Origin: an uncultured Lachnospiraceae bacterium
GTDB lineage: Bacteria > Bacillota > Clostridia > Lachnospirales > Lachnospiraceae
Reading direction: 5' to 3'
DNA length: 64,000 bases
NCBI GenBank assembly: GCA_905233695.1
Contig: CAJODN010000016.1
Coordinates: 53,991 to 117,990, forward strand
Both the position numbers and the translations under genes were made by a program. The notes under the pieces are model-generated. The model was not told where the DNA came from, searched no databases, and worked only from the letters and a program-made list of their open reading frames with translations. Below are positions 1-64,000 of this stretch, piece by piece (position 1 is the stretch's first letter; each line of letters starts with the position of its first letter).

Positions 1-77
1 TAAGCTCTTGCTTCGCAAATCGCTAAGTGCCGAGGCCCATAAATGTCTCGAAGAACATTTGTTGACTACGAATGCAA

Positions 78-1157
78 TTAGTTCTTAGCTTCGAAATCCT
101 TCATAAAGGCTACAAGCTTCTCTACACCTTCAATTGGCATTGCATTGTAGATAGATGCGCGCATACCGCCAACTGTTCTGTGACCTTTGAGGTTGACGAA
201 GCCCGCTTCTGTTGCTTCCTTAACGAACTTGGCATCAAGGTCTTCGTCGCCTGTTACGAAAGGCACATTCATAAGGGATCTGTCCTCTTTAACTACCGTT
301 CCCTTGAACATTTTACTCTCATCAAGGAAATCGTAGAGAATCCCGGCTTTCTTCTCGTTATGCTCTTTCATTGCAGAAAGTCCGCCCATTTTCTTAATCC
401 ATTTGAACACCTTACCGCAGATGTAAATGCCGTAGCAAGGCGGTGTGTTATAGAGAGAATCGGCATCAGCCTGTGTCTTCCACTTAAGCATTGTAGGTGT
501 GCCCGGAAGGCAATCGTCTGTAATTAAATCTTCTCTTACAATAGCAATTACAACGCCGGCAGGTCCGATGTTCTTCTGAACGCCACCGTAGATAACAGCG
601 TATTTCGATACATCAACAGGCTCCGATAAGAAGCATGATGATACGTCTGATACGAGGTCAACCCCCTTAGTATTGGGAAGATTCTTATATTTTGTTCCGT
701 AGATTGTATTATTCTCGCAGATATATACATAGTCCATATCATCCGTAATGGGAAGATCGTCGCAATCGGGAATGTAGCTGAAAGTCTTATCGGCAGAGCT
801 TGCAAGTTCAACTGCTTCGCCATAATTCTTAGCCTCCGCAAATGCCTTCTTAGCCCACTGACCGGTAAGAATGTAACCCGCCTTCTTATTCTTCATAAGA
901 TTCATGGGAATAGCTGCAAACTGCTGTGAAGCACCACCCTGTAAGAACATAACCTTATAATTATCGGGAATGTTCATAAGGTCGCGAAGGTCAGCTTCCG
1001 CTTCCTTAATTATATTGTCGAATACCTTGGAGCGGTGAGACATCTCCATAACAGACATACCGCTTCCTTTGTAATCAAGCATTTCATCTGCTGCTTCCTT
1101 AAGAACTTCCTCGGGAAGTACAGCCGGTCCCGCAGAAAAATTGTATACTCTACTCAT
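78..1157 (-). CDS. serC: Phosphoserine aminotransferase
   Basis: PLP-dependent aminotransferase that makes 3-phosphoserine from 3-phosphohydroxypyruvate and glutamate in cytosolic serine synthesis. The 359-residue length is normal for the family. The start FNFSAGP-like motif (YNFSAGPAVLPEEVL) and the PLP-lysine segment YGGVQKNIGPAG near residue 195 are both present. An AGAAGG site lies 7 nt before the ATG. It lies downstream of ilvB on the same strand, but a good promoter (TTGACA/TATCAT) in the gap suggests it can be transcribed alone. Bases 1-77 beyond its stop hold no gene, only short inverted repeats such as TTGCTTCGCAA. Confidence 0.95.
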   Translation of the reverse strand: MSRVYNFSAGPAVLPEEVLKEAADEMLDYKGSGMSVMEMSHRSKVFDNIIKEAEADLRDLMNIPDNYKVMFLQGGASQQFAAIPMNLMKNKKAGYILTGQWAKKAFAEAKNYGEAVELASSADKTFSYIPDCDDLPITDDMDYVYICENNTIYGTKYKNLPNTKGVDLVSDVSSCFLSEPVDVSKYAVIYGGVQKNIGPAGVVIAIVREDLITDDCLPGTPTMLKWKTQADADSLYNTPPCYGIYICGKVFKWIKKMGGLSAMKEHNEKKAGILYDFLDESKMFKGTVVKEDRSLMNVPFVTGDEDLDAKFVKEATEAGFVNLKGHRTVGGMRASIYNAMPIEGVEKLVAFMKDFEAKN

Positions 1158-1234
1158 ATTATTACCTTCTTTCTACATTATATAATACGAATTGCTTCGT
1201 TTCTTCGAAGCTCTCGCAACACAAACCACTGTAT

Positions 1235-1262
1235 ATGATACTCTTTGTTAATTTTTTGTCAA
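1235..1262 (-). promoter_or_regulatory. Promoter of serC
   Basis: On the minus strand TTGACA, a 16-bp spacer and TATCAT (five of six matches to the -10 consensus). The predicted leader of about 70 nt contains an inverted repeat GCTTCG/CGAAGC (about 1195-1212) that could form a small hairpin before the serC ribosome binding site. Confidence 0.5.
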
Positions 1263-1285
1263 GTAGTTGTTGTTTTCCTTCCTTA

Positions 1286-2959
1286 CTACGCTCTATCATT
1301 CTCGTCAAAGCACTTAGATATTGAGGCTCCGGGAGCAACCATAGGCCATACCTTGTCGTCAGAGTCAATTATACAGTCGATTACGACAGGACCGTCTGCG
1401 TTAAGGGCATTGGAAAGTGCGTCCGCAAATTCTTCTTTCGTTGTAACACGATACCCCTTAGCACCCATGGCCTCTACAAGCTTAACATAATCAACGTCTC
1501 CTTCGAGGATTGTGTGAGAATATCTCTTCTCATAGAAGAGGTCTTGCCACTGACGTACCATCCCCAATACCTGGTTGTTGATGATTATTTCAACTACATT
1601 AAGTTGTTCTTTTGCTGCAGTTATTATCTCATTAAAGTTCATTCTGAAGCATCCGTCACCTGCAATATTAATGACAGTCTTGTCGGGATTACCAATCTTA
1701 GCTCCGATTGAAGAACCCAGTCCGTATCCCATAGTTCCTAAGCCCCCCGATGATAAAAACTGGCGTGGCTTAGAATACTTATAATACTGCGCTGCCCACA
1801 TCTGGTGCTGACCAACTTCCGTTGTTATAATGGCTTCACCCTTAGTCTGTCTGTATACTTCCTCAACCACGGCAGGACCTGTAAGACCGGTGCCGTTATA
1901 TGTAAGGGGGAATTTTTCCTTAAGTTCTCTAATCTCAGCCATCCACTCGGAATTATCCTTTTTATCTATCATGGTATTGATACGCTTAAGTATCTCTCTT
2001 ACATCACCAATCACCTGGGATGTTACAATCACATTCTTATTAACCTCAACAGGGTCAATATCGAATTGTACAATCTTCACATCCTTGGCAAATGTCTTGG
2101 GGTTACCCAGAACTCTGTCGCTGAACCTTGTTCCTATTGCAATAAGAAGGTCGCAGTTGCTTACACCCAAGTTAGACACCTTCGTACCGTGCATACCTAA
2201 CATTCCCGTATATCTGTCATCCGTTCCCGAAAATGCTCCTTTGCCCATAAGCGAATCACATACAGGTGCGTCCACAAGCTCCACGAACTGTCTGAGCTCC
2301 TTATCAGCTCCGCTTATTACTGCTCCTCCACCGACAAATACGAAGGGCTTCTTAGCTTCAGCGATTAATTCTGCCGCTTTATTAAGAGCTTCCTCTGTAA
2401 TATCCTTAGTTATAGGCAAAATATCCTTCGGTTCCTCATATTCGTACTCAGCCTTATCGCCGGTGGCATCCTTGGTAATATCCACAAGTACAGGACCGGG
2501 ACGACCGGTCTTCGCTATTGTAAATGCTCTTCTTAAGGTCTTCGTCAAATCATTAACATCTTTAACAATAAAGTTATGCTTCGTTATAGGCATTGTAATT
2601 CCTGCAATGTCCACCTCTTGGAAGCTGTCCTTACCGAGAAGCGGCGTCGTTACGTTACAAGTAATAGCCACAAGGGGAACGGAATCCATATAAGCCGTAG
2701 CGATACCGGTTACAAGGTTAGTTGCGCCGGGACCACTTGTTGCAAAGCACACACCAACCTTACCGGTGCTTCTGGCGTATCCGTCAGCGGCATGGCTTGC
2801 TCCCTGCTCGTGAGATGTGAGGATATGTCTTATCTCGTCACGATGCTTATATAATTCATCATAGACATTAAGAATGGCTCCGCCTGGGTAGCCGAAAACT
2901 GTGTCTACTTTCTGCTCCTTTAAGCATTCTATTACGATTTGTGCTCCTGTAAGTTGCAT
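1286..2959 (-). CDS. ilvB: Acetolactate synthase, large (catalytic) subunit
   Basis: ThDP-dependent enzyme condensing pyruvate with pyruvate or 2-ketobutyrate, the first common step to valine, leucine and isoleucine. The 557 residues carry the N-terminal GYPGGAILNVYD segment with the conserved HEQGASHAADGYAR glutamate region. They also carry the C-terminal ThDP motif GDGCFRMNFNE followed by INNQVLGMVRQWQ. GAAAGG precedes the ATG. It follows ilvD and leuB on the same strand, forming a leuB-ilvD-ilvB group. No regulatory subunit lies next to it; the ilvN in this window sits beside a second ilvB at 47-49 kb, so this copy may share that subunit or act alone. Confidence 0.94.
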   Translation of the reverse strand: MQLTGAQIVIECLKEQKVDTVFGYPGGAILNVYDELYKHRDEIRHILTSHEQGASHAADGYARSTGKVGVCFATSGPGATNLVTGIATAYMDSVPLVAITCNVTTPLLGKDSFQEVDIAGITMPITKHNFIVKDVNDLTKTLRRAFTIAKTGRPGPVLVDITKDATGDKAEYEYEEPKDILPITKDITEEALNKAAELIAEAKKPFVFVGGGAVISGADKELRQFVELVDAPVCDSLMGKGAFSGTDDRYTGMLGMHGTKVSNLGVSNCDLLIAIGTRFSDRVLGNPKTFAKDVKIVQFDIDPVEVNKNVIVTSQVIGDVREILKRINTMIDKKDNSEWMAEIRELKEKFPLTYNGTGLTGPAVVEEVYRQTKGEAIITTEVGQHQMWAAQYYKYSKPRQFLSSGGLGTMGYGLGSSIGAKIGNPDKTVINIAGDGCFRMNFNEIITAAKEQLNVVEIIINNQVLGMVRQWQDLFYEKRYSHTILEGDVDYVKLVEAMGAKGYRVTTKEEFADALSNALNADGPVVIDCIIDSDDKVWPMVAPGASISKCFDENDRA

Positions 2960-2986
2960 TGTTGTTGTCCTTTCATTTCCAATCTC

Positions 2987-3058
2987 AAAAGATATGACAC
3001 TATGCCCGACCGCCTCATACAGAAAATCGGCTTGTCGGACATAGTGCTCATATCTTTT
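2987..3058 (-). repeat. Hairpin element family 1, copy A (ilvD-ilvB gap)
   Basis: Long imperfect inverted repeat filling the ilvD-ilvB gap and touching the ilvD stop codon. The arms are AAAAGATATG/CATATCTTTT, CACTATG/CATAGTG and CCGAC/GTCGG. The loop CTCATACAGAAAATCG is shared with the copies near 4.9, 22.6 and 43.4 kb, while the stem sequence is completely different. It lies inside a likely operon and may modulate ilvB expression or mRNA stability. Confidence 0.8.
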
Positions 3059-4722
3059 TATTTCAATTCTAAAACTGCTCCACGGTTACCGGAAGTTACC
3101 ATCTTCGCGTACCTTGCGGCGTAGCCGGTTGTTACCTTAGGTTCTCTCGGCTGCCACTTAGCCTTGCGTTCTTCAAGCTCTTCATCGGATACTTTGATAT
3201 CAAGCTTCATATTAGGAATATCGATTGCAATCGTGTCGCCTTCTTCCACGAGCGCAATAGGACCACCCACTGCTGCCTCCGGTGAGACGTGACCGATTGA
3301 TGCACCTCTTGATGCTCCTGAGAATCTTCCGTCAGTAATAAGCGCCACCGATGAACCAAGTCCCATTCCGGCAATTGCCGATGTGGGATTTAACATTTCC
3401 CTCATTCCCGGACCACCTTTAGGTCCTTCGTAACGGATAACAACTACATCGCCTTCTACAATCTTACCGCCCTTGATAGCGTCAATTGCATCTTCCTCGC
3501 AGTCAAATACTCTTGCAGGGCCTTCGTGTACCATCATTTCTTCTACAACCGCGGAACGCTTGACAACAGAGCCATCCGGTGCAAGGTTACCCTTAAGTAC
3601 CGCCAAGCCTCCTGTCTTAGAATAAGGATTGTCGAGAGGTCTTATAACCTCGGGGTTCCTGTTCTCCGCGTTCTTAATTGCTTCACCGATTGTAACACCC
3701 GTTACGGTCATACAATCAAGGTTAAGAAGATCAAGCTCCTTAAGTTCGTTCATTACAGCATACACACCGCCGGCTTCGTTAAGGTCCTCCATATATGTAG
3801 GTCCTGCCGGTGCCAAGTGACACAGGTTAGGAGTCTTCTCTGAGATTGGGTTGGCAAATGATATATCAAAGTCAAATCCTATCTCATGTGCAATAGCGGG
3901 AAGATGAAGCATTGAATTGGTTGAACATCCAAGTGCCATATCAACCGTAAGCGCATTAAGAATTGCATCTTTAGTCATAATCTGTCTTGCGGTAATACCT
4001 TTATTATAGAGATCCATAACAGCATATCCCGCCATCTTGGCAAGGCGGATTCTCTCAGAATATACAGCAGGGATTGTTCCGTTGCCGGGCAGTCCCATAC
4101 CGATTGCTTCCGTTAAGCAATTCATTGAGTTGGCTGTATACATTCCGGAGCATGAACCGCATGTCGGACATACCTTTCTCTCATATTCCAATACATCATC
4201 TTCGGTCATTGTTCCCGCGGCGTAAGAACCTACAGCTTCAAACATAGACGAAAGCGATGTCTTATGACCGTGAATATGACCGGCAAGCATCGGACCGCCG
4301 GATACAAATACTGTAGGAAGATCAAGTCTTGCTGATGCCATAAGAAGTCCGGGAACATTCTTATCACAATTCGGAACCATTACAAGCGCATCGAATTGGT
4401 GCGCAATTGCCATACATTCCGTGGAGTCTGCAATTAAGTCACGTGTTACAAGGGAATACTTCATTCCCACGTGACCCATAGCGATTCCGTCGCATACCGC
4501 AATTGCAGGGAACTCTACCGGTACACCGCCTGCCTCGGCAACACCGAGCTTAACGGCTTCAACAATTTTGTCAATATTCATATGGCCGGGTACGATTTCG
4601 TTATAGGAACTAACGATACCGACCATTGGCTTTTTCATCTCTTCCTTGGTGAATCCCAAGGCGTTAAACAGGCTTCTTGCAGGTGCTTGCTGCATGCCTT
4701 TTCTTGCGTTATCTGATTTCAT
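3058..4722 (-). CDS. ilvD: Dihydroxy-acid dehydratase
   Basis: Fe-S enzyme that dehydrates 2,3-dihydroxy acids to the 2-keto acids of valine and isoleucine. Cluster-binding cysteines are visible in NCDKNVPG and [18 protein letters not shown]. The C-terminal [20 protein letters not shown] motif is also present. The track ORF begins 27 codons earlier, but the start used here (MKSDNARKG) has AGGAGG 7 nt upstream and gives 554 residues, the usual family length. The extra upstream residues come from the repeat array in the leuB-ilvD gap. It is probably co-transcribed with leuB upstream and ilvB downstream. Confidence 0.95.
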
Positions 4723-4748
4723 AATATTACCTCCTAATTTTATATCTT

Positions 4749-5048
4749 GCATCTTCGGATCGAGAACCTGCACATTCATGACTATACTGTGTCTTCGCGA
4801 CAAGTACCTGCACGCTACTCTTATTCTTACGTCTCATCACCAAGTACCCGCACGCTACTCTTATTCTTACGTCTCATCACCAAGTACCCGCACGCTCATA
4901 CAGAAAATCGCTTAGCGGGTCTTGGCTGATTCGCCGTTTACTTAATGTCTTGGCTGATTCGCCGTTTACTTAATGTCGCTTAGCGGGTCTTGCCCGCTCA
5001 TCCACTTGCGAAGTATTGTCGCTTAGCAGGTCTCGACTCCTCAGATGC
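4749..5048 (-). repeat. Hairpin element family 1, copy B: nested array with duplicated arms
   Basis: A 300-nt inverted-repeat array fills the 353-nt leuB-ilvD gap. The outer arms GCATCT/AGATGC and TCGAG+CCTGC / GCAGG+CTCGA pair. Inside, a 40-bp left module (CAAGTACCYGCACGCTACTC...) occurs twice in tandem at 4801-4880, and a 28-bp right module (CTTGGCTGATTCGCCGTTTA...) occurs twice at 4921-4976. The centre is CAAGTACCCGC, loop CTCATACAGAAAATCG, GCGGGTCTTGG. Left and right modules are roughly complementary, so the array can fold as one long nested stem. The ORF-track entries here are repeat translations, not genes. Confidence 0.85.
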
Positions 5049-5075
5049 TTGTTATAATACTTGGCTAACGTCAAG

Positions 5076-6176
5076 TTATATCCTATCACATATAAGGTCG
5101 CCCATCTCCTTAGTGCCGACCCTTGTGATTCCGGTTGTGTCCTTGCCGGGGGCAGGCATAATGTCGATTGTACGATAGCCATCGTCAAGTACCTTGTTAA
5201 TTGCATTTTCAATTGCATCAGCTTCCTTATCCATGTCAAATGTAAATCGAAGCATCATAGCAGCACTTAGTATAGTTGCTATAGGATTAGCAATACCTTT
5301 ACCAGCAATATCAGGTGCCGAACCACCGCTTGGTTCATAGAGTCCGAACTTCGTCTCGTTAAGACTGGCTGATGAAAGCATTCCAATCGAACCTGTAACC
5401 ATTGACGCCTCATCTGAAAGTATGTCGCCGAACATATTCTCGGTTAATATGACATCGAACTGCTTCGGATCCTTAACAAGCTGCATTGCCGCATTATCAA
5501 CAAGCATGTGCTCAAGCGTTATCTCAGGATAGTCGACAGCCACTTCTTCTACGACTTTTCTCCAGAGTCTTGATGAGTCAAGAACATTTGCCTTATCAAC
5601 AGAAGTAACCTTCTTACTTCTCTTCATTGCAATATCGAAGGATCGAATTGCGATTCTCCTAATCTCATCTTCGTTATAAGATAGGGTATCGTAAGCCTCT
5701 GTCTTACCGTTAACTTCCTTAGTCTCCCTCTTACCGAAATAAAGGCCGCCGGTAAGTTCTCGCATAATCATCATATCAAAGCCGTCGCCGATGATGTCAT
5801 CGCGAAGGGGACATGCCTCTTTGAGTTGAGGGTAGAGATATGCCGGTCTCAGATTGGCGAATAGATTAAGTGCCTTTCTTATTCCGAGAAGTCCGGCTTC
5901 GGGACGCTTGTCAGCGGGAAGCTTGTACCAGGGTGATGTCTTGGGGTCACCGCCGATTGAGCCAAGAAGAACAGCGTCGGCTTTCTTAGCCTGCTCTATA
6001 GCCCCTTCCGTTAACGGTTCGCCTGTTGCATCTATTGAACATCCGCCCATCAATATTTCGTCATAGTTAAATGTGTGGCTGTATTTCTCGCCGATTTTGT
6101 CGAGGACTTTGATGGCTTCGGCTACAATTTCAGGGCCGATGCCGTCGCCTCGTATTACACCTATGTTACAGTTCAT
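5076..6176 (-). CDS. leuB: 3-isopropylmalate dehydrogenase
   Basis: NAD-dependent oxidative decarboxylation of 3-isopropylmalate in leucine synthesis. The 366 residues start with the family pattern [17 protein letters not shown]. They also show the substrate-binding [16 protein letters not shown] region and the NAD site [19 protein letters not shown] near the C-terminus. AAGGAG lies upstream of the ATG. It is the first gene after a clear promoter and terminator, so it probably leads the leuB-ilvD-ilvB group. No leuA, leuC, leuD or ilvC is in the window. Confidence 0.96.
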
Positions 6177-6232
6177 TGTTTTACTCCTTACTATTTGTGT
6201 CTTTTCTTATTAAAATATAAATACACCACGAC

Positions 6233-6261
6233 ATTATATAATATTTACAAAAAAATTACAA
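6233..6261 (-). promoter_or_regulatory. Promoter of the leuB operon
   Basis: Minus-strand TTGTAA, a 17-bp spacer and TATAAT, with the predicted start about 50 nt before the leuB ATG. No T-box or leader-peptide attenuator is visible in the short leader. The -35 region lies in the A/T tract just downstream of the terminator of the preceding gene. Confidence 0.6.
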
Positions 6262-6268
6262 CATAGAA

Positions 6269-6306
6269 GGGCTCCCAACCGTTATAAACATTGCGGTCAG
6301 GAGCCC
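6269..6306 (-). terminator. Intrinsic terminator of the beta-helix protein gene
   Basis: GGGCTCC/GGAGCCC stem with an inner ACCG/CGGT pair. On the minus strand the hairpin is followed shortly by a T-rich tract, and on the plus strand by GTTTTATT. It ends transcription of the 6.3-8.6 kb gene before the leuB promoter. Confidence 0.75.
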
Positions 6307-6338
6307 GTTTTATTGCCCTTTTATGAAAGTGTATCTAA

Positions 6339-8552
6339 CTACTTTATTCTCCAAGCGATACCTTCATCAATCCAGCCTATATTCCTAAGGAATTCACAGT
6401 CGCTCTCTTTTGTTGTCCATACGTGCTCGCCTTCACTGCTGTTAGGATTGTAGAACTTATACTGCGCTGTTCCTTTGTTAGAGGATTCCTTATATGCATA
6501 ATAAGCTATTCCTTCATAATTCCATCCGTTCATTTTAAGCTGTATGGCATCGCCGGCGCTGGCTGTGTAAAAATGCATTCCTGTACCATTAGGATTATAT
6601 AATCTGTATACAGGTACCGCGTCCTTTTCCGAAGCGCTTACAACAGTAAAATTATCATTTTCTTCGTAGACCCAACCCTCTGACATCAGGTAGAACACAT
6701 CGCCGGGATTTTTCGTGTAGAAATGCTCACCACGATTAGGGTCGTACATACGATATACCGTGCCTTCTGATATAATATCAAGTGAAACTGTCGCTTTAGT
6801 TCCTGCTACATCATCGTATACATCTGCTGTACCCTCATTTTCATTAACAGATAAAACGTTACTGTATAAGCCGTCATCTGTACTCGTACTACCGGAATCG
6901 GTGTTGTCGCCTGTGTTACCACTTGTATCGTCGCCGGTACTGCTTGTATCACCGCCGGTACCTCCGCTTGTATCACTATCGGTACTACCGGAACCGTCGG
7001 GAGGTGTCATTCCATCGGGAGGTGTGGATCCGTCGGGAGGTGTCATTCCGTCATTACCGCCGGGCTGTCCACCATCGGGAGGTGTCATGCCTCCGTTACC
7101 ACCGGGTCCCATTCCACCGTTTCCGCCGGCCTGTCCGCCATTAGGAGGTGTCATGCCACCCTGACCGCCGGGTCCGAATCCGCCTTGGCTTGTTCCTTCA
7201 GTTGCCGTAGCGACAGAAGATCCGTTAACATATAATGTATATGTGGCTCCGTCTACAAGTGCGTCGTCCGAGAAGATTACGCTGTTAGCACTCTTTTTAA
7301 CCGTTGTTGTATATAGCGTATTGCCACTTGAATCCTTAATGCTTACGGTATTACCCTTCGACAAGCTCGCACTGAACATTACGTAGTTACCGCTTGTAAA
7401 TCCCTGCTGCATTCCGCCCATGCCGATACCGATAATGGTACCTCCTGTTACGGTTGAGGTTGAATTCTCGCCCCAATCAATGGCGTTATTATCATTCTGA
7501 GTTGATGATGAGATATCCGTCACACCACCGGATACTTTAAGCGTACCGTTAGAATCAAGTCCGTCACCACCGGCATTAATATTCCATGTTCCTCCGTAAA
7601 TGTTAAGAGAATAAGAATAGTTCGTAAGATCAGAATTAGCAGCATTGATACCGTCATCGGAAGATACTATATTGGCAGTTCCGCCGTAGAGGTTAACTGT
7701 GGCTCCTTCGAAACCTTCTGTAGAGCTTCTTACATTAATATTGGCACCACCGGTTGTTCCCTGCTTACCTATATTAAGAATGTAATCTGACTTAATTGCA
7801 TCGTCTGATGCTGATACATTGATATTTCCACCGATTATCTCAAGTCCGGTGACCCCTTCGGCACCGTCAGAGGATATTCCGTCGTTAGCCGCATTTACAT
7901 TAAGGGTAAATGTGTCAGTTGAAGTCGCACCTATAGTTATGGTAGAACCGTCACCACCCTTGATACCGTTCTTACAATTACCGTTAACGTTAAGTGTTCC
8001 GTCACCTGTTATAAGAAGTGTTCCGCTTGACTTAAGCTTAATTCCGGCACCCTCGAAATTATCGTTTTCCGTGCCGTCTTCTAAGTATTCGTCATCCGGA
8101 TCTTCATTATCTGTAAGCGTATTGGTTCCGGAAATTACGATTGTAGTATCCGTATTATCCTTATTAATTGTAATAGGTGCGCCGTCTGAGTTTGAAAGTG
8201 TTAAATTCTTAAGTATAAGTGTTACTCCCGTTGTTCCCTTCTTAACCTTCACAGAGCCCTTCGAACATGAACCGGTTATAATATATATACCCGACTGATT
8301 AATTGTAAGGTCTGTTCCATCAGCTTTGTAACCGCTATCTGTTCCGCTTGTGACTGATACCGAACTATCGGTAAATGTGAATGTGGTCTGCGCCTCCTTA
8401 ACATAGCTCGCAGATGATGTTGCGGCATTTGCCGTCATCGTACTGACGGGCACCATTGCGATTGTCATGGCGAGGAATACCGCCAGTGCCACTCCTTTCT
8501 TACCAAGTGCTCTTGTGGTTTTTCTGTTAATCTTATTATTCAATTTCATCAT
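6339..8552 (-). CDS. Secreted Cthe_2159-type carbohydrate-binding protein with C-terminal DUF5648-like repeats
   Basis: Predicted secreted protein of 737 residues. It starts at MMKLNNK, where AAGGAG lies 8 nt upstream, 20 residues inside the track ORF. A signal peptide (GVALAVFLAMTIAMVPVSTM, cleavage near ANAA) is followed by about 400 residues rich in short beta-strand repeats such as GDGTLNVNG and SDDAIKSD. That matches the parallel beta-helix family known from Clostridium thermocellum Cthe_2159, which binds cellulose and pectin-like polymers. A flexible Gly/Pro linker with repeated TPPDGG units comes next. Three modules of the type VYRMYDPNRGEHFYTKN, each about 45 residues and DUF5648-like, end the protein. 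The ligand is not predictable. It is a single-gene unit with its own terminator. Confidence 0.8.
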   Translation of the reverse strand: MMKLNNKINRKTTRALGKKGVALAVFLAMTIAMVPVSTMTANAATSSASYVKEAQTTFTFTDSSVSVTSGTDSGYKADGTDLTINQSGIYIITGSCSKGSVKVKKGTTGVTLILKNLTLSNSDGAPITINKDNTDTTIVISGTNTLTDNEDPDDEYLEDGTENDNFEGAGIKLKSSGTLLITGDGTLNVNGNCKNGIKGGDGSTITIGATSTDTFTLNVNAANDGISSDGAEGVTGLEIIGGNINVSASDDAIKSDYILNIGKQGTTGGANINVRSSTEGFEGATVNLYGGTANIVSSDDGINAANSDLTNYSYSLNIYGGTWNINAGGDGLDSNGTLKVSGGVTDISSSTQNDNNAIDWGENSTSTVTGGTIIGIGMGGMQQGFTSGNYVMFSASLSKGNTVSIKDSSGNTLYTTTVKKSANSVIFSDDALVDGATYTLYVNGSSVATATEGTSQGGFGPGGQGGMTPPNGGQAGGNGGMGPGGNGGMTPPDGGQPGGNDGMTPPDGSTPPDGMTPPDGSGSTDSDTSGGTGGDTSSTGDDTSGNTGDNTDSGSTSTDDGLYSNVLSVNENEGTADVYDDVAGTKATVSLDIISEGTVYRMYDPNRGEHFYTKNPGDVFYLMSEGWVYEENDNFTVVSASEKDAVPVYRLYNPNGTGMHFYTASAGDAIQLKMNGWNYEGIAYYAYKESSNKGTAQYKFYNPNSSEGEHVWTTKESDCEFLRNIGWIDEGIAWRIK
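6985..7190 (-). repeat. Low-complexity coding repeat (TPPDGG/GGQGG linker)
   Basis: Imperfect tandem units around GGAGGTGTCAT encode the MTPPDG/GGNGG linker of the carbohydrate-binding protein. Unit number probably varies between strains because such tracts slip during replication. Confidence 0.65.
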
Positions 8553-8659
8553 AATCATATCTCCTTTGTATCTGTGGTTTGATTTGTTCCTTCTTTTTGT
8601 ACGTACGTTCAATTTTCTATTCCATTTTCCTTGATATGCTATAAGAATAACAAGTAAAC

Positions 8660-8677
8660 CTTAAACGAAACTTAAAC
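8660..8677 (-). promoter_or_regulatory. Direct-repeat operator candidate upstream of the beta-helix gene
   Basis: On the minus strand GTTTAAG-TTTC-GTTTAAG, two 7-bp repeats at 11-bp periodicity, about 110 nt before the start codon. This geometry is typical of sites for OmpR/PhoB-family response regulators. No such regulator is in the window, so the assignment is inference. Confidence 0.35.
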
Positions 8678-8710
8678 AACGAAAAAAATTTAAAATATTT
8701 TACACAAACC

Positions 8711-8736
8711 AAAAAAAGCGCGACTCTCGTCACGCT
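8711..8736 (-). terminator. Intrinsic terminator of the XRE/unknown-protein pair
   Basis: The minus-strand stem AGCG-GAC / GTC-CGCT with a short loop is followed by an uninterrupted run of seven T. It lies about 75 nt after the stop of the 8.8 kb gene. Confidence 0.75.
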
Positions 8737-8811
8737 GAATAACCTCCTGCAATACACCTGCGACGCCATCCGTCGTAAGCATACCGCAGATCACACCAAA
8801 ACAAACAAAGG

Positions 8812-9096
8812 TTATATAATGTTAAGCTGTAGTCTCTCTCTATAGATAATATCTAAAGAATCAAGACATCTTCTGGCACGGGTATACTCATTACGGTTGA
8901 TCTTAATCACACAGACCTTGGATGCACCGTTGTAATTCTCTCTTCTGAAAAATGGAATGTACTTCCATCTCTTAGAAAAAGGAATCGAATCCTTGATAAG
9001 CGCCTTGCTGGTGCAATTACTGGCTCTGTGATTGGTTGTCTCACAGAGAACCACATCCTTACCCACGTTCCTATCACATTTTAATTTCTTATTCAT
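8812..9096 (-). CDS. Small basic protein of unknown function, paired with an XRE regulator
   Basis: A 94-residue basic protein I do not recognise. The start MNKKLKCDR is chosen because GGGAGG lies 4 nt before it; the track start four codons earlier falls on the ribosome binding site. It has five cysteines and a Lys/Arg-rich C-terminal half (KINRNEYTRARRCLDSL), with no membrane segment or signal peptide. It follows the XRE gene by 21 nt and shares its promoter and terminator, so the two form one unit. That layout resembles regulator-first toxin-antitoxin pairs, but no toxin fold is evident. Confidence 0.6.
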   Translation of the reverse strand: MNKKLKCDRNVGKDVVLCETTNHRASNCTSKALIKDSIPFSKRWKYIPFFRRENYNGASKVCVIKINRNEYTRARRCLDSLDIIYRERLQLNII

Positions 9097-9117
9097 GAAT
9101 CCTCCCATAGTATACTG

Positions 9118-9363
9118 CTAATCCAGACGAATAGTCACCTTTTTCCCCAGACTATCCGCAACCTTCACTATGAAATCCAAGCTGGGGTTATATCTGCCCG
9201 ATTCCATTCTGGAAATGTTGGATTTCTTAGTGCCTGCCTTCTCTGCCAGCGCCTGCTGCGTCATATGAAGCCCACACCTAGCTTCACGAAGCTCTCTGGC
9301 CACTAACATTCTGGCCTCACTACTACTACTCGGGACGATGCCATCTTCATACCTCTTCTTCAT
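9118..9363 (-). CDS. XRE-family helix-turn-helix repressor
   Basis: An 81-residue Cro/CI-type DNA-binding protein. The helix-turn-helix is at about residues 30-65 (MTQQALAEKAGTKKSNISRM followed by ESGRYNPSLD). The start MKKRYEDG has GGAGG 8 nt upstream, three codons inside the track ORF. It is the first gene of a two-gene unit. A perfect 16-bp palindrome lies between the -35 and -10 of its promoter, which fits autorepression. This size and fold are usual for antitoxins and small mobile-element regulators. Confidence 0.85.
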   Translation of the reverse strand: MKKRYEDGIVPSSSSEARMLVARELREARCGLHMTQQALAEKAGTKKSNISRMESGRYNPSLDFIVKVADSLGKKVTIRLD

Positions 9364-9411
9364 GAGAAGCACCTCCGCATGTGTAAATGCCTTAAAACAT
9401 CTACGCTGAAT

Positions 9412-9440
9412 ATGTTATCATATATGATAACTTTTTGCAA
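9412..9440 (-). promoter_or_regulatory. Promoter of the XRE unit
   Basis: Minus-strand TTGCAA, a 17-bp spacer and TAACAT, about 50 nt before the start codon. The spacer and the -10 are overlapped by the palindromic operator. Confidence 0.5.
9415..9430. promoter_or_regulatory. Palindromic operator TTATCATATATGATAA
   Basis: A perfect 16-bp inverted repeat lies between the -35 and -10 hexamers of the XRE promoter and extends into the -10. Its position suggests a dimer of the encoded repressor binds here and blocks polymerase. Confidence 0.6.
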
Positions 9441-9459
9441 GAGAATTTTTTCTTTTTTT

Positions 9460-9566
9460 CCGGGAGAAAAACGCCCAAAGTACCTCCGAGCGACTAGATG
9501 TCTTATGTCCATCCCCGCAAGGGGTGGACCGGTAATTTCGGAGGTCTTTGCGGCTTATTTTCCCCG
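9460..9566. repeat. Hairpin element family 1, copy C (mecA-XRE gap)
   Basis: A long inverted repeat with outer arms CGGGAGAAAA/TTTTCCCCG, then CAAAG-TA-CCTCCGA / TCGGAGG-T-CTTTG. The core GATGTCTTATG...CCCCGCAAGGGG...CCGGTAATTT has an internal TCCA/TGGA hairpin. The core matches the copies at 51.6 and 58.5 kb, while the stem sequence differs yet still pairs. The left arm is 19 nt beyond the XRE -35. Confidence 0.8.
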
Positions 9567-9634
9567 AGTAAATACAAAAAAAGAACCAAGCACACTTGCT
9601 CAGCTCTTTCAAAATCATATTATTCCGGGAAATA

Positions 9635-10318
9635 TTATATATTCTTTAGCGTATATATCGCATCCTTTTTAATTACGCATTTCCCATGCTCGTTAATAAT
9701 GGTTGTCCCGTCGTAGTCGAAGAATACTTCCTTGCCGTATTCACAGATTGCAAGGAGGAATCTGCCGATTGTCTCGGCTTCCTTTATTTCTACACGAAGA
9801 TAGTATTCGTCCTTGTATGAGTATAGCGATGATTTCCTTACAGAGATATCGCCGGACAGTTCAGCAATCTTAATACATTCATCAAGTGATTCGCATCTTA
9901 CCCAGAGGGGCTCTGCGACACTTATAAAGCCTTTGATTGGGCTTAGTGACTCTTCCTCCTGCTTAGCAGGCACTCCCTTCTGTGAGTTCTGTGCCGCTAC
10001 CTTGCCCTCAAGAATCCTCTGGAAGTCTTCTAAGTAATCCTTAAGCATCTTCATCTGACTTACTATCCTTGACGGATCCGCTTCGGCAATCGTCATTGCA
10101 ACGTCACCTTCCGGAAGCACGGCAATCTGTACTGAAAGTGCCCCGCCGTTCGTCTTATAGTCAAGTTCGTATCTTGCTTCCTGCATTACACGTCTAAGGA
10201 AATCCTCAGCCTTATCTCTATTGTCCACTATCTCAGATATCTCGATGCCATAATCGAACATCTCTTCCTTAGTTATGACGCATCTTATGGCATTCTCGTT
10301 TATTCTTGTAAATTTCAT
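9635..10318 (-). CDS. mecA: MecA-type adaptor protein
   Basis: A 227-residue adaptor of the MecA family, which in Bacillus delivers substrates to ClpC/ClpP. The N-terminal MKFTRINENAIRCVITKEEM, the acidic central region and the C-terminal segment with repeated Tyr/Glu-rich strands match the family. The start is placed 28 codons inside the track ORF, where AGAAGG lies 7 nt before the ATG. The promoter reads divergently from the DUF2752 gene. No clpC is in the window. Confidence 0.85.
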   Translation of the reverse strand: MKFTRINENAIRCVITKEEMFDYGIEISEIVDNRDKAEDFLRRVMQEARYELDYKTNGGALSVQIAVLPEGDVAMTIAEADPSRIVSQMKMLKDYLEDFQRILEGKVAAQNSQKGVPAKQEEESLSPIKGFISVAEPLWVRCESLDECIKIAELSGDISVRKSSLYSYKDEYYLRVEIKEAETIGRFLLAICEYGKEVFFDYDGTTIINEHGKCVIKKDAIYTLKNI

Positions 10319-10346
10319 ATGATTACCTTCTATAATTAGTATCAGC

Positions 10347-10375
10347 TTGAACATTATAACATCATAAGATATAGT
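10347..10375 (+). promoter_or_regulatory. Promoter of the DUF2752 gene, probably leaderless
   Basis: TTGAAC, a 17-bp spacer and TATAGT. The expected transcription start, 7-8 nt after the -10, falls on the A of the ATG at 10383, and no ribosome binding site precedes that ATG. The transcript is therefore probably leaderless. Confidence 0.5.
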
Positions 10376-10381
10376 ATGCAA
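10353..10381 (-). promoter_or_regulatory. Promoter of mecA
   Basis: Minus-strand TTGCAT, a 17-bp spacer and TATAAT. It overlaps almost completely with the plus-strand promoter of the DUF2752 gene, so polymerase probably cannot occupy both at once. Confidence 0.55.
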
Positions 10382-10382
10382 T

Positions 10383-10769
10383 ATGAAGAAAGATAATATC
10401 AAACTAATTCCAATAATTATTACAGTATTAATTATAGTACTTGCCCTTTATTTTATTATCGGCTGTCCCGTTAGATTCTTTACAGGGCTTCCATGTCCGG
10501 GATGCGGTATGAGACACGCCGCCTACTATCTTATTACAGGAAATGTCAATGAGGCAATAAAGTGGCATCCCTTAATCTTCTTATTGCCGATAATAGCGAT
10601 AATTCTCGTATTTTATAAGAGATTCTCAAAGGTTAGTCTAACACTATTTCTTGTACTTTTTGTGACGATATTCGTAGTTACATATGTTCTTAGGTTCTTA
10701 GATCCTAATGACATCGTAGTCAGATTCGACTATAGCCAGACAATTTACCATAGATGGTTTGGTTTATAG
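10383..10769 (+). CDS. DUF2752 family small membrane protein
   Basis: A 128-residue membrane protein with three or four hydrophobic segments. The hallmark motif LPCPGCGMRHAAYYLITGN (about residues 36-55) defines the DUF2752 family, whose function is not established. The two cysteines in CPGC could bind a metal or a disulfide partner. There is no ribosome binding site; the ATG coincides with the predicted transcription start. The stop codon overlaps that of the convergent downstream gene. Confidence 0.8.
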   Translation: MKKDNIKLIPIIITVLIIVLALYFIIGCPVRFFTGLPCPGCGMRHAAYYLITGNVNEAIKWHPLIFLLPIIAIILVFYKRFSKVSLTLFLVLFVTIFVVTYVLRFLDPNDIVVRFDYSQTIYHRWFGL

Positions 10770-12341
10770 CCACCTTCTCACCGCCCTGATATCAGTTAGC
10801 GCCACATGAGAACCGGTAAGTGCCACATATACATCCTTGATATGATTGTTAAGTACTGTGGTATTCTCTATCTTAATGCCCAGATTCTCCGTACTCGTTA
10901 CTATCTTATTACCCCTTCTGTGGATTACAACCTCACACTCAATACCTTCTTTGTTCTTCTCTTTCCATACGTCCCAACCCTCGAATTCATCGGTTTTCTC
11001 CATGTTGAGCTTACTTTCAACTATCTCATCTCCGGCAACACTTTCGCCGTTTAATTTGACTTCGTCGAATTCGATATAGTTCTCGCCTAATGCTTCACCG
11101 TTATCGGAATTATAGAACACAATGAAAGGGCAATTCCATACGAATTCCGATCCGGGAATTGTCATTGTATGGAACTTAAGTCTCAATTCTCCGCTTAGTT
11201 TAACGCCCTCTGTGTAAGATGACATCTCGCCCTCTATCTGAACATTAGGAAGATCCGATTCCATCCTTTCAATGTAATTAATCTTATCGGCAATTATTCT
11301 GATATCGCCTTCTCCCACCTTATGTCCCGTCTTATCGACGACAATATTACTGATATGGCAGTTCTCTCCTGTAATGCCGATACATGCCTTGCCACCGCTT
11401 GGAAGGGCAACTACACAGTCTATCACGCCTTCATCACTCTCTACTTCAATAGACACGTGGTCTCCGTAGGCTGACGTCGTAATCTTATACTTACTGACGA
11501 TCGAATCACCCTCAGAAGAGCCCGACACAGCGTCACTCTTGCCGTTGGCATTCTTAACCTTGTTGTTAAGACGAACTTCCATATTCCTAGCCGCCGTATA
11601 GACAAAATTACCGTCGAAGAACAGTTCTCCATACTCAACATAGCGATACGCCGATATTGTCTTGGCGTGGCTATGGAAGCATTTATCATCGGCGTCAAAT
11701 ATCACAATAGAGGGTTTCGCGAACCTTGTATCACCGGAATCTATGGGTGTACTCTCGAACAAAATGGTCTTAACCTCTTCGTCGATTCTTATACCGCTTG
11801 ACACCATTTCCTTATATTTATTACATGTAAGCTCTTCCTCAACCTTAATTATGTCTTCGTCCTTCCTGAAATCATGGTCAAGAATCTTAAGAAATGCGTC
11901 GTATAATACCGGGTCGAATAGATCTGCCGACTCTTTTACAAATTCTTCTCTGACATTATTATAGGAAAGCACCTCTTCCGTCTCTAACCTGTGGGCGATA
12001 TTATCATACATATCGCACAGTGCAAGAAGCTCTATATTCTGAGACGCCTTCGTCTTATCCTTAAGCCGGAACAGTACATCCTTTTTACCCATTTCATAGA
12101 AGAAACAGGCAAAATATATGGCGGCAAGCTCCTCATCGGACTTTCCGATGGCTTCAGCCATCTTGGTTGCCTTAACCGCAATTTGTTCAGACTTCTCGTC
12201 GATTGGTTCTTCACTTCTTGCAATAATATTGGTAAGACTGTCCGCAATTCTTTCAAGCTTCTTATTACTCTTGGCTATCTCCGACTTTATGGCGTCCGAA
12301 TCATCCGGTTTTTCCGTCTTTTTCTTCATAAATTCAAACAT
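10764..12341 (-). CDS. HD-GYP-like signalling protein lacking metal ligands, with unknown C-terminal half
   Basis: A 525-residue cytosolic protein. Residues about 60-170 resemble an HD-GYP core: AAIYFACFFYEMGKKDVLFRL aligns with the HDIGK helix, ALCDMYDNIAHR with the VADVYDALTS helix, and FDPVLYDAFLKIL with the closing helix. The HD pair is replaced by FY, and the HHERWDGxGYP stretch is absent, so phosphodiesterase activity is unlikely. The remaining ~330 residues are beta-rich and unrecognised, with tandem sets of acidic strands. AGGAGA lies 5 nt before the ATG. It is the last gene of the four-gene signalling operon, 11 nt after the receiver gene, so it may be an output or sensory subunit. 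Confidence 0.7.
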   Translation of the reverse strand: MFEFMKKKTEKPDDSDAIKSEIAKSNKKLERIADSLTNIIARSEEPIDEKSEQIAVKATKMAEAIGKSDEELAAIYFACFFYEMGKKDVLFRLKDKTKASQNIELLALCDMYDNIAHRLETEEVLSYNNVREEFVKESADLFDPVLYDAFLKILDHDFRKDEDIIKVEEELTCNKYKEMVSSGIRIDEEVKTILFESTPIDSGDTRFAKPSIVIFDADDKCFHSHAKTISAYRYVEYGELFFDGNFVYTAARNMEVRLNNKVKNANGKSDAVSGSSEGDSIVSKYKITTSAYGDHVSIEVESDEGVIDCVVALPSGGKACIGITGENCHISNIVVDKTGHKVGEGDIRIIADKINYIERMESDLPNVQIEGEMSSYTEGVKLSGELRLKFHTMTIPGSEFVWNCPFIVFYNSDNGEALGENYIEFDEVKLNGESVAGDEIVESKLNMEKTDEFEGWDVWKEKNKEGIECEVVIHRRGNKIVTSTENLGIKIENTTVLNNHIKDVYVALTGSHVALTDIRAVRRWL

Positions 12342-12352
12342 TCAGCTCTCCT

Positions 12353-12766
12353 TTACGACATAAAGAAATCACTTAGTCTCTCCAGTAATTCTTCTCTCTG
12401 TATGGTTTTAAGAAAATACCCTTGCGGCTTTAATGCCATAACCTCCAAGACGCTGTCCTTATCGCTTTTACCGGTAAGAAAGATTACGGGAATCGACTTG
12501 GTCTCGTCATCGCTTCTAAGCATCTCAAGAACCTGTGGACCTGATGTTATAGGCATCTCATAGTCAAGAAGAATTAAGTCAACCTTATTCATCCCAAGGT
12601 ACTTAATCGCCTGAAGACCAGAGTTAACGGCAGATATCTTATATGTATCCTTAAGCCAATTACGAACCAATCCAAGATATTGAGGGTCGTCATCCACAAT
12701 AAGAATCTGTTTCTTACTGTTCTCCATTTCCACTAAACTGTCAAAATCATCACTGCTTTTAATCAT
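12353..12766 (-). CDS. Stand-alone response regulator receiver protein
   Basis: A 137-residue CheY-like receiver with no output domain. It shows the acidic pair in ILIVDDDPQYLGLV, the phospho-acceptor Asp in LILLDYEMPITSG, the switch Thr in VIFLTGKSD and the conserved Lys in GYFLKTIQREELL. It starts 1 nt after the stop of the hybrid kinase, with its AGGAGC site inside the kinase gene, so translation is likely coupled. It is the probable final phosphoryl acceptor of the kinase Hpt domain. Confidence 0.9.
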   Translation of the reverse strand: MIKSSDDFDSLVEMENSKKQILIVDDDPQYLGLVRNWLKDTYKISAVNSGLQAIKYLGMNKVDLILLDYEMPITSGPQVLEMLRSDDETKSIPVIFLTGKSDKDSVLEVMALKPQGYFLKTIQREELLERLSDFFMS

Positions 12767-12767
12767 C

Positions 12768-15700
12768 TTACTGCTCCTTTATCCATTCTTCCATTTTATC
12801 AAAGTCAAATGCTTTTACGTGTTTCTCCAACTCCCCAAATCTCTTCTTGTCATCATCTTCAAGCTTATATTTATTAATCTCAAGAAGTACATTTTCAACA
12901 GTATCTATATCCATAGAGGCTATCGCGTCCTTAAGAGTGGTAACATACTCTTCCTTCTTCTCAGGTGTCAACTCTTCACCGCTTCCCGAATCCTCTTTCT
13001 TAAGCATTTTCAGGGAATCCTTATAGGACAAGAGTTGCGCCGCAAGTTCACTATGATTATCCTTAATGAATGACACATCTTCTTTATTACCGGCTTCTTC
13101 AAGCTTCTCTGCCTTCTTAGATAACTCTCCGGCACCTATAATTCGTGCATTACTCTTAAGCGCATGAACCTTAATTGTGTATAGCCTGATATTGTCACCT
13201 TCAAGAGCCGTCTTAAGCACCGCCGAATTCTCATCTATGGCATCATAGAACATATTGATACTGTATATGTAATTAGCTACGCCACCCGAATTCTTAATTC
13301 CCTCTTCAACATCAAGATTATGAACGTCGTAGAGCCACATCATATCCTCGGGCATCTCTTCTGTCTTATCAACTGCCTCATCTTTATCGGGAATAAGCAT
13401 TTTCTCCTTGGGAAGATGACTCATAATGGTCTTCTCTAATATCTCCGTCTCAACAGGCTTAGACAGATATCCGTTGAATCCGCGAGATGTATAGTATTCT
13501 TCTCCGTTCGTCGAGTTGGCTGTGAGAGCATATACCGGAAGATCCGGATTATCCTTCCTTATCCGTTCTAACGTCTCTATTCCGTCCATACCCGGCATCA
13601 TATGATCAAGAAGCACAACATCGAACTTATTAACGCTTATCTTATCAAGGGCATCTTTACCGCTTGGAGATGTTGTGACGAATACTCTCGTAGGTGCCAG
13701 AAGTCCCTTAATAACGTTAAGGTTCATAGGATTATCGTCAACTACGAGAATGTCGGCATCGGGTGCTATGAACTTAGGTATATATTTACCCTTATTCTCA
13801 TCTTCATCTTCGATAAATGCACCAAGCGGCTTGGCATCAACTATCTTCTGCTTAAGAGTCAGGATGAACTCAGTACCTTTACCGTAGTCGCTCTCACATA
13901 TAAGTTCACCGCCAAGTAACTCTGAGAATTTCTTGGAAATGTCAAGTCCGAGACCCGTTCCCTGAATATCGCTGTTCTTCTCTTCATCAAGTCGTTCATA
14001 CGCGGTGAATAATTTCTCACTATCCTCCTCCTTAACGCCGATTCCCGTGTCATTAACGGAGAACCGAAGGTACGCCACGTCCCCTTCTCTCTTAGTCATA
14101 TCAACTGTAAAGCAGAAACCGCCTTCGTTCGTATACTTAAGAGCATTGGACAGAAGGTTAATTATAATCTGCTTAATCTTACCGTAGTCACCGTAGAGCC
14201 TTCTTGGCAGCATCTCATCCACAACCACGTCGAATGTAAGCTCCTTCTCGGTGGTTCCCGGTCTAATCATAGATACGATTGAACGAATGACATTTGCAGA
14301 ATCATATTCCTGCTCCACAAGGTGCATCTTACCCGACTCAATCTTAGACATATCAAGAAGGTCGTTAATAAGACTTAGGAGTGACCGAGCGGCATTTCTG
14401 ATATCGAAGGAATAACCCACCATGGTATTATGGTATTCCTCCTTGGAAACCCCTGTGAAATCCTCACGGAGAGCCATCTCGTTCATACCCATAATGGTGT
14501 TAATGGGCGTCCTTATTTCGTGGGACATATTGGCAAGGAACCTGGTCTTGGCACTGCTTGCTCTCTCGGCCTCGTCCTTTGCCTCCTTAATCTCCGTGTA
14601 TTGTCTTCTTATTACGGTAGACTTCATGAAGCGCCATACAATGAATCCTGCTAATACAACAAGTATAAGTACTACAAGAACTTTTACTATGGGAAGTTCC
14701 CACATTGTCGGTGTTTTTGTTATGGAAAATGTGTCATCCGACACCACAGTCGAACTTCCGTTATCAAGCATCTGCGCATGTAACGTATAGCTTCCGTATT
14801 TCATATTAGTATATTCAAGAATAGCTGCGTCGCTCTTTGTTACGGTAATTCCGTCCTGTTCCTGACCTTCCATAAAGATTCGAACCGTAGGATTCAGCAT
14901 TGTATAATCCATAACGGATACCGCTATCTGGACACGTCCCTCCGACGCCGGAATCGTATAGCTTCCGTCATCTTCCGGTGCGATTTTTTTGTCATCGCAC
15001 ACTACGGATCTTATAGCCGTCTTAATCTCTTCATTAGCCACATAATAGTTATTGATATTAACCCTGATAGTGCCGTCTCTTCCGGGGATATAGAGGTCAC
15101 CCGTGTCGGTTCTACAGCTGTAGGAATTACTTGTTACGGCGTAAGGCAGACCGTTATCTATCGTATAGAGCCTGTAGCTTGTGATATCATCCTTATACAT
15201 CTCATCAGCATTTACCGTATATATACCGTAAGATGATAGAATCCACAGATTATTGCTGTCGTCAAAGTACATATCGTAGTTATTGTTATATGGGAAGGAC
15301 TTAATCTCTGTAATCCTACCATCCTTGATATATTCAATCGAGTTAGACGTGATTAACCACTCTATTCCTCTCTTCTCATCCTTAACGATACGAAGAATAA
15401 CATCACTTGTAAGACCGTCTGCACGGCCGAGTCTCTTAACGCCGTCGGAACCTATTATGTAGAGACCGTCACCGTCGGAGCCTGCTAAGATATTGCCGTC
15501 CTGAGCTTCACAAATTGTAAGGAACACCGTATTCTTAATGCCCTCTGCACTGCCTACGGTTCTTACAACATTTCCACCATTAATAACGGCAAGACCGCCG
15601 TTAGTACCCGCAAGGACGCTTCCGTCACTTGCGAAATCAATACCTCTAACCTCATTATCGGGAAGACCGTTTTCCTTGGTAAATGAAGTAATTGAGCCGT

Positions 15701-17060
15701 CCGGGCCGTAACAGATAAGCCCCTTATCGTTCTCGTAAGTTGCAATCCAGATATTACCCGCGGAATCCTTCTTAATACAGCGAAGTCTCGTATCTCCGAT
15801 AAACTGTGTCAGCGCATTATCAATTATTCCGCCGTTAATATCGGCAATTCTAAGGCCGTTATCGGTACCTATATAGAGAAGATTGCCGTCGAGGAGCGTT
15901 GCGTTGGTGACTTCGTCAGGAAGACCCAGGTTCTTCGTTACATCAACGAAATTATTGGTAACAACCTTAACCACACCTTGGGAAGAAGATGCTATCCATA
16001 TATTTCCCTGATAATCGGTTGTAAACATCTCCAGACCGCTGTTAATCGGCATATCATTTACAACCTTAAATGATCCGTCCACGTCAAAATATCCTAATAT
16101 ATTATTGGACATGACGAAGAGCCTGTTACACTTATAATCGACCCAATACACTTTGTCTACAGGCGCGGCGGACATCCTTTCCATTCCCGCTGTATCATTA
16201 ACATAGCCATGGAATATCATGCCCTTATCATTACCGATATAGACTTTACCGGGGGAATTGGGGTCAACGGACAGCGCAGTTGCCTTGTCCATTCCAACCT
16301 CTTTACTCTTATATGAAAATGTAACATTTTCCACATCTATGGTAAATATAATTCCGCTCTTTGTAAGACCGTAAATACGTCCGGCAGAATCAGAATCAAG
16401 TCTTATAATGGTCTCTTCATTAAGAAGCTCGCTTTTAAGTTCGTGAAGGTTCAAATTAGAGTCAACGTAGCATACTCCGGCGGTAGTTCCGATGAATACA
16501 TTGCCGTTTCCATCCTCCGCAAATGTTCTTATGCAGGAAGATGTAAGACCTTCCTTATATGTGTAATGCTTCTCATCCATTCCGTCGACAAGCACGACTC
16601 CGTTATCGTTGGTTCCAACCCAGATTCTTCCTTTTTTATCCTCGAATATTGCTCTGGCACTTGTAAGGCCGTTAGATGTGTCACGTCTCTCGAATACAGA
16701 GCCGTCGTACTTAATAACACCACCGTATCCGCCGAGCCAGATGTGACCGTCGGTTGCACCTAAAATATACATAGCATCAGACGTGGGAAGACCGTTGGAT
16801 GCATCATATACTTCCGTTGTGTAGCTTACGTCCTTAAGCTGACCGCTTAATGCATAGCCACCGCCGAATTCGGAAGCGCTACCGGTTTTCTCGCTACCTG
16901 CATTCGTATCGGTTGCATTCGAACTTTTTGTATCGCCCTTTGCTGCCAAGGCAGTCATACCGCATATAATGAAGCAAGGTATGATTAGGACAAGTAGCGC
17001 CCGCGCTATGTATTTTTTCCTTTTAAAAACATTTACCATAACAATCTCACTTCTCTTCAT
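12768..17060 (-). CDS. Hybrid sensor histidine kinase with extracellular beta-propeller, REC and Hpt domains
   Basis: A 1430-residue phosphorelay protein. A signal anchor (LLVLIIPCFIICGMTALAA) is followed by about 700 extracellular residues of two-component-regulator propeller repeats (for example DGNIWIASSSQGVVKV), probably paired seven-blade propellers with a Y_Y_Y-like domain. A membrane span follows near residue 790 and the H-box FLANMSHEIRTPIN near 847. The ATPase N-box is IIINLLSNALKYTN and the G box DIQGTGLGLDISKK. The receiver is at about 1104-1220 (LLDHMMPGMDG), and the Hpt histidine is in TIKVHALKSNARI near 1300. This architecture is known for polysaccharide-responsive hybrid systems. 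The first ATG overlaps the upstream HD-GYP gene by 14 nt; a start at 17039 (MVNVFKRKK) is an alternative. Confidence 0.9.
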   Translation of the reverse strand: MKRSEIVMVNVFKRKKYIARALLVLIIPCFIICGMTALAAKGDTKSSNATDTNAGSEKTGSASEFGGGYALSGQLKDVSYTTEVYDASNGLPTSDAMYILGATDGHIWLGGYGGVIKYDGSVFERRDTSNGLTSARAIFEDKKGRIWVGTNDNGVVLVDGMDEKHYTYKEGLTSSCIRTFAEDGNGNVFIGTTAGVCYVDSNLNLHELKSELLNEETIIRLDSDSAGRIYGLTKSGIIFTIDVENVTFSYKSKEVGMDKATALSVDPNSPGKVYIGNDKGMIFHGYVNDTAGMERMSAAPVDKVYWVDYKCNRLFVMSNNILGYFDVDGSFKVVNDMPINSGLEMFTTDYQGNIWIASSSQGVVKVVTNNFVDVTKNLGLPDEVTNATLLDGNLLYIGTDNGLRIADINGGIIDNALTQFIGDTRLRCIKKDSAGNIWIATYENDKGLICYGPDGSITSFTKENGLPDNEVRGIDFASDGSVLAGTNGGLAVINGGNVVRTVGSAEGIKNTVFLTICEAQDGNILAGSDGDGLYIIGSDGVKRLGRADGLTSDVILRIVKDEKRGIEWLITSNSIEYIKDGRITEIKSFPYNNNYDMYFDDSNNLWILSSYGIYTVNADEMYKDDITSYRLYTIDNGLPYAVTSNSYSCRTDTGDLYIPGRDGTIRVNINNYYVANEEIKTAIRSVVCDDKKIAPEDDGSYTIPASEGRVQIAVSVMDYTMLNPTVRIFMEGQEQDGITVTKSDAAILEYTNMKYGSYTLHAQMLDNGSSTVVSDDTFSITKTPTMWELPIVKVLVVLILVVLAGFIVWRFMKSTVIRRQYTEIKEAKDEAERASSAKTRFLANMSHEIRTPINTIMGMNEMALREDFTGVSKEEYHNTMVGYSFDIRNAARSLLSLINDLLDMSKIESGKMHLVEQEYDSANVIRSIVSMIRPGTTEKELTFDVVVDEMLPRRLYGDYGKIKQIIINLLSNALKYTNEGGFCFTVDMTKREGDVAYLRFSVNDTGIGVKEEDSEKLFTAYERLDEEKNSDIQGTGLGLDISKKFSELLGGELICESDYGKGTEFILTLKQKIVDAKPLGAFIEDEDENKGKYIPKFIAPDADILVVDDNPMNLNVIKGLLAPTRVFVTTSPSGKDALDKISVNKFDVVLLDHMMPGMDGIETLERIRKDNPDLPVYALTANSTNGEEYYTSRGFNGYLSKPVETEILEKTIMSHLPKEKMLIPDKDEAVDKTEEMPEDMMWLYDVHNLDVEEGIKNSGGVANYIYSINMFYDAIDENSAVLKTALEGDNIRLYTIKVHALKSNARIIGAGELSKKAEKLEEAGNKEDVSFIKDNHSELAAQLLSYKDSLKMLKKEDSGSGEELTPEKKEEYVTTLKDAIASMDIDTVENVLLEINKYKLEDDDKKRFGELEKHVKAFDFDKMEEWIKEQ

Positions 17061-19209
17061 TATACTTCTTAAGGATTACTTCAGCCTTAGGAAGGTTCTC
17101 CAAAAACACCTCTACACACTTCGGATCGAACTGAGTGCCCGAGCCTTCCTCTATAATGGAAACCGCCTTCTCAACGGAAAACGCCTTCTTATATACACGA
17201 GGCGATGTAAGAGCATCGAACACATCAGCAACAGCCATGATACGGGCAGATAACGGAATAACCTCGCCGTGAAGCCCCTCGGGGTAACCTTTTCCGTCCC
17301 ATCTCTCGTGATGATAAGCCGCCATATTACGGGCTTCCTTAAGGTAATTCTCACCCTCGACGGTACTTATAGCCTTCTCCATAATGTTTTTACCGGCAGT
17401 TGTATGAGTCTTCATAATCTCGTATTCTTCGTCAGTTAATTTGCCGGGCTTATTAAGAACACTGTCGGGTATATTAATCTTACCGACATCGTGAAGAGGC
17501 GCCGATCTTACCACGTCCGACATGAATTTCGGAGTAATCTTCTCGGCATAATAACCCTTTTCCTTAAGACCTTCAACAATTATCTTAACGTAAGCCGCCG
17601 TCTTCTGGATATGGGCTCCGGTGTCGGAATCCCTATTCTCCACAAGATCCGCCATAGTGATAATAAGACCGTCCTGCATCTTCTCAGTTTCGTCGTAGAG
17701 CTTTCTTATACCGCGCATCTGCTCGGCCTGGTTAAGAGCCATATCGCATATTGAATTGTATAATTTCTCCACCTCGTCATCGGTACTTATATCGATACTT
17801 CTAAGTTCCCTAAGGGCAGAGTCCATCTTCTTCTGGTCGCTTCCGGCATTAATAAATATTTCCACGCCCCTTACAATTCCGTTAATGGGGTATGTAATGA
17901 ATATACCGGTAGTCCAGAGACCATAGGCAAGAATAAGCACGAATACACTTGCCATAATAAGCAATATTCGAATAAGGAATACGCTAATATAGCTTACAAT
18001 ATAATCAACAGATGCATCTGCGCCCACGTAAGCGACGCACTGACCTTTATCATTTACAAGAGGGTAATATGTGGTAACCATCCAGTCCCAGGTTGCAGAT
18101 TCAGATTCTACCGCATCCATTCCCTTACCGCTTAAGAGATCGTCAAGGTAAGGTCTGAATTCTTTCTCAACCGGAACCACCTCGCCCACAGTGTATGCTT
18201 CCATATTACCGTAATCTTCATCAACCCCTAAGCTATCTAAGTCAAATACATAAATACCGTTCCCGTCACTTGTAATCTTCACCACATAGAGATAGATTAC
18301 ACCCGGAGCATTTTCCCTGATCTTGTATAGCATATTCTTAGTCTCTGTGTATCCGGGCTCACTCTCACCCTTCGCTAAGTAGTCATCTATCTTATTGGCA
18401 TCAACAACCTCCGCTGCGAATTTGGCGGCACTTTGCGCCATCTGCGTCTTCTCTTCTTTCTGGTTATTAAAAAAAACACGCATAACAATCCAGCCCACCG
18501 CAAGGAGAAGAAGAATACACATTGTAACAAGAATAAGAGTAATCCTCGTTCTTACGGAGTATCTGATATCCTTATTATTCTCCTTGAAGTTCTTAATCTC
18601 TGAAGGAGTAAGAGGCTTCTGCCTCCATCTACTGATCTTAATAATCTCCTTAAGCCTGTCCGGAATAATATATACAAGGAGAAGCGCAAGTCCTATAGAT
18701 ATTCCCTTGTCAATGGTGTTAAGGACGATATTAACAAGGAAGAATGAAAGGAAGGCAGGCATGCCCGTTGCCGCCGTAACGTATGTAGCGAAATCAGTCA
18801 TGAATACTTCCTGACTTCCCGACACAAGCCCCCATTCTACAAACGAGCTTAAGCTTCCGCTAAGGGCGCCGCAGATTACTATGAACAGTATTACCTTCTT
18901 AACCTTCTTAAAAGAATCGCTCCTTGCGAAATATGCGGTAATAATCGCTATTAACGTATTAATGATTCCGTAATATATGGACTCGTCATTGAATGCCATT
19001 GTTATTACATTGGTAAGCGTAGCTGCAATTATTCCGGGGAACAGTCCTCCCACAGAGGATACAACCATTGTTCCCACGGTATCCAGATATATGGGAAGAT
19101 TAAAATAGTATGTGAGAAAAGAGAATAACACATTAAGAATCATTCCCGCCGCCACAAATGTGATACGACACATATCACTTCGTATATTTCTGTTAACAAA
19201 AGCCTTCAA
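17047..19209 (-). CDS. Membrane HD-GYP phosphodiesterase with extracellular sensor domain
   Basis: A 720-residue protein predicted to hydrolyse cyclic-di-GMP. The N-terminus has about six membrane segments resembling ECF-transporter substrate-binding components (TVGTMVVSSVGGLFPGIIAA). A further span near residue 225, an extracellular sensor of about 170 residues, another span and a HAMP-like region follow. The HD-GYP domain starts near residue 530, with HDVGKINIPDSVLNKPGKL near 571 and HHERWDGKGYP near 630, so all catalytic motifs are intact. The start codon is TTG with GGGAGG 7 nt upstream. It is the first gene of the four-gene operon that includes the hybrid kinase. Confidence 0.9.
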   Translation of the reverse strand: MKAFVNRNIRSDMCRITFVAAGMILNVLFSFLTYYFNLPIYLDTVGTMVVSSVGGLFPGIIAATLTNVITMAFNDESIYYGIINTLIAIITAYFARSDSFKKVKKVILFIVICGALSGSLSSFVEWGLVSGSQEVFMTDFATYVTAATGMPAFLSFFLVNIVLNTIDKGISIGLALLLVYIIPDRLKEIIKISRWRQKPLTPSEIKNFKENNKDIRYSVRTRITLILVTMCILLLLAVGWIVMRVFFNNQKEEKTQMAQSAAKFAAEVVDANKIDDYLAKGESEPGYTETKNMLYKIRENAPGVIYLYVVKITSDGNGIYVFDLDSLGVDEDYGNMEAYTVGEVVPVEKEFRPYLDDLLSGKGMDAVESESATWDWMVTTYYPLVNDKGQCVAYVGADASVDYIVSYISVFLIRILLIMASVFVLILAYGLWTTGIFITYPINGIVRGVEIFINAGSDQKKMDSALRELRSIDISTDDEVEKLYNSICDMALNQAEQMRGIRKLYDETEKMQDGLIITMADLVENRDSDTGAHIQKTAAYVKIIVEGLKEKGYYAEKITPKFMSDVVRSAPLHDVGKINIPDSVLNKPGKLTDEEYEIMKTHTTAGKNIMEKAISTVEGENYLKEARNMAAYHHERWDGKGYPEGLHGEVIPLSARIMAVADVFDALTSPRVYKKAFSVEKAVSIIEEGSGTQFDPKCVEVFLENLPKAEVILKKYNEEK

Positions 19210-19261
19210 CGTAATTCCTCCCGGCTGTTTCTTCTATAAATATACACTACATCAACTATAT

Positions 19262-19290
19262 ATCATATAAAATATGGCCCTGATTTGCAA
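19262..19290 (-). promoter_or_regulatory. Promoter of the HD-GYP/hybrid kinase operon
   Basis: Minus-strand TTGCAA, a 17-bp spacer and TATGAT, about 50 nt upstream of the TTG start of the HD-GYP gene. Confidence 0.5.
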
Positions 19291-19374
19291 TAATTTTTTA
19301 TTAATTAAAGGCGTGAAAAATACGTAAAAACGGACATTTAATGGGTAATACGCTAGCCATAGGACACCAAGCTG

Positions 19375-19383
19375 TGTTATAAT
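19375..19383 (+). promoter_or_regulatory. Extended -10 promoter of the PAP2 gene
   Basis: TGTTATAAT, an extended -10 element with a perfect TATAAT, about 50 nt before the ATG. No strong -35 is visible at 17 bp. Confidence 0.45.
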
Positions 19384-19434
19384 AGTTTCCGTAGATTCTA
19401 TTATATAAACGTGTATACAAAGGAGGAAAGATCT

Positions 19435-20505
19435 ATGGAAGTATTTCAGGGCAATAGTTTCTTCTTTGAATGGGAAGTTGCGGCTCAGGCCTGGCTTAAT
19501 GGCTTAATCGACGGAAACAGTGTGCTAATAGCAATTGTTTCATTCTTCACAATGTTCGGCGAGGAGCTTATTCTTATTGCCGTACTTGGATTCTTATACT
19601 GGTGTTATGACAAAAAGTTCGGTAAATTCGTTGGAACCAACATCCTTGTCGGTCTTGTTGTTACACCGATGCTTAAGAATATTGCTTTCAGAAGAAGGCC
19701 GTATTTCGACCACGAACACATTAAGATACTTAAGCCTGTTGACGCATCGGCAGACATATATGACATAAGTGCCCAAGGCTATTCATTCCCAAGCGGTCAC
19801 TCAACCAACGCCGCGATTCTATACGGTTCTTTACCCATGTATAAGAAAGGAAATAAAGTGCTTCTTACTCTTGCATTTGTGATTCCTTTCCTTGTTGGAC
19901 TCTCACGTGTAATGCTGGGCGCTCACTATATAACAGACGTTCTCTGCGGTTGGGCTCTCGGTGCCGCAATCATGTTCTTAATGTCATACCTTCAGACACA
20001 TGTTAAGAACGAAGACATACTTCATTTAATAATTGCAATCGTATGTCTTCCGGGATTCTTCTATTGTCAGACAACCGATTATTATTCAGGATACGGTATG
20101 ATGATAGGATATTTCCTTGCATGCCCCTTCGAGAGAAAGTTTGTTAAATTCAAAGAGACAAGAAGCATTGTTCGTATAATACTCAGAGTTGTGGGAGGCG
20201 GAGCGATATACTTCGGACTTAATACTCTTCTTAAGTTACCCTTCTCATCAGAATTCTTAAGTGAAGCTTCAATGGCATCATTTATTGTACGTGCACTTCG
20301 CTACTGCATTATCGTATTCATCTTAATCGGTGTATATCCGCTTTTATTCGATAGAATAGGTAAGCCGAAAGCACCCGAAGCTGTTAAGGCTGAAGACGAA
20401 ACAGTTGAAACTGTTGAAGCAAAAGATGAAGAGACACCTGAAGAGACAACTCCCGCGGACGAGATTCCCGAAGGAAATAAAGCAGAAAAGCAGGCACAAG
20501 CGTAG
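19435..20505 (+). CDS. PAP2-family membrane phosphatase
   Basis: A 356-residue integral membrane phosphatase of the type-2 phosphatidic acid phosphatase family, acting on lipid or polyprenyl phosphates at the membrane. The three signature motifs are KNIAFRRRPYF, FPSGHSTN and SRVMLGAHYITD, each with its catalytic residues. Eight or so membrane segments precede a charged cytosolic tail (KAEDETVETVEAKDEETPE). The start with AGGAGG 8 nt upstream is eight codons inside the track ORF. It is a single-gene plus-strand unit ending in a strong terminator. The substrate could be undecaprenyl pyrophosphate, but sequence alone does not decide. Confidence 0.88.
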   Translation: MEVFQGNSFFFEWEVAAQAWLNGLIDGNSVLIAIVSFFTMFGEELILIAVLGFLYWCYDKKFGKFVGTNILVGLVVTPMLKNIAFRRRPYFDHEHIKILKPVDASADIYDISAQGYSFPSGHSTNAAILYGSLPMYKKGNKVLLTLAFVIPFLVGLSRVMLGAHYITDVLCGWALGAAIMFLMSYLQTHVKNEDILHLIIAIVCLPGFFYCQTTDYYSGYGMMIGYFLACPFERKFVKFKETRSIVRIILRVVGGGAIYFGLNTLLKLPFSSEFLSEASMASFIVRALRYCIIVFILIGVYPLLFDRIGKPKAPEAVKAEDETVETVEAKDEETPEETTPADEIPEGNKAEKQAQA

Positions 20506-20538
20506 AATCTTGAAGTCAGCTACTGTAAGCTAAAACAA

Positions 20539-20584
20539 AACCCCTTATAATCGCTGAAATTCATTCAACGTATTATAAGGGGTT
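20539..20584. terminator. Bidirectional intrinsic terminator
   Basis: A perfect 13-bp stem AACCCCTTATAAT/ATTATAAGGGGTT between the convergent PAP2 and reductase genes. It is flanked by an A-rich stretch on the left and T-rich sequence on the right, and so works in both directions. Confidence 0.8.
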
Positions 20585-20614
20585 ATTATTCTATCTCATT
20601 AAAACGCTCTAAGA

Positions 20615-21169
20615 CTAGTAAGTCTCCATTATTTCTTTACATTTTGCTTCAACTATGCTCTCAGCTTCCGATTCCAAAAGATCCAACATTTCTACATATA
20701 TTAATTCCGTATCTTCAATTCCGAAATAATTCTTAGAAAGTGCATCAATAAAGTCAAAGCTGAATCTCTGATCATATGCTCCGCCGGCTGTAGTTACATA
20801 GTAAAGCTTCTTGGCATGGCAGAGGCCAACATTGTTACCGAATTCGTCGTGTTCGGATGTAAGTCCCTGAACACACACATTTTCAATGTATATCTTAAGC
20901 GCCGCGGGGAAAGAATCGTCCCAATAAGGCGCAGCAATTACTATAGTATCGGCAAACGCGAATTGCTTAGCATAATGGAACATAGGTGAACTGAAGTTAC
21001 CCGCCGCACTATAACTCTCTCTCCTTACGATATCTTCTGCCTTAAGTGGCTGCATATTCTCCTCGACCACATCAATTACTTCATATTCGCCAAGCTTACT
21101 TAGGAGTGCCTTGGCAAGTCTGTCTGTTCTGGAATTATTGTTAGGGCAGCATTTAACGTACAGAATCAT
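20615..21169 (-). CDS. Flavodoxin-fold NAD(P)H oxidoreductase
   Basis: A 184-residue protein of the flavodoxin-like NAD(P)H dehydrogenase (AzoR/MdaB-type) family. It has an N-terminal beta strand followed by a phosphate-binding region (CCPNNNSRTDRLAKALL). The flavin-contact loop APYWDDSFPAALKIYIENV and the TTAGGAYDQRF loop are also present. The ATG used has GGAGG 8 nt before it; the track start is a TTG five codons earlier. It lies downstream of tRNA-Leu and lysA. The substrate is unknown; quinones or azo/nitro compounds are usual. Confidence 0.8.
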   Translation of the reverse strand: MILYVKCCPNNNSRTDRLAKALLSKLGEYEVIDVVEENMQPLKAEDIVRRESYSAAGNFSSPMFHYAKQFAFADTIVIAAPYWDDSFPAALKIYIENVCVQGLTSEHDEFGNNVGLCHAKKLYYVTTAGGAYDQRFSFDFIDALSKNYFGIEDTELIYVEMLDLLESEAESIVEAKCKEIMETY

Positions 21170-21210
21170 TGATACTTCCTCCAATTCGGACTATACACTT
21201 TCGACTATAG

Positions 21211-21294
21211 TACAGGAGAAGGGACTTGAACCCTCACGATGTCGCCACCGCCAGATTTTGAGTCTGGTGCGTCTACCAATTCCGCCACTCCTGC
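21211..21294 (-). tRNA. tRNA-Leu (anticodon CAA)
   Basis: An 84-nt class II tRNA. The acceptor stem is GCAGGAG/CTCCTGT, and the D-arm is GGCGGAATTGGTAGACGC. The anticodon stem CCAGA/TCTGG holds loop CTCAAAA (anticodon CAA, reads UUG). It has a long variable arm and the T-arm GGGTTCAAGTCCC. The terminal CCA is not encoded. It starts 15 nt after the lysA stop. Confidence 0.95.
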
Positions 21295-21309
21295 GAGACT
21301 CCTTATATA

Positions 21310-22578
21310 TTAACATAACCCGTCAATTATTCCAAGCCCCTTAAACGTCGCAAAATAATCCTTCGGTGTCTCGGCATTACGAATAAGCTTAAAGCTTCCA
21401 TCCTCCTTAAGAAGAACCTCTGCAGACTTAAGCTTACCGTTATAATTATAGCCCATTGCGAAGCCGTGAGCTCCGGCATCATGGATAAACAGAATGTCTC
21501 CCATGTCAATCTTAGGAAGCTTCCTGTCAATTGCGAATTTATCATTATTCTCACAGAGAGAACCTGTTACATCATATGTATGGTCGAGAGGCGCATCTTC
21601 CTTACCGAGTACCGTAATATGATGATATGCGCCGTACATTGCGGGACGCATAAGGTTAACGGCACAAGAGTCAACTCCAATATACTCCTTATATGTATGC
21701 TTCTCGTGAATAGCCGTTGTAACAAGACCACCGTAAGGCCCCATCATGAATCTTCCCATTTCCGTATATATAGACACATTTCCCATATCTTCGGGAACAA
21801 GAACTTCCTCATATACCTTGCGTACGCCATCGCCGATAATAAGGATATCATTAGGCGTCTGTTCGGGCTTATAGGCAATTCCCACGCCACCGGAGAGATT
21901 AATAAAGTCGAGCTTAACTCCAATCTCATTCTTAATCTCAACAGCAAGCTCGAACAGAGTCTTAGCAAGGGTCGGATAATAATCATTGGTTACCGTGTTA
22001 CTTACGAGGAAGGAATGCAGACCGAATCTCTCTACACCCTTATCCTTAAGAATCTTGTATGCCTCGAACAACTGCTCCTTAGTCATACCGTACTTTGCAT
22101 CACCGGGATTGTCCATAATACCGTTACTCACGGAATACACACCGCCGGGGTTATATCTAAGACTAAGTGTCTTCGGAATATATCCCAAAGTATCCTCCAG
22201 GAACTCGATATGTGTGAAATCATCTAAGTTAATTGTCGCACCGATTTTGTCTGCGTACTTGAATTCCTCAGCAGGAGTGTCATTAGAGGAGAACATAACC
22301 ATGTCGCCATTGACACCAAGTTCGTTAGACAGCATAAGCTCCGTCATAGATGAGCAGTCCAGACCGCAACCGTACTCCTTAAGTATGTTAATAAGAAACG
22401 GGTTGGGGTTAGCCTTAACGGCATAGTATTCTCTGAAGCCCTTATTCCATGCGAATGCTTCCTTAACCTTCGCTGCGTTCTCCCTGATACCCTTCTCGTC
22501 GTAAATGTGGAAGGGGGTTGGGATAGTCTTAGTAATTTCTTCTACCTTTTCTTTTGTTACAAAGCACTTCTTTTCCAT
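21310..22578 (-). CDS. lysA: Diaminopimelate decarboxylase
   Basis: A fold-type III PLP enzyme that decarboxylates meso-diaminopimelate to lysine. The 422 residues carry the PLP lysine in YYAVKANPNP near residue 53. The glycine-rich phosphate site LSGGVGIAYKPE, the substrate Arg in TEMGRFMMGPYGG and the partner-subunit cysteine in GSLCENNDKFA follow, then the C-terminal DAGAHGFAMGYNYNG. It starts shortly after a family 1 hairpin. No lysine riboswitch lies in the 115-nt upstream gap. A second member of this fold family sits in the 51-57 kb cassette. Confidence 0.9.
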   Translation of the reverse strand: MEKKCFVTKEKVEEITKTIPTPFHIYDEKGIRENAAKVKEAFAWNKGFREYYAVKANPNPFLINILKEYGCGLDCSSMTELMLSNELGVNGDMVMFSSNDTPAEEFKYADKIGATINLDDFTHIEFLEDTLGYIPKTLSLRYNPGGVYSVSNGIMDNPGDAKYGMTKEQLFEAYKILKDKGVERFGLHSFLVSNTVTNDYYPTLAKTLFELAVEIKNEIGVKLDFINLSGGVGIAYKPEQTPNDILIIGDGVRKVYEEVLVPEDMGNVSIYTEMGRFMMGPYGGLVTTAIHEKHTYKEYIGVDSCAVNLMRPAMYGAYHHITVLGKEDAPLDHTYDVTGSLCENNDKFAIDRKLPKIDMGDILFIHDAGAHGFAMGYNYNGKLKSAEVLLKEDGSFKLIRNAETPKDYFATFKGLGIIDGLC

Positions 22579-22616
22579 TGTAATCTTATCCCCTTATATA
22601 CTTTAATCTCTATCCT

Positions 22617-22685
22617 GTGCCTTCGGACCAAGTACCCGCACGCTCATACAGAAAATCGCTTAGCAGGTCTTGGCTCCTCAGGCAC
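22617..22685 (-). repeat. Hairpin element family 1, copy D (upstream of lysA)
   Basis: Arms GTGCCT/AGGCAC, then CCAAG-TA-CCCGC / GCAGG-T-CTTGG, around the loop ACGCTCATACAGAAAATCGCTTA. This is the simplest form, with no internal module on either arm. The outermost pair GTGCCT/AGGCAC replaces GCATCT/AGATGC of copies B and G while preserving pairing. Confidence 0.8.
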
Positions 22686-22693
22686 TTGCTTAA

Positions 22694-23377
22694 TCACCCA
22701 AAATGGAACGTTATAATCCTATCCTCCGGATACATGGTGTACTCGAGTGTTCTCATCCCACCGCAATAATCCGTAAAATGCGTATCATCTATAAAGTATT
22801 TCTTCATCTTATCATATGTCTCTTGATTACCACACTTAATGGATACATCAGTACCGTTAACATATCCGTTATGGATAAGCTTACCCATCCTCTCCGGCTC
22901 AAATGTTACAAAATAGCAGCCCTCCTGGTTGTAGTAATTATCGTCAATTGCAACACAATCAGGGACAGGGAATGATGACTCTATCCTATGTGTTCCCGCA
23001 ATGTCTTCCGATGTCACATTGAGAGAACTGTAATTAATTCTTTTATCTTGGGTGGAATCCTCATATGCAGTGTTACCCCAAGTAATATCCATAAAATAGT
23101 ACTGTCCGTCTAATAGGACAAGGTTCCATGCATGGGGTCCTTCTTCCGCATATCCCGGAACGATGCAACTCTGTATTCCAAGTCTATCGAAGAGATAACA
23201 AGCTGCTGCAGAGTATCCCTGGCACACCGTCTGCCCATTCAAGAATACACTTATTATATTCTGATTGTCTGGAGCTTCCATAACATAATCGACTCTGTTA
23301 ATAAGCGTCTCGTATACCCATTTTGACTTCTCGTAGTCACTCGCATTCGGGGAGCCATGAGTTAACAACACTATCAA
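22694..23377 (-). pseudogene. C-terminal part of a frameshifted transglutaminase-like lipoprotein
   Basis: This frame holds the catalytic domain of a bacterial transglutaminase/papain-like protein: Cys in TVCQGYSAAACYLFDRLGI, His in GPHAWNLVLLDG and Asp in YYFMDITWGN. It has no start of its own; the track start is a TTG inside the upstream ORF with no ribosome binding site. Removing one C from a CCCC run (plus-strand GGGG at 23349-23352) joins it to the upstream ORF as ...SWLPNASDYEKSKW..., giving a lipoprotein of roughly 370 residues. Either the gene is broken, the base is a sequencing error, or a +1 shift occurs. Confidence 0.75.
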
Positions 23378-23828
23378 TCTGTGCTTGCTTTGCGTCTCTC
23401 TCCTGCCTTGTCATTGTATAGTTCGGTGACACGGTAAAGCCTGAACCACCGAAGAGTCCCCCTTCATAATATCCATAGCCATCGGTATAGAATATATCGC
23501 CGTGATCGGCATCTATACATTCGGTCACTTTAATGAACTCATTTTCATCGGATGTAGAGACCTCAATCTCATCTTCCATATTGACTATACCTTCGTAGAG
23601 CTCATCATATACCTTTTTAGAATGCTCATCTAAAGTGTTATACGCATATTTCTCATTGCTATATGTGCTGTTGGACTTGGGCGCATCATTCTCTATCTCG
23701 TAGGGCTCGTCGTCAAGAAGCGACATGCATGCACTCATACACCCCACGCATCCCGTAAGACTGAAAAGGGATACCGTGAATACAAGCAGTAAGCCTATTA
23801 TTCTTATCTTAAAAAAACGATTTCTCAT
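23337..23828 (-). pseudogene. N-terminal part of a frameshifted transglutaminase-like lipoprotein
   Basis: A 163-residue ORF starting with a lipoprotein signal (LLLVFTVSLFSLTGCVGC, lipobox LTGC) and an acidic linker. A region follows that usually precedes a transglutaminase domain in such proteins (EHSKKVYDELYEGI, FGGSGFTVSPNYTMTRQE). It stops 13 codons after the overlap with the next frame begins, because of one extra base in a C run. Its ATG overlaps the stop of the amidase gene in ATGA, so translation is probably coupled to it. A cell-envelope role is likely. Confidence 0.75.
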
Positions 23829-24481
23829 AATCTATCTTGTACATCCTTTAGGAACTTTTGCCATGCATCTTCATTATCTACAAAGTACTTAGGACACGAC
23901 TTACCCGTTATGTCGTAGTGTCTCATAACGGAATCGGAATTAAGTCCGTATTTCTTGCATAGCCATGCCACCAGGTTAACAAGACTCTCGTAAGTCTGAT
24001 CGGTAAATTTACCTGTGGTATCCGGGTGACAACATTCAATTGCTATTGTATCGGTGTTCCTTGAATTGGAAGCGTAGCTTATCTCTTCAAGGGGAATAAT
24101 CTGAAGTATCTCGCCCTCAAGACCTATAACATAGTGACTGCTGGCCTTGGTGGTGTGCGTAAACTGAAGGTTCTGGAAATAGTCTCTGTTCTGCTTCGCA
24201 CTGCTGCCGGGATTAGCCGTATAATGAACTACTATTCCGTTTACCTGATTAAGTGCAATTCCCGGTCTGGAATAGGAATTAACAGAAATATAATCCTCTG
24301 TAACTCCCGGTTCCTTAACCGTCTTTTTGAACAATAACCCTACACCTTTTATAATAAATACAACTGTGGTTATAACACCGATAAGAGCAAAAAACAATAC
24401 CGTCACATGAAGTGCAACCATAAGAACTTTACGCTGTTTACTGTTCTTACCGTATTTTTTCTTTTTCCTTTTAACTGCCAT
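23825..24481 (-). CDS. Membrane-anchored N-acetylmuramoyl-L-alanine amidase
   Basis: A 218-residue Amidase_2/PGRP-fold peptidoglycan hydrolase. It has a very basic N-terminus (MAVKRKKKKYGKN) and one membrane span (VTVLFFALIGVITTVVFIIK), so the catalytic part faces outward. Zinc ligands are in GIVVHYTANP, MRHYDITGKSCPKY and the TIAIECCH strand, and ASSHYVIGLEGEI is typical. It starts 1 nt after the stop of the ptsI-like gene, and its own stop overlaps the next ATG, so it lies inside an operon. It may act with the adjacent transglutaminase-like protein in wall turnover. Confidence 0.88.
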   Translation of the reverse strand: MAVKRKKKKYGKNSKQRKVLMVALHVTVLFFALIGVITTVVFIIKGVGLLFKKTVKEPGVTEDYISVNSYSRPGIALNQVNGIVVHYTANPGSSAKQNRDYFQNLQFTHTTKASSHYVIGLEGEILQIIPLEEISYASNSRNTDTIAIECCHPDTTGKFTDQTYESLVNLVAWLCKKYGLNSDSVMRHYDITGKSCPKYFVDNEDAWQKFLKDVQDRL

Positions 24482-24482
24482 A

Positions 24483-26105
24483 CTACAGCTCTCTTATATA
24501 TTTTCTGAAAAGAAGTATCTGCCTCGGTTGAACGGACAGCCCCTTAATTCCCGCATCAAGAAGAAACCTGAGTGTCTCCTTATCACTTCTTATATCACCG
24601 CAGAGACCCACGGGAATTCCTTCCTTCTCACCGCAATCAACAATAGTATGAATGATTCGCCTCATTGCCTCCGACCTATAGTCTTCCATATCTAAGTTCT
24701 GACCGAGCCTGTCAACGGCGAATACAAATTGCGACAGGTCGTTAGAACCTACGCTTATAAAGTCTACTCTCTTGGCAAACATATCGCATATAAGTGCGGA
24801 TGCCGGCGTCTCAATAACAATCCCCTGTTCAGGGACAGTGTACTTAACGCTTTCGTATTTAAGCTCCTCTTGCACCTCTCTGTTAACAGCTTCAATCCAA
24901 TCAAGCTCTTCTAGAGAGGTAATCATAGGATACATCACATTAACATTTCCAATACCATAATACGCGGCTCTGTAAAGTGCCCTAAGCTGCTCCTTGAACA
25001 CATGCTTATGAGTCATACTGAAGCGTATTCCTCTGTTACCCATTGAAGGGTTGACACTTACAAGGTTGTCAAGATAATCCGGCTGCTTGTCTCCGCCGAT
25101 GTCGGCAGTTCGAAAGACAATTAACTTACCGTCCACCCTCATTACCGCTTCTTTGTAGATTCTGAATTGCTCCTCTTCCGTCGGCAGTGAATCTGCTGCA
25201 ATATACATATATTCCGTACGAAAAAGTCCGATTCCTTCAGCATCATTCTTAAGTGCAATATCGATTTCTTCGAGAGACGACACGTTTGCATAGAGAATAA
25301 TTCTTTCACCGCCGTGAGTTAATGTATCGCGACCCTTGAATTCCTCCAACCTCTTCTTAGTACGTCTGCCTTCCTCAATCGCCTCATTTATCTCTTTAAT
25401 CTTATCTTCCGTAGGCTCAATGAAGAACTTATCGCCGTTTGCATTGAGGGCGCACTTTGTACCATTTTCTATGGTAGATGTTACATTTCCCACATTGAAG
25501 ATTAGGGGTATGTCAAATGTTCTTGCAAGAATCGCAAAATGCGAATAATATGCCCCTTCCTCAAGGACAAATCCCAAAATCTTATCTCTTTCTATAGAGA
25601 AGAAACGGCTGGGTGTAAGGTTCCTTGCCACAATAATACTCGGCTCCTTCGGCTTCTCCAGGGTAAACTCTTCTCCCTTCAGACAGAAAAGCAACCTGTC
25701 GAGAAGCTCTTCTATATCTACGGCACGAGCTTGAAGCCTGGGGTTATTATCCACATTTTCCACAAGCTCAATATATTTTCGTCCAACGGTCTCTACCGCT
25801 TCTTCAGCCGTCATATTATCGTTGATAATACGATTCTCTACTTCATTCTTGAATCCGGCATCATCAAGATATGCCATATAGGCCTCGAAAATGGCTGTCC
25901 CAACGGTACTTCCCTCAGCGTTGGACCTTAGGATTAATTCCTCAACCTGCTCCTTCGCCTTCTCCTTGGTGTTCCAGAATTTCTGAATCTCGTCTCTGGG
26001 GCTCTCGGGAGTTCTCTTATTAAATTCTACTTTCTTCTCTTCTACAACAAATACAGGTCCGATGGCAATACCTTCGCACCCGCATTGTCCTTCTATCGTC
26101 TTCAT
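24483..26105 (-). CDS. ptsI: PEP-protein phosphotransferase (enzyme I), divergent
   Basis: An enzyme I homologue of 540 residues that would move phosphate from PEP to HPr. The phospho-histidine is in GAYYSHFAILAR, where most homologues have GGRTSH. PEP-site residues are kept in GIGLFRTEYMY, VFRTADIGGDK, GNRGIRFS, GIVIETPASALICDM and SVGSNDLSQFVFAVDR, with the general-acid Cys in GLCGDIRSDKE. It is shorter than the usual ~575 residues and ends in SVQPRQILLFRKYIREL. No ptsH or sugar-specific enzyme II is in the window. It lies between clpX and the amidase. It could be the general enzyme I or a specialised paralogue. Confidence 0.82.
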   Translation of the reverse strand: MKTIEGQCGCEGIAIGPVFVVEEKKVEFNKRTPESPRDEIQKFWNTKEKAKEQVEELILRSNAEGSTVGTAIFEAYMAYLDDAGFKNEVENRIINDNMTAEEAVETVGRKYIELVENVDNNPRLQARAVDIEELLDRLLFCLKGEEFTLEKPKEPSIIVARNLTPSRFFSIERDKILGFVLEEGAYYSHFAILARTFDIPLIFNVGNVTSTIENGTKCALNANGDKFFIEPTEDKIKEINEAIEEGRRTKKRLEEFKGRDTLTHGGERIILYANVSSLEEIDIALKNDAEGIGLFRTEYMYIAADSLPTEEEQFRIYKEAVMRVDGKLIVFRTADIGGDKQPDYLDNLVSVNPSMGNRGIRFSMTHKHVFKEQLRALYRAAYYGIGNVNVMYPMITSLEELDWIEAVNREVQEELKYESVKYTVPEQGIVIETPASALICDMFAKRVDFISVGSNDLSQFVFAVDRLGQNLDMEDYRSEAMRRIIHTIVDCGEKEGIPVGLCGDIRSDKETLRFLLDAGIKGLSVQPRQILLFRKYIREL

Positions 26106-26130
26106 AATAGTGTGTCACTCTCCAAAGACA

Positions 26131-27672
26131 TTAACTTGACTTATCTTCTATTGCGGCGGCACCTCTCATTGTTATGGACGGACCGCCCTTGTCTTCAATG
26201 TATTCTTCCGTTATCTCAACAGCTCCGATATTATCGTCCTTGGGAATCTCATACATAATATCGAGCATGAATTCTTCTATAATCGCACGAAGAGCTCTGG
26301 CTCCAAGTTCTCTCTTCATAGCCTTTCTTGCAATGGCGTGAAGGGCTCCGTCTGTAAATGTCAGCTTAACTTCATCAAGTGCAAGTAATTTCTGATACTG
26401 CTTAAGGATCGCATTCTTAGGTTCCTTAAGGATTCTTACAAGCATCTCTTCATCAAGAGCCTGCGTTGAAAAGAGAATGGGAAGACGGCCGATGAACTCG
26501 GGAATCATACCGAACTTCTTAAGGTCTTCCGATGTGGTCTTCATAAGGATATCTCTGTCCTTATCGTATTTATCCTTGAGTTCTCCGGTGAATCCCATTG
26601 CACTGGACTTATTGAGCCTCTCTTTAACGATATTGTCAAGATCCGGGAAGGCTCCGCCGCAGATGAATAAAATGTTCTTCGTATCGATAGTCGTCATTGG
26701 AACCATGGCATTCTTACTGCTGGCACCCACGGGAACTTCCACCTCTGCGCCTTCTAACAGCTTAAGCATTCCCTGCTGTACCGATTCACCGCTTACGTCT
26801 CTCTGATTGGCATTACGTTTCTTGGCAAGCTTATCAATCTCATCGATAAATATAATACCGCACTCAGCTTTGTCGACGTCATTATCTGCTGCCGCAAGAA
26901 GCTTAGATACAACAGACTCGATATCATCACCGATATAACCGGCTTCCGTAAGTGATGTAGCATCTGTAATTGCAAGAGGTACATCCAGAAGTCTTGCCAG
27001 TGTCTTAACAAGATATGTCTTACCCGAACCGGTAGGTCCGATCATAAGCATATTGGATTTCTCAATCTCGATATCGTCTTCGGGATCATTGGCTACCCTT
27101 TTATAATGGTTATATACGGCAACTGACATAACCTTCTTGGCATGCTCCTGTCCTACCACGTATTCATCAAGTCTTGCTTTAATCTCGTGGGGAGGAAGCA
27201 TATTCTTAATATCGATAGCAGGTCCTTCTTCGCCATCTTCCGCGCCATCGAGCTTTCCATCTGTCTTAGGCTTAGAGTCTGCTTTCTTCTTCGACTTTTT
27301 CTTCTTAATCTTCTGGGAACTCGGCATAGCAAAATCAGCAAGATTAATCATGCCGATATTAGGCATCTTGCTAAAGTCAAAAGCTCCGCCGGTATTCTCC
27401 GTCGTATTATTGAAATTATTCATAGAATCGAAAGTGCGTTGCATACATTCGTTACAAATGCTTACACCGCTTCCGATATTGATCATGGGACCTGCCTGGC
27501 CTTCTGTCCTATGACAAATAAAACAGATATTTTCATATCCGTCTTCTTTCTTATCATTCTTATCAGAGTCTTTATTATCCGTATTCTCAGTTCCGTCAGA
27601 AGTCTCTACAATCTCGGCATCTACAACGTCATCGCCGTTATCATCTACTTCTCTAAAATCATTATCAGACAT
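26131..27672 (-). CDS. clpX: ClpX ATPase, long form
   Basis: AAA+ unfoldase of the ClpXP protease, 513 residues against about 420 in typical ClpX. The N-terminal four-Cys zinc domain (CFICHRTEGQ ... CNECM) is preceded by about 45 acidic residues. A Lys-rich then acidic insert (SQKIKKKKSKKKADSKPK) lies before the ATPase module. Walker A is GPTGSGKTYLVKTLA, Walker B is CGIIFIDEIDK, and the arginine-finger region is PEFIGRLPI. AGGAGG precedes the ATG. It is followed by the ptsI-like gene 25 nt later. No clpP is in the window. Confidence 0.9.
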   Translation of the reverse strand: MSDNDFREVDDNGDDVVDAEIVETSDGTENTDNKDSDKNDKKEDGYENICFICHRTEGQAGPMINIGSGVSICNECMQRTFDSMNNFNNTTENTGGAFDFSKMPNIGMINLADFAMPSSQKIKKKKSKKKADSKPKTDGKLDGAEDGEEGPAIDIKNMLPPHEIKARLDEYVVGQEHAKKVMSVAVYNHYKRVANDPEDDIEIEKSNMLMIGPTGSGKTYLVKTLARLLDVPLAITDATSLTEAGYIGDDIESVVSKLLAAADNDVDKAECGIIFIDEIDKLAKKRNANQRDVSGESVQQGMLKLLEGAEVEVPVGASSKNAMVPMTTIDTKNILFICGGAFPDLDNIVKERLNKSSAMGFTGELKDKYDKDRDILMKTTSEDLKKFGMIPEFIGRLPILFSTQALDEEMLVRILKEPKNAILKQYQKLLALDEVKLTFTDGALHAIARKAMKRELGARALRAIIEEFMLDIMYEIPKDDNIGAVEITEEYIEDKGGPSITMRGAAAIEDKSS

Positions 27673-27690
27673 TTGTCTTCTTCCTCCTGT

Positions 27691-28671
27691 CTATTCAAGC
27701 ATCTTGTCAATATAGTTGAATACATCTTCAAAGTATTCATTTCTGATATCGGGAGTCGCATTGAATAGTTCATGCTTACTCTCCGGGTAAATCTTATACG
27801 TTGTCGTACCGGTTCTCTCTACGAAGATTCTGTGACCTTCATTATCTACAAGCGCATCCTTGCCGGCTTCACAAAGGAGTATAGGCGTCGTTACGTTAGA
27901 CGCATCCTTAAGACATTTCTTAGAGCCGTGAAGACTGGCTCTCGTCCAAGCGTATGTTCCGGCGTACGTTGTATATTCAGGAACACTTAGTCTCTTATCA
28001 AATTGATAATCGTACCTGGCTTTTGAAAGAGACGAGCTCTTCTCCCACACATTAATACCGTCGAATTCCCTCTGCCCCGGAACAATCTTCCTCTCGTTAC
28101 CGGTAAGTTTCATAATACCGCTAATAAGTTCAACCTGCCACGGCTTGAAGCTTCCGAGAACCATCTTGTGCATAGGTGAGGAAAGCACAGCACACTTGAA
28201 GTAGTCATGATATTTCTCCAAGAAAAGAGAAGCAATGCAGCCGCCCATTGAATGAGCGAACAGCACATATGTCTTGGTCTTAGACTGCTTTTTCACAATT
28301 TGATCCATATACTCCCTAAAGTCTTCCACATATTGGTCATAGGACTTAACATACACATGATCAAGCTCCGGCACCACTCTGTCCGAGAAGCCGTATCCTC
28401 TGTGCTCGACGAAGAATACAGAGTATCCCATATTATAGAATATATAGGCAAGCTCGTAGTACTTAGGAAAGAATTCGCAGTACCCGTGAGACATAACGAC
28501 AGACGCTTTCTCATCAGGGTTGACAGCATAATAATAGGCTATCTTCGTGCTGTCGAAGCTCTCGAACTTCCCTGTTATGAATTCCTTCTCTATCCAAGGC
28601 TCTATTTGTTTTTCTGTAAATTCTCTGAAATCCTCTTCGGGTATCATAAGAGGAGATAAATCGTCACGCAT
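27691..28671 (-). CDS. Alpha/beta hydrolase, lysophospholipase/monoacylglycerol lipase type
   Basis: A 326-residue serine hydrolase of the Hydrolase_4 family. The oxyanion region is VVMSHGYCEF, the nucleophile elbow LFAHSMGGCIASLF, the Asp is in LLCEAGKDALV, and the catalytic His is in YPESKHELFNATPD near the C-terminus. There is no signal peptide, so it is probably cytosolic or membrane-peripheral. It lies between the MFS gene (with a family 2 hairpin in the gap) and clpX (18 nt away). The natural ester is not predictable. Confidence 0.85.
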   Translation of the reverse strand: MRDDLSPLMIPEEDFREFTEKQIEPWIEKEFITGKFESFDSTKIAYYYAVNPDEKASVVMSHGYCEFFPKYYELAYIFYNMGYSVFFVEHRGYGFSDRVVPELDHVYVKSYDQYVEDFREYMDQIVKKQSKTKTYVLFAHSMGGCIASLFLEKYHDYFKCAVLSSPMHKMVLGSFKPWQVELISGIMKLTGNERKIVPGQREFDGINVWEKSSSLSKARYDYQFDKRLSVPEYTTYAGTYAWTRASLHGSKKCLKDASNVTTPILLCEAGKDALVDNEGHRIFVERTGTTTYKIYPESKHELFNATPDIRNEYFEDVFNYIDKMLE

Positions 28672-28685
28672 TGTAATACCTCGTA

Positions 28686-28764
28686 AGGAGACTCACCTCA
28701 TTGTAGTTTTCGCTGCGCGAAAAGTGGTTCGTCGTGGAGTCAAGTTGCTTCGCAAGCTAACTCC
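28686..28764 (-). repeat. Hairpin element family 2, copy A
   Basis: Two adjacent hairpins, TTTTCGC-tgc-GCGAAAA and TTGC-TTCG-GCAA-like, between the MFS stop and the hydrolase gene. The whole is closed by GGAG/CTCC. It is the most divergent member of the family at 31.7 and 50.5 kb. Confidence 0.55.
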
Positions 28765-30114
28765 CTAATCCATATCCTCAAAAGCTTCCAGACCCTTCTT
28801 AACTTCAATGTTCTTGCTATCACCGTGCTTAACGAACAGCATAGTTACGAATGCAAGTCCCATGAATATGAACGCATATGGGAAGAAGATATCGTAAGAT
28901 ACATATCTAAGGAGTGCACCGCAGATAATAGGTGTTACAATCTGAGCCGCCATACTGAATGTATAATAGTATCCAGTGAACTTACCCACGTCGCTACCCT
29001 TACACATTTCAATAACCATAGGCAAACTGTTAACATTGATAAAGCCCCATCCGGCTCCGATTAATGCCAGAAGTACATAGAAGAATATCTTCTCTGCAAG
29101 CCGGAATTCTCCTGAGAATGAAAGCGTGAATATAAATGCCGCAACAAAGCATACCGTCATAAGAAGGACACCGATAATAATCGTCTTCTTACGACCAATC
29201 TTACTTGCTATTAGTCCGGAAGGAATATAACATACGATAGCGCCGACCGTTGCAACTGTAAGGAAGAGGTTAGCATCTCCAAGTGCCATATCCCATTTTA
29301 CAGATGCAAATGTTGTAAACCATGTCTCAAGTGCGTTATAAGCAATAAACCAAAGGGCTACGGATATAAGTACGAAGATAAGGCTCTTCTTAACCTCCGG
29401 TGGAAGCTTGGCATTTCCCGAACCGTCATCAACGGTAAGATCCCACTCGGGATGCTCTTTCTCTATCTCCTTAACTTCATTACTAAGCTTTACTTCATTA
29501 ACGGTAATCATAACAATCAGCATTCCGACTATCATAATTCCGGCAACTATCGCGAACAGAAGGAAGTAATCGACGTGCTCAAGTTCTGCAACTCTCTTGG
29601 AATTGTAAAGAACTGCTGATATTCCGAGATACAGCACACCACCGACAGCACCCATAAGATTAATAATAGCATTCGCCTGACTTCTAAGTGGCTTCGGTGT
29701 TACATCCGGCATAAGTGCTACAGCCGGAGAACGATATGTACCCATGGCAACAAGAAGTGCGCCAAGGATTCCCACGAAGAGAATTTCCTTACCAAGTGAA
29801 GGATTGGCGAAGTAGCTGTTATCTACAAGCGGAAGCATCAGCATCAGAATAACTGCCGCTATTGTACCGAATAAGATAAACGGTTTTCTTCGTCCCATCT
29901 TGGATTTACATTTATCGGATATACCACCGAATAATGGAAGCAGGAATAATGCAAGCACATTATCAGCCGCCATGATAACACCGGTGATTGTCTCGTTCAT
30001 GTTGAATGTGTTCTTCAGAATCAAAGGGATGATTCCGTTGTACATTTGCCAAAATGCACAGATTGATAAAAATGCAAAACCAACTCTGATTGTCTGCCAT
30101 GTCTTAAGCTTCAT
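28765..30114 (-). CDS. MFS transporter, probable sugar-type permease
   Basis: A 449-residue integral membrane transporter with twelve predicted segments. The MFS loop 2-3 signature is FGGISDKCKSKMGRRKPFIL, and a matching loop 8-9 sequence is SGLIASKIGRKKTIII. It resembles SLC45/GPH-like carriers that move glycosides with a cation. ATG at 30114 is used; the track start is a TTG four codons earlier. No clear ribosome binding site precedes it. The terminator-free gap to the next gene contains a family 2 hairpin. Confidence 0.82.
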   Translation of the reverse strand: MKLKTWQTIRVGFAFLSICAFWQMYNGIIPLILKNTFNMNETITGVIMAADNVLALFLLPLFGGISDKCKSKMGRRKPFILFGTIAAVILMLMLPLVDNSYFANPSLGKEILFVGILGALLVAMGTYRSPAVALMPDVTPKPLRSQANAIINLMGAVGGVLYLGISAVLYNSKRVAELEHVDYFLLFAIVAGIMIVGMLIVMITVNEVKLSNEVKEIEKEHPEWDLTVDDGSGNAKLPPEVKKSLIFVLISVALWFIAYNALETWFTTFASVKWDMALGDANLFLTVATVGAIVCYIPSGLIASKIGRKKTIIIGVLLMTVCFVAAFIFTLSFSGEFRLAEKIFFYVLLALIGAGWGFINVNSLPMVIEMCKGSDVGKFTGYYYTFSMAAQIVTPIICGALLRYVSYDIFFPYAFIFMGLAFVTMLFVKHGDSKNIEVKKGLEAFEDMD

Positions 30115-30148
30115 AATAAAAGCCAATTTTTACAAACTATACTGAGTT

Positions 30149-30177
30149 ATTTTACCATTTATGGAGGAAGATAGCAA
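30149..30177 (-). promoter_or_regulatory. Promoter of the MFS gene
   Basis: Minus-strand TTGCTA, a 17-bp spacer and TAAAAT, giving a leader of roughly 28 nt. Confidence 0.45.
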
Positions 30178-30225
30178 ATTATATTCTCGGCGCGAGGTGG
30201 ACTTTTTTAGTTAATTAAAGTACAA

Positions 30226-30231
30226 TATAAT
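30226..30231 (+). promoter_or_regulatory. -10 element of the plus-strand hydrolase gene
   Basis: A perfect TATAAT 31 nt before the ATG at 30263. The -35 region at 17 bp is only a T tract. Confidence 0.4.
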
Positions 30232-30262
30232 TCACTATCAGAGGTTGGACGGAGGAAAAAGA

Positions 30263-30919
30263 ATGTATATTCAGCTAGACGGACAAGTATTATACTATGA
30301 AGAGACGGGGGATGGTACGCCTCTTATTATGCTACACGGCAATAATGAGAGTCACGAAATATTCGAAGAGGCCACCGAGATATTGTCTGAGAAATATACT
30401 GTATATGCAATAGATTCCAGAGGACAGGGCCTCTCTGCCGTCCCCGACGAATTCCACTACATAGATATGGCTTATGATGTTATTAACTTTATTGAGACGC
30501 TGGGAATTGAGAATCCGATACTATATGGCTTCAGCGATGGCGGAATTATCGGGCTTCACGTTGCAAGGCTTCGCGGAGAACTGATTTCTAAGCTTATAAT
30601 AAGCGGTGCCAATCTGTCTCCGAAGGGGCTTAAGGGTTCTGCCATATCCGAGATAAAGAGAGAATATAAAAAGAGTAATAAAGATCCGCTTATCGGGCTA
30701 ATGCTAAAAGAGCCCAATATCTTCGACTTCGAATTGGAAGAAATAAGTGTTCCCACATTAATACTTGCGGGCTCAAAAGACATGGTTAAGCCTGCCGAGA
30801 CAAAAAAGATTAATAAATGTATAAAGGGCTCCACTCTCCGAATCCTGGATGGTGAAACCCATAGCAGTTATGTCGTTCATTCAACTAAGATAGCTGAGAT
30901 TATAATGGAATATAACTAA
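30263..30919 (+). CDS. Alpha/beta hydrolase
   Basis: A 218-residue serine hydrolase. LIMLHGNNESHEIF forms the oxyanion loop, LYGFSDGGIIGLHVA the nucleophile elbow, ILAGSKDMV carries the Asp, and DGETHSSYVVHS the His. The start with GGAGG 7 nt upstream is six codons inside the track ORF. It is a lone plus-strand gene whose stop overlaps the stop of convergent dapB by 4 nt, leaving no room for a separate terminator. The substrate is unknown. Confidence 0.85.
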   Translation: MYIQLDGQVLYYEETGDGTPLIMLHGNNESHEIFEEATEILSEKYTVYAIDSRGQGLSAVPDEFHYIDMAYDVINFIETLGIENPILYGFSDGGIIGLHVARLRGELISKLIISGANLSPKGLKGSAISEIKREYKKSNKDPLIGLMLKEPNIFDFELEEISVPTLILAGSKDMVKPAETKKINKCIKGSTLRILDGETHSSYVVHSTKIAEIIMEYN

Positions 30920-31677
30920 TTCTCCGAAATTACGTCCTTCATACTATACATGCCGGGAGCCTTGCCGGCAAGGAACTTGGCGGCTTCAACAGCACCCTTG
31001 GCGAATACCGACCTTGAATATGCGGTGTGGGAAAGCGTAATCACTTCGTCCATTCCCGCAAATATCACATCATGATCGCCCACGATTGTTCCGCCACGAA
31101 CGGCACTGATTCCAATCTCTTTATCCGGCCTCTTTTCGCGTCTTGCGCTTCTGTCATATACATAATCATAAGAATTATCACACGCTTCATTAATGGAATC
31201 TGCAAGTGCAAGCGCCGTTCCGGAAGGAGCGTCAACCTTTCTTCTGTGATGCTTCTCAACAATCTCAATATCATATCCGGCTTCAGCGAACACATCCGCT
31301 GCCTTCTTAACAAGATCCATAAGAGTGTTAATTCCGAGTGACATGTTAGCAGATCTAAGAATCGCAACCTTAGCCGAAGACTTCTCCACATTGTCAAGCT
31401 GTTCATCTGAAAGCCCCGTAGTGCAGAGAACAACGGGAATGCTCTTGTTGACACAATATTCAACTAACCCGTCAACAGCCTTGGAATTAGAGAAATCTAT
31501 TACGACATCTGCCTCAACATCACATTTATCAATTGTCTCGAACACGGGATAATCATTATCAACTCCTGTAAAGGGATCGACTCCGGCAACAATCTCTATA
31601 CCGTCGTCAGAATTACAAATATCATTAACAACTCTTCCCATATGGCCGTTACAGCCATGCATTATTGCTCTAATCAT
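30916..31677 (-). CDS. dapB: 4-hydroxy-tetrahydrodipicolinate reductase
   Basis: Reduces 4-hydroxytetrahydrodipicolinate to tetrahydrodipicolinate in lysine/diaminopimelate synthesis. Of its 253 residues, the N-terminal nucleotide site is HGCNGHMGRVV, the substrate loop is EKHHRRKVDAPSGTALALAD, and VRGGTIVGDHDVIFAG is typical. AGGAGA precedes the ATG. It is downstream of dapA with a family 2 hairpin between them. Confidence 0.95.
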   Translation of the reverse strand: MIRAIMHGCNGHMGRVVNDICNSDDGIEIVAGVDPFTGVDNDYPVFETIDKCDVEADVVIDFSNSKAVDGLVEYCVNKSIPVVLCTTGLSDEQLDNVEKSSAKVAILRSANMSLGINTLMDLVKKAADVFAEAGYDIEIVEKHHRRKVDAPSGTALALADSINEACDNSYDYVYDRSARREKRPDKEIGISAVRGGTIVGDHDVIFAGMDEVITLSHTAYSRSVFAKGAVEAAKFLAGKAPGMYSMKDVISEN

Positions 31678-31690
31678 CTCTATCTCCTAA

Positions 31691-31772
31691 TCACAATGAG
31701 TCTCGCACATTTTGTTTCGCCTACGGCGAAGGTGCTCGACGTGCAGTATTTCGACTTCGCCGAAACACAGCG
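31691..31772 (-). repeat. Hairpin element family 2, copy B (dapA-dapB gap)
   Basis: On the plus strand CACAATGAGTCTCGCAC, a hairpin GTTTCGCC/GGCGAA, GTGCTCGACGTGCAGT, then a second hairpin TTTCG/CGAAA with a cTTCGc loop. On the coding strand the conserved end CTCATTGTGA sits just before the dapB ribosome binding site. Confidence 0.7.
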
Positions 31773-31774
31773 TA

Positions 31775-32659
31775 CTACAACAACCCATAATCCTTCATCG
31801 CCTGCTCTAGCACCTTAGCATTCTCATCAGACATTTCACAGAGAGGAGGTCTGAGGCTTCCCACATTCTTACCCATAAGGTTAAGTGCCTTCTTAACGGG
31901 AATAGGATTAACCTCTGAGAAAAGTGCATCTACAAGGGGAAGGGCCTTAAATTGCGCCTTCATTGCAATATCACCGCTACCCTCAAGGTAATCGATTACC
32001 ATATCGTGAGTCTGACGAGGCGCGATATTGGCAATAACCGAAATCACACCGATTGCTCCGATTGACATAAGAGGAACAACAAGACCGTCCTCGCCGGAAT
32101 AAAGTTCCAAGTTACCGTCACAGAGAGCCATTGTCTTAGACGCCTGCGCAATATTACCGGTTGCTTCCTTAAGACCTACGATATTCTTCTTTGTCTTATA
32201 AAGCTCAGCCACAGTCTCCGGTGCGATATTGGTACCTGTTCTGCTTGGCACGTTATAGAGAATAATCGGAAGATTTGTCTCGTCCGCAATCATACTGTAG
32301 TGATTTACAAGACCTTTTTGTGTAGCCTTGTTATAATAAGGCGTTACGATAAGTGCCGCATCCACTCCGTCCTCTTCAGCTTCCTTAATATGCTGAATTG
32401 CAGTAGCGGTATTGTTAGAGCCTGTGCCCGCAACAACGGGGATTCTGCCCTTAACAAACTCTACGCATCTCTTAATCGTATTACGGTGCTCCTCCATCGA
32501 AAGCGTTGCGCTCTCTCCTGTTGTACCGCATATGATAATCGCATCCGTATCATTATCGATATGGAACTCAACAAGCTCTTCCAACTTGTCATAATCTACT
32601 TCCAAGTTATCCTTCATAGGCGTTACGATTGCAACGCCGGATCCTTTGAATATTGCCAT
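31775..32659 (-). CDS. dapA: 4-hydroxy-tetrahydrodipicolinate synthase
   Basis: Condenses pyruvate with aspartate semialdehyde, the entry step to diaminopimelate. The 294 residues contain GTTGESATLS, the catalytic Tyr in ILYNVPSRTGTN and the Schiff-base Lys in NIVGLKEATGNIA. AGGAGGGG precedes the ATG. It follows the CobO-like gene by 11 nt and precedes dapB. Confidence 0.95.
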   Translation of the reverse strand: MAIFKGSGVAIVTPMKDNLEVDYDKLEELVEFHIDNDTDAIIICGTTGESATLSMEEHRNTIKRCVEFVKGRIPVVAGTGSNNTATAIQHIKEAEEDGVDAALIVTPYYNKATQKGLVNHYSMIADETNLPIILYNVPSRTGTNIAPETVAELYKTKKNIVGLKEATGNIAQASKTMALCDGNLELYSGEDGLVVPLMSIGAIGVISVIANIAPRQTHDMVIDYLEGSGDIAMKAQFKALPLVDALFSEVNPIPVKKALNLMGKNVGSLRPPLCEMSDENAKVLEQAMKDYGLL

Positions 32660-32670
32660 AATTACCCCTC

Positions 32671-33150
32671 CTATTCCTCTTTGGAAATGTTATATACTAC
32701 GTCACATACGTCTCTTAATTCTTTCGACATATTAATACCCGTAAGTATTATATCCGTGAACATCGACTTACTCCTTAGTACATCAATTACATCTTCTTCA
32801 GATGCAATCTTCTCTTCCACAACACCGAGTATCTCATCTAAGATCAGAACATCACACTCCCCTGTTGTTAATGACTTCTTGGCGAAATTGAGAGCATTGG
32901 CATAATTCTTATGCTCCTCTTCTCTCTCCTTTACAGTCATATTGTCGAATGAATCGACAGATTGCTCAAAACGGAATATTTTAAGCTCGGGCTCAAGCTT
33001 ATCAAGAAAATCATTGCTAAGCTGACCTTTCATAAATTGTATTACATACACCTGCTTTCCCTGCCCCGCAGCCTTGATTCCATAGCCGAGAGCGGCGCTT
33101 GTCTTACCGATACCGGTTCCGGAGTATGCAATTATCCTGCCTTTATCCAT
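32671..33150 (-). CDS. CobO/BtuR-like P-loop protein (possible corrinoid adenosyltransferase)
   Basis: A 159-residue P-loop protein of the cob(I)yrinic acid a,c-diamide adenosyltransferase family. Walker A is YSGTGIGKTSAALGYG, and the Walker B-like LILDEILGVVE also fits. The family normally has NGKGKTTAA, so the loop is atypical (IGKTS). GAGGA lies 5 nt before the chosen ATG, nine codons inside the track ORF. It is the first gene of a unit with dapA and dapB, and no cobalamin genes or B12 riboswitch are nearby. The family match is fairly clear, but the reaction is uncertain. Confidence 0.7.
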   Translation of the reverse strand: MDKGRIIAYSGTGIGKTSAALGYGIKAAGQGKQVYVIQFMKGQLSNDFLDKLEPELKIFRFEQSVDSFDNMTVKEREEEHKNYANALNFAKKSLTTGECDVLILDEILGVVEEKIASEEDVIDVLRSKSMFTDIILTGINMSKELRDVCDVVYNISKEE

Positions 33151-33188
33151 AATCATCCTCACATCGTAAAAATGCACGAAACACGCAT

Positions 33189-33217
33189 ATTATACCTTAT
33201 ATTTATTAAATTTACAA
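33189..33217 (-). promoter_or_regulatory. Promoter of the cobO-like/dapA/dapB unit
   Basis: Minus-strand TTGTAA, a 17-bp spacer and TATAAT, about 40 nt before the start codon. Confidence 0.55.
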
Positions 33218-33258
33218 TAATCGGCTGTATCTTAGGCTACTTTTCTACGTTTTACATA

Positions 33259-33287
33259 TTGTTTTTGACACAATGTAACACTATAAT
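33259..33287 (+). promoter_or_regulatory. Promoter of typA
   Basis: TTGTTT, a 17-bp spacer and TATAAT. A TTGACA lies inside the spacer at a distance too short for use with this -10. The leader is about 75 nt. Confidence 0.5.
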
Positions 33288-33370
33288 TTCTAATTGGTCG
33301 GAAGCTTCAAAGCAAGTTTTATCAATTAATCCGACACATTTTCAATTGACAGATAATTAGGAGAATACTT

Positions 33371-35206
33371 ATGTTACAAAACAGGGAAGATATTAGGAAT
33401 ATAGCAATTATTGCCCATGTAGATCACGGTAAAACCACCTTAGTTGACGAGCTTCTTAAGCAAAGCGGTGTCTTTCGCGAGAACCAGGAAGTTGCCGAGC
33501 GTATCATGGACTCCAACGACATTGAGAAGGAGCGCGGAATAACCATTCTCTCCAAGAACACAGCCGTTACATATAACGGTGTCAAGATCAATATAATCGA
33601 TACTCCGGGCCACGCAGATTTCGGGGGCGAGGTTGAACGTGTTCTTAAGATGGTAAATGGTGTTATTCTCGTTGTAGATGCATTCGAGGGCTCTATGCCA
33701 CAGACTAAGTTCGTCCTTATGAAAGCGCTTGAACTTAACCTTCCCGTTATTTGTTGTATCAATAAAATTGACAGGCCGGAAGCAAGACCGGAAGAAGTTA
33801 TAGACGAAGTATTGGAGCTTCTTATGGACTTAGATGCATCCGACGAACAACTTGATCTTCCATTCATCTATGCTTCTGCCAAGCAAGGCTTCGCTGTTAC
33901 CGATATGGAAGATGAGAAGAAGGATATGGCGCCTCTCTTCGAGACTATATTAGACTATATCCCCGCTCCCACCGGCGACCCTGACAGTGCAACACAGGTT
34001 CTTATAAGTACAATCGATTATAACGAATACGTGGGAAGAATCGGCATAGGAAAGGTTGATAACGGCTCCATTAAGATTAACCAAGAAGCAGTCGTTGTTA
34101 ACGCCCATGAGCCTGATAAATGTACTAAGGTTAAGATATCCAAATTATACGAATTCGACGGACTTGATAAGGTTGATGTAACCGAAGCCAATTTCGGATC
34201 AATCGTTGCAATATCGGGAATCTCCGATATCCATATCGGTGACACCATATGCGACCCGGACGACCCGAAGCCCATTGAATTCCAGAAGATATCAGAACCT
34301 ACAATCGCTATGAATTTCGTAGTAAATGATTCCCCCTTTGCGGGGCAAGAGGGGAAATACGTGACTAGTCGCCACATAAGAGACCGCCTCTTCAAGGAGC
34401 TTAATACGGACGTATCTCTTCGCGTGGAAGAGACAGACTCTCCCGACAGCTACAAGGTATCGGGAAGAGGTGAGCTTCATCTCTCTGTTCTTATTGAAAA
34501 TATGCGACGTGAAGGGTATGAATTCGCTGTATCCAAAGCAGAAGTATTATACAAAGAAGATGAGAACGGCAAGAAGCTTGAGCCTATGGAAATAGCGTAC
34601 GTTGACGTACCGGATGAATTCACAGGTGCGGTAATTGAGAAGCTTTCGCTTCGTAAGGGTGAGCTTCGCAATATGTCGCAGATTGCAGGCGGATACACAA
34701 GAATAGAATTCAAGATTCCGTCACGCGGACTTATAGGCTACAGAGGTGATTTCCTTACAGATACTAAGGGAAATGGAATTCTCAACACAATATTCGACGG
34801 ATATGAACCCTACAAAGGCGATATAGAATACAGACAGCTTGGTTCTCTTATAGCATTTGAGACGGGAGAATCGGTAACATACGGACTGTTCTCGGCGCAG
34901 GATAGAGGAAGTCTGTTCATCGGTCCCGGTGAAAAGGTGTATTCGGGAATGGTGATCGGACAGTGTTCGAGAGCCGAAGATATTGAGCTTAATGTGTGCA
35001 AGAAAAAGCACCTTACCAACACAAGATCTTCTTCTGCTGATGAGGCACTAACATTAACCCCGCCAAGGATTCTGTCCCTTGAGCAGGCTATTGACTTTAT
35101 AGATACGGATGAGCTTCTTGAGGTGACGCCGGAGTCACTTAGGATACGTAAGCGAATTTTGGATCCGACCGAGAGGAAGAGAGCTTACATACGAAGTAAG
35201 AATTAG
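33371..35206 (+). CDS. typA: Ribosome-associated GTPase TypA/BipA
   Basis: A translational GTPase of 611 residues related to EF-G and used in ribosome assembly and stress growth. G1 is AHVDHGKTTLVDELL, G2 lies in ERGITILSKN, G3 is IDTPGHADFGGEV, and G4 is CINKIDRPEARP. The domain II, III and V homology and the TypA-specific C-terminal half (AQDRGSLFIGPGEKVYSGM) are all present. AGGAG lies 8 nt before the ATG. It is one of few plus-strand genes. Its stop overlaps the stop of the convergent NifX-like gene by 4 nt. Confidence 0.96.
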   Translation: MLQNREDIRNIAIIAHVDHGKTTLVDELLKQSGVFRENQEVAERIMDSNDIEKERGITILSKNTAVTYNGVKINIIDTPGHADFGGEVERVLKMVNGVILVVDAFEGSMPQTKFVLMKALELNLPVICCINKIDRPEARPEEVIDEVLELLMDLDASDEQLDLPFIYASAKQGFAVTDMEDEKKDMAPLFETILDYIPAPTGDPDSATQVLISTIDYNEYVGRIGIGKVDNGSIKINQEAVVVNAHEPDKCTKVKISKLYEFDGLDKVDVTEANFGSIVAISGISDIHIGDTICDPDDPKPIEFQKISEPTIAMNFVVNDSPFAGQEGKYVTSRHIRDRLFKELNTDVSLRVEETDSPDSYKVSGRGELHLSVLIENMRREGYEFAVSKAEVLYKEDENGKKLEPMEIAYVDVPDEFTGAVIEKLSLRKGELRNMSQIAGGYTRIEFKIPSRGLIGYRGDFLTDTKGNGILNTIFDGYEPYKGDIEYRQLGSLIAFETGESVTYGLFSAQDRGSLFIGPGEKVYSGMVIGQCSRAEDIELNVCKKKHLTNTRSSSADEALTLTPPRILSLEQAIDFIDTDELLEVTPESLRIRKRILDPTERKRAYIRSKN

Positions 35207-35616
35207 GAACATCCAGCGCATCCACCGCATCCGGCTCCGGCAGTGCCACAGCATCCACCACCGTCACCGTGCGCACTGCAAGAAGCCTGCATATCGCCCG
35301 TCATCTGCAGAACAAGACTTCCACCAAGGAATGCTTCTACTGCATCGTCACAGGTGCCTTCTACGTTCGGAATCACAGATACACTGATATTCTGCAATCC
35401 ATTAATCGCTCCTTCACCGATATTATCACAGATGACAACAGCCACATTGTAATCATCCATAAGCATACAAGCTGCTTCGTGACCGCCTTCGCCGTAATTA
35501 TTCACTACTGCGCTGTCGATTATATTTCCGTTTTCCACTTCATATAATTTGAACTCTTTTGCATGACCGAAATGCTGTCCTACATTACCGTTCTCATGTG
35601 TTACTGCTATAACCAT
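35203..35616 (-). CDS. NifX/NifB-family (dinitrogenase cofactor-type) protein with Cys-rich tail
   Basis: A 137-residue protein with the Nitro_FeMo-Co fold (IAVTHENGNVGQHFGHAKEF, VVICDNIGEGAINGL). The last ~25 residues are Cys/Gly-rich, with at least six cysteines (GGCCGTAGAGCGGCAGCS), suited to binding an iron-sulfur cluster. Such proteins occur widely in anaerobes that do not fix nitrogen, often with Mrp-type Fe-S ATPases. An mrp is present 8 kb away. It is a single-gene unit. Confidence 0.82.
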   Translation of the reverse strand: MVIAVTHENGNVGQHFGHAKEFKLYEVENGNIIDSAVVNNYGEGGHEAACMLMDDYNVAVVICDNIGEGAINGLQNISVSVIPNVEGTCDDAVEAFLGGSLVLQMTGDMQASCSAHGDGGGCCGTAGAGCGGCAGCS

Positions 35617-35637
35617 AATTCTTCCTTTCTATACACA

Positions 35638-35666
35638 CAACCGGCTCATAATATATGACCCGGTTG
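35638..35666 (-). terminator. Hairpin after serS
   Basis: A 29-nt near-perfect inverted repeat CAACCGG-C-TCATA/TATGA-C-CCGGTTG. It is likely the end of the glyA-serS transcript, although no run of T follows on the minus strand, so intrinsic termination is not certain. Confidence 0.45.
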
Positions 35667-35680
35667 CTTACTTTACTATA

Positions 35681-36970
35681 CTACTTATTAGGCACCAATA
35701 CTTCCTTACCACCCATATACGGCTGTAACACCTTGGGGATATTAACAGAACCGTCCTCGTTAAGGTTGTTCTCCAGGAATGCTATTAGCATACGAGGAGG
35801 TGCCACAACTGTATTATTAAGTGTATGAGCGAAGTATTTCTTCTTATCCTTGCCTTTAACACGAATCTTCAAGCGGCGGGCCTGCGCATCACCTAAGTTG
35901 GAACACGAACCAACTTCAAAATACTTCTTCTGTCTGGGGCTCCACGCCTCTACATCGCATGACTTAACCTTAAGATCTGCCAAGTCTCCCGAGCAGCACT
36001 CTAAAGTTCTTACAGGGATATCCAGACTTCTGAATAAGTCTACCGTATTCTTCCAAAGTACATCATAATATTTCTTAGAATCTTCAGGCTTACATACCAC
36101 AATCATCTCTTGCTTCTCAAATTGGTGAATTCTGTATACACCGCGTTCCTCTATGCCGTGGGAACCCTTTTCCTTTCTGAAGCAAGGAGAATAGCTTGTA
36201 AACTTATAAGGGAGCTTCTCTTCGTCGTTAAGGGTATCGATAAACTTACCAATCATTGAGTGCTCTGATGTACCGATAAGGTATAGGTCTTCTCCTTCTA
36301 TCTTGTACATCATGGCTTCCATCTCATCGAAGCTCATAACGCCTGTTACAACATTGGATCTAATCATAAAAGGCGGTACACAGTAGGTAAAGCCTCTGTC
36401 AATCATAAAGTCTCTTGCATAGCTTATAACAGCGGAATGAAGCCTTGCGATATCACCCATAAGGTAGTAGAATCCGTTACCTGCGACCTTGCCGGCGCTA
36501 TCTAAATCGATTCCGTCAAAGCTTGCCATGATATCGGAATGGTACGGAATCTCGAAGTCTGGAACTACAGGCTCACCGAACTTCTCAATCTCAACGTTAC
36601 AGGTGTCATCCTTACCGATTGGCACACTGTCGTCGATGATATTGGGAATCTTCATCATAATAGATGTAACCTTATCGGAGAGATCTTTCTCCGTAGGCTC
36701 AAGATCCTTAATCCTATCCTTAAGGCTTGCAACTTCCTTCTTCTTAGCCTCGGCTTCGTCCTTCTTGCCTTGACCCATAAGGGCTCCGATTTCTTTTGCA
36801 GACTTATTCATCTTGGCACGAAGTTCGTCAGCCTCAGACTGCGCCTCTCTTGCCTTTTTATCAAGCTCTATTACTTCATCAACGAGGGCTATTTTCTCGT
36901 CCTGGAACTTTTTCTTAATATTTTCCTTAACAATATCAGGGTTTTCTCTTAAGAATTTAATATCTATCAT
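35681..36970 (-). CDS. serS: Seryl-tRNA synthetase
   Basis: Class II synthetase of 429 residues that charges tRNA-Ser. The N-terminal coiled-coil arm (about residues 25-105, rich in Lys/Glu heptads) grips the tRNA. Motif 2 is in YSPCFRKEKGSHGIEERGVY, and the serine/ATP site is EVGSCSNLGDAQARR. The motif 3 region reads LNNTVVAPPRMLIAFLENN, in place of the usual GSGLAVGRTLVAILEN, with the essential Arg kept. It follows glyA by 12 nt and is translated with it. No T-box leader is present. Confidence 0.92.
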   Translation of the reverse strand: MIDIKFLRENPDIVKENIKKKFQDEKIALVDEVIELDKKAREAQSEADELRAKMNKSAKEIGALMGQGKKDEAEAKKKEVASLKDRIKDLEPTEKDLSDKVTSIMMKIPNIIDDSVPIGKDDTCNVEIEKFGEPVVPDFEIPYHSDIMASFDGIDLDSAGKVAGNGFYYLMGDIARLHSAVISYARDFMIDRGFTYCVPPFMIRSNVVTGVMSFDEMEAMMYKIEGEDLYLIGTSEHSMIGKFIDTLNDEEKLPYKFTSYSPCFRKEKGSHGIEERGVYRIHQFEKQEMIVVCKPEDSKKYYDVLWKNTVDLFRSLDIPVRTLECCSGDLADLKVKSCDVEAWSPRQKKYFEVGSCSNLGDAQARRLKIRVKGKDKKKYFAHTLNNTVVAPPRMLIAFLENNLNEDGSVNIPKVLQPYMGGKEVLVPNK

Positions 36971-36982
36971 AATTAACCTTTC

Positions 36983-38224
36983 CTACTGCACTAAAGGATA
37001 CTTTGCCGTAAGCTTATCAACTATGGCTCTTGCCTTAGGCACACCGTCTGCTCCTTCTTTAATAACGATTGAAATTGCCTCTGCAACTTCATCAAAGTCA
37101 GCTTCCTTAAGACCTCGGCTGGTAGCTGCAGGCGTTCCAAGCCTTATACCTGATGTTACGAAAGGCGACTTAGGGTCGTTGGGGATAGTGTTCTTGTTAG
37201 CCGTAATATGCGCTTCATCAAGAAGTGCCTCAACTTCTTTACCTGTAAGTTCATAAGGTGTTAGGTCAAGAAGCATAAGGTGGTTATCCGTACCGCCGGA
37301 TACAATCTTAATATCCCTGTCCTGAAGTCCCTTGCAAAGTGCCTTGGCGTTATCTCTTACCTGAACCATATATTCCTTATATGAAGGGTCTAACGCTTCC
37401 TTTAAGCATATTGCCTTAGCGGCAACAACATGCATAAGAGGTCCGCCCTGGATACCCGGGAACACTGCCTTATTGAAATTATACTTCTTATTAAACTCAT
37501 TAGAGCACATAATCATTCCTCCGCGAGGTCCGCGAAGAGTCTTATGTGTAGTAGTCGTAACTACATCAGCATAAGGCATAGGTGACATATGAAGACCCGC
37601 CACTACAAGACCTGCAATATGTGCAATGTCTGCCATAAGAATAGCATCTACCTTATCTGCAATCTCTCTAAATCTCTTGAAGTCAATCTCTCTTGCATAA
37701 GCTGAAGCACCTGCAATAATCATCTTAGGCTTGCACTCCTTAGCGATTCTCTCAACTTCATCATAGTCGATAAAACCGTCATCATTAACACCATATGGAA
37801 CGATGTTAAAATATTTACCGGAGAAATTAACAGGTGAGCCGTGTGTAAGGTGACCGCCGTGATTAAGGTTCATTCCCATAACGGTATCACCGGGCTCAAG
37901 GATTGCAAATTGAACTGCCATATTAGCCTGTGCACCGGAATGAGGCTGTACATTAACATATTCACAGCCGAATAATTCCTTCGCTCTCTCTCTTGCAAGG
38001 TCTTCTACCACATCAACGCACTCGCATCCGCCGTAGTATCTCTTACCCGGATAACCTTCAGCGTATTTATTGGTAAATATAGAACCCATTACCGACATTA
38101 CAGCGGGACTTACCCAGTTCTCCGATGCGATAAGTTCAATATGACTTGATTGTCTTTCTTTCTCTGCCACGAGAGCTTTGGAAAGCTCGGGATCGGCATT
38201 TTTTATATCGTCAAATGTGTACAT
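36983..38224 (-). CDS. glyA: Serine hydroxymethyltransferase
   Basis: PLP enzyme converting serine and tetrahydrofolate to glycine and methylene-tetrahydrofolate. The 413 residues contain the PLP lysine in [14 protein letters not shown] near residue 229 and the N-terminal [21 protein letters not shown] lies 6 nt before the ATG. It lies between secDF (9 nt) and serS (12 nt) in one transcription unit, which couples serine use with tRNA charging. Confidence 0.96.
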
Positions 38225-38233
38225 TTTATCCTC

Positions 38234-40567
38234 CTAAATTGTTACACCGTCACCTTTTGGTTCCTTCTTTTTCTTCTTGTAAGTACTGTTACGAGTAGGT
38301 GTATTCTTCTTACTCTTAATGTGTACCTTCATCACATACCAGAGCTGTGTAGCAAGGCAGATTGATGAGTATGTACCTACGATAACACCGAGAAGAAGCG
38401 GTATCGCGAATTCCTTAATTGTCGACACGCCGAAGATCAAAAGCATAACAACCATAAGTGCCGTTGTAAATGAAGTTGAAATAGATCTAGTAAGTGTCTG
38501 TGTAATACTTTCGTTACAAAGCTTCTTATAGTCTTCGGGATCTCGCCTTGTCATATTCTTCTCATTTTCACGAATTCTATCGAATATGACAATTGTATCA
38601 TTGACTGAATATCCGATTACGGTAAGCATACATGCGATAAATGTTGAACCAACCGTCAGTCTTACAATTGCATAAAGCGTAAGTACAACAAGCACGTCAT
38701 GGACTAACGCCAAAATAGCTGACGATGCGTACCGAAGATCCCTGAACCTGATCCAGATATATATAAGCATCGCTATAGCCGCCACAATAACAGCGATTAT
38801 GGCATCCGTTCGCATTTCACTTGAAATCGTTGAACTTATATTCTCGGAAGAAATATCCGTCTCCTGAATTCCCTTCTTCTCAAGAAGTGCCTTATTAAGT
38901 GCTTCACGTTCGTCTAAGTCAAGTGTTCTCGTCTTAATAACGACCTGATTAGAATTGTCTACAAGCTGTGTCTGTATGTCATTATCTCCCGTCACAGCAC
39001 TGACAATCGGAACTATATCAGAATCTATCTCGTCTAATGTATACTCTTTATCGAGATTAACAGTTGTTGATGTACCGCCGGAGAACTCAAGGCTGTAGTT
39101 TAATGCCTTATTACCCATTCCGGCATTAACGCCCATTCCGATAAGTCCCGCTGCAATAATAACAGCCGAAATCACGAAGAATATTGTCTTCTTTCCTACG
39201 AAGTCGATAGGTGCTCTCTTCTTAGCCTTACCGTAGAGATTAGGATTGGTAAGCCCGAATGCAACAGCACTGCTTATAAGTATTCTTGTAACGATAAGAG
39301 CCGTGAACATTGATAAAACTACACCGATTGCAAGTGTAACAGCGAATCCTCTTACTGTTCCCGAACCAAGGAAATAAAGAACTGCTGCCGCAATAAGTGT
39401 TGTTATGTTACCGTCGAAGATAGCCGACATAGCCTTCTTGAAACCTGTCTGAACAGATGCTCCCGTATCATGTCCCGCCGCAAGCTCTTCTTTAATTCTG
39501 GCAAATATAATAACATTTGCATCCACCGCCATACCGATGGACAGAACAATACCGGCGATACCCGGAAGTGTAAGGGTTATATCGAAAGCCCATATAATAA
39601 ATACTACAAGCGCCGTATAGAACACTAACGACAAACTTGCCGTAACACCCGGAAGTCTGTACATTATAATCATGAATATAATAACTGCGATAAGACCGAT
39701 AAGTCCGGCAAGTAAGCTTGATGAAAGAGCATCAGAACCAAGCTGTGCACCTACGACCTGAGACTGAATCTCAGTAAGCTTAATATCAAGACCACCGATT
39801 CTTATATATGACGCAAGCTTCTCTGCTTCGTCAATCGAAGACATTCCTTCAATAATACAGTTACCGTCGGTAATAGCCGCATTTACCTTAGGAACACTTA
39901 CGAATTGTCCGTCATAGTATATACCGATTGATTCGCCTGACTGGTAAGCCTTGGTAGTTGCATCACCGAAAGCCTTGGCTCCGGCCTGATTAAGTGTAAT
40001 TGACACAACAGGATCCTTAGCATTGGTCTGCTGGTTGTTATTGTATCCTGCCGATGCGGAACTAACCTGCGAACCATCTATTACGATAGAGCCGTCACTC
40101 TCAAGCTGAGCAAGGCTCTTATTAAGCTTATACTGACCGGTAGTCGAGTCATATTCATAATTCTTATTACCCGACGAATCCGTCTCTGACATAAAATAGA
40201 GGTCACCGGGTGTACCTAACTCTTCAAGAATTGCATTGGCATCTGTTACACCCGGGATTTCTACTACAATTCTCTTGTCTCCCACCTTATATACAGATGC
40301 TTCTGTTGTCTGAGAACTTCCCAGATCCTTTTCTATACGCTGTTGCAGCTTATAGATTGTATCGTTCATCTCTTCTTCGGTAGGGGATCCTTCAGCTTCG
40401 TAAGTAATACTTACACCACCTGCAAGGTCAAGACCAAGCTTGATATTCTGGTCGGCACCTTTGCCTGTCGATGATATGATAAGTGACGCTTCATAGATAA
40501 GAAGGGCTGTCAATATCACGAAAGCAAGAAGCCATGCCACCGCTTGTCCTTTTTTCATGTTCTTCAT
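38234..40567 (-). CDS. secDF: Fused protein translocase SecD/SecF
   Basis: A 777-residue membrane protein that uses the proton gradient to help Sec-dependent export. The SecD half (residues about 1-450) has DLAGGVSITYEA and the proton-path segment IVLSIGMAVDANVIIFARI. The SecF half (about 455-777) has SLEFSGGTSTTVNL and GYSVNDTIVIFDRIREN. Twelve membrane segments are expected. The fusion is common in Clostridia and bacilli. It starts 20 nt after the SCIFF maturase stop, and glyA follows. Confidence 0.94.
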   Translation of the reverse strand: MKNMKKGQAVAWLLAFVILTALLIYEASLIISSTGKGADQNIKLGLDLAGGVSITYEAEGSPTEEEMNDTIYKLQQRIEKDLGSSQTTEASVYKVGDKRIVVEIPGVTDANAILEELGTPGDLYFMSETDSSGNKNYEYDSTTGQYKLNKSLAQLESDGSIVIDGSQVSSASAGYNNNQQTNAKDPVVSITLNQAGAKAFGDATTKAYQSGESIGIYYDGQFVSVPKVNAAITDGNCIIEGMSSIDEAEKLASYIRIGGLDIKLTEIQSQVVGAQLGSDALSSSLLAGLIGLIAVIIFMIIMYRLPGVTASLSLVFYTALVVFIIWAFDITLTLPGIAGIVLSIGMAVDANVIIFARIKEELAAGHDTGASVQTGFKKAMSAIFDGNITTLIAAAVLYFLGSGTVRGFAVTLAIGVVLSMFTALIVTRILISSAVAFGLTNPNLYGKAKKRAPIDFVGKKTIFFVISAVIIAAGLIGMGVNAGMGNKALNYSLEFSGGTSTTVNLDKEYTLDEIDSDIVPIVSAVTGDNDIQTQLVDNSNQVVIKTRTLDLDEREALNKALLEKKGIQETDISSENISSTISSEMRTDAIIAVIVAAIAMLIYIWIRFRDLRYASSAILALVHDVLVVLTLYAIVRLTVGSTFIACMLTVIGYSVNDTIVIFDRIRENEKNMTRRDPEDYKKLCNESITQTLTRSISTSFTTALMVVMLLIFGVSTIKEFAIPLLLGVIVGTYSSICLATQLWYVMKVHIKSKKNTPTRNSTYKKKKKEPKGDGVTI

Positions 40568-40587
40568 CGTCTCTCTCCTTTAAAATG

Positions 40588-42048
40588 TTATTTCGAAGTG
40601 GCTGCCTTGATGTAAATAGCATCTTCTACACGCTTCTTCTGAAGCTTACAGCCGATATTATATGTACCCAAAATACTGCCGCTATAGTTATAAGCGTTGG
40701 CGGCGCATCCGCCGCTACAGTAGAATTTAGCAAAGCAATTATTACATTCTTCCTTGGCATAGACATTACAAGATTTAAATTCGTCTCGTAAGTCAAGATT
40801 TTCAAGGCCTGAATCCACATTTCCCATATAAAAATCATTATCGCCAACAAATTGATGACAAGGGAAAAGCTCGCCCGTGGGCGTCACAGCGAGATACTCC
40901 GTGCCCGAACCGCAGCCCGATAGCCTCTTGTACACACAAGGTCCGCCTTCAAGATCTATCATATAATGAAAGAAATTGAATTCATCTTCCGTTCCGCTAC
41001 GCCTCACCATCTCCTTGGCAAGGGAATCGTATTCTTCGAAGAGTATAGGCAAATCCTCTTCTCTAATGGCGTAATCATCTGTATCCTTCGCCACAACCGG
41101 CTCCACCGAAATCTGCTTGAAGCCGAGATTCGCAAGATGAAGTACATCCTTACTAAAGTCAAGATTATTATGTGTGAACGTACCTCTTACATAATACTTT
41201 TCTTGCCCTCTCTTTTTGGCAAATGTAATGAATCTATCGATAACAGTGTCGTAGCTTCCCGCTCCCTTAGGGAAAGGACGCATCCTGTCATGAACCTCGG
41301 GGCGACCGTCAACGGACAACACCACATTATCCATATTGTCGTTGAGATAGTCCATAATCTCTTCTGTGAGAAGGACACCGTTGGTTGTAAGAGTGAACCG
41401 GAAATTCTTATCATTTTCCTTTTCGATACTTCTTGCATAGTCGACGATTTTTTTAACAACCTCGAAGTTCATAAGTGGCTCGCCACCGAAGAAGTCGACC
41501 TCGAGATTTCGACGACCTTTTGAATTCTCCACGAGAAAATCTATCGCCTTCCTACCGACCTCGAAACTCATAAGCTCCTTCTCGCCGTTGTATTCGCCTT
41601 TGCCTGCAAAGCAATATTTACAGGCGAGGTTACAATCGTGTGCGATATGAAGGCAAAGCGCCTTAACGACCGTCGGTCTCTTACTGTAATCTATGATATT
41701 ACTTTCATAGTTATCGACGGTGAATAATTCTTCATTATTAACAAGAGTATCTATCTCGTCATATGCCTCGAATAATTCGTCAATTGTAATATCTTTACTA
41801 TCTGTAAAATGTTCCTTCCGATTCATAACGGTCTTACATATAGCTTCTTTATCGAGCTTCGACCATAGAGGGTTCTTACTGCCCTCTTTGTTTGACTCTG
41901 AATCGACGCTGCCATTCTTCTCTAATTCCTGAAGAAGCTTATCGCATTCTTCTATGAGCTCATAGGTTATATCATCTACGACATGTATGGCACCGGAGCT
42001 TACATCAATTACAATACTCTCACCGTTAACCCTATACTGATGTATCAT
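40588..42048 (-). CDS. scfB: SCIFF peptide maturase, radical SAM (thioether-forming)
   Basis: A 486-residue radical SAM SPASM enzyme that forms Cys-to-Thr type thioether bonds in the SCIFF peptide. An N-terminal RiPP-recognition-like region precedes the cluster motif CLHIAHDCNLACKYCFAG near residue 140. Auxiliary-cluster cysteines are in CGSGTEYLAVTPTGELFPCH and C-terminal CNVYAKEECNNC/FCSGGCAANAYN. The cognate scfA lies 106 nt upstream. Downstream secDF is 20 nt away. The pair is nearly universal in Clostridia, where its product has no settled role. Confidence 0.93.
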   Translation of the reverse strand: MIHQYRVNGESIVIDVSSGAIHVVDDITYELIEECDKLLQELEKNGSVDSESNKEGSKNPLWSKLDKEAICKTVMNRKEHFTDSKDITIDELFEAYDEIDTLVNNEELFTVDNYESNIIDYSKRPTVVKALCLHIAHDCNLACKYCFAGKGEYNGEKELMSFEVGRKAIDFLVENSKGRRNLEVDFFGGEPLMNFEVVKKIVDYARSIEKENDKNFRFTLTTNGVLLTEEIMDYLNDNMDNVVLSVDGRPEVHDRMRPFPKGAGSYDTVIDRFITFAKKRGQEKYYVRGTFTHNNLDFSKDVLHLANLGFKQISVEPVVAKDTDDYAIREEDLPILFEEYDSLAKEMVRRSGTEDEFNFFHYMIDLEGGPCVYKRLSGCGSGTEYLAVTPTGELFPCHQFVGDNDFYMGNVDSGLENLDLRDEFKSCNVYAKEECNNCFAKFYCSGGCAANAYNYSGSILGTYNIGCKLQKKRVEDAIYIKAATSK

Positions 42049-42068
42049 TTCTCTGTCCTTATAACGTC

Positions 42069-42115
42069 AAAAACCGACCGAATAGCAGTATGGCATTTCA
42101 TACTGAACATCGGTC
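42069..42115 (-). terminator. Attenuating terminator between scfA and scfB
   Basis: A two-part stem GACCGA/TCGGTC enclosing CAGTATG/CATACTG, followed on the minus strand by GGTTTTTGAC. It lies after scfA and before scfB, so partial read-through would give much more precursor than maturase. Confidence 0.65.
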
Positions 42116-42154
42116 AGAATTTTGCTATTTCTGTATATTTTGTATAAAACTTAA

Positions 42155-42295
42155 CTACTTCTGTTCGCAGGATTGGTTACCAACGGTACAGCTTGTCTTG
42201 CAGGCAGACTGACAAGATGTCTGGCATTCGCCACATCCGCCCTTCTTAACTGTTGTAGAAAGCTTCTTTGTTTTTAATGTCTTTACATGCTTCAT
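42155..42295 (-). CDS. scfA: SCIFF ribosomal peptide precursor (six cysteines in forty-five residues)
   Basis: A 46-residue peptide below the ORF-track cutoff. A basic leader MKHVKTLKTKKLSTTVKKGG is followed by a core with six cysteines (CGECQTSCQSACKTSC and NQSCE), the exact layout of the SCIFF family. AAAGGAAG lies 7 nt before the ATG. It is transcribed from a promoter that overlaps the divergent DHH gene promoter, and its modifying enzyme scfB follows. The mature product carries thioether crosslinks; its biological role is not established. Confidence 0.95.
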   Translation of the reverse strand: MKHVKTLKTKKLSTTVKKGGCGECQTSCQSACKTSCTVGNQSCEQK

Positions 42296-42329
42296 AGTTC
42301 TACTTCCTTTCTTTAAAACACAACACGTT

Positions 42330-42359
42330 TTGACATTATATCACAATTTTTTCTATTAA
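42330..42359 (+). promoter_or_regulatory. Promoter of the DHH phosphoesterase gene
   Basis: TTGACA, an 18-bp spacer and TATTAA. Its -35 overlaps by one base the -10 of the divergent scfA promoter. Confidence 0.55.
42335..42340 (-). promoter_or_regulatory. -10 element of the scfA promoter
   Basis: Minus-strand TATAAT about 40 nt before the scfA ATG, in the context GTGATATAATG. The -35 at 17 bp is weak (TTTATT). Confidence 0.5.
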
Positions 42360-42400
42360 TAAAGGTTTTCAGCAATGTTTTTTTATGTTATTATTCAAAT

Positions 42401-43369
42401 ATGTTTACAAAAGAGCATTTAGAGCATTTTAAAACAAAACAAGTATTCATACATACCCACGATTTCCCGGATCCCGATGCCTTCGCAAGTGCATTCGGAC
42501 TCCAAAGTCTTCTGGAGAATTACGGTATTAAATCAATCATTTGCTACGGCGGAGAGATTGAAAGAAGCAGCCTTATTAAAATGGTTGAGGAATTCAATAT
42601 TGAGGTTACTCCCCGCACGAAGTACGATAATCAGTTCCTTAATGCTGTAAATATCCTAGTTGACTCTCAGATCAACAACTCCAACATCACATTTAATCCC
42701 GGGGACGACGTCTATTGTATCGATCATCACCCCATATTCTCTGATGCGAAATATGTATGGCAGGATATAAGACCTGTGGGTGCATGTGCAAGTATAATCA
42801 TTTCCTACTATAAGGAAGCCAACATTACGGTGACAAAGGATGCTGCTTCCGCTCTCTGCTACGGAATCAAAATGGATACCAATGATTTCAACAGAGGCTG
42901 TACAATGTTCGATATTGAAATGTTCAGAGAAATATTCGAATATTGTGATTACAATAAGGTTACATACATTAACCAGAATCAGTTGGTTCTTAATGATTTC
43001 GAAGCATTCAGGGCGGCGCTTAAGAATATTACTATTTATGGAAGCATCGGATTTGCTTATATCCCATTCAAGTGTCCTTCCACCCTTGTTGCCATAATAT
43101 CAGATTTCCTTTTATCTACGGCAGAGGTTACGGTATCAATTGTATATTCAAGGCTGGATGATGTAGTGAAATTCTCCATAAGAAGCGAAGATAAGACAAT
43201 ACACGCGGGAAGGCTTATTCACGAAGCGTTAAAAGATATTGGTAACGGCGGAGGCCACCCGACTATGGCGGGTGGCGTCATATATAAGAATTATCTTGAT
43301 AAAATCAGCAATCTGGAAAGCACCGTAGAGCGAGTATTTATGGGGGCGTATGAGAAGCTGTATAAATAA
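42401..43369 (+). CDS. DHH/DHHA1 family phosphoesterase (NrnA-like)
   Basis: A 322-residue DHH-superfamily hydrolase. Motif I is HTHDFPDPDAFASAFG, the DHH motif is CIDHHPIF near residue 108, and the DHHA1 glycine-rich motif is GNGGGHPTMAGG. Family members of this length degrade short oligoribonucleotides or cyclic dinucleotides. No ribosome binding site is visible ahead of the ATG. It is a lone plus-strand gene bracketed by minus-strand genes. With c-di-GMP phosphodiesterases elsewhere in the window, a role in clearing the pGpG product is possible. Confidence 0.85.
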   Translation: MFTKEHLEHFKTKQVFIHTHDFPDPDAFASAFGLQSLLENYGIKSIICYGGEIERSSLIKMVEEFNIEVTPRTKYDNQFLNAVNILVDSQINNSNITFNPGDDVYCIDHHPIFSDAKYVWQDIRPVGACASIIISYYKEANITVTKDAASALCYGIKMDTNDFNRGCTMFDIEMFREIFEYCDYNKVTYINQNQLVLNDFEAFRAALKNITIYGSIGFAYIPFKCPSTLVAIISDFLLSTAEVTVSIVYSRLDDVVKFSIRSEDKTIHAGRLIHEALKDIGNGGGHPTMAGGVIYKNYLDKISNLESTVERVFMGAYEKLYK

Positions 43370-43372
43370 AAG

Positions 43373-43527
43373 CGTGCCTTCGGACCAGGTACCCGCACGC
43401 TACTCTTATTCTTACGGCTCATCACCAAGTACCTGCACGCTCATACATAAAATCGCTTAGCAGGTCTTGGTTGATTCTACGTTTACTTAATGTCACTTAG
43501 CATATCTTGGCTCCTCAGATTCTTGCG
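43373..43527. repeat. Hairpin element family 1, copy E (one module per arm)
   Basis: Inner stem CCAAG-TA-CCTGC / GCAGG-T-CTTGG with loop ACGCTCATACATAAAATCGCTTA. On each side is one module: left CGCTACTCTTATTCTTACGG, right TTGATTCTACGTTTACTTAA. These are the same modules that occur twice per arm in copy B. The outer stem (GTGCCT/AGATTC, GCATA) is partly decayed. It sits between convergent genes. Confidence 0.8.
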
Positions 43528-43534
43528 AAGTGGT

Positions 43535-44374
43535 CTAGAGTTTCGTAATGATTTCAACTCCCTCATCAAGATAATCTATATCTAACTCATACAGTTTTCC
43601 TTCATCCGACTTAGTCGCATACTCAGGATTAAGAGGCATCTTGCCGAGAACTTCTATTCCGAGTTCTTTTGCAACCCCATCAATATTACTCTCACCGAAG
43701 ACATTTATCTTCTTGCCGCAATCAGGGCATTCTACATAACTGTAATTCTCTACCACACCGAGTACGGGTATATCCATCATTCCTGCCATATTGTAGGCTT
43801 TTTTTACAATCATTTGAACAAGCTCTTGCGGAGATGTCACAATAACGATTCCGTCAACGGGAAGTGACTGGAATACCGTAAGTGGTACATCGCCTGTTCC
43901 CGGTGGCATATCAACAAGAAGATAATCAATTTCTCCCCAGATGATATCAGTCCAGAATTGTTTAACGACTCCGGCAATTACGGGACCTCTCCATACAACA
44001 GGTTTTTCCTCATCATCGAGAATAAGATTAATAGATATAATCTTCGTTCCGTCCTCTGCTTCAATAGGATAGCTTCCTTCTTCAACTGCTTCCACAGGCC
44101 CTTTAATTCCGAACATTTTCGGGATAGATGGACCGGTAATATCGGCATCAAGTATACCTACCTTGTAGCCTTGTTTTCTAAGCTTAGCAGCAAGGGTTGA
44201 TGTGACGAAGCTCTTTCCCACACCGCCTTTTCCGGATACGACTCCGATAACATTCTTAATATTAGACAGTGGATTCATATCTGCCAGGAAGTTAGGCTTC
44301 TCCTTCGAAGGGCATCCTTCACAGCTCTCTTTGTCACAGCTTGCTGCACTACTGCAATTTTCTTTTTCACTCAT
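43535..44374 (-). CDS. Mrp/NBP35-family Fe-S cluster carrier ATPase
   Basis: A 279-residue deviant Walker P-loop ATPase. GVVSGKGGVGKSFVTSTLA is the P-loop, and LDADITGPSIPKMFG and VDMPPGTGDVP are family motifs. The N-terminus has extra cysteines (CSSAASCDKESCEGC), and a C-terminal CPDCGKK pair would bridge an Fe-S cluster across the dimer. The start MSEKENC has GGAGG 8 nt upstream and overlaps the mtnA stop by 8 nt. It probably delivers clusters to enzymes such as ilvD and nadA. Confidence 0.9.
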   Translation of the reverse strand: MSEKENCSSAASCDKESCEGCPSKEKPNFLADMNPLSNIKNVIGVVSGKGGVGKSFVTSTLAAKLRKQGYKVGILDADITGPSIPKMFGIKGPVEAVEEGSYPIEAEDGTKIISINLILDDEEKPVVWRGPVIAGVVKQFWTDIIWGEIDYLLVDMPPGTGDVPLTVFQSLPVDGIVIVTSPQELVQMIVKKAYNMAGMMDIPVLGVVENYSYVECPDCGKKINVFGESNIDGVAKELGIEVLGKMPLNPEYATKSDEGKLYELDIDYLDEGVEIITKL

Positions 44375-45491
44375 TTTCATTTCCTCCTACTAATACTCTT
44401 AGGGACTGCGTGAAGTCTCCCTCAGCAATTCCATTCTCTGTAATGAACGCAGTTATAAGTTCATGACTTGTTATGTCAAATGCGGGATTATATACATCAA
44501 TGTCTTTTGGTGCCATCCTTTCCTTATACCACATTTCTGTTACTTCGTATTCTTTTCTCTTTTCTATTAAGATTTTGTCACCGCATCTTATGTTAAGGTC
44601 TATCGATGACGTGGGTGCACATACGTAAAACGGTATATTATAATACTTCGCAACAATTGCGAGAGAAGAAGTTCCTATCTTATTGGCAGTATCACCGTTG
44701 GCCGCAACTCTGTCGCAACCTACAATAACCTTATCGATTCGCCCCTCCGCCATAATAGACGATATCATATTGTCGCACAAAAGTGTAGTCTTAATACCAT
44801 TTTCCCTAAGTTCATATGCTGTAAGTCTGGCTCCCTGCAGAAGCGGTCTTGTCTCGCTGCAGTAGACGCTTATGTTCATATTGTTTTCATTGGCAAGATA
44901 GATTGGTGCCGTTGCCGTTCCGTATCTTACGGCACAGAGGCTTCCCGCATTGCAGTGGGTAAGTATTCTATCACCGCCTTTAATAATCTTAAGTCCGTTT
45001 TCACCAATTCGTCTGCACACTTCTATGTCATGATCATAGATTTCCATTGCCTTCCTGTGAAGAACATTTCCGATATATCCGCGAAGCTCGTCATCAAGTT
45101 CAATTTCTTCTAAGCGAGAATCAAGAAGGTAGGCACCGAATCTGTGAAGAGTGAACCGTTCAAGCTCCTTCTTCATAATATTAAGAGCCCAGAAAAGGTT
45201 AACGGCCGTCGGTCTTGCAGATTGTAAATAGTCTGAACAACGAATATACTCCTTAACAAAATCATGCAGATTGTTACCGCCGATTCTTACAGCAAGTACA
45301 TACATAGAAAGCGCCGAGAATACGCCGATGGCAGGTGCGCCTCTGACTTCCAGATTAATAATTGCACCAAACATCTCATCAAGATTCTGAGTGCTCTTAA
45401 TTCTAAGCTCACCGGGAAGAGCCGTTTGGTCAATATATTTTACCTCACGAAGCTCTTCGTCGAGCCACAGTGTGCTATAATCGCTAAGCAT
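44367..45491 (-). CDS. mtnA: S-methyl-5-thioribose-1-phosphate isomerase (MtnA)
   Basis: Isomerises methylthioribose-1-phosphate in methionine salvage. The 374 residues have HCNAGSLCAVRYGTA with the catalytic Cys position, SETRPLLQGARLTAYEL, and GCDRVAANGDTANKIGT with the catalytic Asp. No other methylthioribose gene is in the window. GGAGG lies 7 nt before the ATG. It overlaps mrp downstream. Confidence 0.92.
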   Translation of the reverse strand: MLSDYSTLWLDEELREVKYIDQTALPGELRIKSTQNLDEMFGAIINLEVRGAPAIGVFSALSMYVLAVRIGGNNLHDFVKEYIRCSDYLQSARPTAVNLFWALNIMKKELERFTLHRFGAYLLDSRLEEIELDDELRGYIGNVLHRKAMEIYDHDIEVCRRIGENGLKIIKGGDRILTHCNAGSLCAVRYGTATAPIYLANENNMNISVYCSETRPLLQGARLTAYELRENGIKTTLLCDNMISSIMAEGRIDKVIVGCDRVAANGDTANKIGTSSLAIVAKYYNIPFYVCAPTSSIDLNIRCGDKILIEKRKEYEVTEMWYKERMAPKDIDVYNPAFDITSHELITAFITENGIAEGDFTQSLRVLVGGNENE

Positions 45492-45507
45492 ATATATTTC
45501 CTCCGAA

Positions 45508-46674
45508 CTAGAAGAAGAACTGCGTTCCTATAATCTCGCCGTCTGTAGTGCCAACTAAGCCTCGCTGTTCTGCGAGCCAAAGCGCCCAGAAAAAGAGCCT
45601 GTTGGTGTTCCTCGTGCCGGCCAGGACCTCTCTTGCGGCATTAAAACATGACGCACCGGGACCTCTATTCAAAATAAGCTGTAATCTGCCGGATCTAACA
45701 GGTTCGAATTGATTCTTCTGATATACAACCCCTGATATAGTATTGGGAAACTTTGATGAGAATACTCTATTCATAACAACAGAGCCAACTGCAATCTGTC
45801 CCTCATAAGGCTCTCCGCCGGCTTCCGCATCAATTATTGCCGCCAAGAGATATAAATCATCATTTGTATATCCGGCATATGCACCGCCGGTATACTCTGT
45901 ATTAGGGAAATTGCCTATCTCTCTTGAAAGGGCATAATTACTTGATGCATTCTGCATTGCCAGTTGCTTCTCATACTCCTTCATCTCGGCAATCTTCTTA
46001 TCGTAAGCATTAATCTCTGCTTGCGTCTCATTGACCTCGGCATTCTTCTGGCTAAGCTCCTCTCCGGCGCTATCCACAAGCTTCTTAAGCTCTTCCTTAT
46101 TCTTGGAAAGATTAGCAGACATCTCTTCTAACTGCGTTCTCTTAGCAGTAAGCTCAGTAGTCTCCGTTTCAATATCACGCTGAGTCTTCTTATACTCTTC
46201 CATGATATCGCGGTCGTATTTTACAATCATATTGAGATATTCATAACGCTCGAAGAACTCGGCAATGGAACTGCTTTCAAGAAGAAGCTCAAGCATGCTG
46301 AGGCTACTGTTCTCATACATATACTTTATATGTATTCTCATGATATCTTCCATCTCAACTTGCTTCTCTTTTGCTTCGGAGAGCTTTTTACTGAGATAGT
46401 CAATCTCGCCTATGGTCTGCTCCAGATCAATATTGGCGTCATCCACCTGCTTTTTCAGCGCTTGATACTGACTCCGCACATCACGATAATCGGACGCTAA
46501 GTTACCTGCTTCTTTTTGAAGGGCATTCTTCTCCTGAATTGCCTGCTGCTTCTGTCTCTCGAGCTCGCCCACAGAAGTTGCGCTGCTAGTAAAAGACATG
46601 CCGGACACGAGAAATACGGCCGACATCACAAGGCACATAAGGCGTATTGTTTTTTTTACAGACCTCTTGCTCAT
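45508..46674 (-). CDS. Secreted coiled-coil protein with SleB-type cell wall hydrolase domain
   Basis: A 388-residue secreted protein. The signal peptide (LMCLVMSAVFLVSGMSF) is followed by about 200 residues of coiled coil (residues about 30-245, many Glu/Lys/Leu heptads), as in division-linked hydrolase regulators such as EnvC/PcsB. The C-terminal Hydrolase_2 domain starts at LLAAIIDAEAGGEPYEGQIA and includes VGSVVMNRVFSSKFP, with the catalytic Glu in DAEAGGE. It is likely a peptidoglycan hydrolase that acts at the septum or in spores. It starts after the ilvN terminator and precedes mtnA by 16 nt. Confidence 0.88.
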   Translation of the reverse strand: MSKRSVKKTIRLMCLVMSAVFLVSGMSFTSSATSVGELERQKQQAIQEKNALQKEAGNLASDYRDVRSQYQALKKQVDDANIDLEQTIGEIDYLSKKLSEAKEKQVEMEDIMRIHIKYMYENSSLSMLELLLESSSIAEFFERYEYLNMIVKYDRDIMEEYKKTQRDIETETTELTAKRTQLEEMSANLSKNKEELKKLVDSAGEELSQKNAEVNETQAEINAYDKKIAEMKEYEKQLAMQNASSNYALSREIGNFPNTEYTGGAYAGYTNDDLYLLAAIIDAEAGGEPYEGQIAVGSVVMNRVFSSKFPNTISGVVYQKNQFEPVRSGRLQLILNRGPGASCFNAAREVLAGTRNTNRLFFWALWLAEQRGLVGTTDGEIIGTQFFF

Positions 46675-46743
46675 AATAATTTCCTTCAGCTAAAACTAAT
46701 ACACTTCGTATATATATCGGCAATAAAACAACAATAATCAGTA

Positions 46744-46782
46744 AAGAAAAAGCGTAGTTGATACAAGGCCAACTACACCGCT
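46744..46782 (-). terminator. Terminator of the thyA-folA-ilvB-ilvN unit
   Basis: On the minus strand a stem AGCG-GTAGTTG / CAACTACGCT is followed by TTTTTCTTT. It lies 19 nt after the ilvN stop. Confidence 0.75.
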
Positions 46783-46800
46783 CCCCCATTCTATGCAGGG

Positions 46801-47298
46801 TTATCTCTTGCTTATAGATATTGATTCCATCGCAACGGCTCCGCCACGTACAATCTGAACCTTCTTAAACTTCTTCTTAAGAAGCTTGATAAGTTCATTA
46901 TTAGATTCCGTCGTAAGAAGACATTCCAGTATCAGACAGTCCTCTCCCGCATCACACACGCGAACCTTGAATACTTCCGCAAGGTGGAATATCTGGTTCA
47001 TCTCTTCCGCACCGATATCATTAATCCGAGCATACAGAAGCTCCTTCATATGAAGGGGTTGGGTTGTAATATCAATAACCTTGATAACCTCTACCATACG
47101 GTTAAGCTGTTTCTTAATCTGTTCAAATGTTACATCATCACTTGTAACGCATATTGTCATACGGGATACATCCTCGTGCTCTGTCGTTCCTACAGTAAGA
47201 CTTTGGAGGTTATAATTTTTACCCGAGAACAGCCCCGATACCTTGGCAAGTACACCAACCTGATTTTCAACATATAAAGAAATCCATCTGTCTTTCAT
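46801..47298 (-). CDS. ilvN: Acetolactate synthase, small (regulatory) subunit
   Basis: A 165-residue subunit with an N-terminal ACT domain (YVENQVGVLAKVSGLFSGKN), the site where valine feedback acts. The C-terminal half is a second ACT-like domain typical of the small subunit. It lies directly downstream of the second ilvB. The coding-strand upstream end contains a CTCATTGTGA fragment shared with family 2 elements. Confidence 0.93.
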   Translation of the reverse strand: MKDRWISLYVENQVGVLAKVSGLFSGKNYNLQSLTVGTTEHEDVSRMTICVTSDDVTFEQIKKQLNRMVEVIKVIDITTQPLHMKELLYARINDIGAEEMNQIFHLAEVFKVRVCDAGEDCLILECLLTTESNNELIKLLKKKFKKVQIVRGGAVAMESISISKR

Positions 47299-47338
47299 CT
47301 ATACACTCCTTCAATTCTTCACAATGAGTCTCGCCCCA

Positions 47339-49057
47339 TTACTTAAGAATCATCTCACTCATGGCATTCCCACCTTTAACCATGGGAAGTACCAATTCGT
47401 CTGATGCTATTATAAATTCTATAATCGTCGTGGTCTCATTCGCCTTCGCTTCTCTTAAAGCATCCTCAATCTGCCCGGGCTCTGTTACGCGAAGTCCTAA
47501 AGCTCCGTAGCTTTCCGCCCATTTCACAAAGTCGGGAACATAAGGCGGACACGCATTAGAAGGTCCTTTACAGTCGCTTGGGCAATCTACATTCTGCCGA
47601 AGACAAGTAATCTTATATCTCTTACCGTAGAAAAGCTGTTGGAACTGCTTAACCATTCCCAGATACTGATTATTAAGGATACAAACCGTTACATTTGCCT
47701 TCTCAATAATCGATGTGGCAAGCTCTTGCATATTCATCTGCATTCCGCCGTCACCGGTAATACATACAACATCCTTATCCCTCGCGCCGATCTTCGCTCC
47801 TATTGCCGCAGGGAATCCGAAGCCCATAGTGCCTAACCCTCCGGACATTATCATCTGCTTCTTGGAATTAATGTTAATATATTGACCTGCCCACATCTGA
47901 TGCTGACCAACGTCTGTTACAACTATTCCTTCCGGAAATACGTTATTAATGCCTTCCATTATCGTCTGAGGACAAAGCCCGAGATCACTTCTCATTTTCA
48001 GCGGGTGCTCTTTGTCCCAAGTCTCAATCCTTGTTATCCAGTCTTCTGTATCCTTAGGCTCTGCCCATTCGAGAAGCTTAGTTAAAGCCGCTTTGGCATC
48101 GCATACAACGGGAACGTCAACAACAACGTTTCTCGAAATAGAAGCTGTATCGATATCAATATGAACGATTGATGCTTTAGGTGCGAATTCGTTAAGGTCT
48201 CCCGTTATTCTGTCGTTGAATCTCGTTCCGATTGAGAAAAGCACATCACATTCGCTTACCGCCTTATTGGCCGCATATCTTCCGTGCATACCGCAATTAC
48301 CGATGTATAAGGGATGGTCATAGGACATAGAGCCTTTACCCATTACCGTAGTAACAACAGGCACATTGGTCTGCTCTGCGAATTGCTGAAGAAGGTCATT
48401 AGACCTCGAAATGTTAATTCCGCCACCGGCTAAAATAATTGGGTTCTCCGCGTTCTTAAGAAGCTTATATGCTTTCTTAAGCTGTCCTACATGAACGCTG
48501 CTGTTAGGCTTATAGCCTCTTATATCTACATAAGAAGGGTAGTCGCTGTCACCTTGTGCAAGCTGAATATCCTTCGGTATATCGATAAGAACCGGTCCGG
48601 GCTTACCTGTCGGTGCAATCTGAAATGCCATCTTAATAGTTCTACCCAAGGCATCCCTGTTACTTACGGTAACGCCGTACTTAACAACAGACCTTGTCAT
48701 TCCCACAATGTCTACCTCTTGGAAGGCATCGTTACCGATAAGGCCTTGTGATACCTGCCCCGTGAATATTATAAGAGGGATGCTATCGTAAAATGCGTCA
48801 GCTATTCCCGTAATCGTATTAGTCGCACCGGGACCCGACGTAACAAGACATACCGCCGTCTTACCCGTAGCTCTTGCGTATCCTTCCGCTTCATGAATAA
48901 GCGCCTGCTCATGACGTGGAAGCACAACCTTAATCTCCGGCGTCTTATAGAGTTCATCGATTATATCGGTAACCATTCCGCCGGGATATGCAAATATTGT
49001 ATCCACCTCTTCTTCAAGAAGTGCCTTAACGAATAATTTTCTTCCTGTAATATTCAT
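47339..49057 (-). CDS. ilvB: Acetolactate synthase, large subunit, copy 2 (Cys-rich insert)
   Basis: A ThDP enzyme of 572 residues, the paralogue paired with ilvN. AYPGGMVTDIIDELY and HEQALIHEAEGYARATG mark the N-terminus, and GDGGMQMNMQELA with NNQYLGMVKQFQQ the ThDP site. After FYGKRY, where most homologues run straight into the substrate loop, it has an insert near residue 490 with five cysteines (CLRQNVDCPSDCKGPSNAC). That could bind a metal or form disulfides. ATG at 49057 is used because the two upstream codons overlap the folA stop. Confidence 0.93.
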   Translation of the reverse strand: MNITGRKLFVKALLEEEVDTIFAYPGGMVTDIIDELYKTPEIKVVLPRHEQALIHEAEGYARATGKTAVCLVTSGPGATNTITGIADAFYDSIPLIIFTGQVSQGLIGNDAFQEVDIVGMTRSVVKYGVTVSNRDALGRTIKMAFQIAPTGKPGPVLIDIPKDIQLAQGDSDYPSYVDIRGYKPNSSVHVGQLKKAYKLLKNAENPIILAGGGINISRSNDLLQQFAEQTNVPVVTTVMGKGSMSYDHPLYIGNCGMHGRYAANKAVSECDVLFSIGTRFNDRITGDLNEFAPKASIVHIDIDTASISRNVVVDVPVVCDAKAALTKLLEWAEPKDTEDWITRIETWDKEHPLKMRSDLGLCPQTIMEGINNVFPEGIVVTDVGQHQMWAGQYININSKKQMIMSGGLGTMGFGFPAAIGAKIGARDKDVVCITGDGGMQMNMQELATSIIEKANVTVCILNNQYLGMVKQFQQLFYGKRYKITCLRQNVDCPSDCKGPSNACPPYVPDFVKWAESYGALGLRVTEPGQIEDALREAKANETTTIIEFIIASDELVLPMVKGGNAMSEMILK

Positions 49058-49059
49058 AA

Positions 49060-49548
49060 TCACTTTACCTTTTTATATACGTTGAAACTATATATAACAT
49101 CAAAATAAGTCTGTTCTTCGGACTCTTCCACAAGTTCCCAACCCATTTTCGGAAGTGCGGGGAAATATGTGTCGGCTTCGTACTCGTAGTCAATCTTGGT
49201 GATTAAAGCCGTATCCGCATAGGGCTCAAATGCCTCATATATGCTTCCGCCACCGATTATAAATACGTTGTCGGTGTCGTATTTCTTAAGCTCTTCCAAG
49301 ACCTCTTCCACCGAGTGACATACAATTGCTCCCTCAACACTGTAGTTTAGATCTCTTGTGATGACTATGTTAATTCTATCCTTAAGGGGCTTCTTATTGG
49401 GGAAGCTTTCAAGAGTCTTACGTCCCATAACTACAACATTTCCCATAGTTGATTCACGAAACAACTTCATGTCATCCGGGATACTTATGAGAAGTTTATT
49501 GTTGTTACCGATAGCCCAATTTTTATCAACTGCTGCAATTAGTTTCAT
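49060..49548 (-). CDS. folA: Dihydrofolate reductase
   Basis: NADPH-dependent reduction of dihydrofolate, 162 residues. MKLIAAVDKNWAIGNNNKLL, MGRKTLESFPNKKPL and FIIGGGSIYEAF are family motifs. It is directly downstream of thyA (9 nt), which makes the dihydrofolate it recycles. Confidence 0.95.
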   Translation of the reverse strand: MKLIAAVDKNWAIGNNNKLLISIPDDMKLFRESTMGNVVVMGRKTLESFPNKKPLKDRINIVITRDLNYSVEGAIVCHSVEEVLEELKKYDTDNVFIIGGGSIYEAFEPYADTALITKIDYEYEADTYFPALPKMGWELVEESEEQTYFDVIYSFNVYKKVK

Positions 49549-49557
49549 GCTATTCTC

Positions 49558-50499
49558 CTAGACGGCGATGGGAATATTCTTAATCTGTTCGCCGTGATTA
49601 TAATTCTCGATTGTAATATCCTCTTCGCTGAAGTCGTAGAAATTCTTTTTCTCGGGATTAAGGGTAAATGTGGGTGCATCATATTGTTCCCTGCTTATTA
49701 ATTCCTTAACCAAGTCAACGTGCCTGTCATAAATATGCGCATCGGCAATGACATGCACAAGCTCTCCCACCTTCATATCTGTGTCCCTTGCGAGCATATG
49801 AATAAGCACCGAATACTGACATACGTTCCAATTATTGGCAGCCAGGATATCCTGTGATCTCTGATTGAGGATTCCGTTAAGAACCAAGTTATCTTCGCTG
49901 TCTGTTGTCACGTTAAATGTCATGGAATATGCACAAGGATAGAGGTGCATATCGTGAAGATCCTCGAAATTATACATATTAACCATTATTCTTCTGGAAA
50001 AGGGATTATTTCTAAGGTCATATCTTACACCGTCCACTTGGTCGAGATATACGTACCTCTTATTAATAATTCCTTTATCGGTATCACAGGGGATTTCCTT
50101 AATATCAGCCGAAGGATAATCCGATAAGTCTTCACCCTCTTTATATGCATGGTGCGCATAGGGCTTTCCTATCTGATATCCGTACGCTTTACCGATAGTC
50201 CCCTCTTCATCTGCCCACTCATCCCATACAGAGGACTTAAGGTCTTTAATATTATTAGACTTCTTCTGCCATATCCAAAGCATCTCGTTAACGGCACTCT
50301 TAACCGCAGTTCTTCTAAGGGTAAGCGCAGGAAATTCTTTTCTTAAATCGTAGCGATTGACGACAGCGAACTTTTTAATTGTATAAGCGCTCTCACCGGT
50401 ATCCGTCCAGATTGGGCGAACCTTTTGCCCTTCTGTTGATACTCCGTTATCTATAATGTCGCGACACATGTCGACGAATAATTTGTCTGCGTGACTCAT
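49558..50499 (-). CDS. thyA: Thymidylate synthase (divergent)
   Basis: Makes dTMP from dUMP with methylene-tetrahydrofolate. The 313 residues include the catalytic Cys in LYPCAYSMTFNV; the usual PCH triplet reads PCA. LNQRSQDILAANNWNVCQYS with the phosphate-binding Arg and DAHIYDRHVDLVKELI are also present. The start MSHADKLF has AGAGGA 6 nt upstream, 21 codons inside the track ORF. It leads the thyA-folA-ilvB-ilvN unit, with a family 2 hairpin 15 nt before its start. Confidence 0.88.
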   Translation of the reverse strand: MSHADKLFVDMCRDIIDNGVSTEGQKVRPIWTDTGESAYTIKKFAVVNRYDLRKEFPALTLRRTAVKSAVNEMLWIWQKKSNNIKDLKSSVWDEWADEEGTIGKAYGYQIGKPYAHHAYKEGEDLSDYPSADIKEIPCDTDKGIINKRYVYLDQVDGVRYDLRNNPFSRRIMVNMYNFEDLHDMHLYPCAYSMTFNVTTDSEDNLVLNGILNQRSQDILAANNWNVCQYSVLIHMLARDTDMKVGELVHVIADAHIYDRHVDLVKELISREQYDAPTFTLNPEKKNFYDFSEEDITIENYNHGEQIKNIPIAV

Positions 50500-50513
50500 T
50501 TTAGTTCCTCTCT

Positions 50514-50592
50514 TCACAATGAGGTTCGCACATTTTGGTTCGCCTTCGGCGAAAGTGCTCACCGTGCAGTCATCTCGCTTCGCGAGCTAACA
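50514..50592 (-). repeat. Hairpin element family 2, copy C (upstream of thyA)
   Basis: On the plus strand CACAATGAGGTTCGCAC, hairpin GTTCGCC/GGCGAA, GTGCTCACCGTGCAGT and a second hairpin CTCGC/GCGAG. It is about 80% identical to copy B, and the differences within stems are paired changes. Confidence 0.7.
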
Positions 50593-50595
50593 GCA

Positions 50596-51495
50596 TTACT
50601 CATAAGTCCCATCATCATCTACACCTATTGTGATAAGGCCTTGCGCGTTAGCCATCTGGTCGGCCCAGATTCTTGCAAGAGCCTCTCTCGTTCCGCTCCT
50701 TACCAGCATAGCAACGAATTCATCCTTGGTTATATATGAATATGTCGTTTCATTCGGAAGCGTATATACTTCAATTCCGTTATTTGCAACAACTCCCACG
50801 TTGCCGTTATTGGGGTCTACAACTGTGTCACCCGCCTTGGCCTCGGGGTGATAGCCTCTTCCGGTAGCATTGGATGTTGTCTGAGGTGTAGCTTCAGGAT
50901 TAGGGTTTTCCTGCGGTGCCGGAGTCGCTGCCTGTGCAGTCTGGGCTGATGCTTCAGTCTGTATCCCTTCTTCCGTAACACGTACTGACAACTGCTTAGA
51001 TATCTCATCCAATATATTATATGCCTCCTGATACTTACCTTCCTTGAAAGCCGTCGCATACTCAGTGAACAATGAATCCAACCTTGCCTTCACCTCAGGT
51101 GTAAAGTAGTTATTGGCAACGTCAGTATCGAATTGCTTCTTGACCTTACCGTAGAATGATACAACGTGCATCTTAGAGCTCAATGAGTCTGCGTCAATCT
51201 TTCTTGCAAGAGTAATAAAAGCGTCCTTATCGTCAATTGTCATATTGTAGTCCTGCTTAACCTTATCAGTGTATTTTGAAAGCTCGGTCCTGTAGCCTTC
51301 TCTGACGCTATTGGTCGTAACGAGATTGGTTACTTTATTCTCGCAGTCTCCGTACTTTTCCTGGAAAGTAATGGCGTCGGTAATTACCTCATTATTCTTA
51401 GCCAAAACCATGAAAAATATTGATAAACTGGCGACAAGTAGTACAACAATCAAAATGATAATAATCGATATCTTATGACTTTTTATATATTCCAT
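50596..51495 (-). CDS. Membrane-anchored extracellular protein of unknown function
   Basis: A 299-residue protein with one N-terminal membrane span (IIIILIVVLLVASLSIFFMV). An alpha-helical Lys/Asp-rich region follows (about 40-175), then a Pro/Gln/Ala linker (AQAATPAPQENPNPEATPQT) and a C-terminal globular part (DTVVDPNNGNVGVVANNGIE). I do not recognise the family. Most of it should be outside the cell. It lies between two repeat elements, downstream of the MBOAT gene. Confidence 0.7.
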   Translation of the reverse strand: MEYIKSHKISIIIILIVVLLVASLSIFFMVLAKNNEVITDAITFQEKYGDCENKVTNLVTTNSVREGYRTELSKYTDKVKQDYNMTIDDKDAFITLARKIDADSLSSKMHVVSFYGKVKKQFDTDVANNYFTPEVKARLDSLFTEYATAFKEGKYQEAYNILDEISKQLSVRVTEEGIQTEASAQTAQAATPAPQENPNPEATPQTTSNATGRGYHPEAKAGDTVVDPNNGNVGVVANNGIEVYTLPNETTYSYITKDEFVAMLVRSGTREALARIWADQMANAQGLITIGVDDDGTYE

Positions 51496-51588
51496 AAGTC
51501 AACCCCCAAATAGTTAGAAAAACACATTCTAAGTAATTATAACACATATCGAACACAATCACAAAATACCTTATTTCATTCTCATCTT

Positions 51589-51689
51589 ACATCTTCGGAC
51601 CAAGTACCCGCACGCTCATGACGAAATGTCGTATGCACACCCCGAAAGGGGTGTGCCGGTAACTTAGCGGGTCTTGGCTCCTCAGATGT
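51589..51689 (-). repeat. Hairpin element family 1, copy F (branched form)
   Basis: Arms ACATCT/AGATGT, CCAAG-TA-CCCGC / GCGGG-T-CTTGG. Inside are two stem-loops: GAC-gaaat-GTC and GCACACCCC-gaaa-GGGGTGTGC, followed by CCGGTAACTTA. It would fold as a multibranched RNA. It lies after the MBOAT gene stop. Confidence 0.85.
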
Positions 51690-51715
51690 CTGCCATGATT
51701 GAGTTTTATTAATGC

Positions 51716-53293
51716 CTAGAACTGCATATATACAAAGTCTGCGGGGCTGATGCCGGTGCCGTAGTAGCCGAACATCACAAGGATTATCATTCCGAGAGCT
51801 ATAATTAAGAACTTCCTGCCGGTTTTGAGAGAAAGGATGCGGGGACGAAGATCTTCACACTTTTTCTTCTCCTTATATAAACTTATGAAGAAAAGCCCTA
51901 TCGTACCGATCAGGAGAATATAGAAATCATATATATTAAGAGTTGCCTGATTCCAGAGCTCCATAAAGTCTGAAAAAGCGAAATCGGTAATGTGGAAGTC
52001 AACAATACTTCGCCATAGCATTGAGAATGCATCCATTGGACCCTGCGCTACGTCGAAATAGTATCCCACAAGAACAAGGATAAATGTCCATAGTACAGAC
52101 ACAATTACAGAGAATACGCCGTTCTTCTTAAGCTTCGTTACACCAAAGAATTTATCGGCTATCTTCTCATTTACAGGAGCAAAAAGTTCAGACAGCATAA
52201 TAACAACACCGTTCCAAAGACCGAAGTATACATACTTAAGATTAGAACCGTGCCATATACCGATTACGAGGAATGTAAGGAGACTTGCAATACATCCCGG
52301 GAATACTTTCGCTATGTGCTTTCCGAACTTAGGCTTAAGCCATTTACCGAAATTAAGGAATTTCTTGGATATTGATAATGGATAGAAAATGTAATTCCTG
52401 CACCAGTTACCAAGTGTGATATGCCATCTATGCCAGTACTCCGTAAGGCTTCTTGAGAAGTACGGTCTTCTGAAGTTCTCTGCCATTGTAATTCCGAAGA
52501 GCTCCGCCACACCGCGAATTATATCGATACCTCCGGAGAAGTCGCAATATAGCTGAAGTGCATAAAGTATTACGGAGAAGAGTATATAGCTTCCCGAAAA
52601 AGACTCTGAATCTGCGGTTATGAGATTAACAAAAGGCAATGCTCTGTCCGCAATCACCATCTTTTTCATTGCGCCCCAGAGTATTAACATAAGGCCTTTC
52701 TTAATATTTTCAATATTGAAGGAATGACCCTTGTAAAGCTGCTTGGCAAGGTCGTCGTATACAGCGATGGGACCCTGGATAATCTGCGGGAAGAATGATA
52801 CGAAGAGCGCGAACCTGAAGATATTCTTCTCACTCTCCGTCTTCTCTCTGTAGACATCAATAAGATATCCCATTGATTGGAATGTGTAGAATGATATACC
52901 GAGAGGAAGAAGTATTCCAAGCTCAGACATAAGAGGTACATATTTTAATAATCCGAGAATGCCGAAATTAAGAATTAATCCGACAATGAGGAGTGCCGCA
53001 CGCTTCTTTCTGCCCTTGGCTTTATAAGCCTTCCTTTCCTTCCTGTCCCAGTCCTCTTTATGCTCCTTAACTATAGCCTTCTCATTAAGGAGATGACTCT
53101 CAATAAGACGTGCGAACGTATAGGTTGAAATAATTGTAAATACTATGAAGAAAACGTAGAACTTACATACATATACATAATAGAACATACTTCCGGCAAG
53201 TAAAACTATCCATCTGTATTTCTTCGGTATTATGTAGTATAGCAACACTGAAACCAGGACAAATGCTGCATATTGTAACGATATAAGTTCCAC
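51716..53293 (-). CDS. MBOAT acyltransferase (AlgI/DltB type)
   Basis: A 525-residue membrane-bound O-acyltransferase with about eleven membrane segments. LLPLGISFYTFQSMGYLIDV and SFFPQIIQGPI are AlgI-like. TEYWHRWHITLGNWCRNYIF and the catalytic His in VIGIWHGSNLKYVYFGLWNG are conserved. It is longer than typical DltB (about 400) and closer to AlgI. The start is GTG with AAAGG upstream. It is the last gene of the cassette; it would move an acyl or aminoacyl group from the carrier protein across the membrane to an exported acceptor. Confidence 0.88.
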   Translation of the reverse strand: MELISLQYAAFVLVSVLLYYIIPKKYRWIVLLAGSMFYYVYVCKFYVFFIVFTIISTYTFARLIESHLLNEKAIVKEHKEDWDRKERKAYKAKGRKKRAALLIVGLILNFGILGLLKYVPLMSELGILLPLGISFYTFQSMGYLIDVYREKTESEKNIFRFALFVSFFPQIIQGPIAVYDDLAKQLYKGHSFNIENIKKGLMLILWGAMKKMVIADRALPFVNLITADSESFSGSYILFSVILYALQLYCDFSGGIDIIRGVAELFGITMAENFRRPYFSRSLTEYWHRWHITLGNWCRNYIFYPLSISKKFLNFGKWLKPKFGKHIAKVFPGCIASLLTFLVIGIWHGSNLKYVYFGLWNGVVIMLSELFAPVNEKIADKFFGVTKLKKNGVFSVIVSVLWTFILVLVGYYFDVAQGPMDAFSMLWRSIVDFHITDFAFSDFMELWNQATLNIYDFYILLIGTIGLFFISLYKEKKKCEDLRPRILSLKTGRKFLIIALGMIILVMFGYYGTGISPADFVYMQF

Positions 53294-53296
53294 GGT

Positions 53297-54466
53297 CTAT
53301 AATCCTTTAACGTTAATCTTAGAGGCTTTAATTATATCTCTTACCTTAGTTAATTCATTGCCTCTCTTGGTGTAAATTGTAGGAAGTTCTCTCGACAGGA
53401 AAAGTGCCGGCGCTTCCGTAACGGAGTAAGCACCGCATCTGTCGAAGCAAAGTACATCACCAACGCTTAGTTCCGGAAGAGTAACTTCTCTTACAAGAAC
53501 ATCTGCTACGGTACATAAACTACCGCATATACAATAGTCCACATCCTTGCTGTTTGCTCTTACACTTCCCTTATTCTGAATGAGTTCCTCGACTGAATAT
53601 TTATAACCATTATTGATTACGCTGATCGGCGGAATCTCCATAGCCATCTTCTGTCCATAGTAATTGACGTGATGAATACCGCCGTCCACAAGAAGATACT
53701 CCGTATCCATACTGCTTTTTGTATCAACTACCTTCGTGAAGAAAGATCCTGAAGTTGCAGCAAGAAATCTACCCATCTCAATTCCAAGCGGGTGCTTCTT
53801 CGCGAATTTATTAAGAACAACGGCAGCTTCCTTAAGATGCTCCATCTCAAGCTCATCATTATTCTGCTTGAAATACTCGACGCAAAGTCCGGGACCGTAT
53901 TCAATAAACGAAGGCTCGTAGTCACACTTATGCTTAAGACCTGTAAGCGCCTTCTCAATCTTCTCAATATCCTTAAGAATCTTCTTAAGGTTCTTCTGTG
54001 TTCCCGAATAGAAATGAAGACCGATTATATCGAGATTACTGAAGTACTCATCGCGATTCGCAATAATATATTCGATATCATCGTAAGACATTCCGAATTG
54101 ATTACCGCTTGTTAATCGGAGAATTGCCTTCACATTAACATTTTCCTGCTGAATAAGCGCAGCATGACGAAGGCTCTCACAGGTTATAATATCAACGCCG
54201 TATTCGAGAGCAATATGAACATCCTCCTCTTCCTTAACAACACCGGAATAGATAATCCTTTCTCCCGGAATATTAAGCTCTTTACATATCTCAAGCTCTC
54301 CCGGCGAACATACTTCCACATGGTCTATTGCATCCGGAAGTCCGCCTAAGAGGAAGGGATTAGCCTTAATTGAATATGTGAGAGGCATGCCCGGAAGCTC
54401 CTCTTTTATAGCCAAGGCTCTCTTTTCAAATTCATCAAAGTCAAATACGTAACAAGGTGTACTCAT
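53297..54466 (-). CDS. Fold-type III PLP decarboxylase in a carrier-protein cassette
   Basis: A 389-residue member of the ornithine/diaminopimelate decarboxylase superfamily. It has the PLP lysine in TYSIKANPFLL, the phosphate loop EYGPGLCVEYFK, EMGRFLAATSGSFF, the catalytic Cys in CICGSLCTVADVLV and DRCGAYSVTEAPAL. It differs from lysA in this window and lies between carrier protein and MBOAT. A described relative, BtrK of the butirosin pathway, decarboxylates glutamate tethered to a carrier protein. That precedent suggests a similar tethered reaction here, though a free amino acid substrate is equally possible. Confidence 0.85.
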   Translation of the reverse strand: MSTPCYVFDFDEFEKRALAIKEELPGMPLTYSIKANPFLLGGLPDAIDHVEVCSPGELEICKELNIPGERIIYSGVVKEEEDVHIALEYGVDIITCESLRHAALIQQENVNVKAILRLTSGNQFGMSYDDIEYIIANRDEYFSNLDIIGLHFYSGTQKNLKKILKDIEKIEKALTGLKHKCDYEPSFIEYGPGLCVEYFKQNNDELEMEHLKEAAVVLNKFAKKHPLGIEMGRFLAATSGSFFTKVVDTKSSMDTEYLLVDGGIHHVNYYGQKMAMEIPPISVINNGYKYSVEELIQNKGSVRANSKDVDYCICGSLCTVADVLVREVTLPELSVGDVLCFDRCGAYSVTEAPALFLSRELPTIYTKRGNELTKVRDIIKASKINVKGL

Positions 54467-54517
54467 AATGTCTCCATTTCATAATATGTCCCATTAATCG
54501 GACACATCCAACACTTC

Positions 54518-54757
54518 TTATTCGTCCATCAGCTTAGTAACAAGCTCAGTCATAGCGTCAACGGAATTAAAGTTCTCGGGAACTAAGTCCTTAGGTCTTA
54601 TTGTGATATCGAACTCATCTGAAAGCTCGGATACGAGTGATACGATATCGAATGACTCTAATACATTTCCATCAACAAGAGATGTCTCCGACTCGAAGTC
54701 AACATCAGGTCTGATGTCTTCTAAGATCTCAATAATAGTTTCTTTTGTGCTTGCCAT
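54518..54757 (-). CDS. Acyl/aminoacyl carrier protein (DltC-like)
   Basis: A 79-residue acidic four-helix carrier. The phosphopantetheine serine lies in NVLESFDIVSLVSEL near residue 36; the usual DSF/DSL motif reads ESF. GGAGG lies before the ATG. It is 3 nt downstream of the adenylating enzyme and 52 nt upstream of the decarboxylase. Confidence 0.9.
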   Translation of the reverse strand: MASTKETIIEILEDIRPDVDFESETSLVDGNVLESFDIVSLVSELSDEFDITIRPKDLVPENFNSVDAMTELVTKLMDE

Positions 54758-54759
54758 AA

Positions 54760-56367
54760 TTACATTACCTCCAATCCTTTTACATCAATCTTACCGTTGG
54801 GAAGCTTCGGCAGCTCCTCTAACTTCTTAATCTTACGCGGTACCATGAAGCCCGGAATTAATTCTCTAAGTGCAATTGAGATATCCTTCTTATTAGCTTC
54901 TCCCGAATAATATAGTATAAGGCTCTCTTTTTCCTTCTTGTAAATGCAACAGCTCTCGCTGACATCTTCTAAGGAATTGGCCGCGTATTCAATCTCATCA
55001 AGCTCGACTCTGTGTCCCATATGCTTAATCTGTCTGTCGAGACGACCGTGGAATTCGAATAATCCGTTCTTAATTGAACCGATATCACCGGTCTTATATA
55101 TTCTCTTCGTTGTACCGTCACTTAAAGTCCGATTAACGAAGCTGTCATTCGTTCTCTCTTCGTCGTTAATGTATTCAATCGCAAGGGAAATGCCTGATAC
55201 ACAGATCTGACCCTTCGCATTTTCACCCTCAATAAGCTTGCTGTCATCGTCAACATCTGTAAGAAATACGTCGTAACCTTCGTAGGGAACTCCGATGGGA
55301 AGAATCTCATCGTCGGTAACGCGGTGGTCAACTACGTAGTATGTACAGCTTGCTGTAGCTTCCGTAGGACCGTACTGGTTAACAAATAAGGCATCGGGCA
55401 AATTCTCCTGCCATACCTTAAGCGCACTGCAAGGCATTACGGAACCGGAGAAACAAATCTTACGAAGAGTATTAAGCTTTACTTCTTCAAATGCTCCGAG
55501 ACTTAAAGGAACGGTAAGTGCCGATACACTCCAGCCTATTGCCGTAACACCGTTATCATTAAGGTAAGTGAAAAGCTCGTTCGGATCCATAAAATATTTC
55601 TTGGGAATGATAAACGAACTTGCACCGAACTTAAGAGGCAGATAAATATCACGAATAGCCGCAATATAATCAAGTGGCGACTGGTTACCGAATCTGTCGC
55701 TCTCTTCTATCTTCATGACCTTGCTGTATGCATTAATGTAATTAATAAGGGATTCCTGACTCGTTGATACGCCCTTCGGTCTTCCTGAAGAACCGGATGT
55801 GTGAATAATGTAAAGCGCATCGCTCGGCTTATAATCTGCTCTGATCTTACCGAGTAAATCCTCATTAACGAGTTCATCCGTAAGATTCTTCTCTACTGTT
55901 GCAGTGTCGTACCTGCCGTCCTCGAACTTCGAAATAGTTCTATCTTCAAAGTCAACTACTATTACTTTAAATGCTTTTCCTTCGTATTCCTTATCTATGA
56001 ACTTAACGAAACCTTCGTAACTTTTCTTATCTGTTAAAATAACCGTCGGCTTAAGATTATCAAGTATCTTCTTAATCCTGCTATATGGAAGTGCCATATC
56101 AATCGGTGCATAAGCACGATTGTTATACACGCATGACATAAAAAGAATCGGCGTTGTTGCGGCTCTTTCAGAGAAAACAGCTATAGGTGTCTTCACATCG
56201 GCATCACTTGAATCACCGGCTATGAATGAACCTATCATCTCCGCTTTGCTTAATACATCTGAAAATGTGACTTCCGTCTTTTTACCTGTATCGTCTTCAC
56301 TTGTAAATGCGACCTTGTCCGGAAGTCTCTTAGCGCTTTCATAAAGCCACTCTAACACATTGTTCAT
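54760..56367 (-). CDS. Amino acid-adenylating ligase (DltA-like)
   Basis: A 535-residue ANL-family enzyme with stand-alone A-domain organisation. Core motifs are IIHTSGSSGRPKGVS (A3), NQYGPTEATASCTYY (A5), YKTGDIGSIKNGLFEFHGRL and DRQIKHMGHRVELDEIE (A7-A8), and the catalytic Lys in LPNGKIDVKGL (A10). The start MNNVLEWLYESAK has AAAGGAA upstream, 17 codons inside the track ORF. It should load an amino acid as a thioester on the adjacent carrier. The A4 pocket region (NQSPLDYIAAIRDIY) differs from the FDLSV type of classical DltA, so D-alanine need not be the substrate. Confidence 0.87.
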   Translation of the reverse strand: MNNVLEWLYESAKRLPDKVAFTSEDDTGKKTEVTFSDVLSKAEMIGSFIAGDSSDADVKTPIAVFSERAATTPILFMSCVYNNRAYAPIDMALPYSRIKKILDNLKPTVILTDKKSYEGFVKFIDKEYEGKAFKVIVVDFEDRTISKFEDGRYDTATVEKNLTDELVNEDLLGKIRADYKPSDALYIIHTSGSSGRPKGVSTSQESLINYINAYSKVMKIEESDRFGNQSPLDYIAAIRDIYLPLKFGASSFIIPKKYFMDPNELFTYLNDNGVTAIGWSVSALTVPLSLGAFEEVKLNTLRKICFSGSVMPCSALKVWQENLPDALFVNQYGPTEATASCTYYVVDHRVTDDEILPIGVPYEGYDVFLTDVDDDSKLIEGENAKGQICVSGISLAIEYINDEERTNDSFVNRTLSDGTTKRIYKTGDIGSIKNGLFEFHGRLDRQIKHMGHRVELDEIEYAANSLEDVSESCCIYKKEKESLILYYSGEANKKDISIALRELIPGFMVPRKIKKLEELPKLPNGKIDVKGLEVM

Positions 56368-56399
56368 TGATAATTCCTTTCCGAAACGGTTAATCCAAT

Positions 56400-57512
56400 C
56401 TATCTCACCATAAACCACTCTGGTAAGTATACACTTAATTCATAATAATATGTTCCTAAATTATCGGAAATATCGGCCTCTGCTCTGTTCAAAATGTCAT
56501 TAGTATTGTCCACAGCCTTCTGCCAGTTCTCCTTTGTCTCGGCCGAATGCTCACCTACAATGTCGTAATTACTTACAAGATAGTTACCGAAATAGTTCGT
56601 GAACTTCCTGGCTCCTCTTACGTTGAAGTGCTCGTCGTTATAGTAATCCTCTATCTTAACAATTCCCGCTTCATCCTTGGAATAACTAAAGTCCACGAAC
56701 TTATATCCGTGGGAAGAAGCCATATCCGTAAGCTCAGCCACAAGCTCGGGCTCAGTATCTTTGTTCTGATGTGGAAAACGCACGAACAATACATTGGTAA
56801 GGCCTTCAGACTTACAGTATTCCATAAGATCCGTGAATATTCCCTTACTCTTGTCGGTAAAATAATTATGCTTAACTTCGTCGGCATCTTTTGTAGACGC
56901 AGTCTTGGCAAATGTGGCATATCCCTTTAAGTTGGAACGTGGTTCAACAAGCATACCTATCCTGGTATAAAGGGTTGCGAAGCTTTTCCCGGGGTCCTGC
57001 CAATTGTTATGATATACATCTAAGAAATGTGAAAGTTTAAAGTCATCCTTATTCTCATCTGCTACTGCATATTCAATAGCTTCCGCTCTATTCTCCTTGC
57101 CGTCGATATTATCCAGATATCCGTGAAGGTTACCTTGACGATCATAATAATAATCCTTCTGAAGGAGACCGTTCATCTCGAATACCACAAGCTTGGGCTT
57201 CTGGGCGCTTAGTACCTCTTTAAGCATTGACTGATAGAGGCTTCCGGGAACACCGGACACACCGTAGGAATATGACGTGTAGCCGTACTGCTCATATGCC
57301 AAGGGTGCGCAGTAGTTAGCGTACGCCTCGCTTGCCCCGATAACCACCACATCAAGGGTGTCCTTTTCCTTGTAAATGCCCTGAAGAGACGCCACATTTA
57401 CGGGCTCTGTCATCTTAAGGAACATACAAAGCGCCAGGAACACTAAAATAAGGGCGGCTGAAAATCCCAGACACCCTAAAATAGTTTTTGATTTCTTATG
57501 ACCATCCGACAT
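56400..57512 (-). CDS. SGNH/DltD-type membrane-anchored hydrolase-like protein
   Basis: A 370-residue protein with an N-terminal span (GFSAALILVFLALCMFLKM) and an extracellular SGNH domain. The nucleophile Ser is in VVVIGASEAYANYCAP, and the Asp-His pair is in DEHFNVRGARKFTNYF. Such proteins partner MBOAT acyltransferases in teichoic acid alanylation (DltD) or polymer acetylation (AlgJ/AlgX). The ATG used is 1 nt after the nadA stop and has GAGG upstream, four codons inside the track ORF. It is the first gene of the cassette. Confidence 0.82.
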   Translation of the reverse strand: MSDGHKKSKTILGCLGFSAALILVFLALCMFLKMTEPVNVASLQGIYKEKDTLDVVVIGASEAYANYCAPLAYEQYGYTSYSYGVSGVPGSLYQSMLKEVLSAQKPKLVVFEMNGLLQKDYYYDRQGNLHGYLDNIDGKENRAEAIEYAVADENKDDFKLSHFLDVYHNNWQDPGKSFATLYTRIGMLVEPRSNLKGYATFAKTASTKDADEVKHNYFTDKSKGIFTDLMEYCKSEGLTNVLFVRFPHQNKDTEPELVAELTDMASSHGYKFVDFSYSKDEAGIVKIEDYYNDEHFNVRGARKFTNYFGNYLVSNYDIVGEHSAETKENWQKAVDNTNDILNRAEADISDNLGTYYYELSVYLPEWFMVR

Positions 57513-57513
57513 A

Positions 57514-58425
57514 CTATCCCTCAATCATTCTGTTAATACATTTCGACGCGCCGTCGATTATTTCTTTATCAAGAATAATCTCCTCACCGCCTACTCCTCT
57601 AAGAGTATTGTAAATGTCAAATAACGACGTTACTCTCATATTATCACAAGATAGATTGACAGATAGTGGATAAAACATTTTATCCGGGCAGTCATATTGT
57701 AAATGTTCCACAATACTATTCTCTGTTCCGATAATAAATTCCTTATTATCCGATTCCCTGGCATAATCCATAATAGCTGTTGTGGCACCGACAAAATCGG
57801 CCTCCTTGGTGACTTCCGGATGGCACTCCGGGTGAACTAAGAAAAGCGCATCAGGGTGAGCCTTCTTGGCGTTACATACATCTTCGTAGGTTGCTCTCTG
57901 ATGGTAGGGGCAACCGCCGTCAAAGTATATAAACTTCTTATCCGGAAGATCTTTCTCAACGTATGCACCTAGATTGGGGTCGGGGATAAATATTATAGTA
58001 TCTTCTTTAATACCTTTCATAAGACGTCTTGCAGACGAACTTGTAACACATAAGTCACACTCCGTCTTAAGTTCAGATGTCGTATTAATGTAACATACAA
58101 CGGCAGAACCGGGATTTTCTTCTTTAAGCTTTCTTACATCCTCTACAGACATTTGTTCTGCCATGGGACAGCCTGCTACAGGATTAGGAAGATACACCTT
58201 CTTCTCGGGAGATAAGACTTTACATGTCTCAGCCATAAAACGAACACCGCACATAATGATGCTTGAATTATCAGCATCTCTTCCTTGTACACTGAGTCCA
58301 AAAGAATCGCCGATATAGTCGGCGACTTCGAAAATGCTTTGGTCTTGATATGCATGGGCTAGGATGCATACGTCCTTTTCCTTCTTTAACCTGATAATCT
58401 CTTCTTGAACTTCCTTTACTGTCAT
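57514..58425 (-). CDS. nadA: Quinolinate synthase
   Basis: A 4Fe-4S enzyme joining iminoaspartate and dihydroxyacetone phosphate to quinolinate in NAD synthesis. The 303 residues contain CILAHAYQDQSIFEVADYIG, cluster Cys in IIMCGVRFMAE, LPNPVAGCPMAEQMS and VHPECHPEVTKEAD. It is downstream of nadC, separated by a family 1 hairpin, and abuts the SGNH gene of the next cassette by 1 nt. Confidence 0.95.
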   Translation of the reverse strand: MTVKEVQEEIIRLKKEKDVCILAHAYQDQSIFEVADYIGDSFGLSVQGRDADNSSIIMCGVRFMAETCKVLSPEKKVYLPNPVAGCPMAEQMSVEDVRKLKEENPGSAVVCYINTTSELKTECDLCVTSSSARRLMKGIKEDTIIFIPDPNLGAYVEKDLPDKKFIYFDGGCPYHQRATYEDVCNAKKAHPDALFLVHPECHPEVTKEADFVGATTAIMDYARESDNKEFIIGTENSIVEHLQYDCPDKMFYPLSVNLSCDNMRVTSLFDIYNTLRGVGGEEIILDKEIIDGASKCINRMIEG

Positions 58426-58459
58426 AGTTTTATTTCCTTCCTAATATACTCTCATTCTT

Positions 58460-58560
58460 GCATCTTCGGACCGAGTACCTGCACGCTCATGACGAAATGT
58501 CGTATGCGCACCCCGAATGGGGTGTGCCGGTAACTTAGCAGGTCTCGGCTCCTCAGATGC
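58460..58560 (-). repeat. Hairpin element family 1, copy G (branched form, nadC-nadA gap)
   Basis: Arms GCATCT/AGATGC, CCGAG-TA-CCTGC / GCAGG-T-CTCGG. Inside are GAC-gaaat-GTC and GCGCACCCC-gaat-GGGGTGTGC. Compared with copy F it keeps all pairings while changing A-T to G-C or G-T at four stem positions. Confidence 0.85.
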
Positions 58561-58570
58561 TTGCTATATC

Positions 58571-59422
58571 CTAGATTGGTTGCATATTCTTCATAGAAAT
58601 GTCCATAATAGGGGCTGAGTGGGTGAGAGCACCGCTTGATATGTAGTCGACTCCGATATCCTTTAGCTTGTCGATATTCTCCTTAGTTACATTGCCGGAG
58701 CACTCTGTCTCGGCGCGACCGTCGATTATCTCAATTGCCTTCTTCATAGTGTCGATATCCATATTGTCAAGCATTATGATATGGGCGCCGGCTTCCACCG
58801 CTTCCTTAACCTGTTCAAGCGTCTCCGTCTCGACCTCAATTTTCCTTACAAACGGCGCATACTCCTTAGCCATCTTGACAGCTTTGGTGATTGAGCCTGC
58901 AGCACCGATGTGGTTATCCTTAAGCATTACACCGTCTGACAGATTATACCTGTGATTACAGCCACCACCGATTCTTACAGCGTATTTCTCGAATATTCTT
59001 GCGTTGGGAGTGGTCTTCCTTGTATCGAGAAGGGTTGTCTTACTTCCTTCAAGAAGAGACGCTACCTGATTCGTATAAGTGGCTATTCCGCTCATTCTCT
59101 GGAGATAGTTAAGGGCAACTCGCTCTCCCGAGAGAAGAACTCTTATATCGCCTGTTACAGTGGCAAGAAGCTGACCATTCTTAACCTTATCGCCGTCTTT
59201 TACCTTATAATCAATCTCGGTATTCTCGTCAAGCAGCTCGAATACTCTTCCGTAAATGTCAAGTCCGGCGATAATGCCGTCTTCCTTACATATTAAGTCG
59301 ACCTTGCCCTTCTTATATTCGGGCATAACCGCATTGGTCGACACATCCTCACTTGTAATATCTTCTTCAAGTGCCATAAGTAAATATTTATCGGCATTAA
59401 GCTTCATTGTTATGTTATCCAT
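58571..59422 (-). CDS. nadC: Nicotinate-nucleotide diphosphorylase (carboxylating)
   Basis: Converts quinolinate and PRPP to nicotinate mononucleotide. The 283 residues contain LNYLQRMSGIATYTNQVASL, TRKTTPNARIFEKYAV and RIGGGCNHRYNLSDGVMLKDNHI (residues of the active site), and VETETLEQVKEAVEAG. It lies 12 nt after nadB in nadB-nadC-nadA order. Confidence 0.96.
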   Translation of the reverse strand: MDNITMKLNADKYLLMALEEDITSEDVSTNAVMPEYKKGKVDLICKEDGIIAGLDIYGRVFELLDENTEIDYKVKDGDKVKNGQLLATVTGDIRVLLSGERVALNYLQRMSGIATYTNQVASLLEGSKTTLLDTRKTTPNARIFEKYAVRIGGGCNHRYNLSDGVMLKDNHIGAAGSITKAVKMAKEYAPFVRKIEVETETLEQVKEAVEAGAHIIMLDNMDIDTMKKAIEIIDGRAETECSGNVTKENIDKLKDIGVDYISSGALTHSAPIMDISMKNMQPI

Positions 59423-59434
59423 GGGTTCCTCTCT

Positions 59435-60709
59435 TTACTGTCCGGACTCAATCTTCTTTCTTGCAATACTCTTGTATTCTTCGAAGAGTTCATCCAAATC
59501 TTTATATTTCTCATAATCAACAAAATAACTGTCGAGACCGGTATCGCCTCTTTCGGTAATACTCTTCGACGCACGCTCCGCGAATACAAGAGCTTCCAGA
59601 AGAGAATTACTTGCAAGCCTGTTCTTGCCGTGCACACCGTTACAAGCGGCTTCGCCCACGACAAAGAGGCCGTGCATAGTCGACTCACTGTTTAAATCCA
59701 CCTTGATACCGCCCATATGATAATGCTGAGCGGGCACAACGGGAATGGGCTCATACAGTACGTCGTAGCCTTCCTTTTTACACCTCTCATATATATTGGG
59801 GAAATGATTGAGAATTGTCTGCTTACCGAGAGGTCTCATATCTTCAAGGACGTAGTTGGTTCCGTCCTTTTTCATCTGAGCCCAGATAGCTTCGCTTACC
59901 ACATCGCGGGGTTGAAGCTCGTCGGTAAATCTCTCGCCGTTTTTATCAAGAAGAACGGCCCCTTCACCGCGTACCGATTCGGATATCAGGAATCTTCTTC
60001 CCCGTTCCTTCGTAAATAAAGTAGTAGGGTGAATCTGTACGTAATTAAGATTGGATACTTCAATACCATGCTTAATTGCAATAGCGAGAGCATCACCTGT
60101 TATATGTGCGAAATTGGTGGAATTCCTGTAAAGACCGCCGATACCTCCGCAAGCTAAAACGACATCATTCGCTTCAATAACGAATAGTTCCTTATCTTCA
60201 TCTGTAACGACAATTCCGCCACAGACGTTATTGTCGACTATGATATCGACCATTGTTGTGAATTCGTGGATTGTGACGTTTTTCTTCTCCTTGACACGCT
60301 TAAGAAGTGTGGATGTAATCTCACGACCGGTCTCGTCTTCGTGAAAAAGGATGCGAGGCTGGGAATGGGCTCCCTCCTTCGTAAATGACAGGTTGCCTTC
60401 TTTATCCTTCTCGAAATCAACACCGTAGGCGATAAGCTTATCGATGATATCCTTTGATGAACGAATCATGACGTCAACAGCGCCCTCGTCGTTCTCGAAG
60501 TGGCCTGCCTTCATGGTGTCTTCGAAGTAGTCATCATAGTCTTCTTCGCCTCGAAGCATAGAAATACCGCCCTGAGCCAGGATGGAGTCCGACTCATCGG
60601 CTTTTCTTTTGGTCACCATATGAATGTTAACATCATCGGGAAAACTTAATGCTGAAAACAGACCTGCCGCCCCTGTACCTACAATTACAACATCACATTT
60701 TAGATTCAT
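59435..60709 (-). CDS. nadB: L-aspartate oxidase
   Basis: A FAD enzyme oxidising aspartate to iminoaspartate for NAD synthesis. The 424 residues have the Rossmann motif VVIVGTGAAGLFSAL. Substrate-site sequences EGAHSQPRILFHEDETGREI, YVQIHPTTLFT and GEAACNGVHGKNRLASNSLL follow. It is shorter than E. coli NadB (540), lacking most of the C-terminal helical domain, as in other short Firmicute forms. It is the first gene of the nad unit. Confidence 0.93.
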   Translation of the reverse strand: MNLKCDVVIVGTGAAGLFSALSFPDDVNIHMVTKRKADESDSILAQGGISMLRGEEDYDDYFEDTMKAGHFENDEGAVDVMIRSSKDIIDKLIAYGVDFEKDKEGNLSFTKEGAHSQPRILFHEDETGREITSTLLKRVKEKKNVTIHEFTTMVDIIVDNNVCGGIVVTDEDKELFVIEANDVVLACGGIGGLYRNSTNFAHITGDALAIAIKHGIEVSNLNYVQIHPTTLFTKERGRRFLISESVRGEGAVLLDKNGERFTDELQPRDVVSEAIWAQMKKDGTNYVLEDMRPLGKQTILNHFPNIYERCKKEGYDVLYEPIPVVPAQHYHMGGIKVDLNSESTMHGLFVVGEAACNGVHGKNRLASNSLLEALVFAERASKSITERGDTGLDSYFVDYEKYKDLDELFEEYKSIARKKIESGQ

Positions 60710-60749
60710 AAAAAAATACCTTCGTTAGAAATACATCATATCAAAGTAA

Positions 60750-60778
60750 AGTCTATACCATAACGACTTAGATGTCAA
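60750..60778 (-). promoter_or_regulatory. Promoter of nadBCA
   Basis: Minus-strand TTGACA, a 17-bp spacer and TAGACT, about 35 nt before nadB. Confidence 0.5.
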
Positions 60779-60784
60779 AGGGAA

Positions 60785-61681
60785 CTAGGAATAACGCAAT
60801 ACTATATTTTTTACCGACATCAGGTAGCTGTCGCCGAAAAGGTTGTAATGGTTTAGGTAGTGGTACAGGTTATAGATGTCCTTTCTGTCTGCGAAGCCTT
60901 CCTGCCTCGGTATCTTGCTTTGATAGTTCTCGTAGAAGAGTCGCGGGAACGGCTTGAACATTTCCGTCATGGCAATATCAGCTTCATAGTGACCTACGTA
61001 TACAGCCGGGTCGATAAGTACTACGCCACTATTCCTGTCATAGATGTGGTTGCCACCCCACATATCACCGTGAAGAAGTGACGGGTGTTCCGGCTCTACA
61101 AGAAGGTCGTCGAGCCTATCAAGTAATTTGTACACATCTTTCATGATGGGGGTAAGACCTTTTTGCGCCATTCGAATCTGCGGTTCAAGTCTGCACTCTC
61201 TGAAGAAATCAATCCAACTGTCTTTCGGTGTGTTAATCTGCTTGGTTGCACCGATGAAATTGTCGCTTACAAAACCGTATTTCCCACCTTCCACGAACTC
61301 GCTTGCGTCGGCAAGGTGCATATTGGCAAGACACTGTCCGAACACACCTTGGGCTCTCTTATTCTCGGCTCCTGTCTCAATTAATTCCATCATAAGAAAT
61401 GACATATTAAGCTTCTTGTCTGTTCCCTTACAATAAAGCTCGGGCGTTTTGACCGTATTGGTCTTCGCCATTGCAGCAAGCCCTACCTCTTCTGCATCGA
61501 AGAATGCAGAGTTCCTTATGGAATTACATTTCAAAAACACGCTCTTACCGTTAGTAAGTTCCACTACCTTCGTGGAATTAATATCGGATGGGAGCATACG
61601 AGTGTTTCTTCCAAGCCTGACATCATCTCCAAAGCATCCCCTAATCGCTTTATCTAAAGAATCATATGAATTAATTGCCAT
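60785..61681 (-). CDS. Fructosamine kinase family protein
   Basis: A 298-residue kinase of the fructosamine-3-kinase/APH fold, which phosphorylates ketoamines in glycated proteins or amino acids. The catalytic loop is LLHGDMWGGNHIY, and the Mg site is LIDPAVYVGHYEADIAM. The nucleotide-binding beta hairpin carries KSVFLKCNS. It is transcribed after the PilZ gene (12 nt away). Physiological substrates in bacteria are mostly unknown. Confidence 0.87.
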   Translation of the reverse strand: MAINSYDSLDKAIRGCFGDDVRLGRNTRMLPSDINSTKVVELTNGKSVFLKCNSIRNSAFFDAEEVGLAAMAKTNTVKTPELYCKGTDKKLNMSFLMMELIETGAENKRAQGVFGQCLANMHLADASEFVEGGKYGFVSDNFIGATKQINTPKDSWIDFFRECRLEPQIRMAQKGLTPIMKDVYKLLDRLDDLLVEPEHPSLLHGDMWGGNHIYDRNSGVVLIDPAVYVGHYEADIAMTEMFKPFPRLFYENYQSKIPRQEGFADRKDIYNLYHYLNHYNLFGDSYLMSVKNIVLRYS

Positions 61682-61693
61682 TACGACTTCCCC

Positions 61694-62404
61694 CTATACC
61701 AGACCTTTGTTAAGTGATATCCAATCAATATACTCTTTGGTCTCAGGCGACTTTTTACCAATTTCCATTCCGATAATAATCTTACCGTCAGTCAACGTCT
61801 GCCTTCTTATTACGTTTGCATTAACAGACATTGTTCTCGTAGAGTCTTTTCCCGAATTATCAAAATCGGCTGTCTCTGTCCACGTAACAGTAGCCGGCTG
61901 TCCCTTATGATGCGGTGCATCGGTGTTTTCAATCAGTATTCCTATTCCTTCTTGACTGATATCTTTTACCACACATTTCTCTGATTTAGACACAGTCCAC
62001 TTAACCTCTCCTTCAATTTCAACCGGAAAACGAGGATAGTTACGTCTGTCATACGGCATTACGCTCTTACTTGAGGTGATACTCATAACCGTAGTCCCTC
62101 CGATATTAACAGAGCTTACGGCTACATCCTCCCAGCGATATATCTTGCCGCTCTTAAGCGTCAGGATCAGCGAGCATTCAACACTATGGAATTCAAAATC
62201 AATAATCTTCCTGTCATATTCAAAATCATCAATAATTATATAGTGCCTAATATTTTTCTGATTCATGAAAATGTTCACTTTGGCACGAAGTGTCTTGTCA
62301 GTCATAAGATTGACATCATAATCATACAGTGCCTTCGTCGCCGGATCGTGACATGATAACTTAAGCGCACAGTCTGTGGCTTTATTAACGTCCTCTATAT
62401 ACAT
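61694..62404 (-). CDS. PilZ-domain protein
   Basis: A 236-residue cyclic-di-GMP receptor candidate. The N-terminal ~105 residues are a beta-rich domain. The C-terminal PilZ domain starts near residue 117 with the binding loop DRRNYPRFPVEIEGEV, followed by KDISQEGIGILI. This arrangement is YcgR-like without a motility gene nearby. An HD-GYP phosphodiesterase gene lies immediately upstream, so receptor and degrading enzyme are neighbours. Confidence 0.82.
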   Translation of the reverse strand: MYIEDVNKATDCALKLSCHDPATKALYDYDVNLMTDKTLRAKVNIFMNQKNIRHYIIIDDFEYDRKIIDFEFHSVECSLILTLKSGKIYRWEDVAVSSVNIGGTTVMSITSSKSVMPYDRRNYPRFPVEIEGEVKWTVSKSEKCVVKDISQEGIGILIENTDAPHHKGQPATVTWTETADFDNSGKDSTRTMSVNANVIRRQTLTDGKIIIGMEIGKKSPETKEYIDWISLNKGLV

Positions 62405-62771
62405 TCAGTATTCTCCCTTCTTTTTTTTTAATCTCACACGTCTCTAAGTACTTTAATACTATTATACCAAATATTTAGCGCAACGACTGTATTTTTTAAC
62501 TTTTTTATTTTATCAACGCAAGCCTTTATTGAATTGCTGCTCTGTTGTTTTGTTGAACAAATCTTAACAGACCTTGTCCCACAAAATGTCGACACAGAAA
62601 ATCCCCCTAAGTAGATTTTGGTTATTTACCTTGTCTACTTAAGGGGAATCACATTTTCATAATCAAAATACCAAAAACATCCGGATATATATCTCTGTAT
62701 ATCGCATATTCTTCTGATGTCCTGCCGAAGTCAAATGATTTTCCGCTATCTATACGTGAGTCTGTCCCTTC
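62405..62771. other. 367-nt intergenic region with promoter and hairpin
   Basis: No gene is seen. On the minus strand a TGGTATAAT extended -10 (62461-62469) lies about 55 nt before the PilZ ATG. At 62612-62650 a strong inverted repeat CCCCC-TAAGTAGA / TCTACTTA-AGGGG could terminate transcription from the HD-GYP gene. It is preceded by CACAGAAAATC, which resembles the loop of family 1 elements (CATACAGAAAATC), so this may be a distant relative. A GTCCCACA/TGTCGACA region adjoins it. Confidence 0.5.
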
Positions 62772-63665
62772 CTATTTAATACTGACCTGTGTCGGAATAC
62801 ATTTCTCCAGTTCTTCTTTCGGAATAGTTAAAAAGATATCGACTAGTTCCTTATCAAGCTGTGTTCCTGCTACTTCTGAAATAATCTTTATCGCATCCTC
62901 ATGCGTTCTCGGTTCTTTATATGACCTTCTCATGGTAATTGCCGAATAGGTATCTGCTATTGCGATAATCTTTGCCGCAACAGGGATATCCATAGCCTTC
63001 GCTTTATAGTATCCGTTCCCGTCAATCCTCTCGTGGTGATACAGAATCCAGTCCCTTATCGACGCGAATGAATCCAGCGGCTTAAGAATCTTTACTCCCA
63101 CCTTCGGATGGGTGCGCATAATTTCCCATTCTTCTTCTGTCAGTTTTGCGGGCTTGTTAAGTATTGCCTCCGGTACACCCAATTTCCCAACGTCATGCAT
63201 AAGAGCCGCATATTCAAGACTGACAGGGTTGATCCCAGTCTTTATATGGCTTGGAATATATCTATAAAAAAGCATTGTGATCTCTTGCACATGGCGACTG
63301 TGACCGTTCAGATTAGGATCCCTGGCATCAATCACGCCCACAAGGACCTCTGCGATATCAATACTTCGTTTTTTAACTGTATCAAGAAGTCCGTACATGA
63401 GCGTAAGCACTATCATCACAAATAAACTTCCGCCGAAAAGCACCATTGCCATCATAATGTCAGGCTTTGAAAAGATGGCTATAAAAAGATATCCTATTAA
63501 AAAGAATATAAGCAATACTAAAGCCAGATACTTTCTTAACCTATCACGTCGGCTTCCTGCGGACAGAACATCATGTGTTGAACGAAGGAAAATGATATAC
63601 CTTGTTATATTTGTAACCATCACAAGCGCTCCTATGATGATTAATGCAATAATCAGAATCTCCAC
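62772..63665 (-). CDS. HD-GYP domain phosphodiesterase, membrane-bound
   Basis: A 297-residue protein with three N-terminal membrane segments and an HD-GYP domain. The HD motif is ALMHDVGKLGVPEAILNKP near residue 154, and the second metal motif is YHHERIDGNGYYKAK near 205. In the GYP signature the proline is replaced by Tyr (GYY), while the metal ligands are kept. The likely substrate is cyclic-di-GMP. The start codon is GTG with only a weak binding site. It lies upstream of the PilZ gene. Confidence 0.85.
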   Translation of the reverse strand: MEILIIALIIIGALVMVTNITRYIIFLRSTHDVLSAGSRRDRLRKYLALVLLIFFLIGYLFIAIFSKPDIMMAMVLFGGSLFVMIVLTLMYGLLDTVKKRSIDIAEVLVGVIDARDPNLNGHSRHVQEITMLFYRYIPSHIKTGINPVSLEYAALMHDVGKLGVPEAILNKPAKLTEEEWEIMRTHPKVGVKILKPLDSFASIRDWILYHHERIDGNGYYKAKAMDIPVAAKIIAIADTYSAITMRRSYKEPRTHEDAIKIISEVAGTQLDKELVDIFLTIPKEELEKCIPTQVSIK

Positions 63666-63755
63666 TGCTCTTGTTTACCTACCATTTCTCTTACTCATAT
63701 GAGCATTTTCATTTAAATACCCACCAACTATATGTCGTCATAATTAAGTCACTTT

Positions 63756-63761
63756 ATTATA
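63756..63761 (-). promoter_or_regulatory. -10 element upstream of the HD-GYP gene
   Basis: Minus-strand TATAAT about 90 nt before the GTG start. The -35 is poor. Confidence 0.3.
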
Positions 63762-63823
63762 GCACGGTAGCAGAAAAACATAAAGGAAGACTACCTCGCA
63801 AAAATATTTCTTCCTTCGTCTTT

Positions 63824-64000
63824 TTATTCAAACATCTCTACTGCTTTCTTAAGATTATCTGTAATAGGAAGATGTTGAGGACAGGCCTTCTCGCACCGCT
63901 TACATTCGATACAATCAGATGCCTTACCACCTTCTGCTACAGCTTTGTCATAAGCTTCCTTAGCTTCTTTAGCAAGTCCGTTTCCAAGCTTTTTATTCAT
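63824..64000 (-). CDS. 3' end of a ferredoxin-type aldo/keto reductase (partial)
   Basis: The last 59 codons of a gene that continues beyond the window; it is not in the ORF track. The translation contains CIECKRCEKACPQHLPI, the 4Fe-4S-type C-terminal motif found in a family of aldo/keto reductases of anaerobes, then NLKKAVEMFE and the stop. The ATG at the window edge is probably internal. Confidence 0.75.
   Translation of the reverse strand: MNKKLGNGLAKEAKEAYDKAVAEGGKASDCIECKRCEKACPQHLPITDNLKKAVEMFE

Follow-up and report, generated by a model that had tools for sequence, protein, structure and literature searches.

The SCIFF precursor gene scfA in this window (the whole stretch of 64,000 nucleotides that was analysed) is probably a self-contained transcription unit within a larger operon. 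Most of its transcripts are predicted to end at a hairpin and T-tract in the 3' UTR, and the adjoining maturase gene scfB would be expressed by read-through. The features of the locus and of the divergent DHH gene beside it are listed in Table 1.

Table 1. Features of the scfA region, in order of position in the window
Feature	Position	Strand	Basis or remark
secDF	38234..40567	-	20 nt after scfB
scfB, radical SAM/SPASM SCIFF maturase	40588..42048	-	TIGR03974
scfB ribosome-binding site AAGGA	42056..42060	-	sequence, 3' of T-tract
T-tract TTTTT, immediately 3' of hairpin	42069..42073	-	sequence
Two-part hairpin, scfA 3' UTR	42074..42117	-	-20.8 kcal/mol
scfA, 46-aa six-cysteine SCIFF precursor	42155..42295	-	profile matches
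TTGACA, read earlier as the DHH -35	42330..42335	+	1/8 genus genomes; judged accidental
scfA extended -10 TGATATAAT (TATAAT 42340-42335)	42335..42343	-	genus and family conservation
scfA -35 region TTTATT (C at 42364), 17-bp spacer	42358..42363	-	CTT(T/G) consensus match
Best-supported DHH promoter: TTTTCA (42366-42371), 17 bp, TGTTATTAT (42386-42394)	42366..42394	+	pattern scan and genus
DHH-DHHA1 family protein, 322 aa	42401..43369	+	PF01368 and PF02272

The product of scfA (MKHVKTLKTKKLSTTVKKGGCGECQTSCQSACKTSCTVGNQSCEQK) scores 83.1 bits against TIGR03973 (cut-off 50) and 84.5 bits against PF13165 (cut-off 27) and so can be classified as a SCIFF precursor. The reading frame has no entry in the ORF track, and these scores bear out the view of the earlier note that it is nonetheless a real 46-aa gene. 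It is present in one copy in the window's Lachnospiraceae genome. Over the scfA locus, two members of the genus match deposited sequences exactly, one named Pseudobutyrivibrio sp. UBA3626 and the other an uncultured Lachnospiraceae bacterium. The scfB product scores 724.2 bits against TIGR03974 (cut-off 425) and its gene adjoins that of the precursor, as is expected of a SCIFF maturase. The two genes are separated by about 106-112 nt. A secDF-like protein is encoded next after scfB in 110 of 126 related loci, and in the window secDF likely shares the scfB read-through transcript. SCIFF is present in 128 of the 147 sampled genomes of the class. Tandem SCIFF gene pairs with few bases between the genes were also seen (G334:C84:13908-14159 and G427:C161:6831-7085).

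The promoter of scfA is of the sigma-A type, with an extended -10 element that is conserved in relatives. TATAAT (on the complementary strand) is kept in all eight genomes of the window's genus, one of which has a changed flanking base. The wider sample comprises 201 distinct scfA loci, dominated by Lachnospiraceae; 54% of them have a perfect TGNTATAAT before scfA (0.7% of shuffles) and 90% a nearly perfect extended -10 (6% of shuffles). The 180 scfA promoters that were aligned share an A-tract, CTT(T/G), a 17-bp spacer and TRTGNTATAAT. This pattern was considered as an scfA-specific motif and rejected, as it occurs 0-16 times per genome and is a generic form of the family. The scfA-scfB gap shows no enrichment of -10 elements (24.7% vs. 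23.7%), and a promoter of scfB's own in the gap was rejected on this ground. Unless there is a promoter within scfA itself, expression of scfB would therefore need read-through.

In the window, the scfA-scfB gap folds with -25.6 kcal/mol (z = -3.1), and none of 200 shuffled sequences is as stable. The hairpin has the two-part form that the earlier note described, with an outer stem (CTGACCGA/TCGGTCGG) stacked on an inner one (CAGTATG/CATACTG) across an internal loop, and is followed directly by the T-tract. Because of the internal loop, a simple terminator scan of the window missed it. Stability beyond chance and an adjoining U-tract are both found here, as in intrinsic terminators. The AAGGA of scfB lies 3' of the T-tract and would be missing from any transcript that ends there. 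An outer stem of the CTGACCG/CGGTCGG type occurs in seven of the eight genus genomes, with inner stems that vary in sequence and length. The eighth genome (L020) has a different hairpin and no T-tract, so that some members may terminate transcription only in part or not at all.

In the wider sample, the start of scfB could be placed in 183 of the 201 loci. A hairpin of -8 kcal/mol or lower plus a T-tract was found within the gap in 130 of these (71%), compared with 12.6% of dinucleotide-preserving shuffles. Gaps elsewhere in the same loci have the combination in 31% of cases where the flanking genes share a strand and in 46% where they converge; as the genes bounding these controls were called crudely and some of the gaps are true ends of operons, the comparison is, if anything, a demanding one. 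It is found between scfA and scfB in 43 of 57 loci of the wider order and in 34 of 43 loci of the class's other orders. Judged by these counts, the hairpin is a general feature of the class and not a local oddity. The frequency of 71% and the absence of a gap promoter give comparative support to the proposal, made in the earlier note, of an internal terminator that would favour excess precursor.

Within the order, the hairpins include two types with a recognisable stem sequence. The type A consensus is UAAGCAGCGR-loop-YCGCUGCUUAUUNUNUGU and that of type B is GACCG...CGGUC-AUUUGURCGUU. Outside the window's genus, in 117 loci drawn mostly one per genus, the type A stem (GCAGYG/CRCTGY) occurs in 54 and the type B stem (GACCG/CGGTC) in 13, compared with 0.03% and 0.27% of shuffled gaps, respectively. 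The stem sequence AAGCAGCG/CGCTGCTT is kept in about half of the sampled genera and is specific to the site. Type A was found 76 times in the scfA-scfB gap, whereas the 1.4 Mb of flanking sequence held four; the corresponding counts for type B are 22 and 14. That type A is simply the general terminator of the family was considered and rejected, since GCAGYG is present in the 5' arm of 1 of 118 control terminators. Hairpins with AGCAGT...ACTGCT arms follow scfA in four loci from other orders of the class (L313, L315, L340 and L311) and are possibly distant type A forms.

Because the search pattern behind the type A alignment already specifies the six inner pairs, only pairs outside this pattern are independent evidence. 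These pairs covary (A-U/G-C/G-U). Columns 5-32 are A-U in 48 hairpins, G-C in 10 and G-U in 8, with none unpaired, and at pairs 12-25 and 13-24 both partners vary (12-25 is G-U in 21 of 66). A covariance model (R1) built from the 66 hairpins was run on 117 genomes of the order and gave 26 matches directly 3' of scfA, 20 of which lie outside the training set, in several further families. Eight of its best nine matches are at scfA. A further 35 matches elsewhere have E-values of 0.001 or lower; matches elsewhere at weaker scores are expected because the model is short. Other strong R1 matches (in G327, G299, G052 and others) lie beside unrelated genes and were set aside as chance hits or ordinary terminators. 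An identical palindrome, AGCAGCGAGAAATCGCTGCT, was noted in five genomes of several genera (G026, G074, G076, G132 and G150); in G026 and G074 it lies away from the SCIFF gene, and it is possibly coding.

The window's own hairpin is not matched by R1, whose best score in the window (7.8 bits) falls elsewhere. The CTGACCG/CGGTCGG stem of its genus is unlike the AAGCAGCG/CGCTGCTT stem of other genera, and the window hairpin is nearest to type B. Searches against Rfam matched only tRNAs in the window and 17 related loci, with no family at the scfA hairpin. As far as these alignments indicate, the sequence conservation of the scfA hairpin in one order is unlike that of ordinary stop signals.

The tail that follows the stem has the consensus TTATTNTNTGT in type A and ATTTGTGCGTT in type B. 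Of the type A hairpins, 65% have a pyrimidine-G (YG) step at +9, and 63% of those of type B have one at +8. When one common method is applied to both sets, YG is found in scfA hairpins at +9 in 41% and at +8 in 25%, compared with 14% and 4% in the 118 control terminators. The T content of the 9-nt tail is 5.8 in scfA hairpins and 6.2 in control terminators, a slight deficit that, like the hairpin of L020, speaks for incomplete termination in some members. YG at the RNA 3' end is a mark of elemental pauses, and we infer that the scfA hairpin may act as a paused terminator.

We propose that scfA is expressed in the following way. A strong housekeeping (sigma-A type) promoter with an extended -10 element would start transcription of scfA, and the hairpin and T-tract in the 3' UTR would stop most transcripts before the ribosome-binding site of scfB. 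The outcome would be a short, abundant scfA mRNA. Synthesis of the maturase would rely on the smaller share of transcripts that continue past the hairpin, and secDF, 20 nt behind scfB, may be carried on these too. The level of the precursor would thereby be set well above that of its maturase. An excess monocistronic scfA message is the most likely reading of the locus; termination itself, its efficiency and the excess of precursor are predictions from the arrangement of promoter, hairpin and T-tract. Plain termination leaves the conservation of the stem sequence unaccounted for.

This conservation could be accommodated by a regulated attenuator, in which a putative protein or RNA would bind the conserved stem and toggle read-through into scfB-secDF. 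Such regulation is possible, if rather doubtful. Several families of the order share the stem's sequence as well as its structure, this sequence is specific to the site, and the YG signature suggests pausing, which would give time for regulation; however, many genera, the window's included, carry another stem in this position, and the conserved sequence thus appears dispensable in them. Cysteine-stalling attenuation in scfA was examined as a candidate and rejected, as pairing of the 5' arm with the scfA coding sequence (-9.22 kcal/mol) is no stronger than with codon-shuffled sequence (-9.23 kcal/mol). A slightly more tentative suggestion is that the order's scfA 3' UTR hairpin represents a new sequence-specific RNA regulatory element, with a putative dedicated factor (protein or RNA) that reads AAGCAGCG/CGCUGCUU. 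If this were true, the factor would set transcription into scfB and secDF and would link SCIFF maturation both to a signal and to the export of proteins.

Excess scfA would likewise result if the hairpin were a processing or stabilising structure, with a long transcript cut and the hairpin-protected scfA piece outlasting the scfB piece. Protection by a strong stem does not depend on how the 3' end was formed. We nevertheless regard processing as unlikely, because the T-tract is directly 3' of the stem in most loci and a U-rich tail with YG fits an end of transcription and not a cut.

The earlier note had further proposed that scfA and the divergent DHH gene compete for polymerase through promoters that overlap by one base, which would tie SCIFF to a nucleotide phosphoesterase. 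The overlap exists as a string, since TTGACA on the forward strand shares base 42335 with the scfA TATAAT, and DHH is divergent to scfA in all eight genus genomes (one cut by a contig end). It does not hold up as an overlap of promoters. TTGACA is found in the window only, the other genus genomes having TGGCA, AGAGA or TTTAGA-like letters at this position, whereas all eight share another candidate DHH promoter that lies about 30 bp beyond it. In this promoter, TTTTCA (TTTTCT in one genome) lies 17 bp upstream of TGNTATTAT, which ends 6 nt before the DHH ATG; the same TTTTCA-17-TGNTATTAT arrangement was found independently by a pattern scan. Its -35 element adjoins the scfA -35 and does not lie across the scfA -10. 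The two promoters stand back to back in the window and four relatives, with their -35 elements about 2 bp apart, and insertions lie between them in three of the eight genomes. Interference between polymerases at scfA and DHH is possible, but from this comparison it does not appear to be a conserved design.

The proposed link to DHH fares no better when gene neighbours are compared across related loci. The commonest upstream neighbour of scfA is a co-directional membrane protein gene (DUF3792/TIGR04086; 68 of 194 loci), and the cluster of DHH neighbours comprises six loci, all from the window's genus. Among the matches listed, DHH relatives from other genera (identity 40% or more) are never on the SCIFF contig where both are listed. 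Taken as a whole, competition between scfA and DHH with a functional tie to a phosphoesterase is very improbable. The DHH protein has the DHH and DHHA1 domains that are common to NrnA-type and Mn-dependent pyrophosphatase-type proteins, and solved members of these match it weakly. Its scores against NrnA (NF053633; 39.3 bits, cut-off 350) and Mn pyrophosphatase (NF003877; 52.1 bits, cut-off 283) are far below the cut-offs, so it can be described only as a DHH-family protein. No Shine-Dalgarno sequence precedes the DHH gene in the eight aligned genus genomes, and with TGNTATTAT 6 nt from the ATG its message is predicted to be leaderless, starting at the ATG. A second leaderless-like start is found at 29655 on the reverse strand of the window, where TGCTATTAT lies 7 nt before the ATG of a 296-codon frame.

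Hardly credible, finally, is the reading of the palindrome as an operator in the DNA that a transcription factor would bind, because although the stem is a dyad in DNA too, the spacing of its half-sites is variable (the pattern allowed 3-16 nt and many lengths were seen), G-U pairs are common (as at pair 12-25), which fits RNA, and there is no promoter nearby to regulate.

The earlier note called the function of SCIFF unknown, which no longer holds in full, although its role is still poorly known. According to PMC8102284, which describes the work of Chen et al. 2020, and PMC8326336, which cites it, expression of sporulation genes fell and that of agr rose when the genes for the precursor and the radical SAM enzyme were disrupted in C. 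beijerinckii. A built-in excess of precursor and a generic housekeeping promoter would argue for a steadily made product and not an induced antibiotic. The conserved hairpin is a defined and easily mutated handle on SCIFF expression. It also raises the question of why the sequence of a stop signal is kept across several bacterial families and replaced in some lineages.

In its genes, the window's locus is an ordinary member of the SCIFF/ranthipeptide system, with scores above the curated cut-offs, the usual gene order and secDF next. It differs in the conservation of the 3' UTR hairpin and promoter, of which our search of the literature on SCIFF with transcription and terminator found no description. 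In elemental and hairpin-stabilised pauses of RNA polymerase, a pyrimidine stands at -1 and G at +1. The scfA hairpin is predicted to resemble these in its order of hairpin, 8-9 nt and YG, and is unlike them in its U-rich, terminator-like tail. A further parallel is with lantibiotic operons, in which partial terminators of the nisA-nisB type presumably separate precursor from modification genes. These operons have the same arrangement of a promoter before the precursor gene, a hairpin and T-tract before the maturase gene and read-through for the enzyme; in scfA-scfB, by contrast, the same gap carries the hairpin class-wide and, in one order, the stem sequence itself is conserved.
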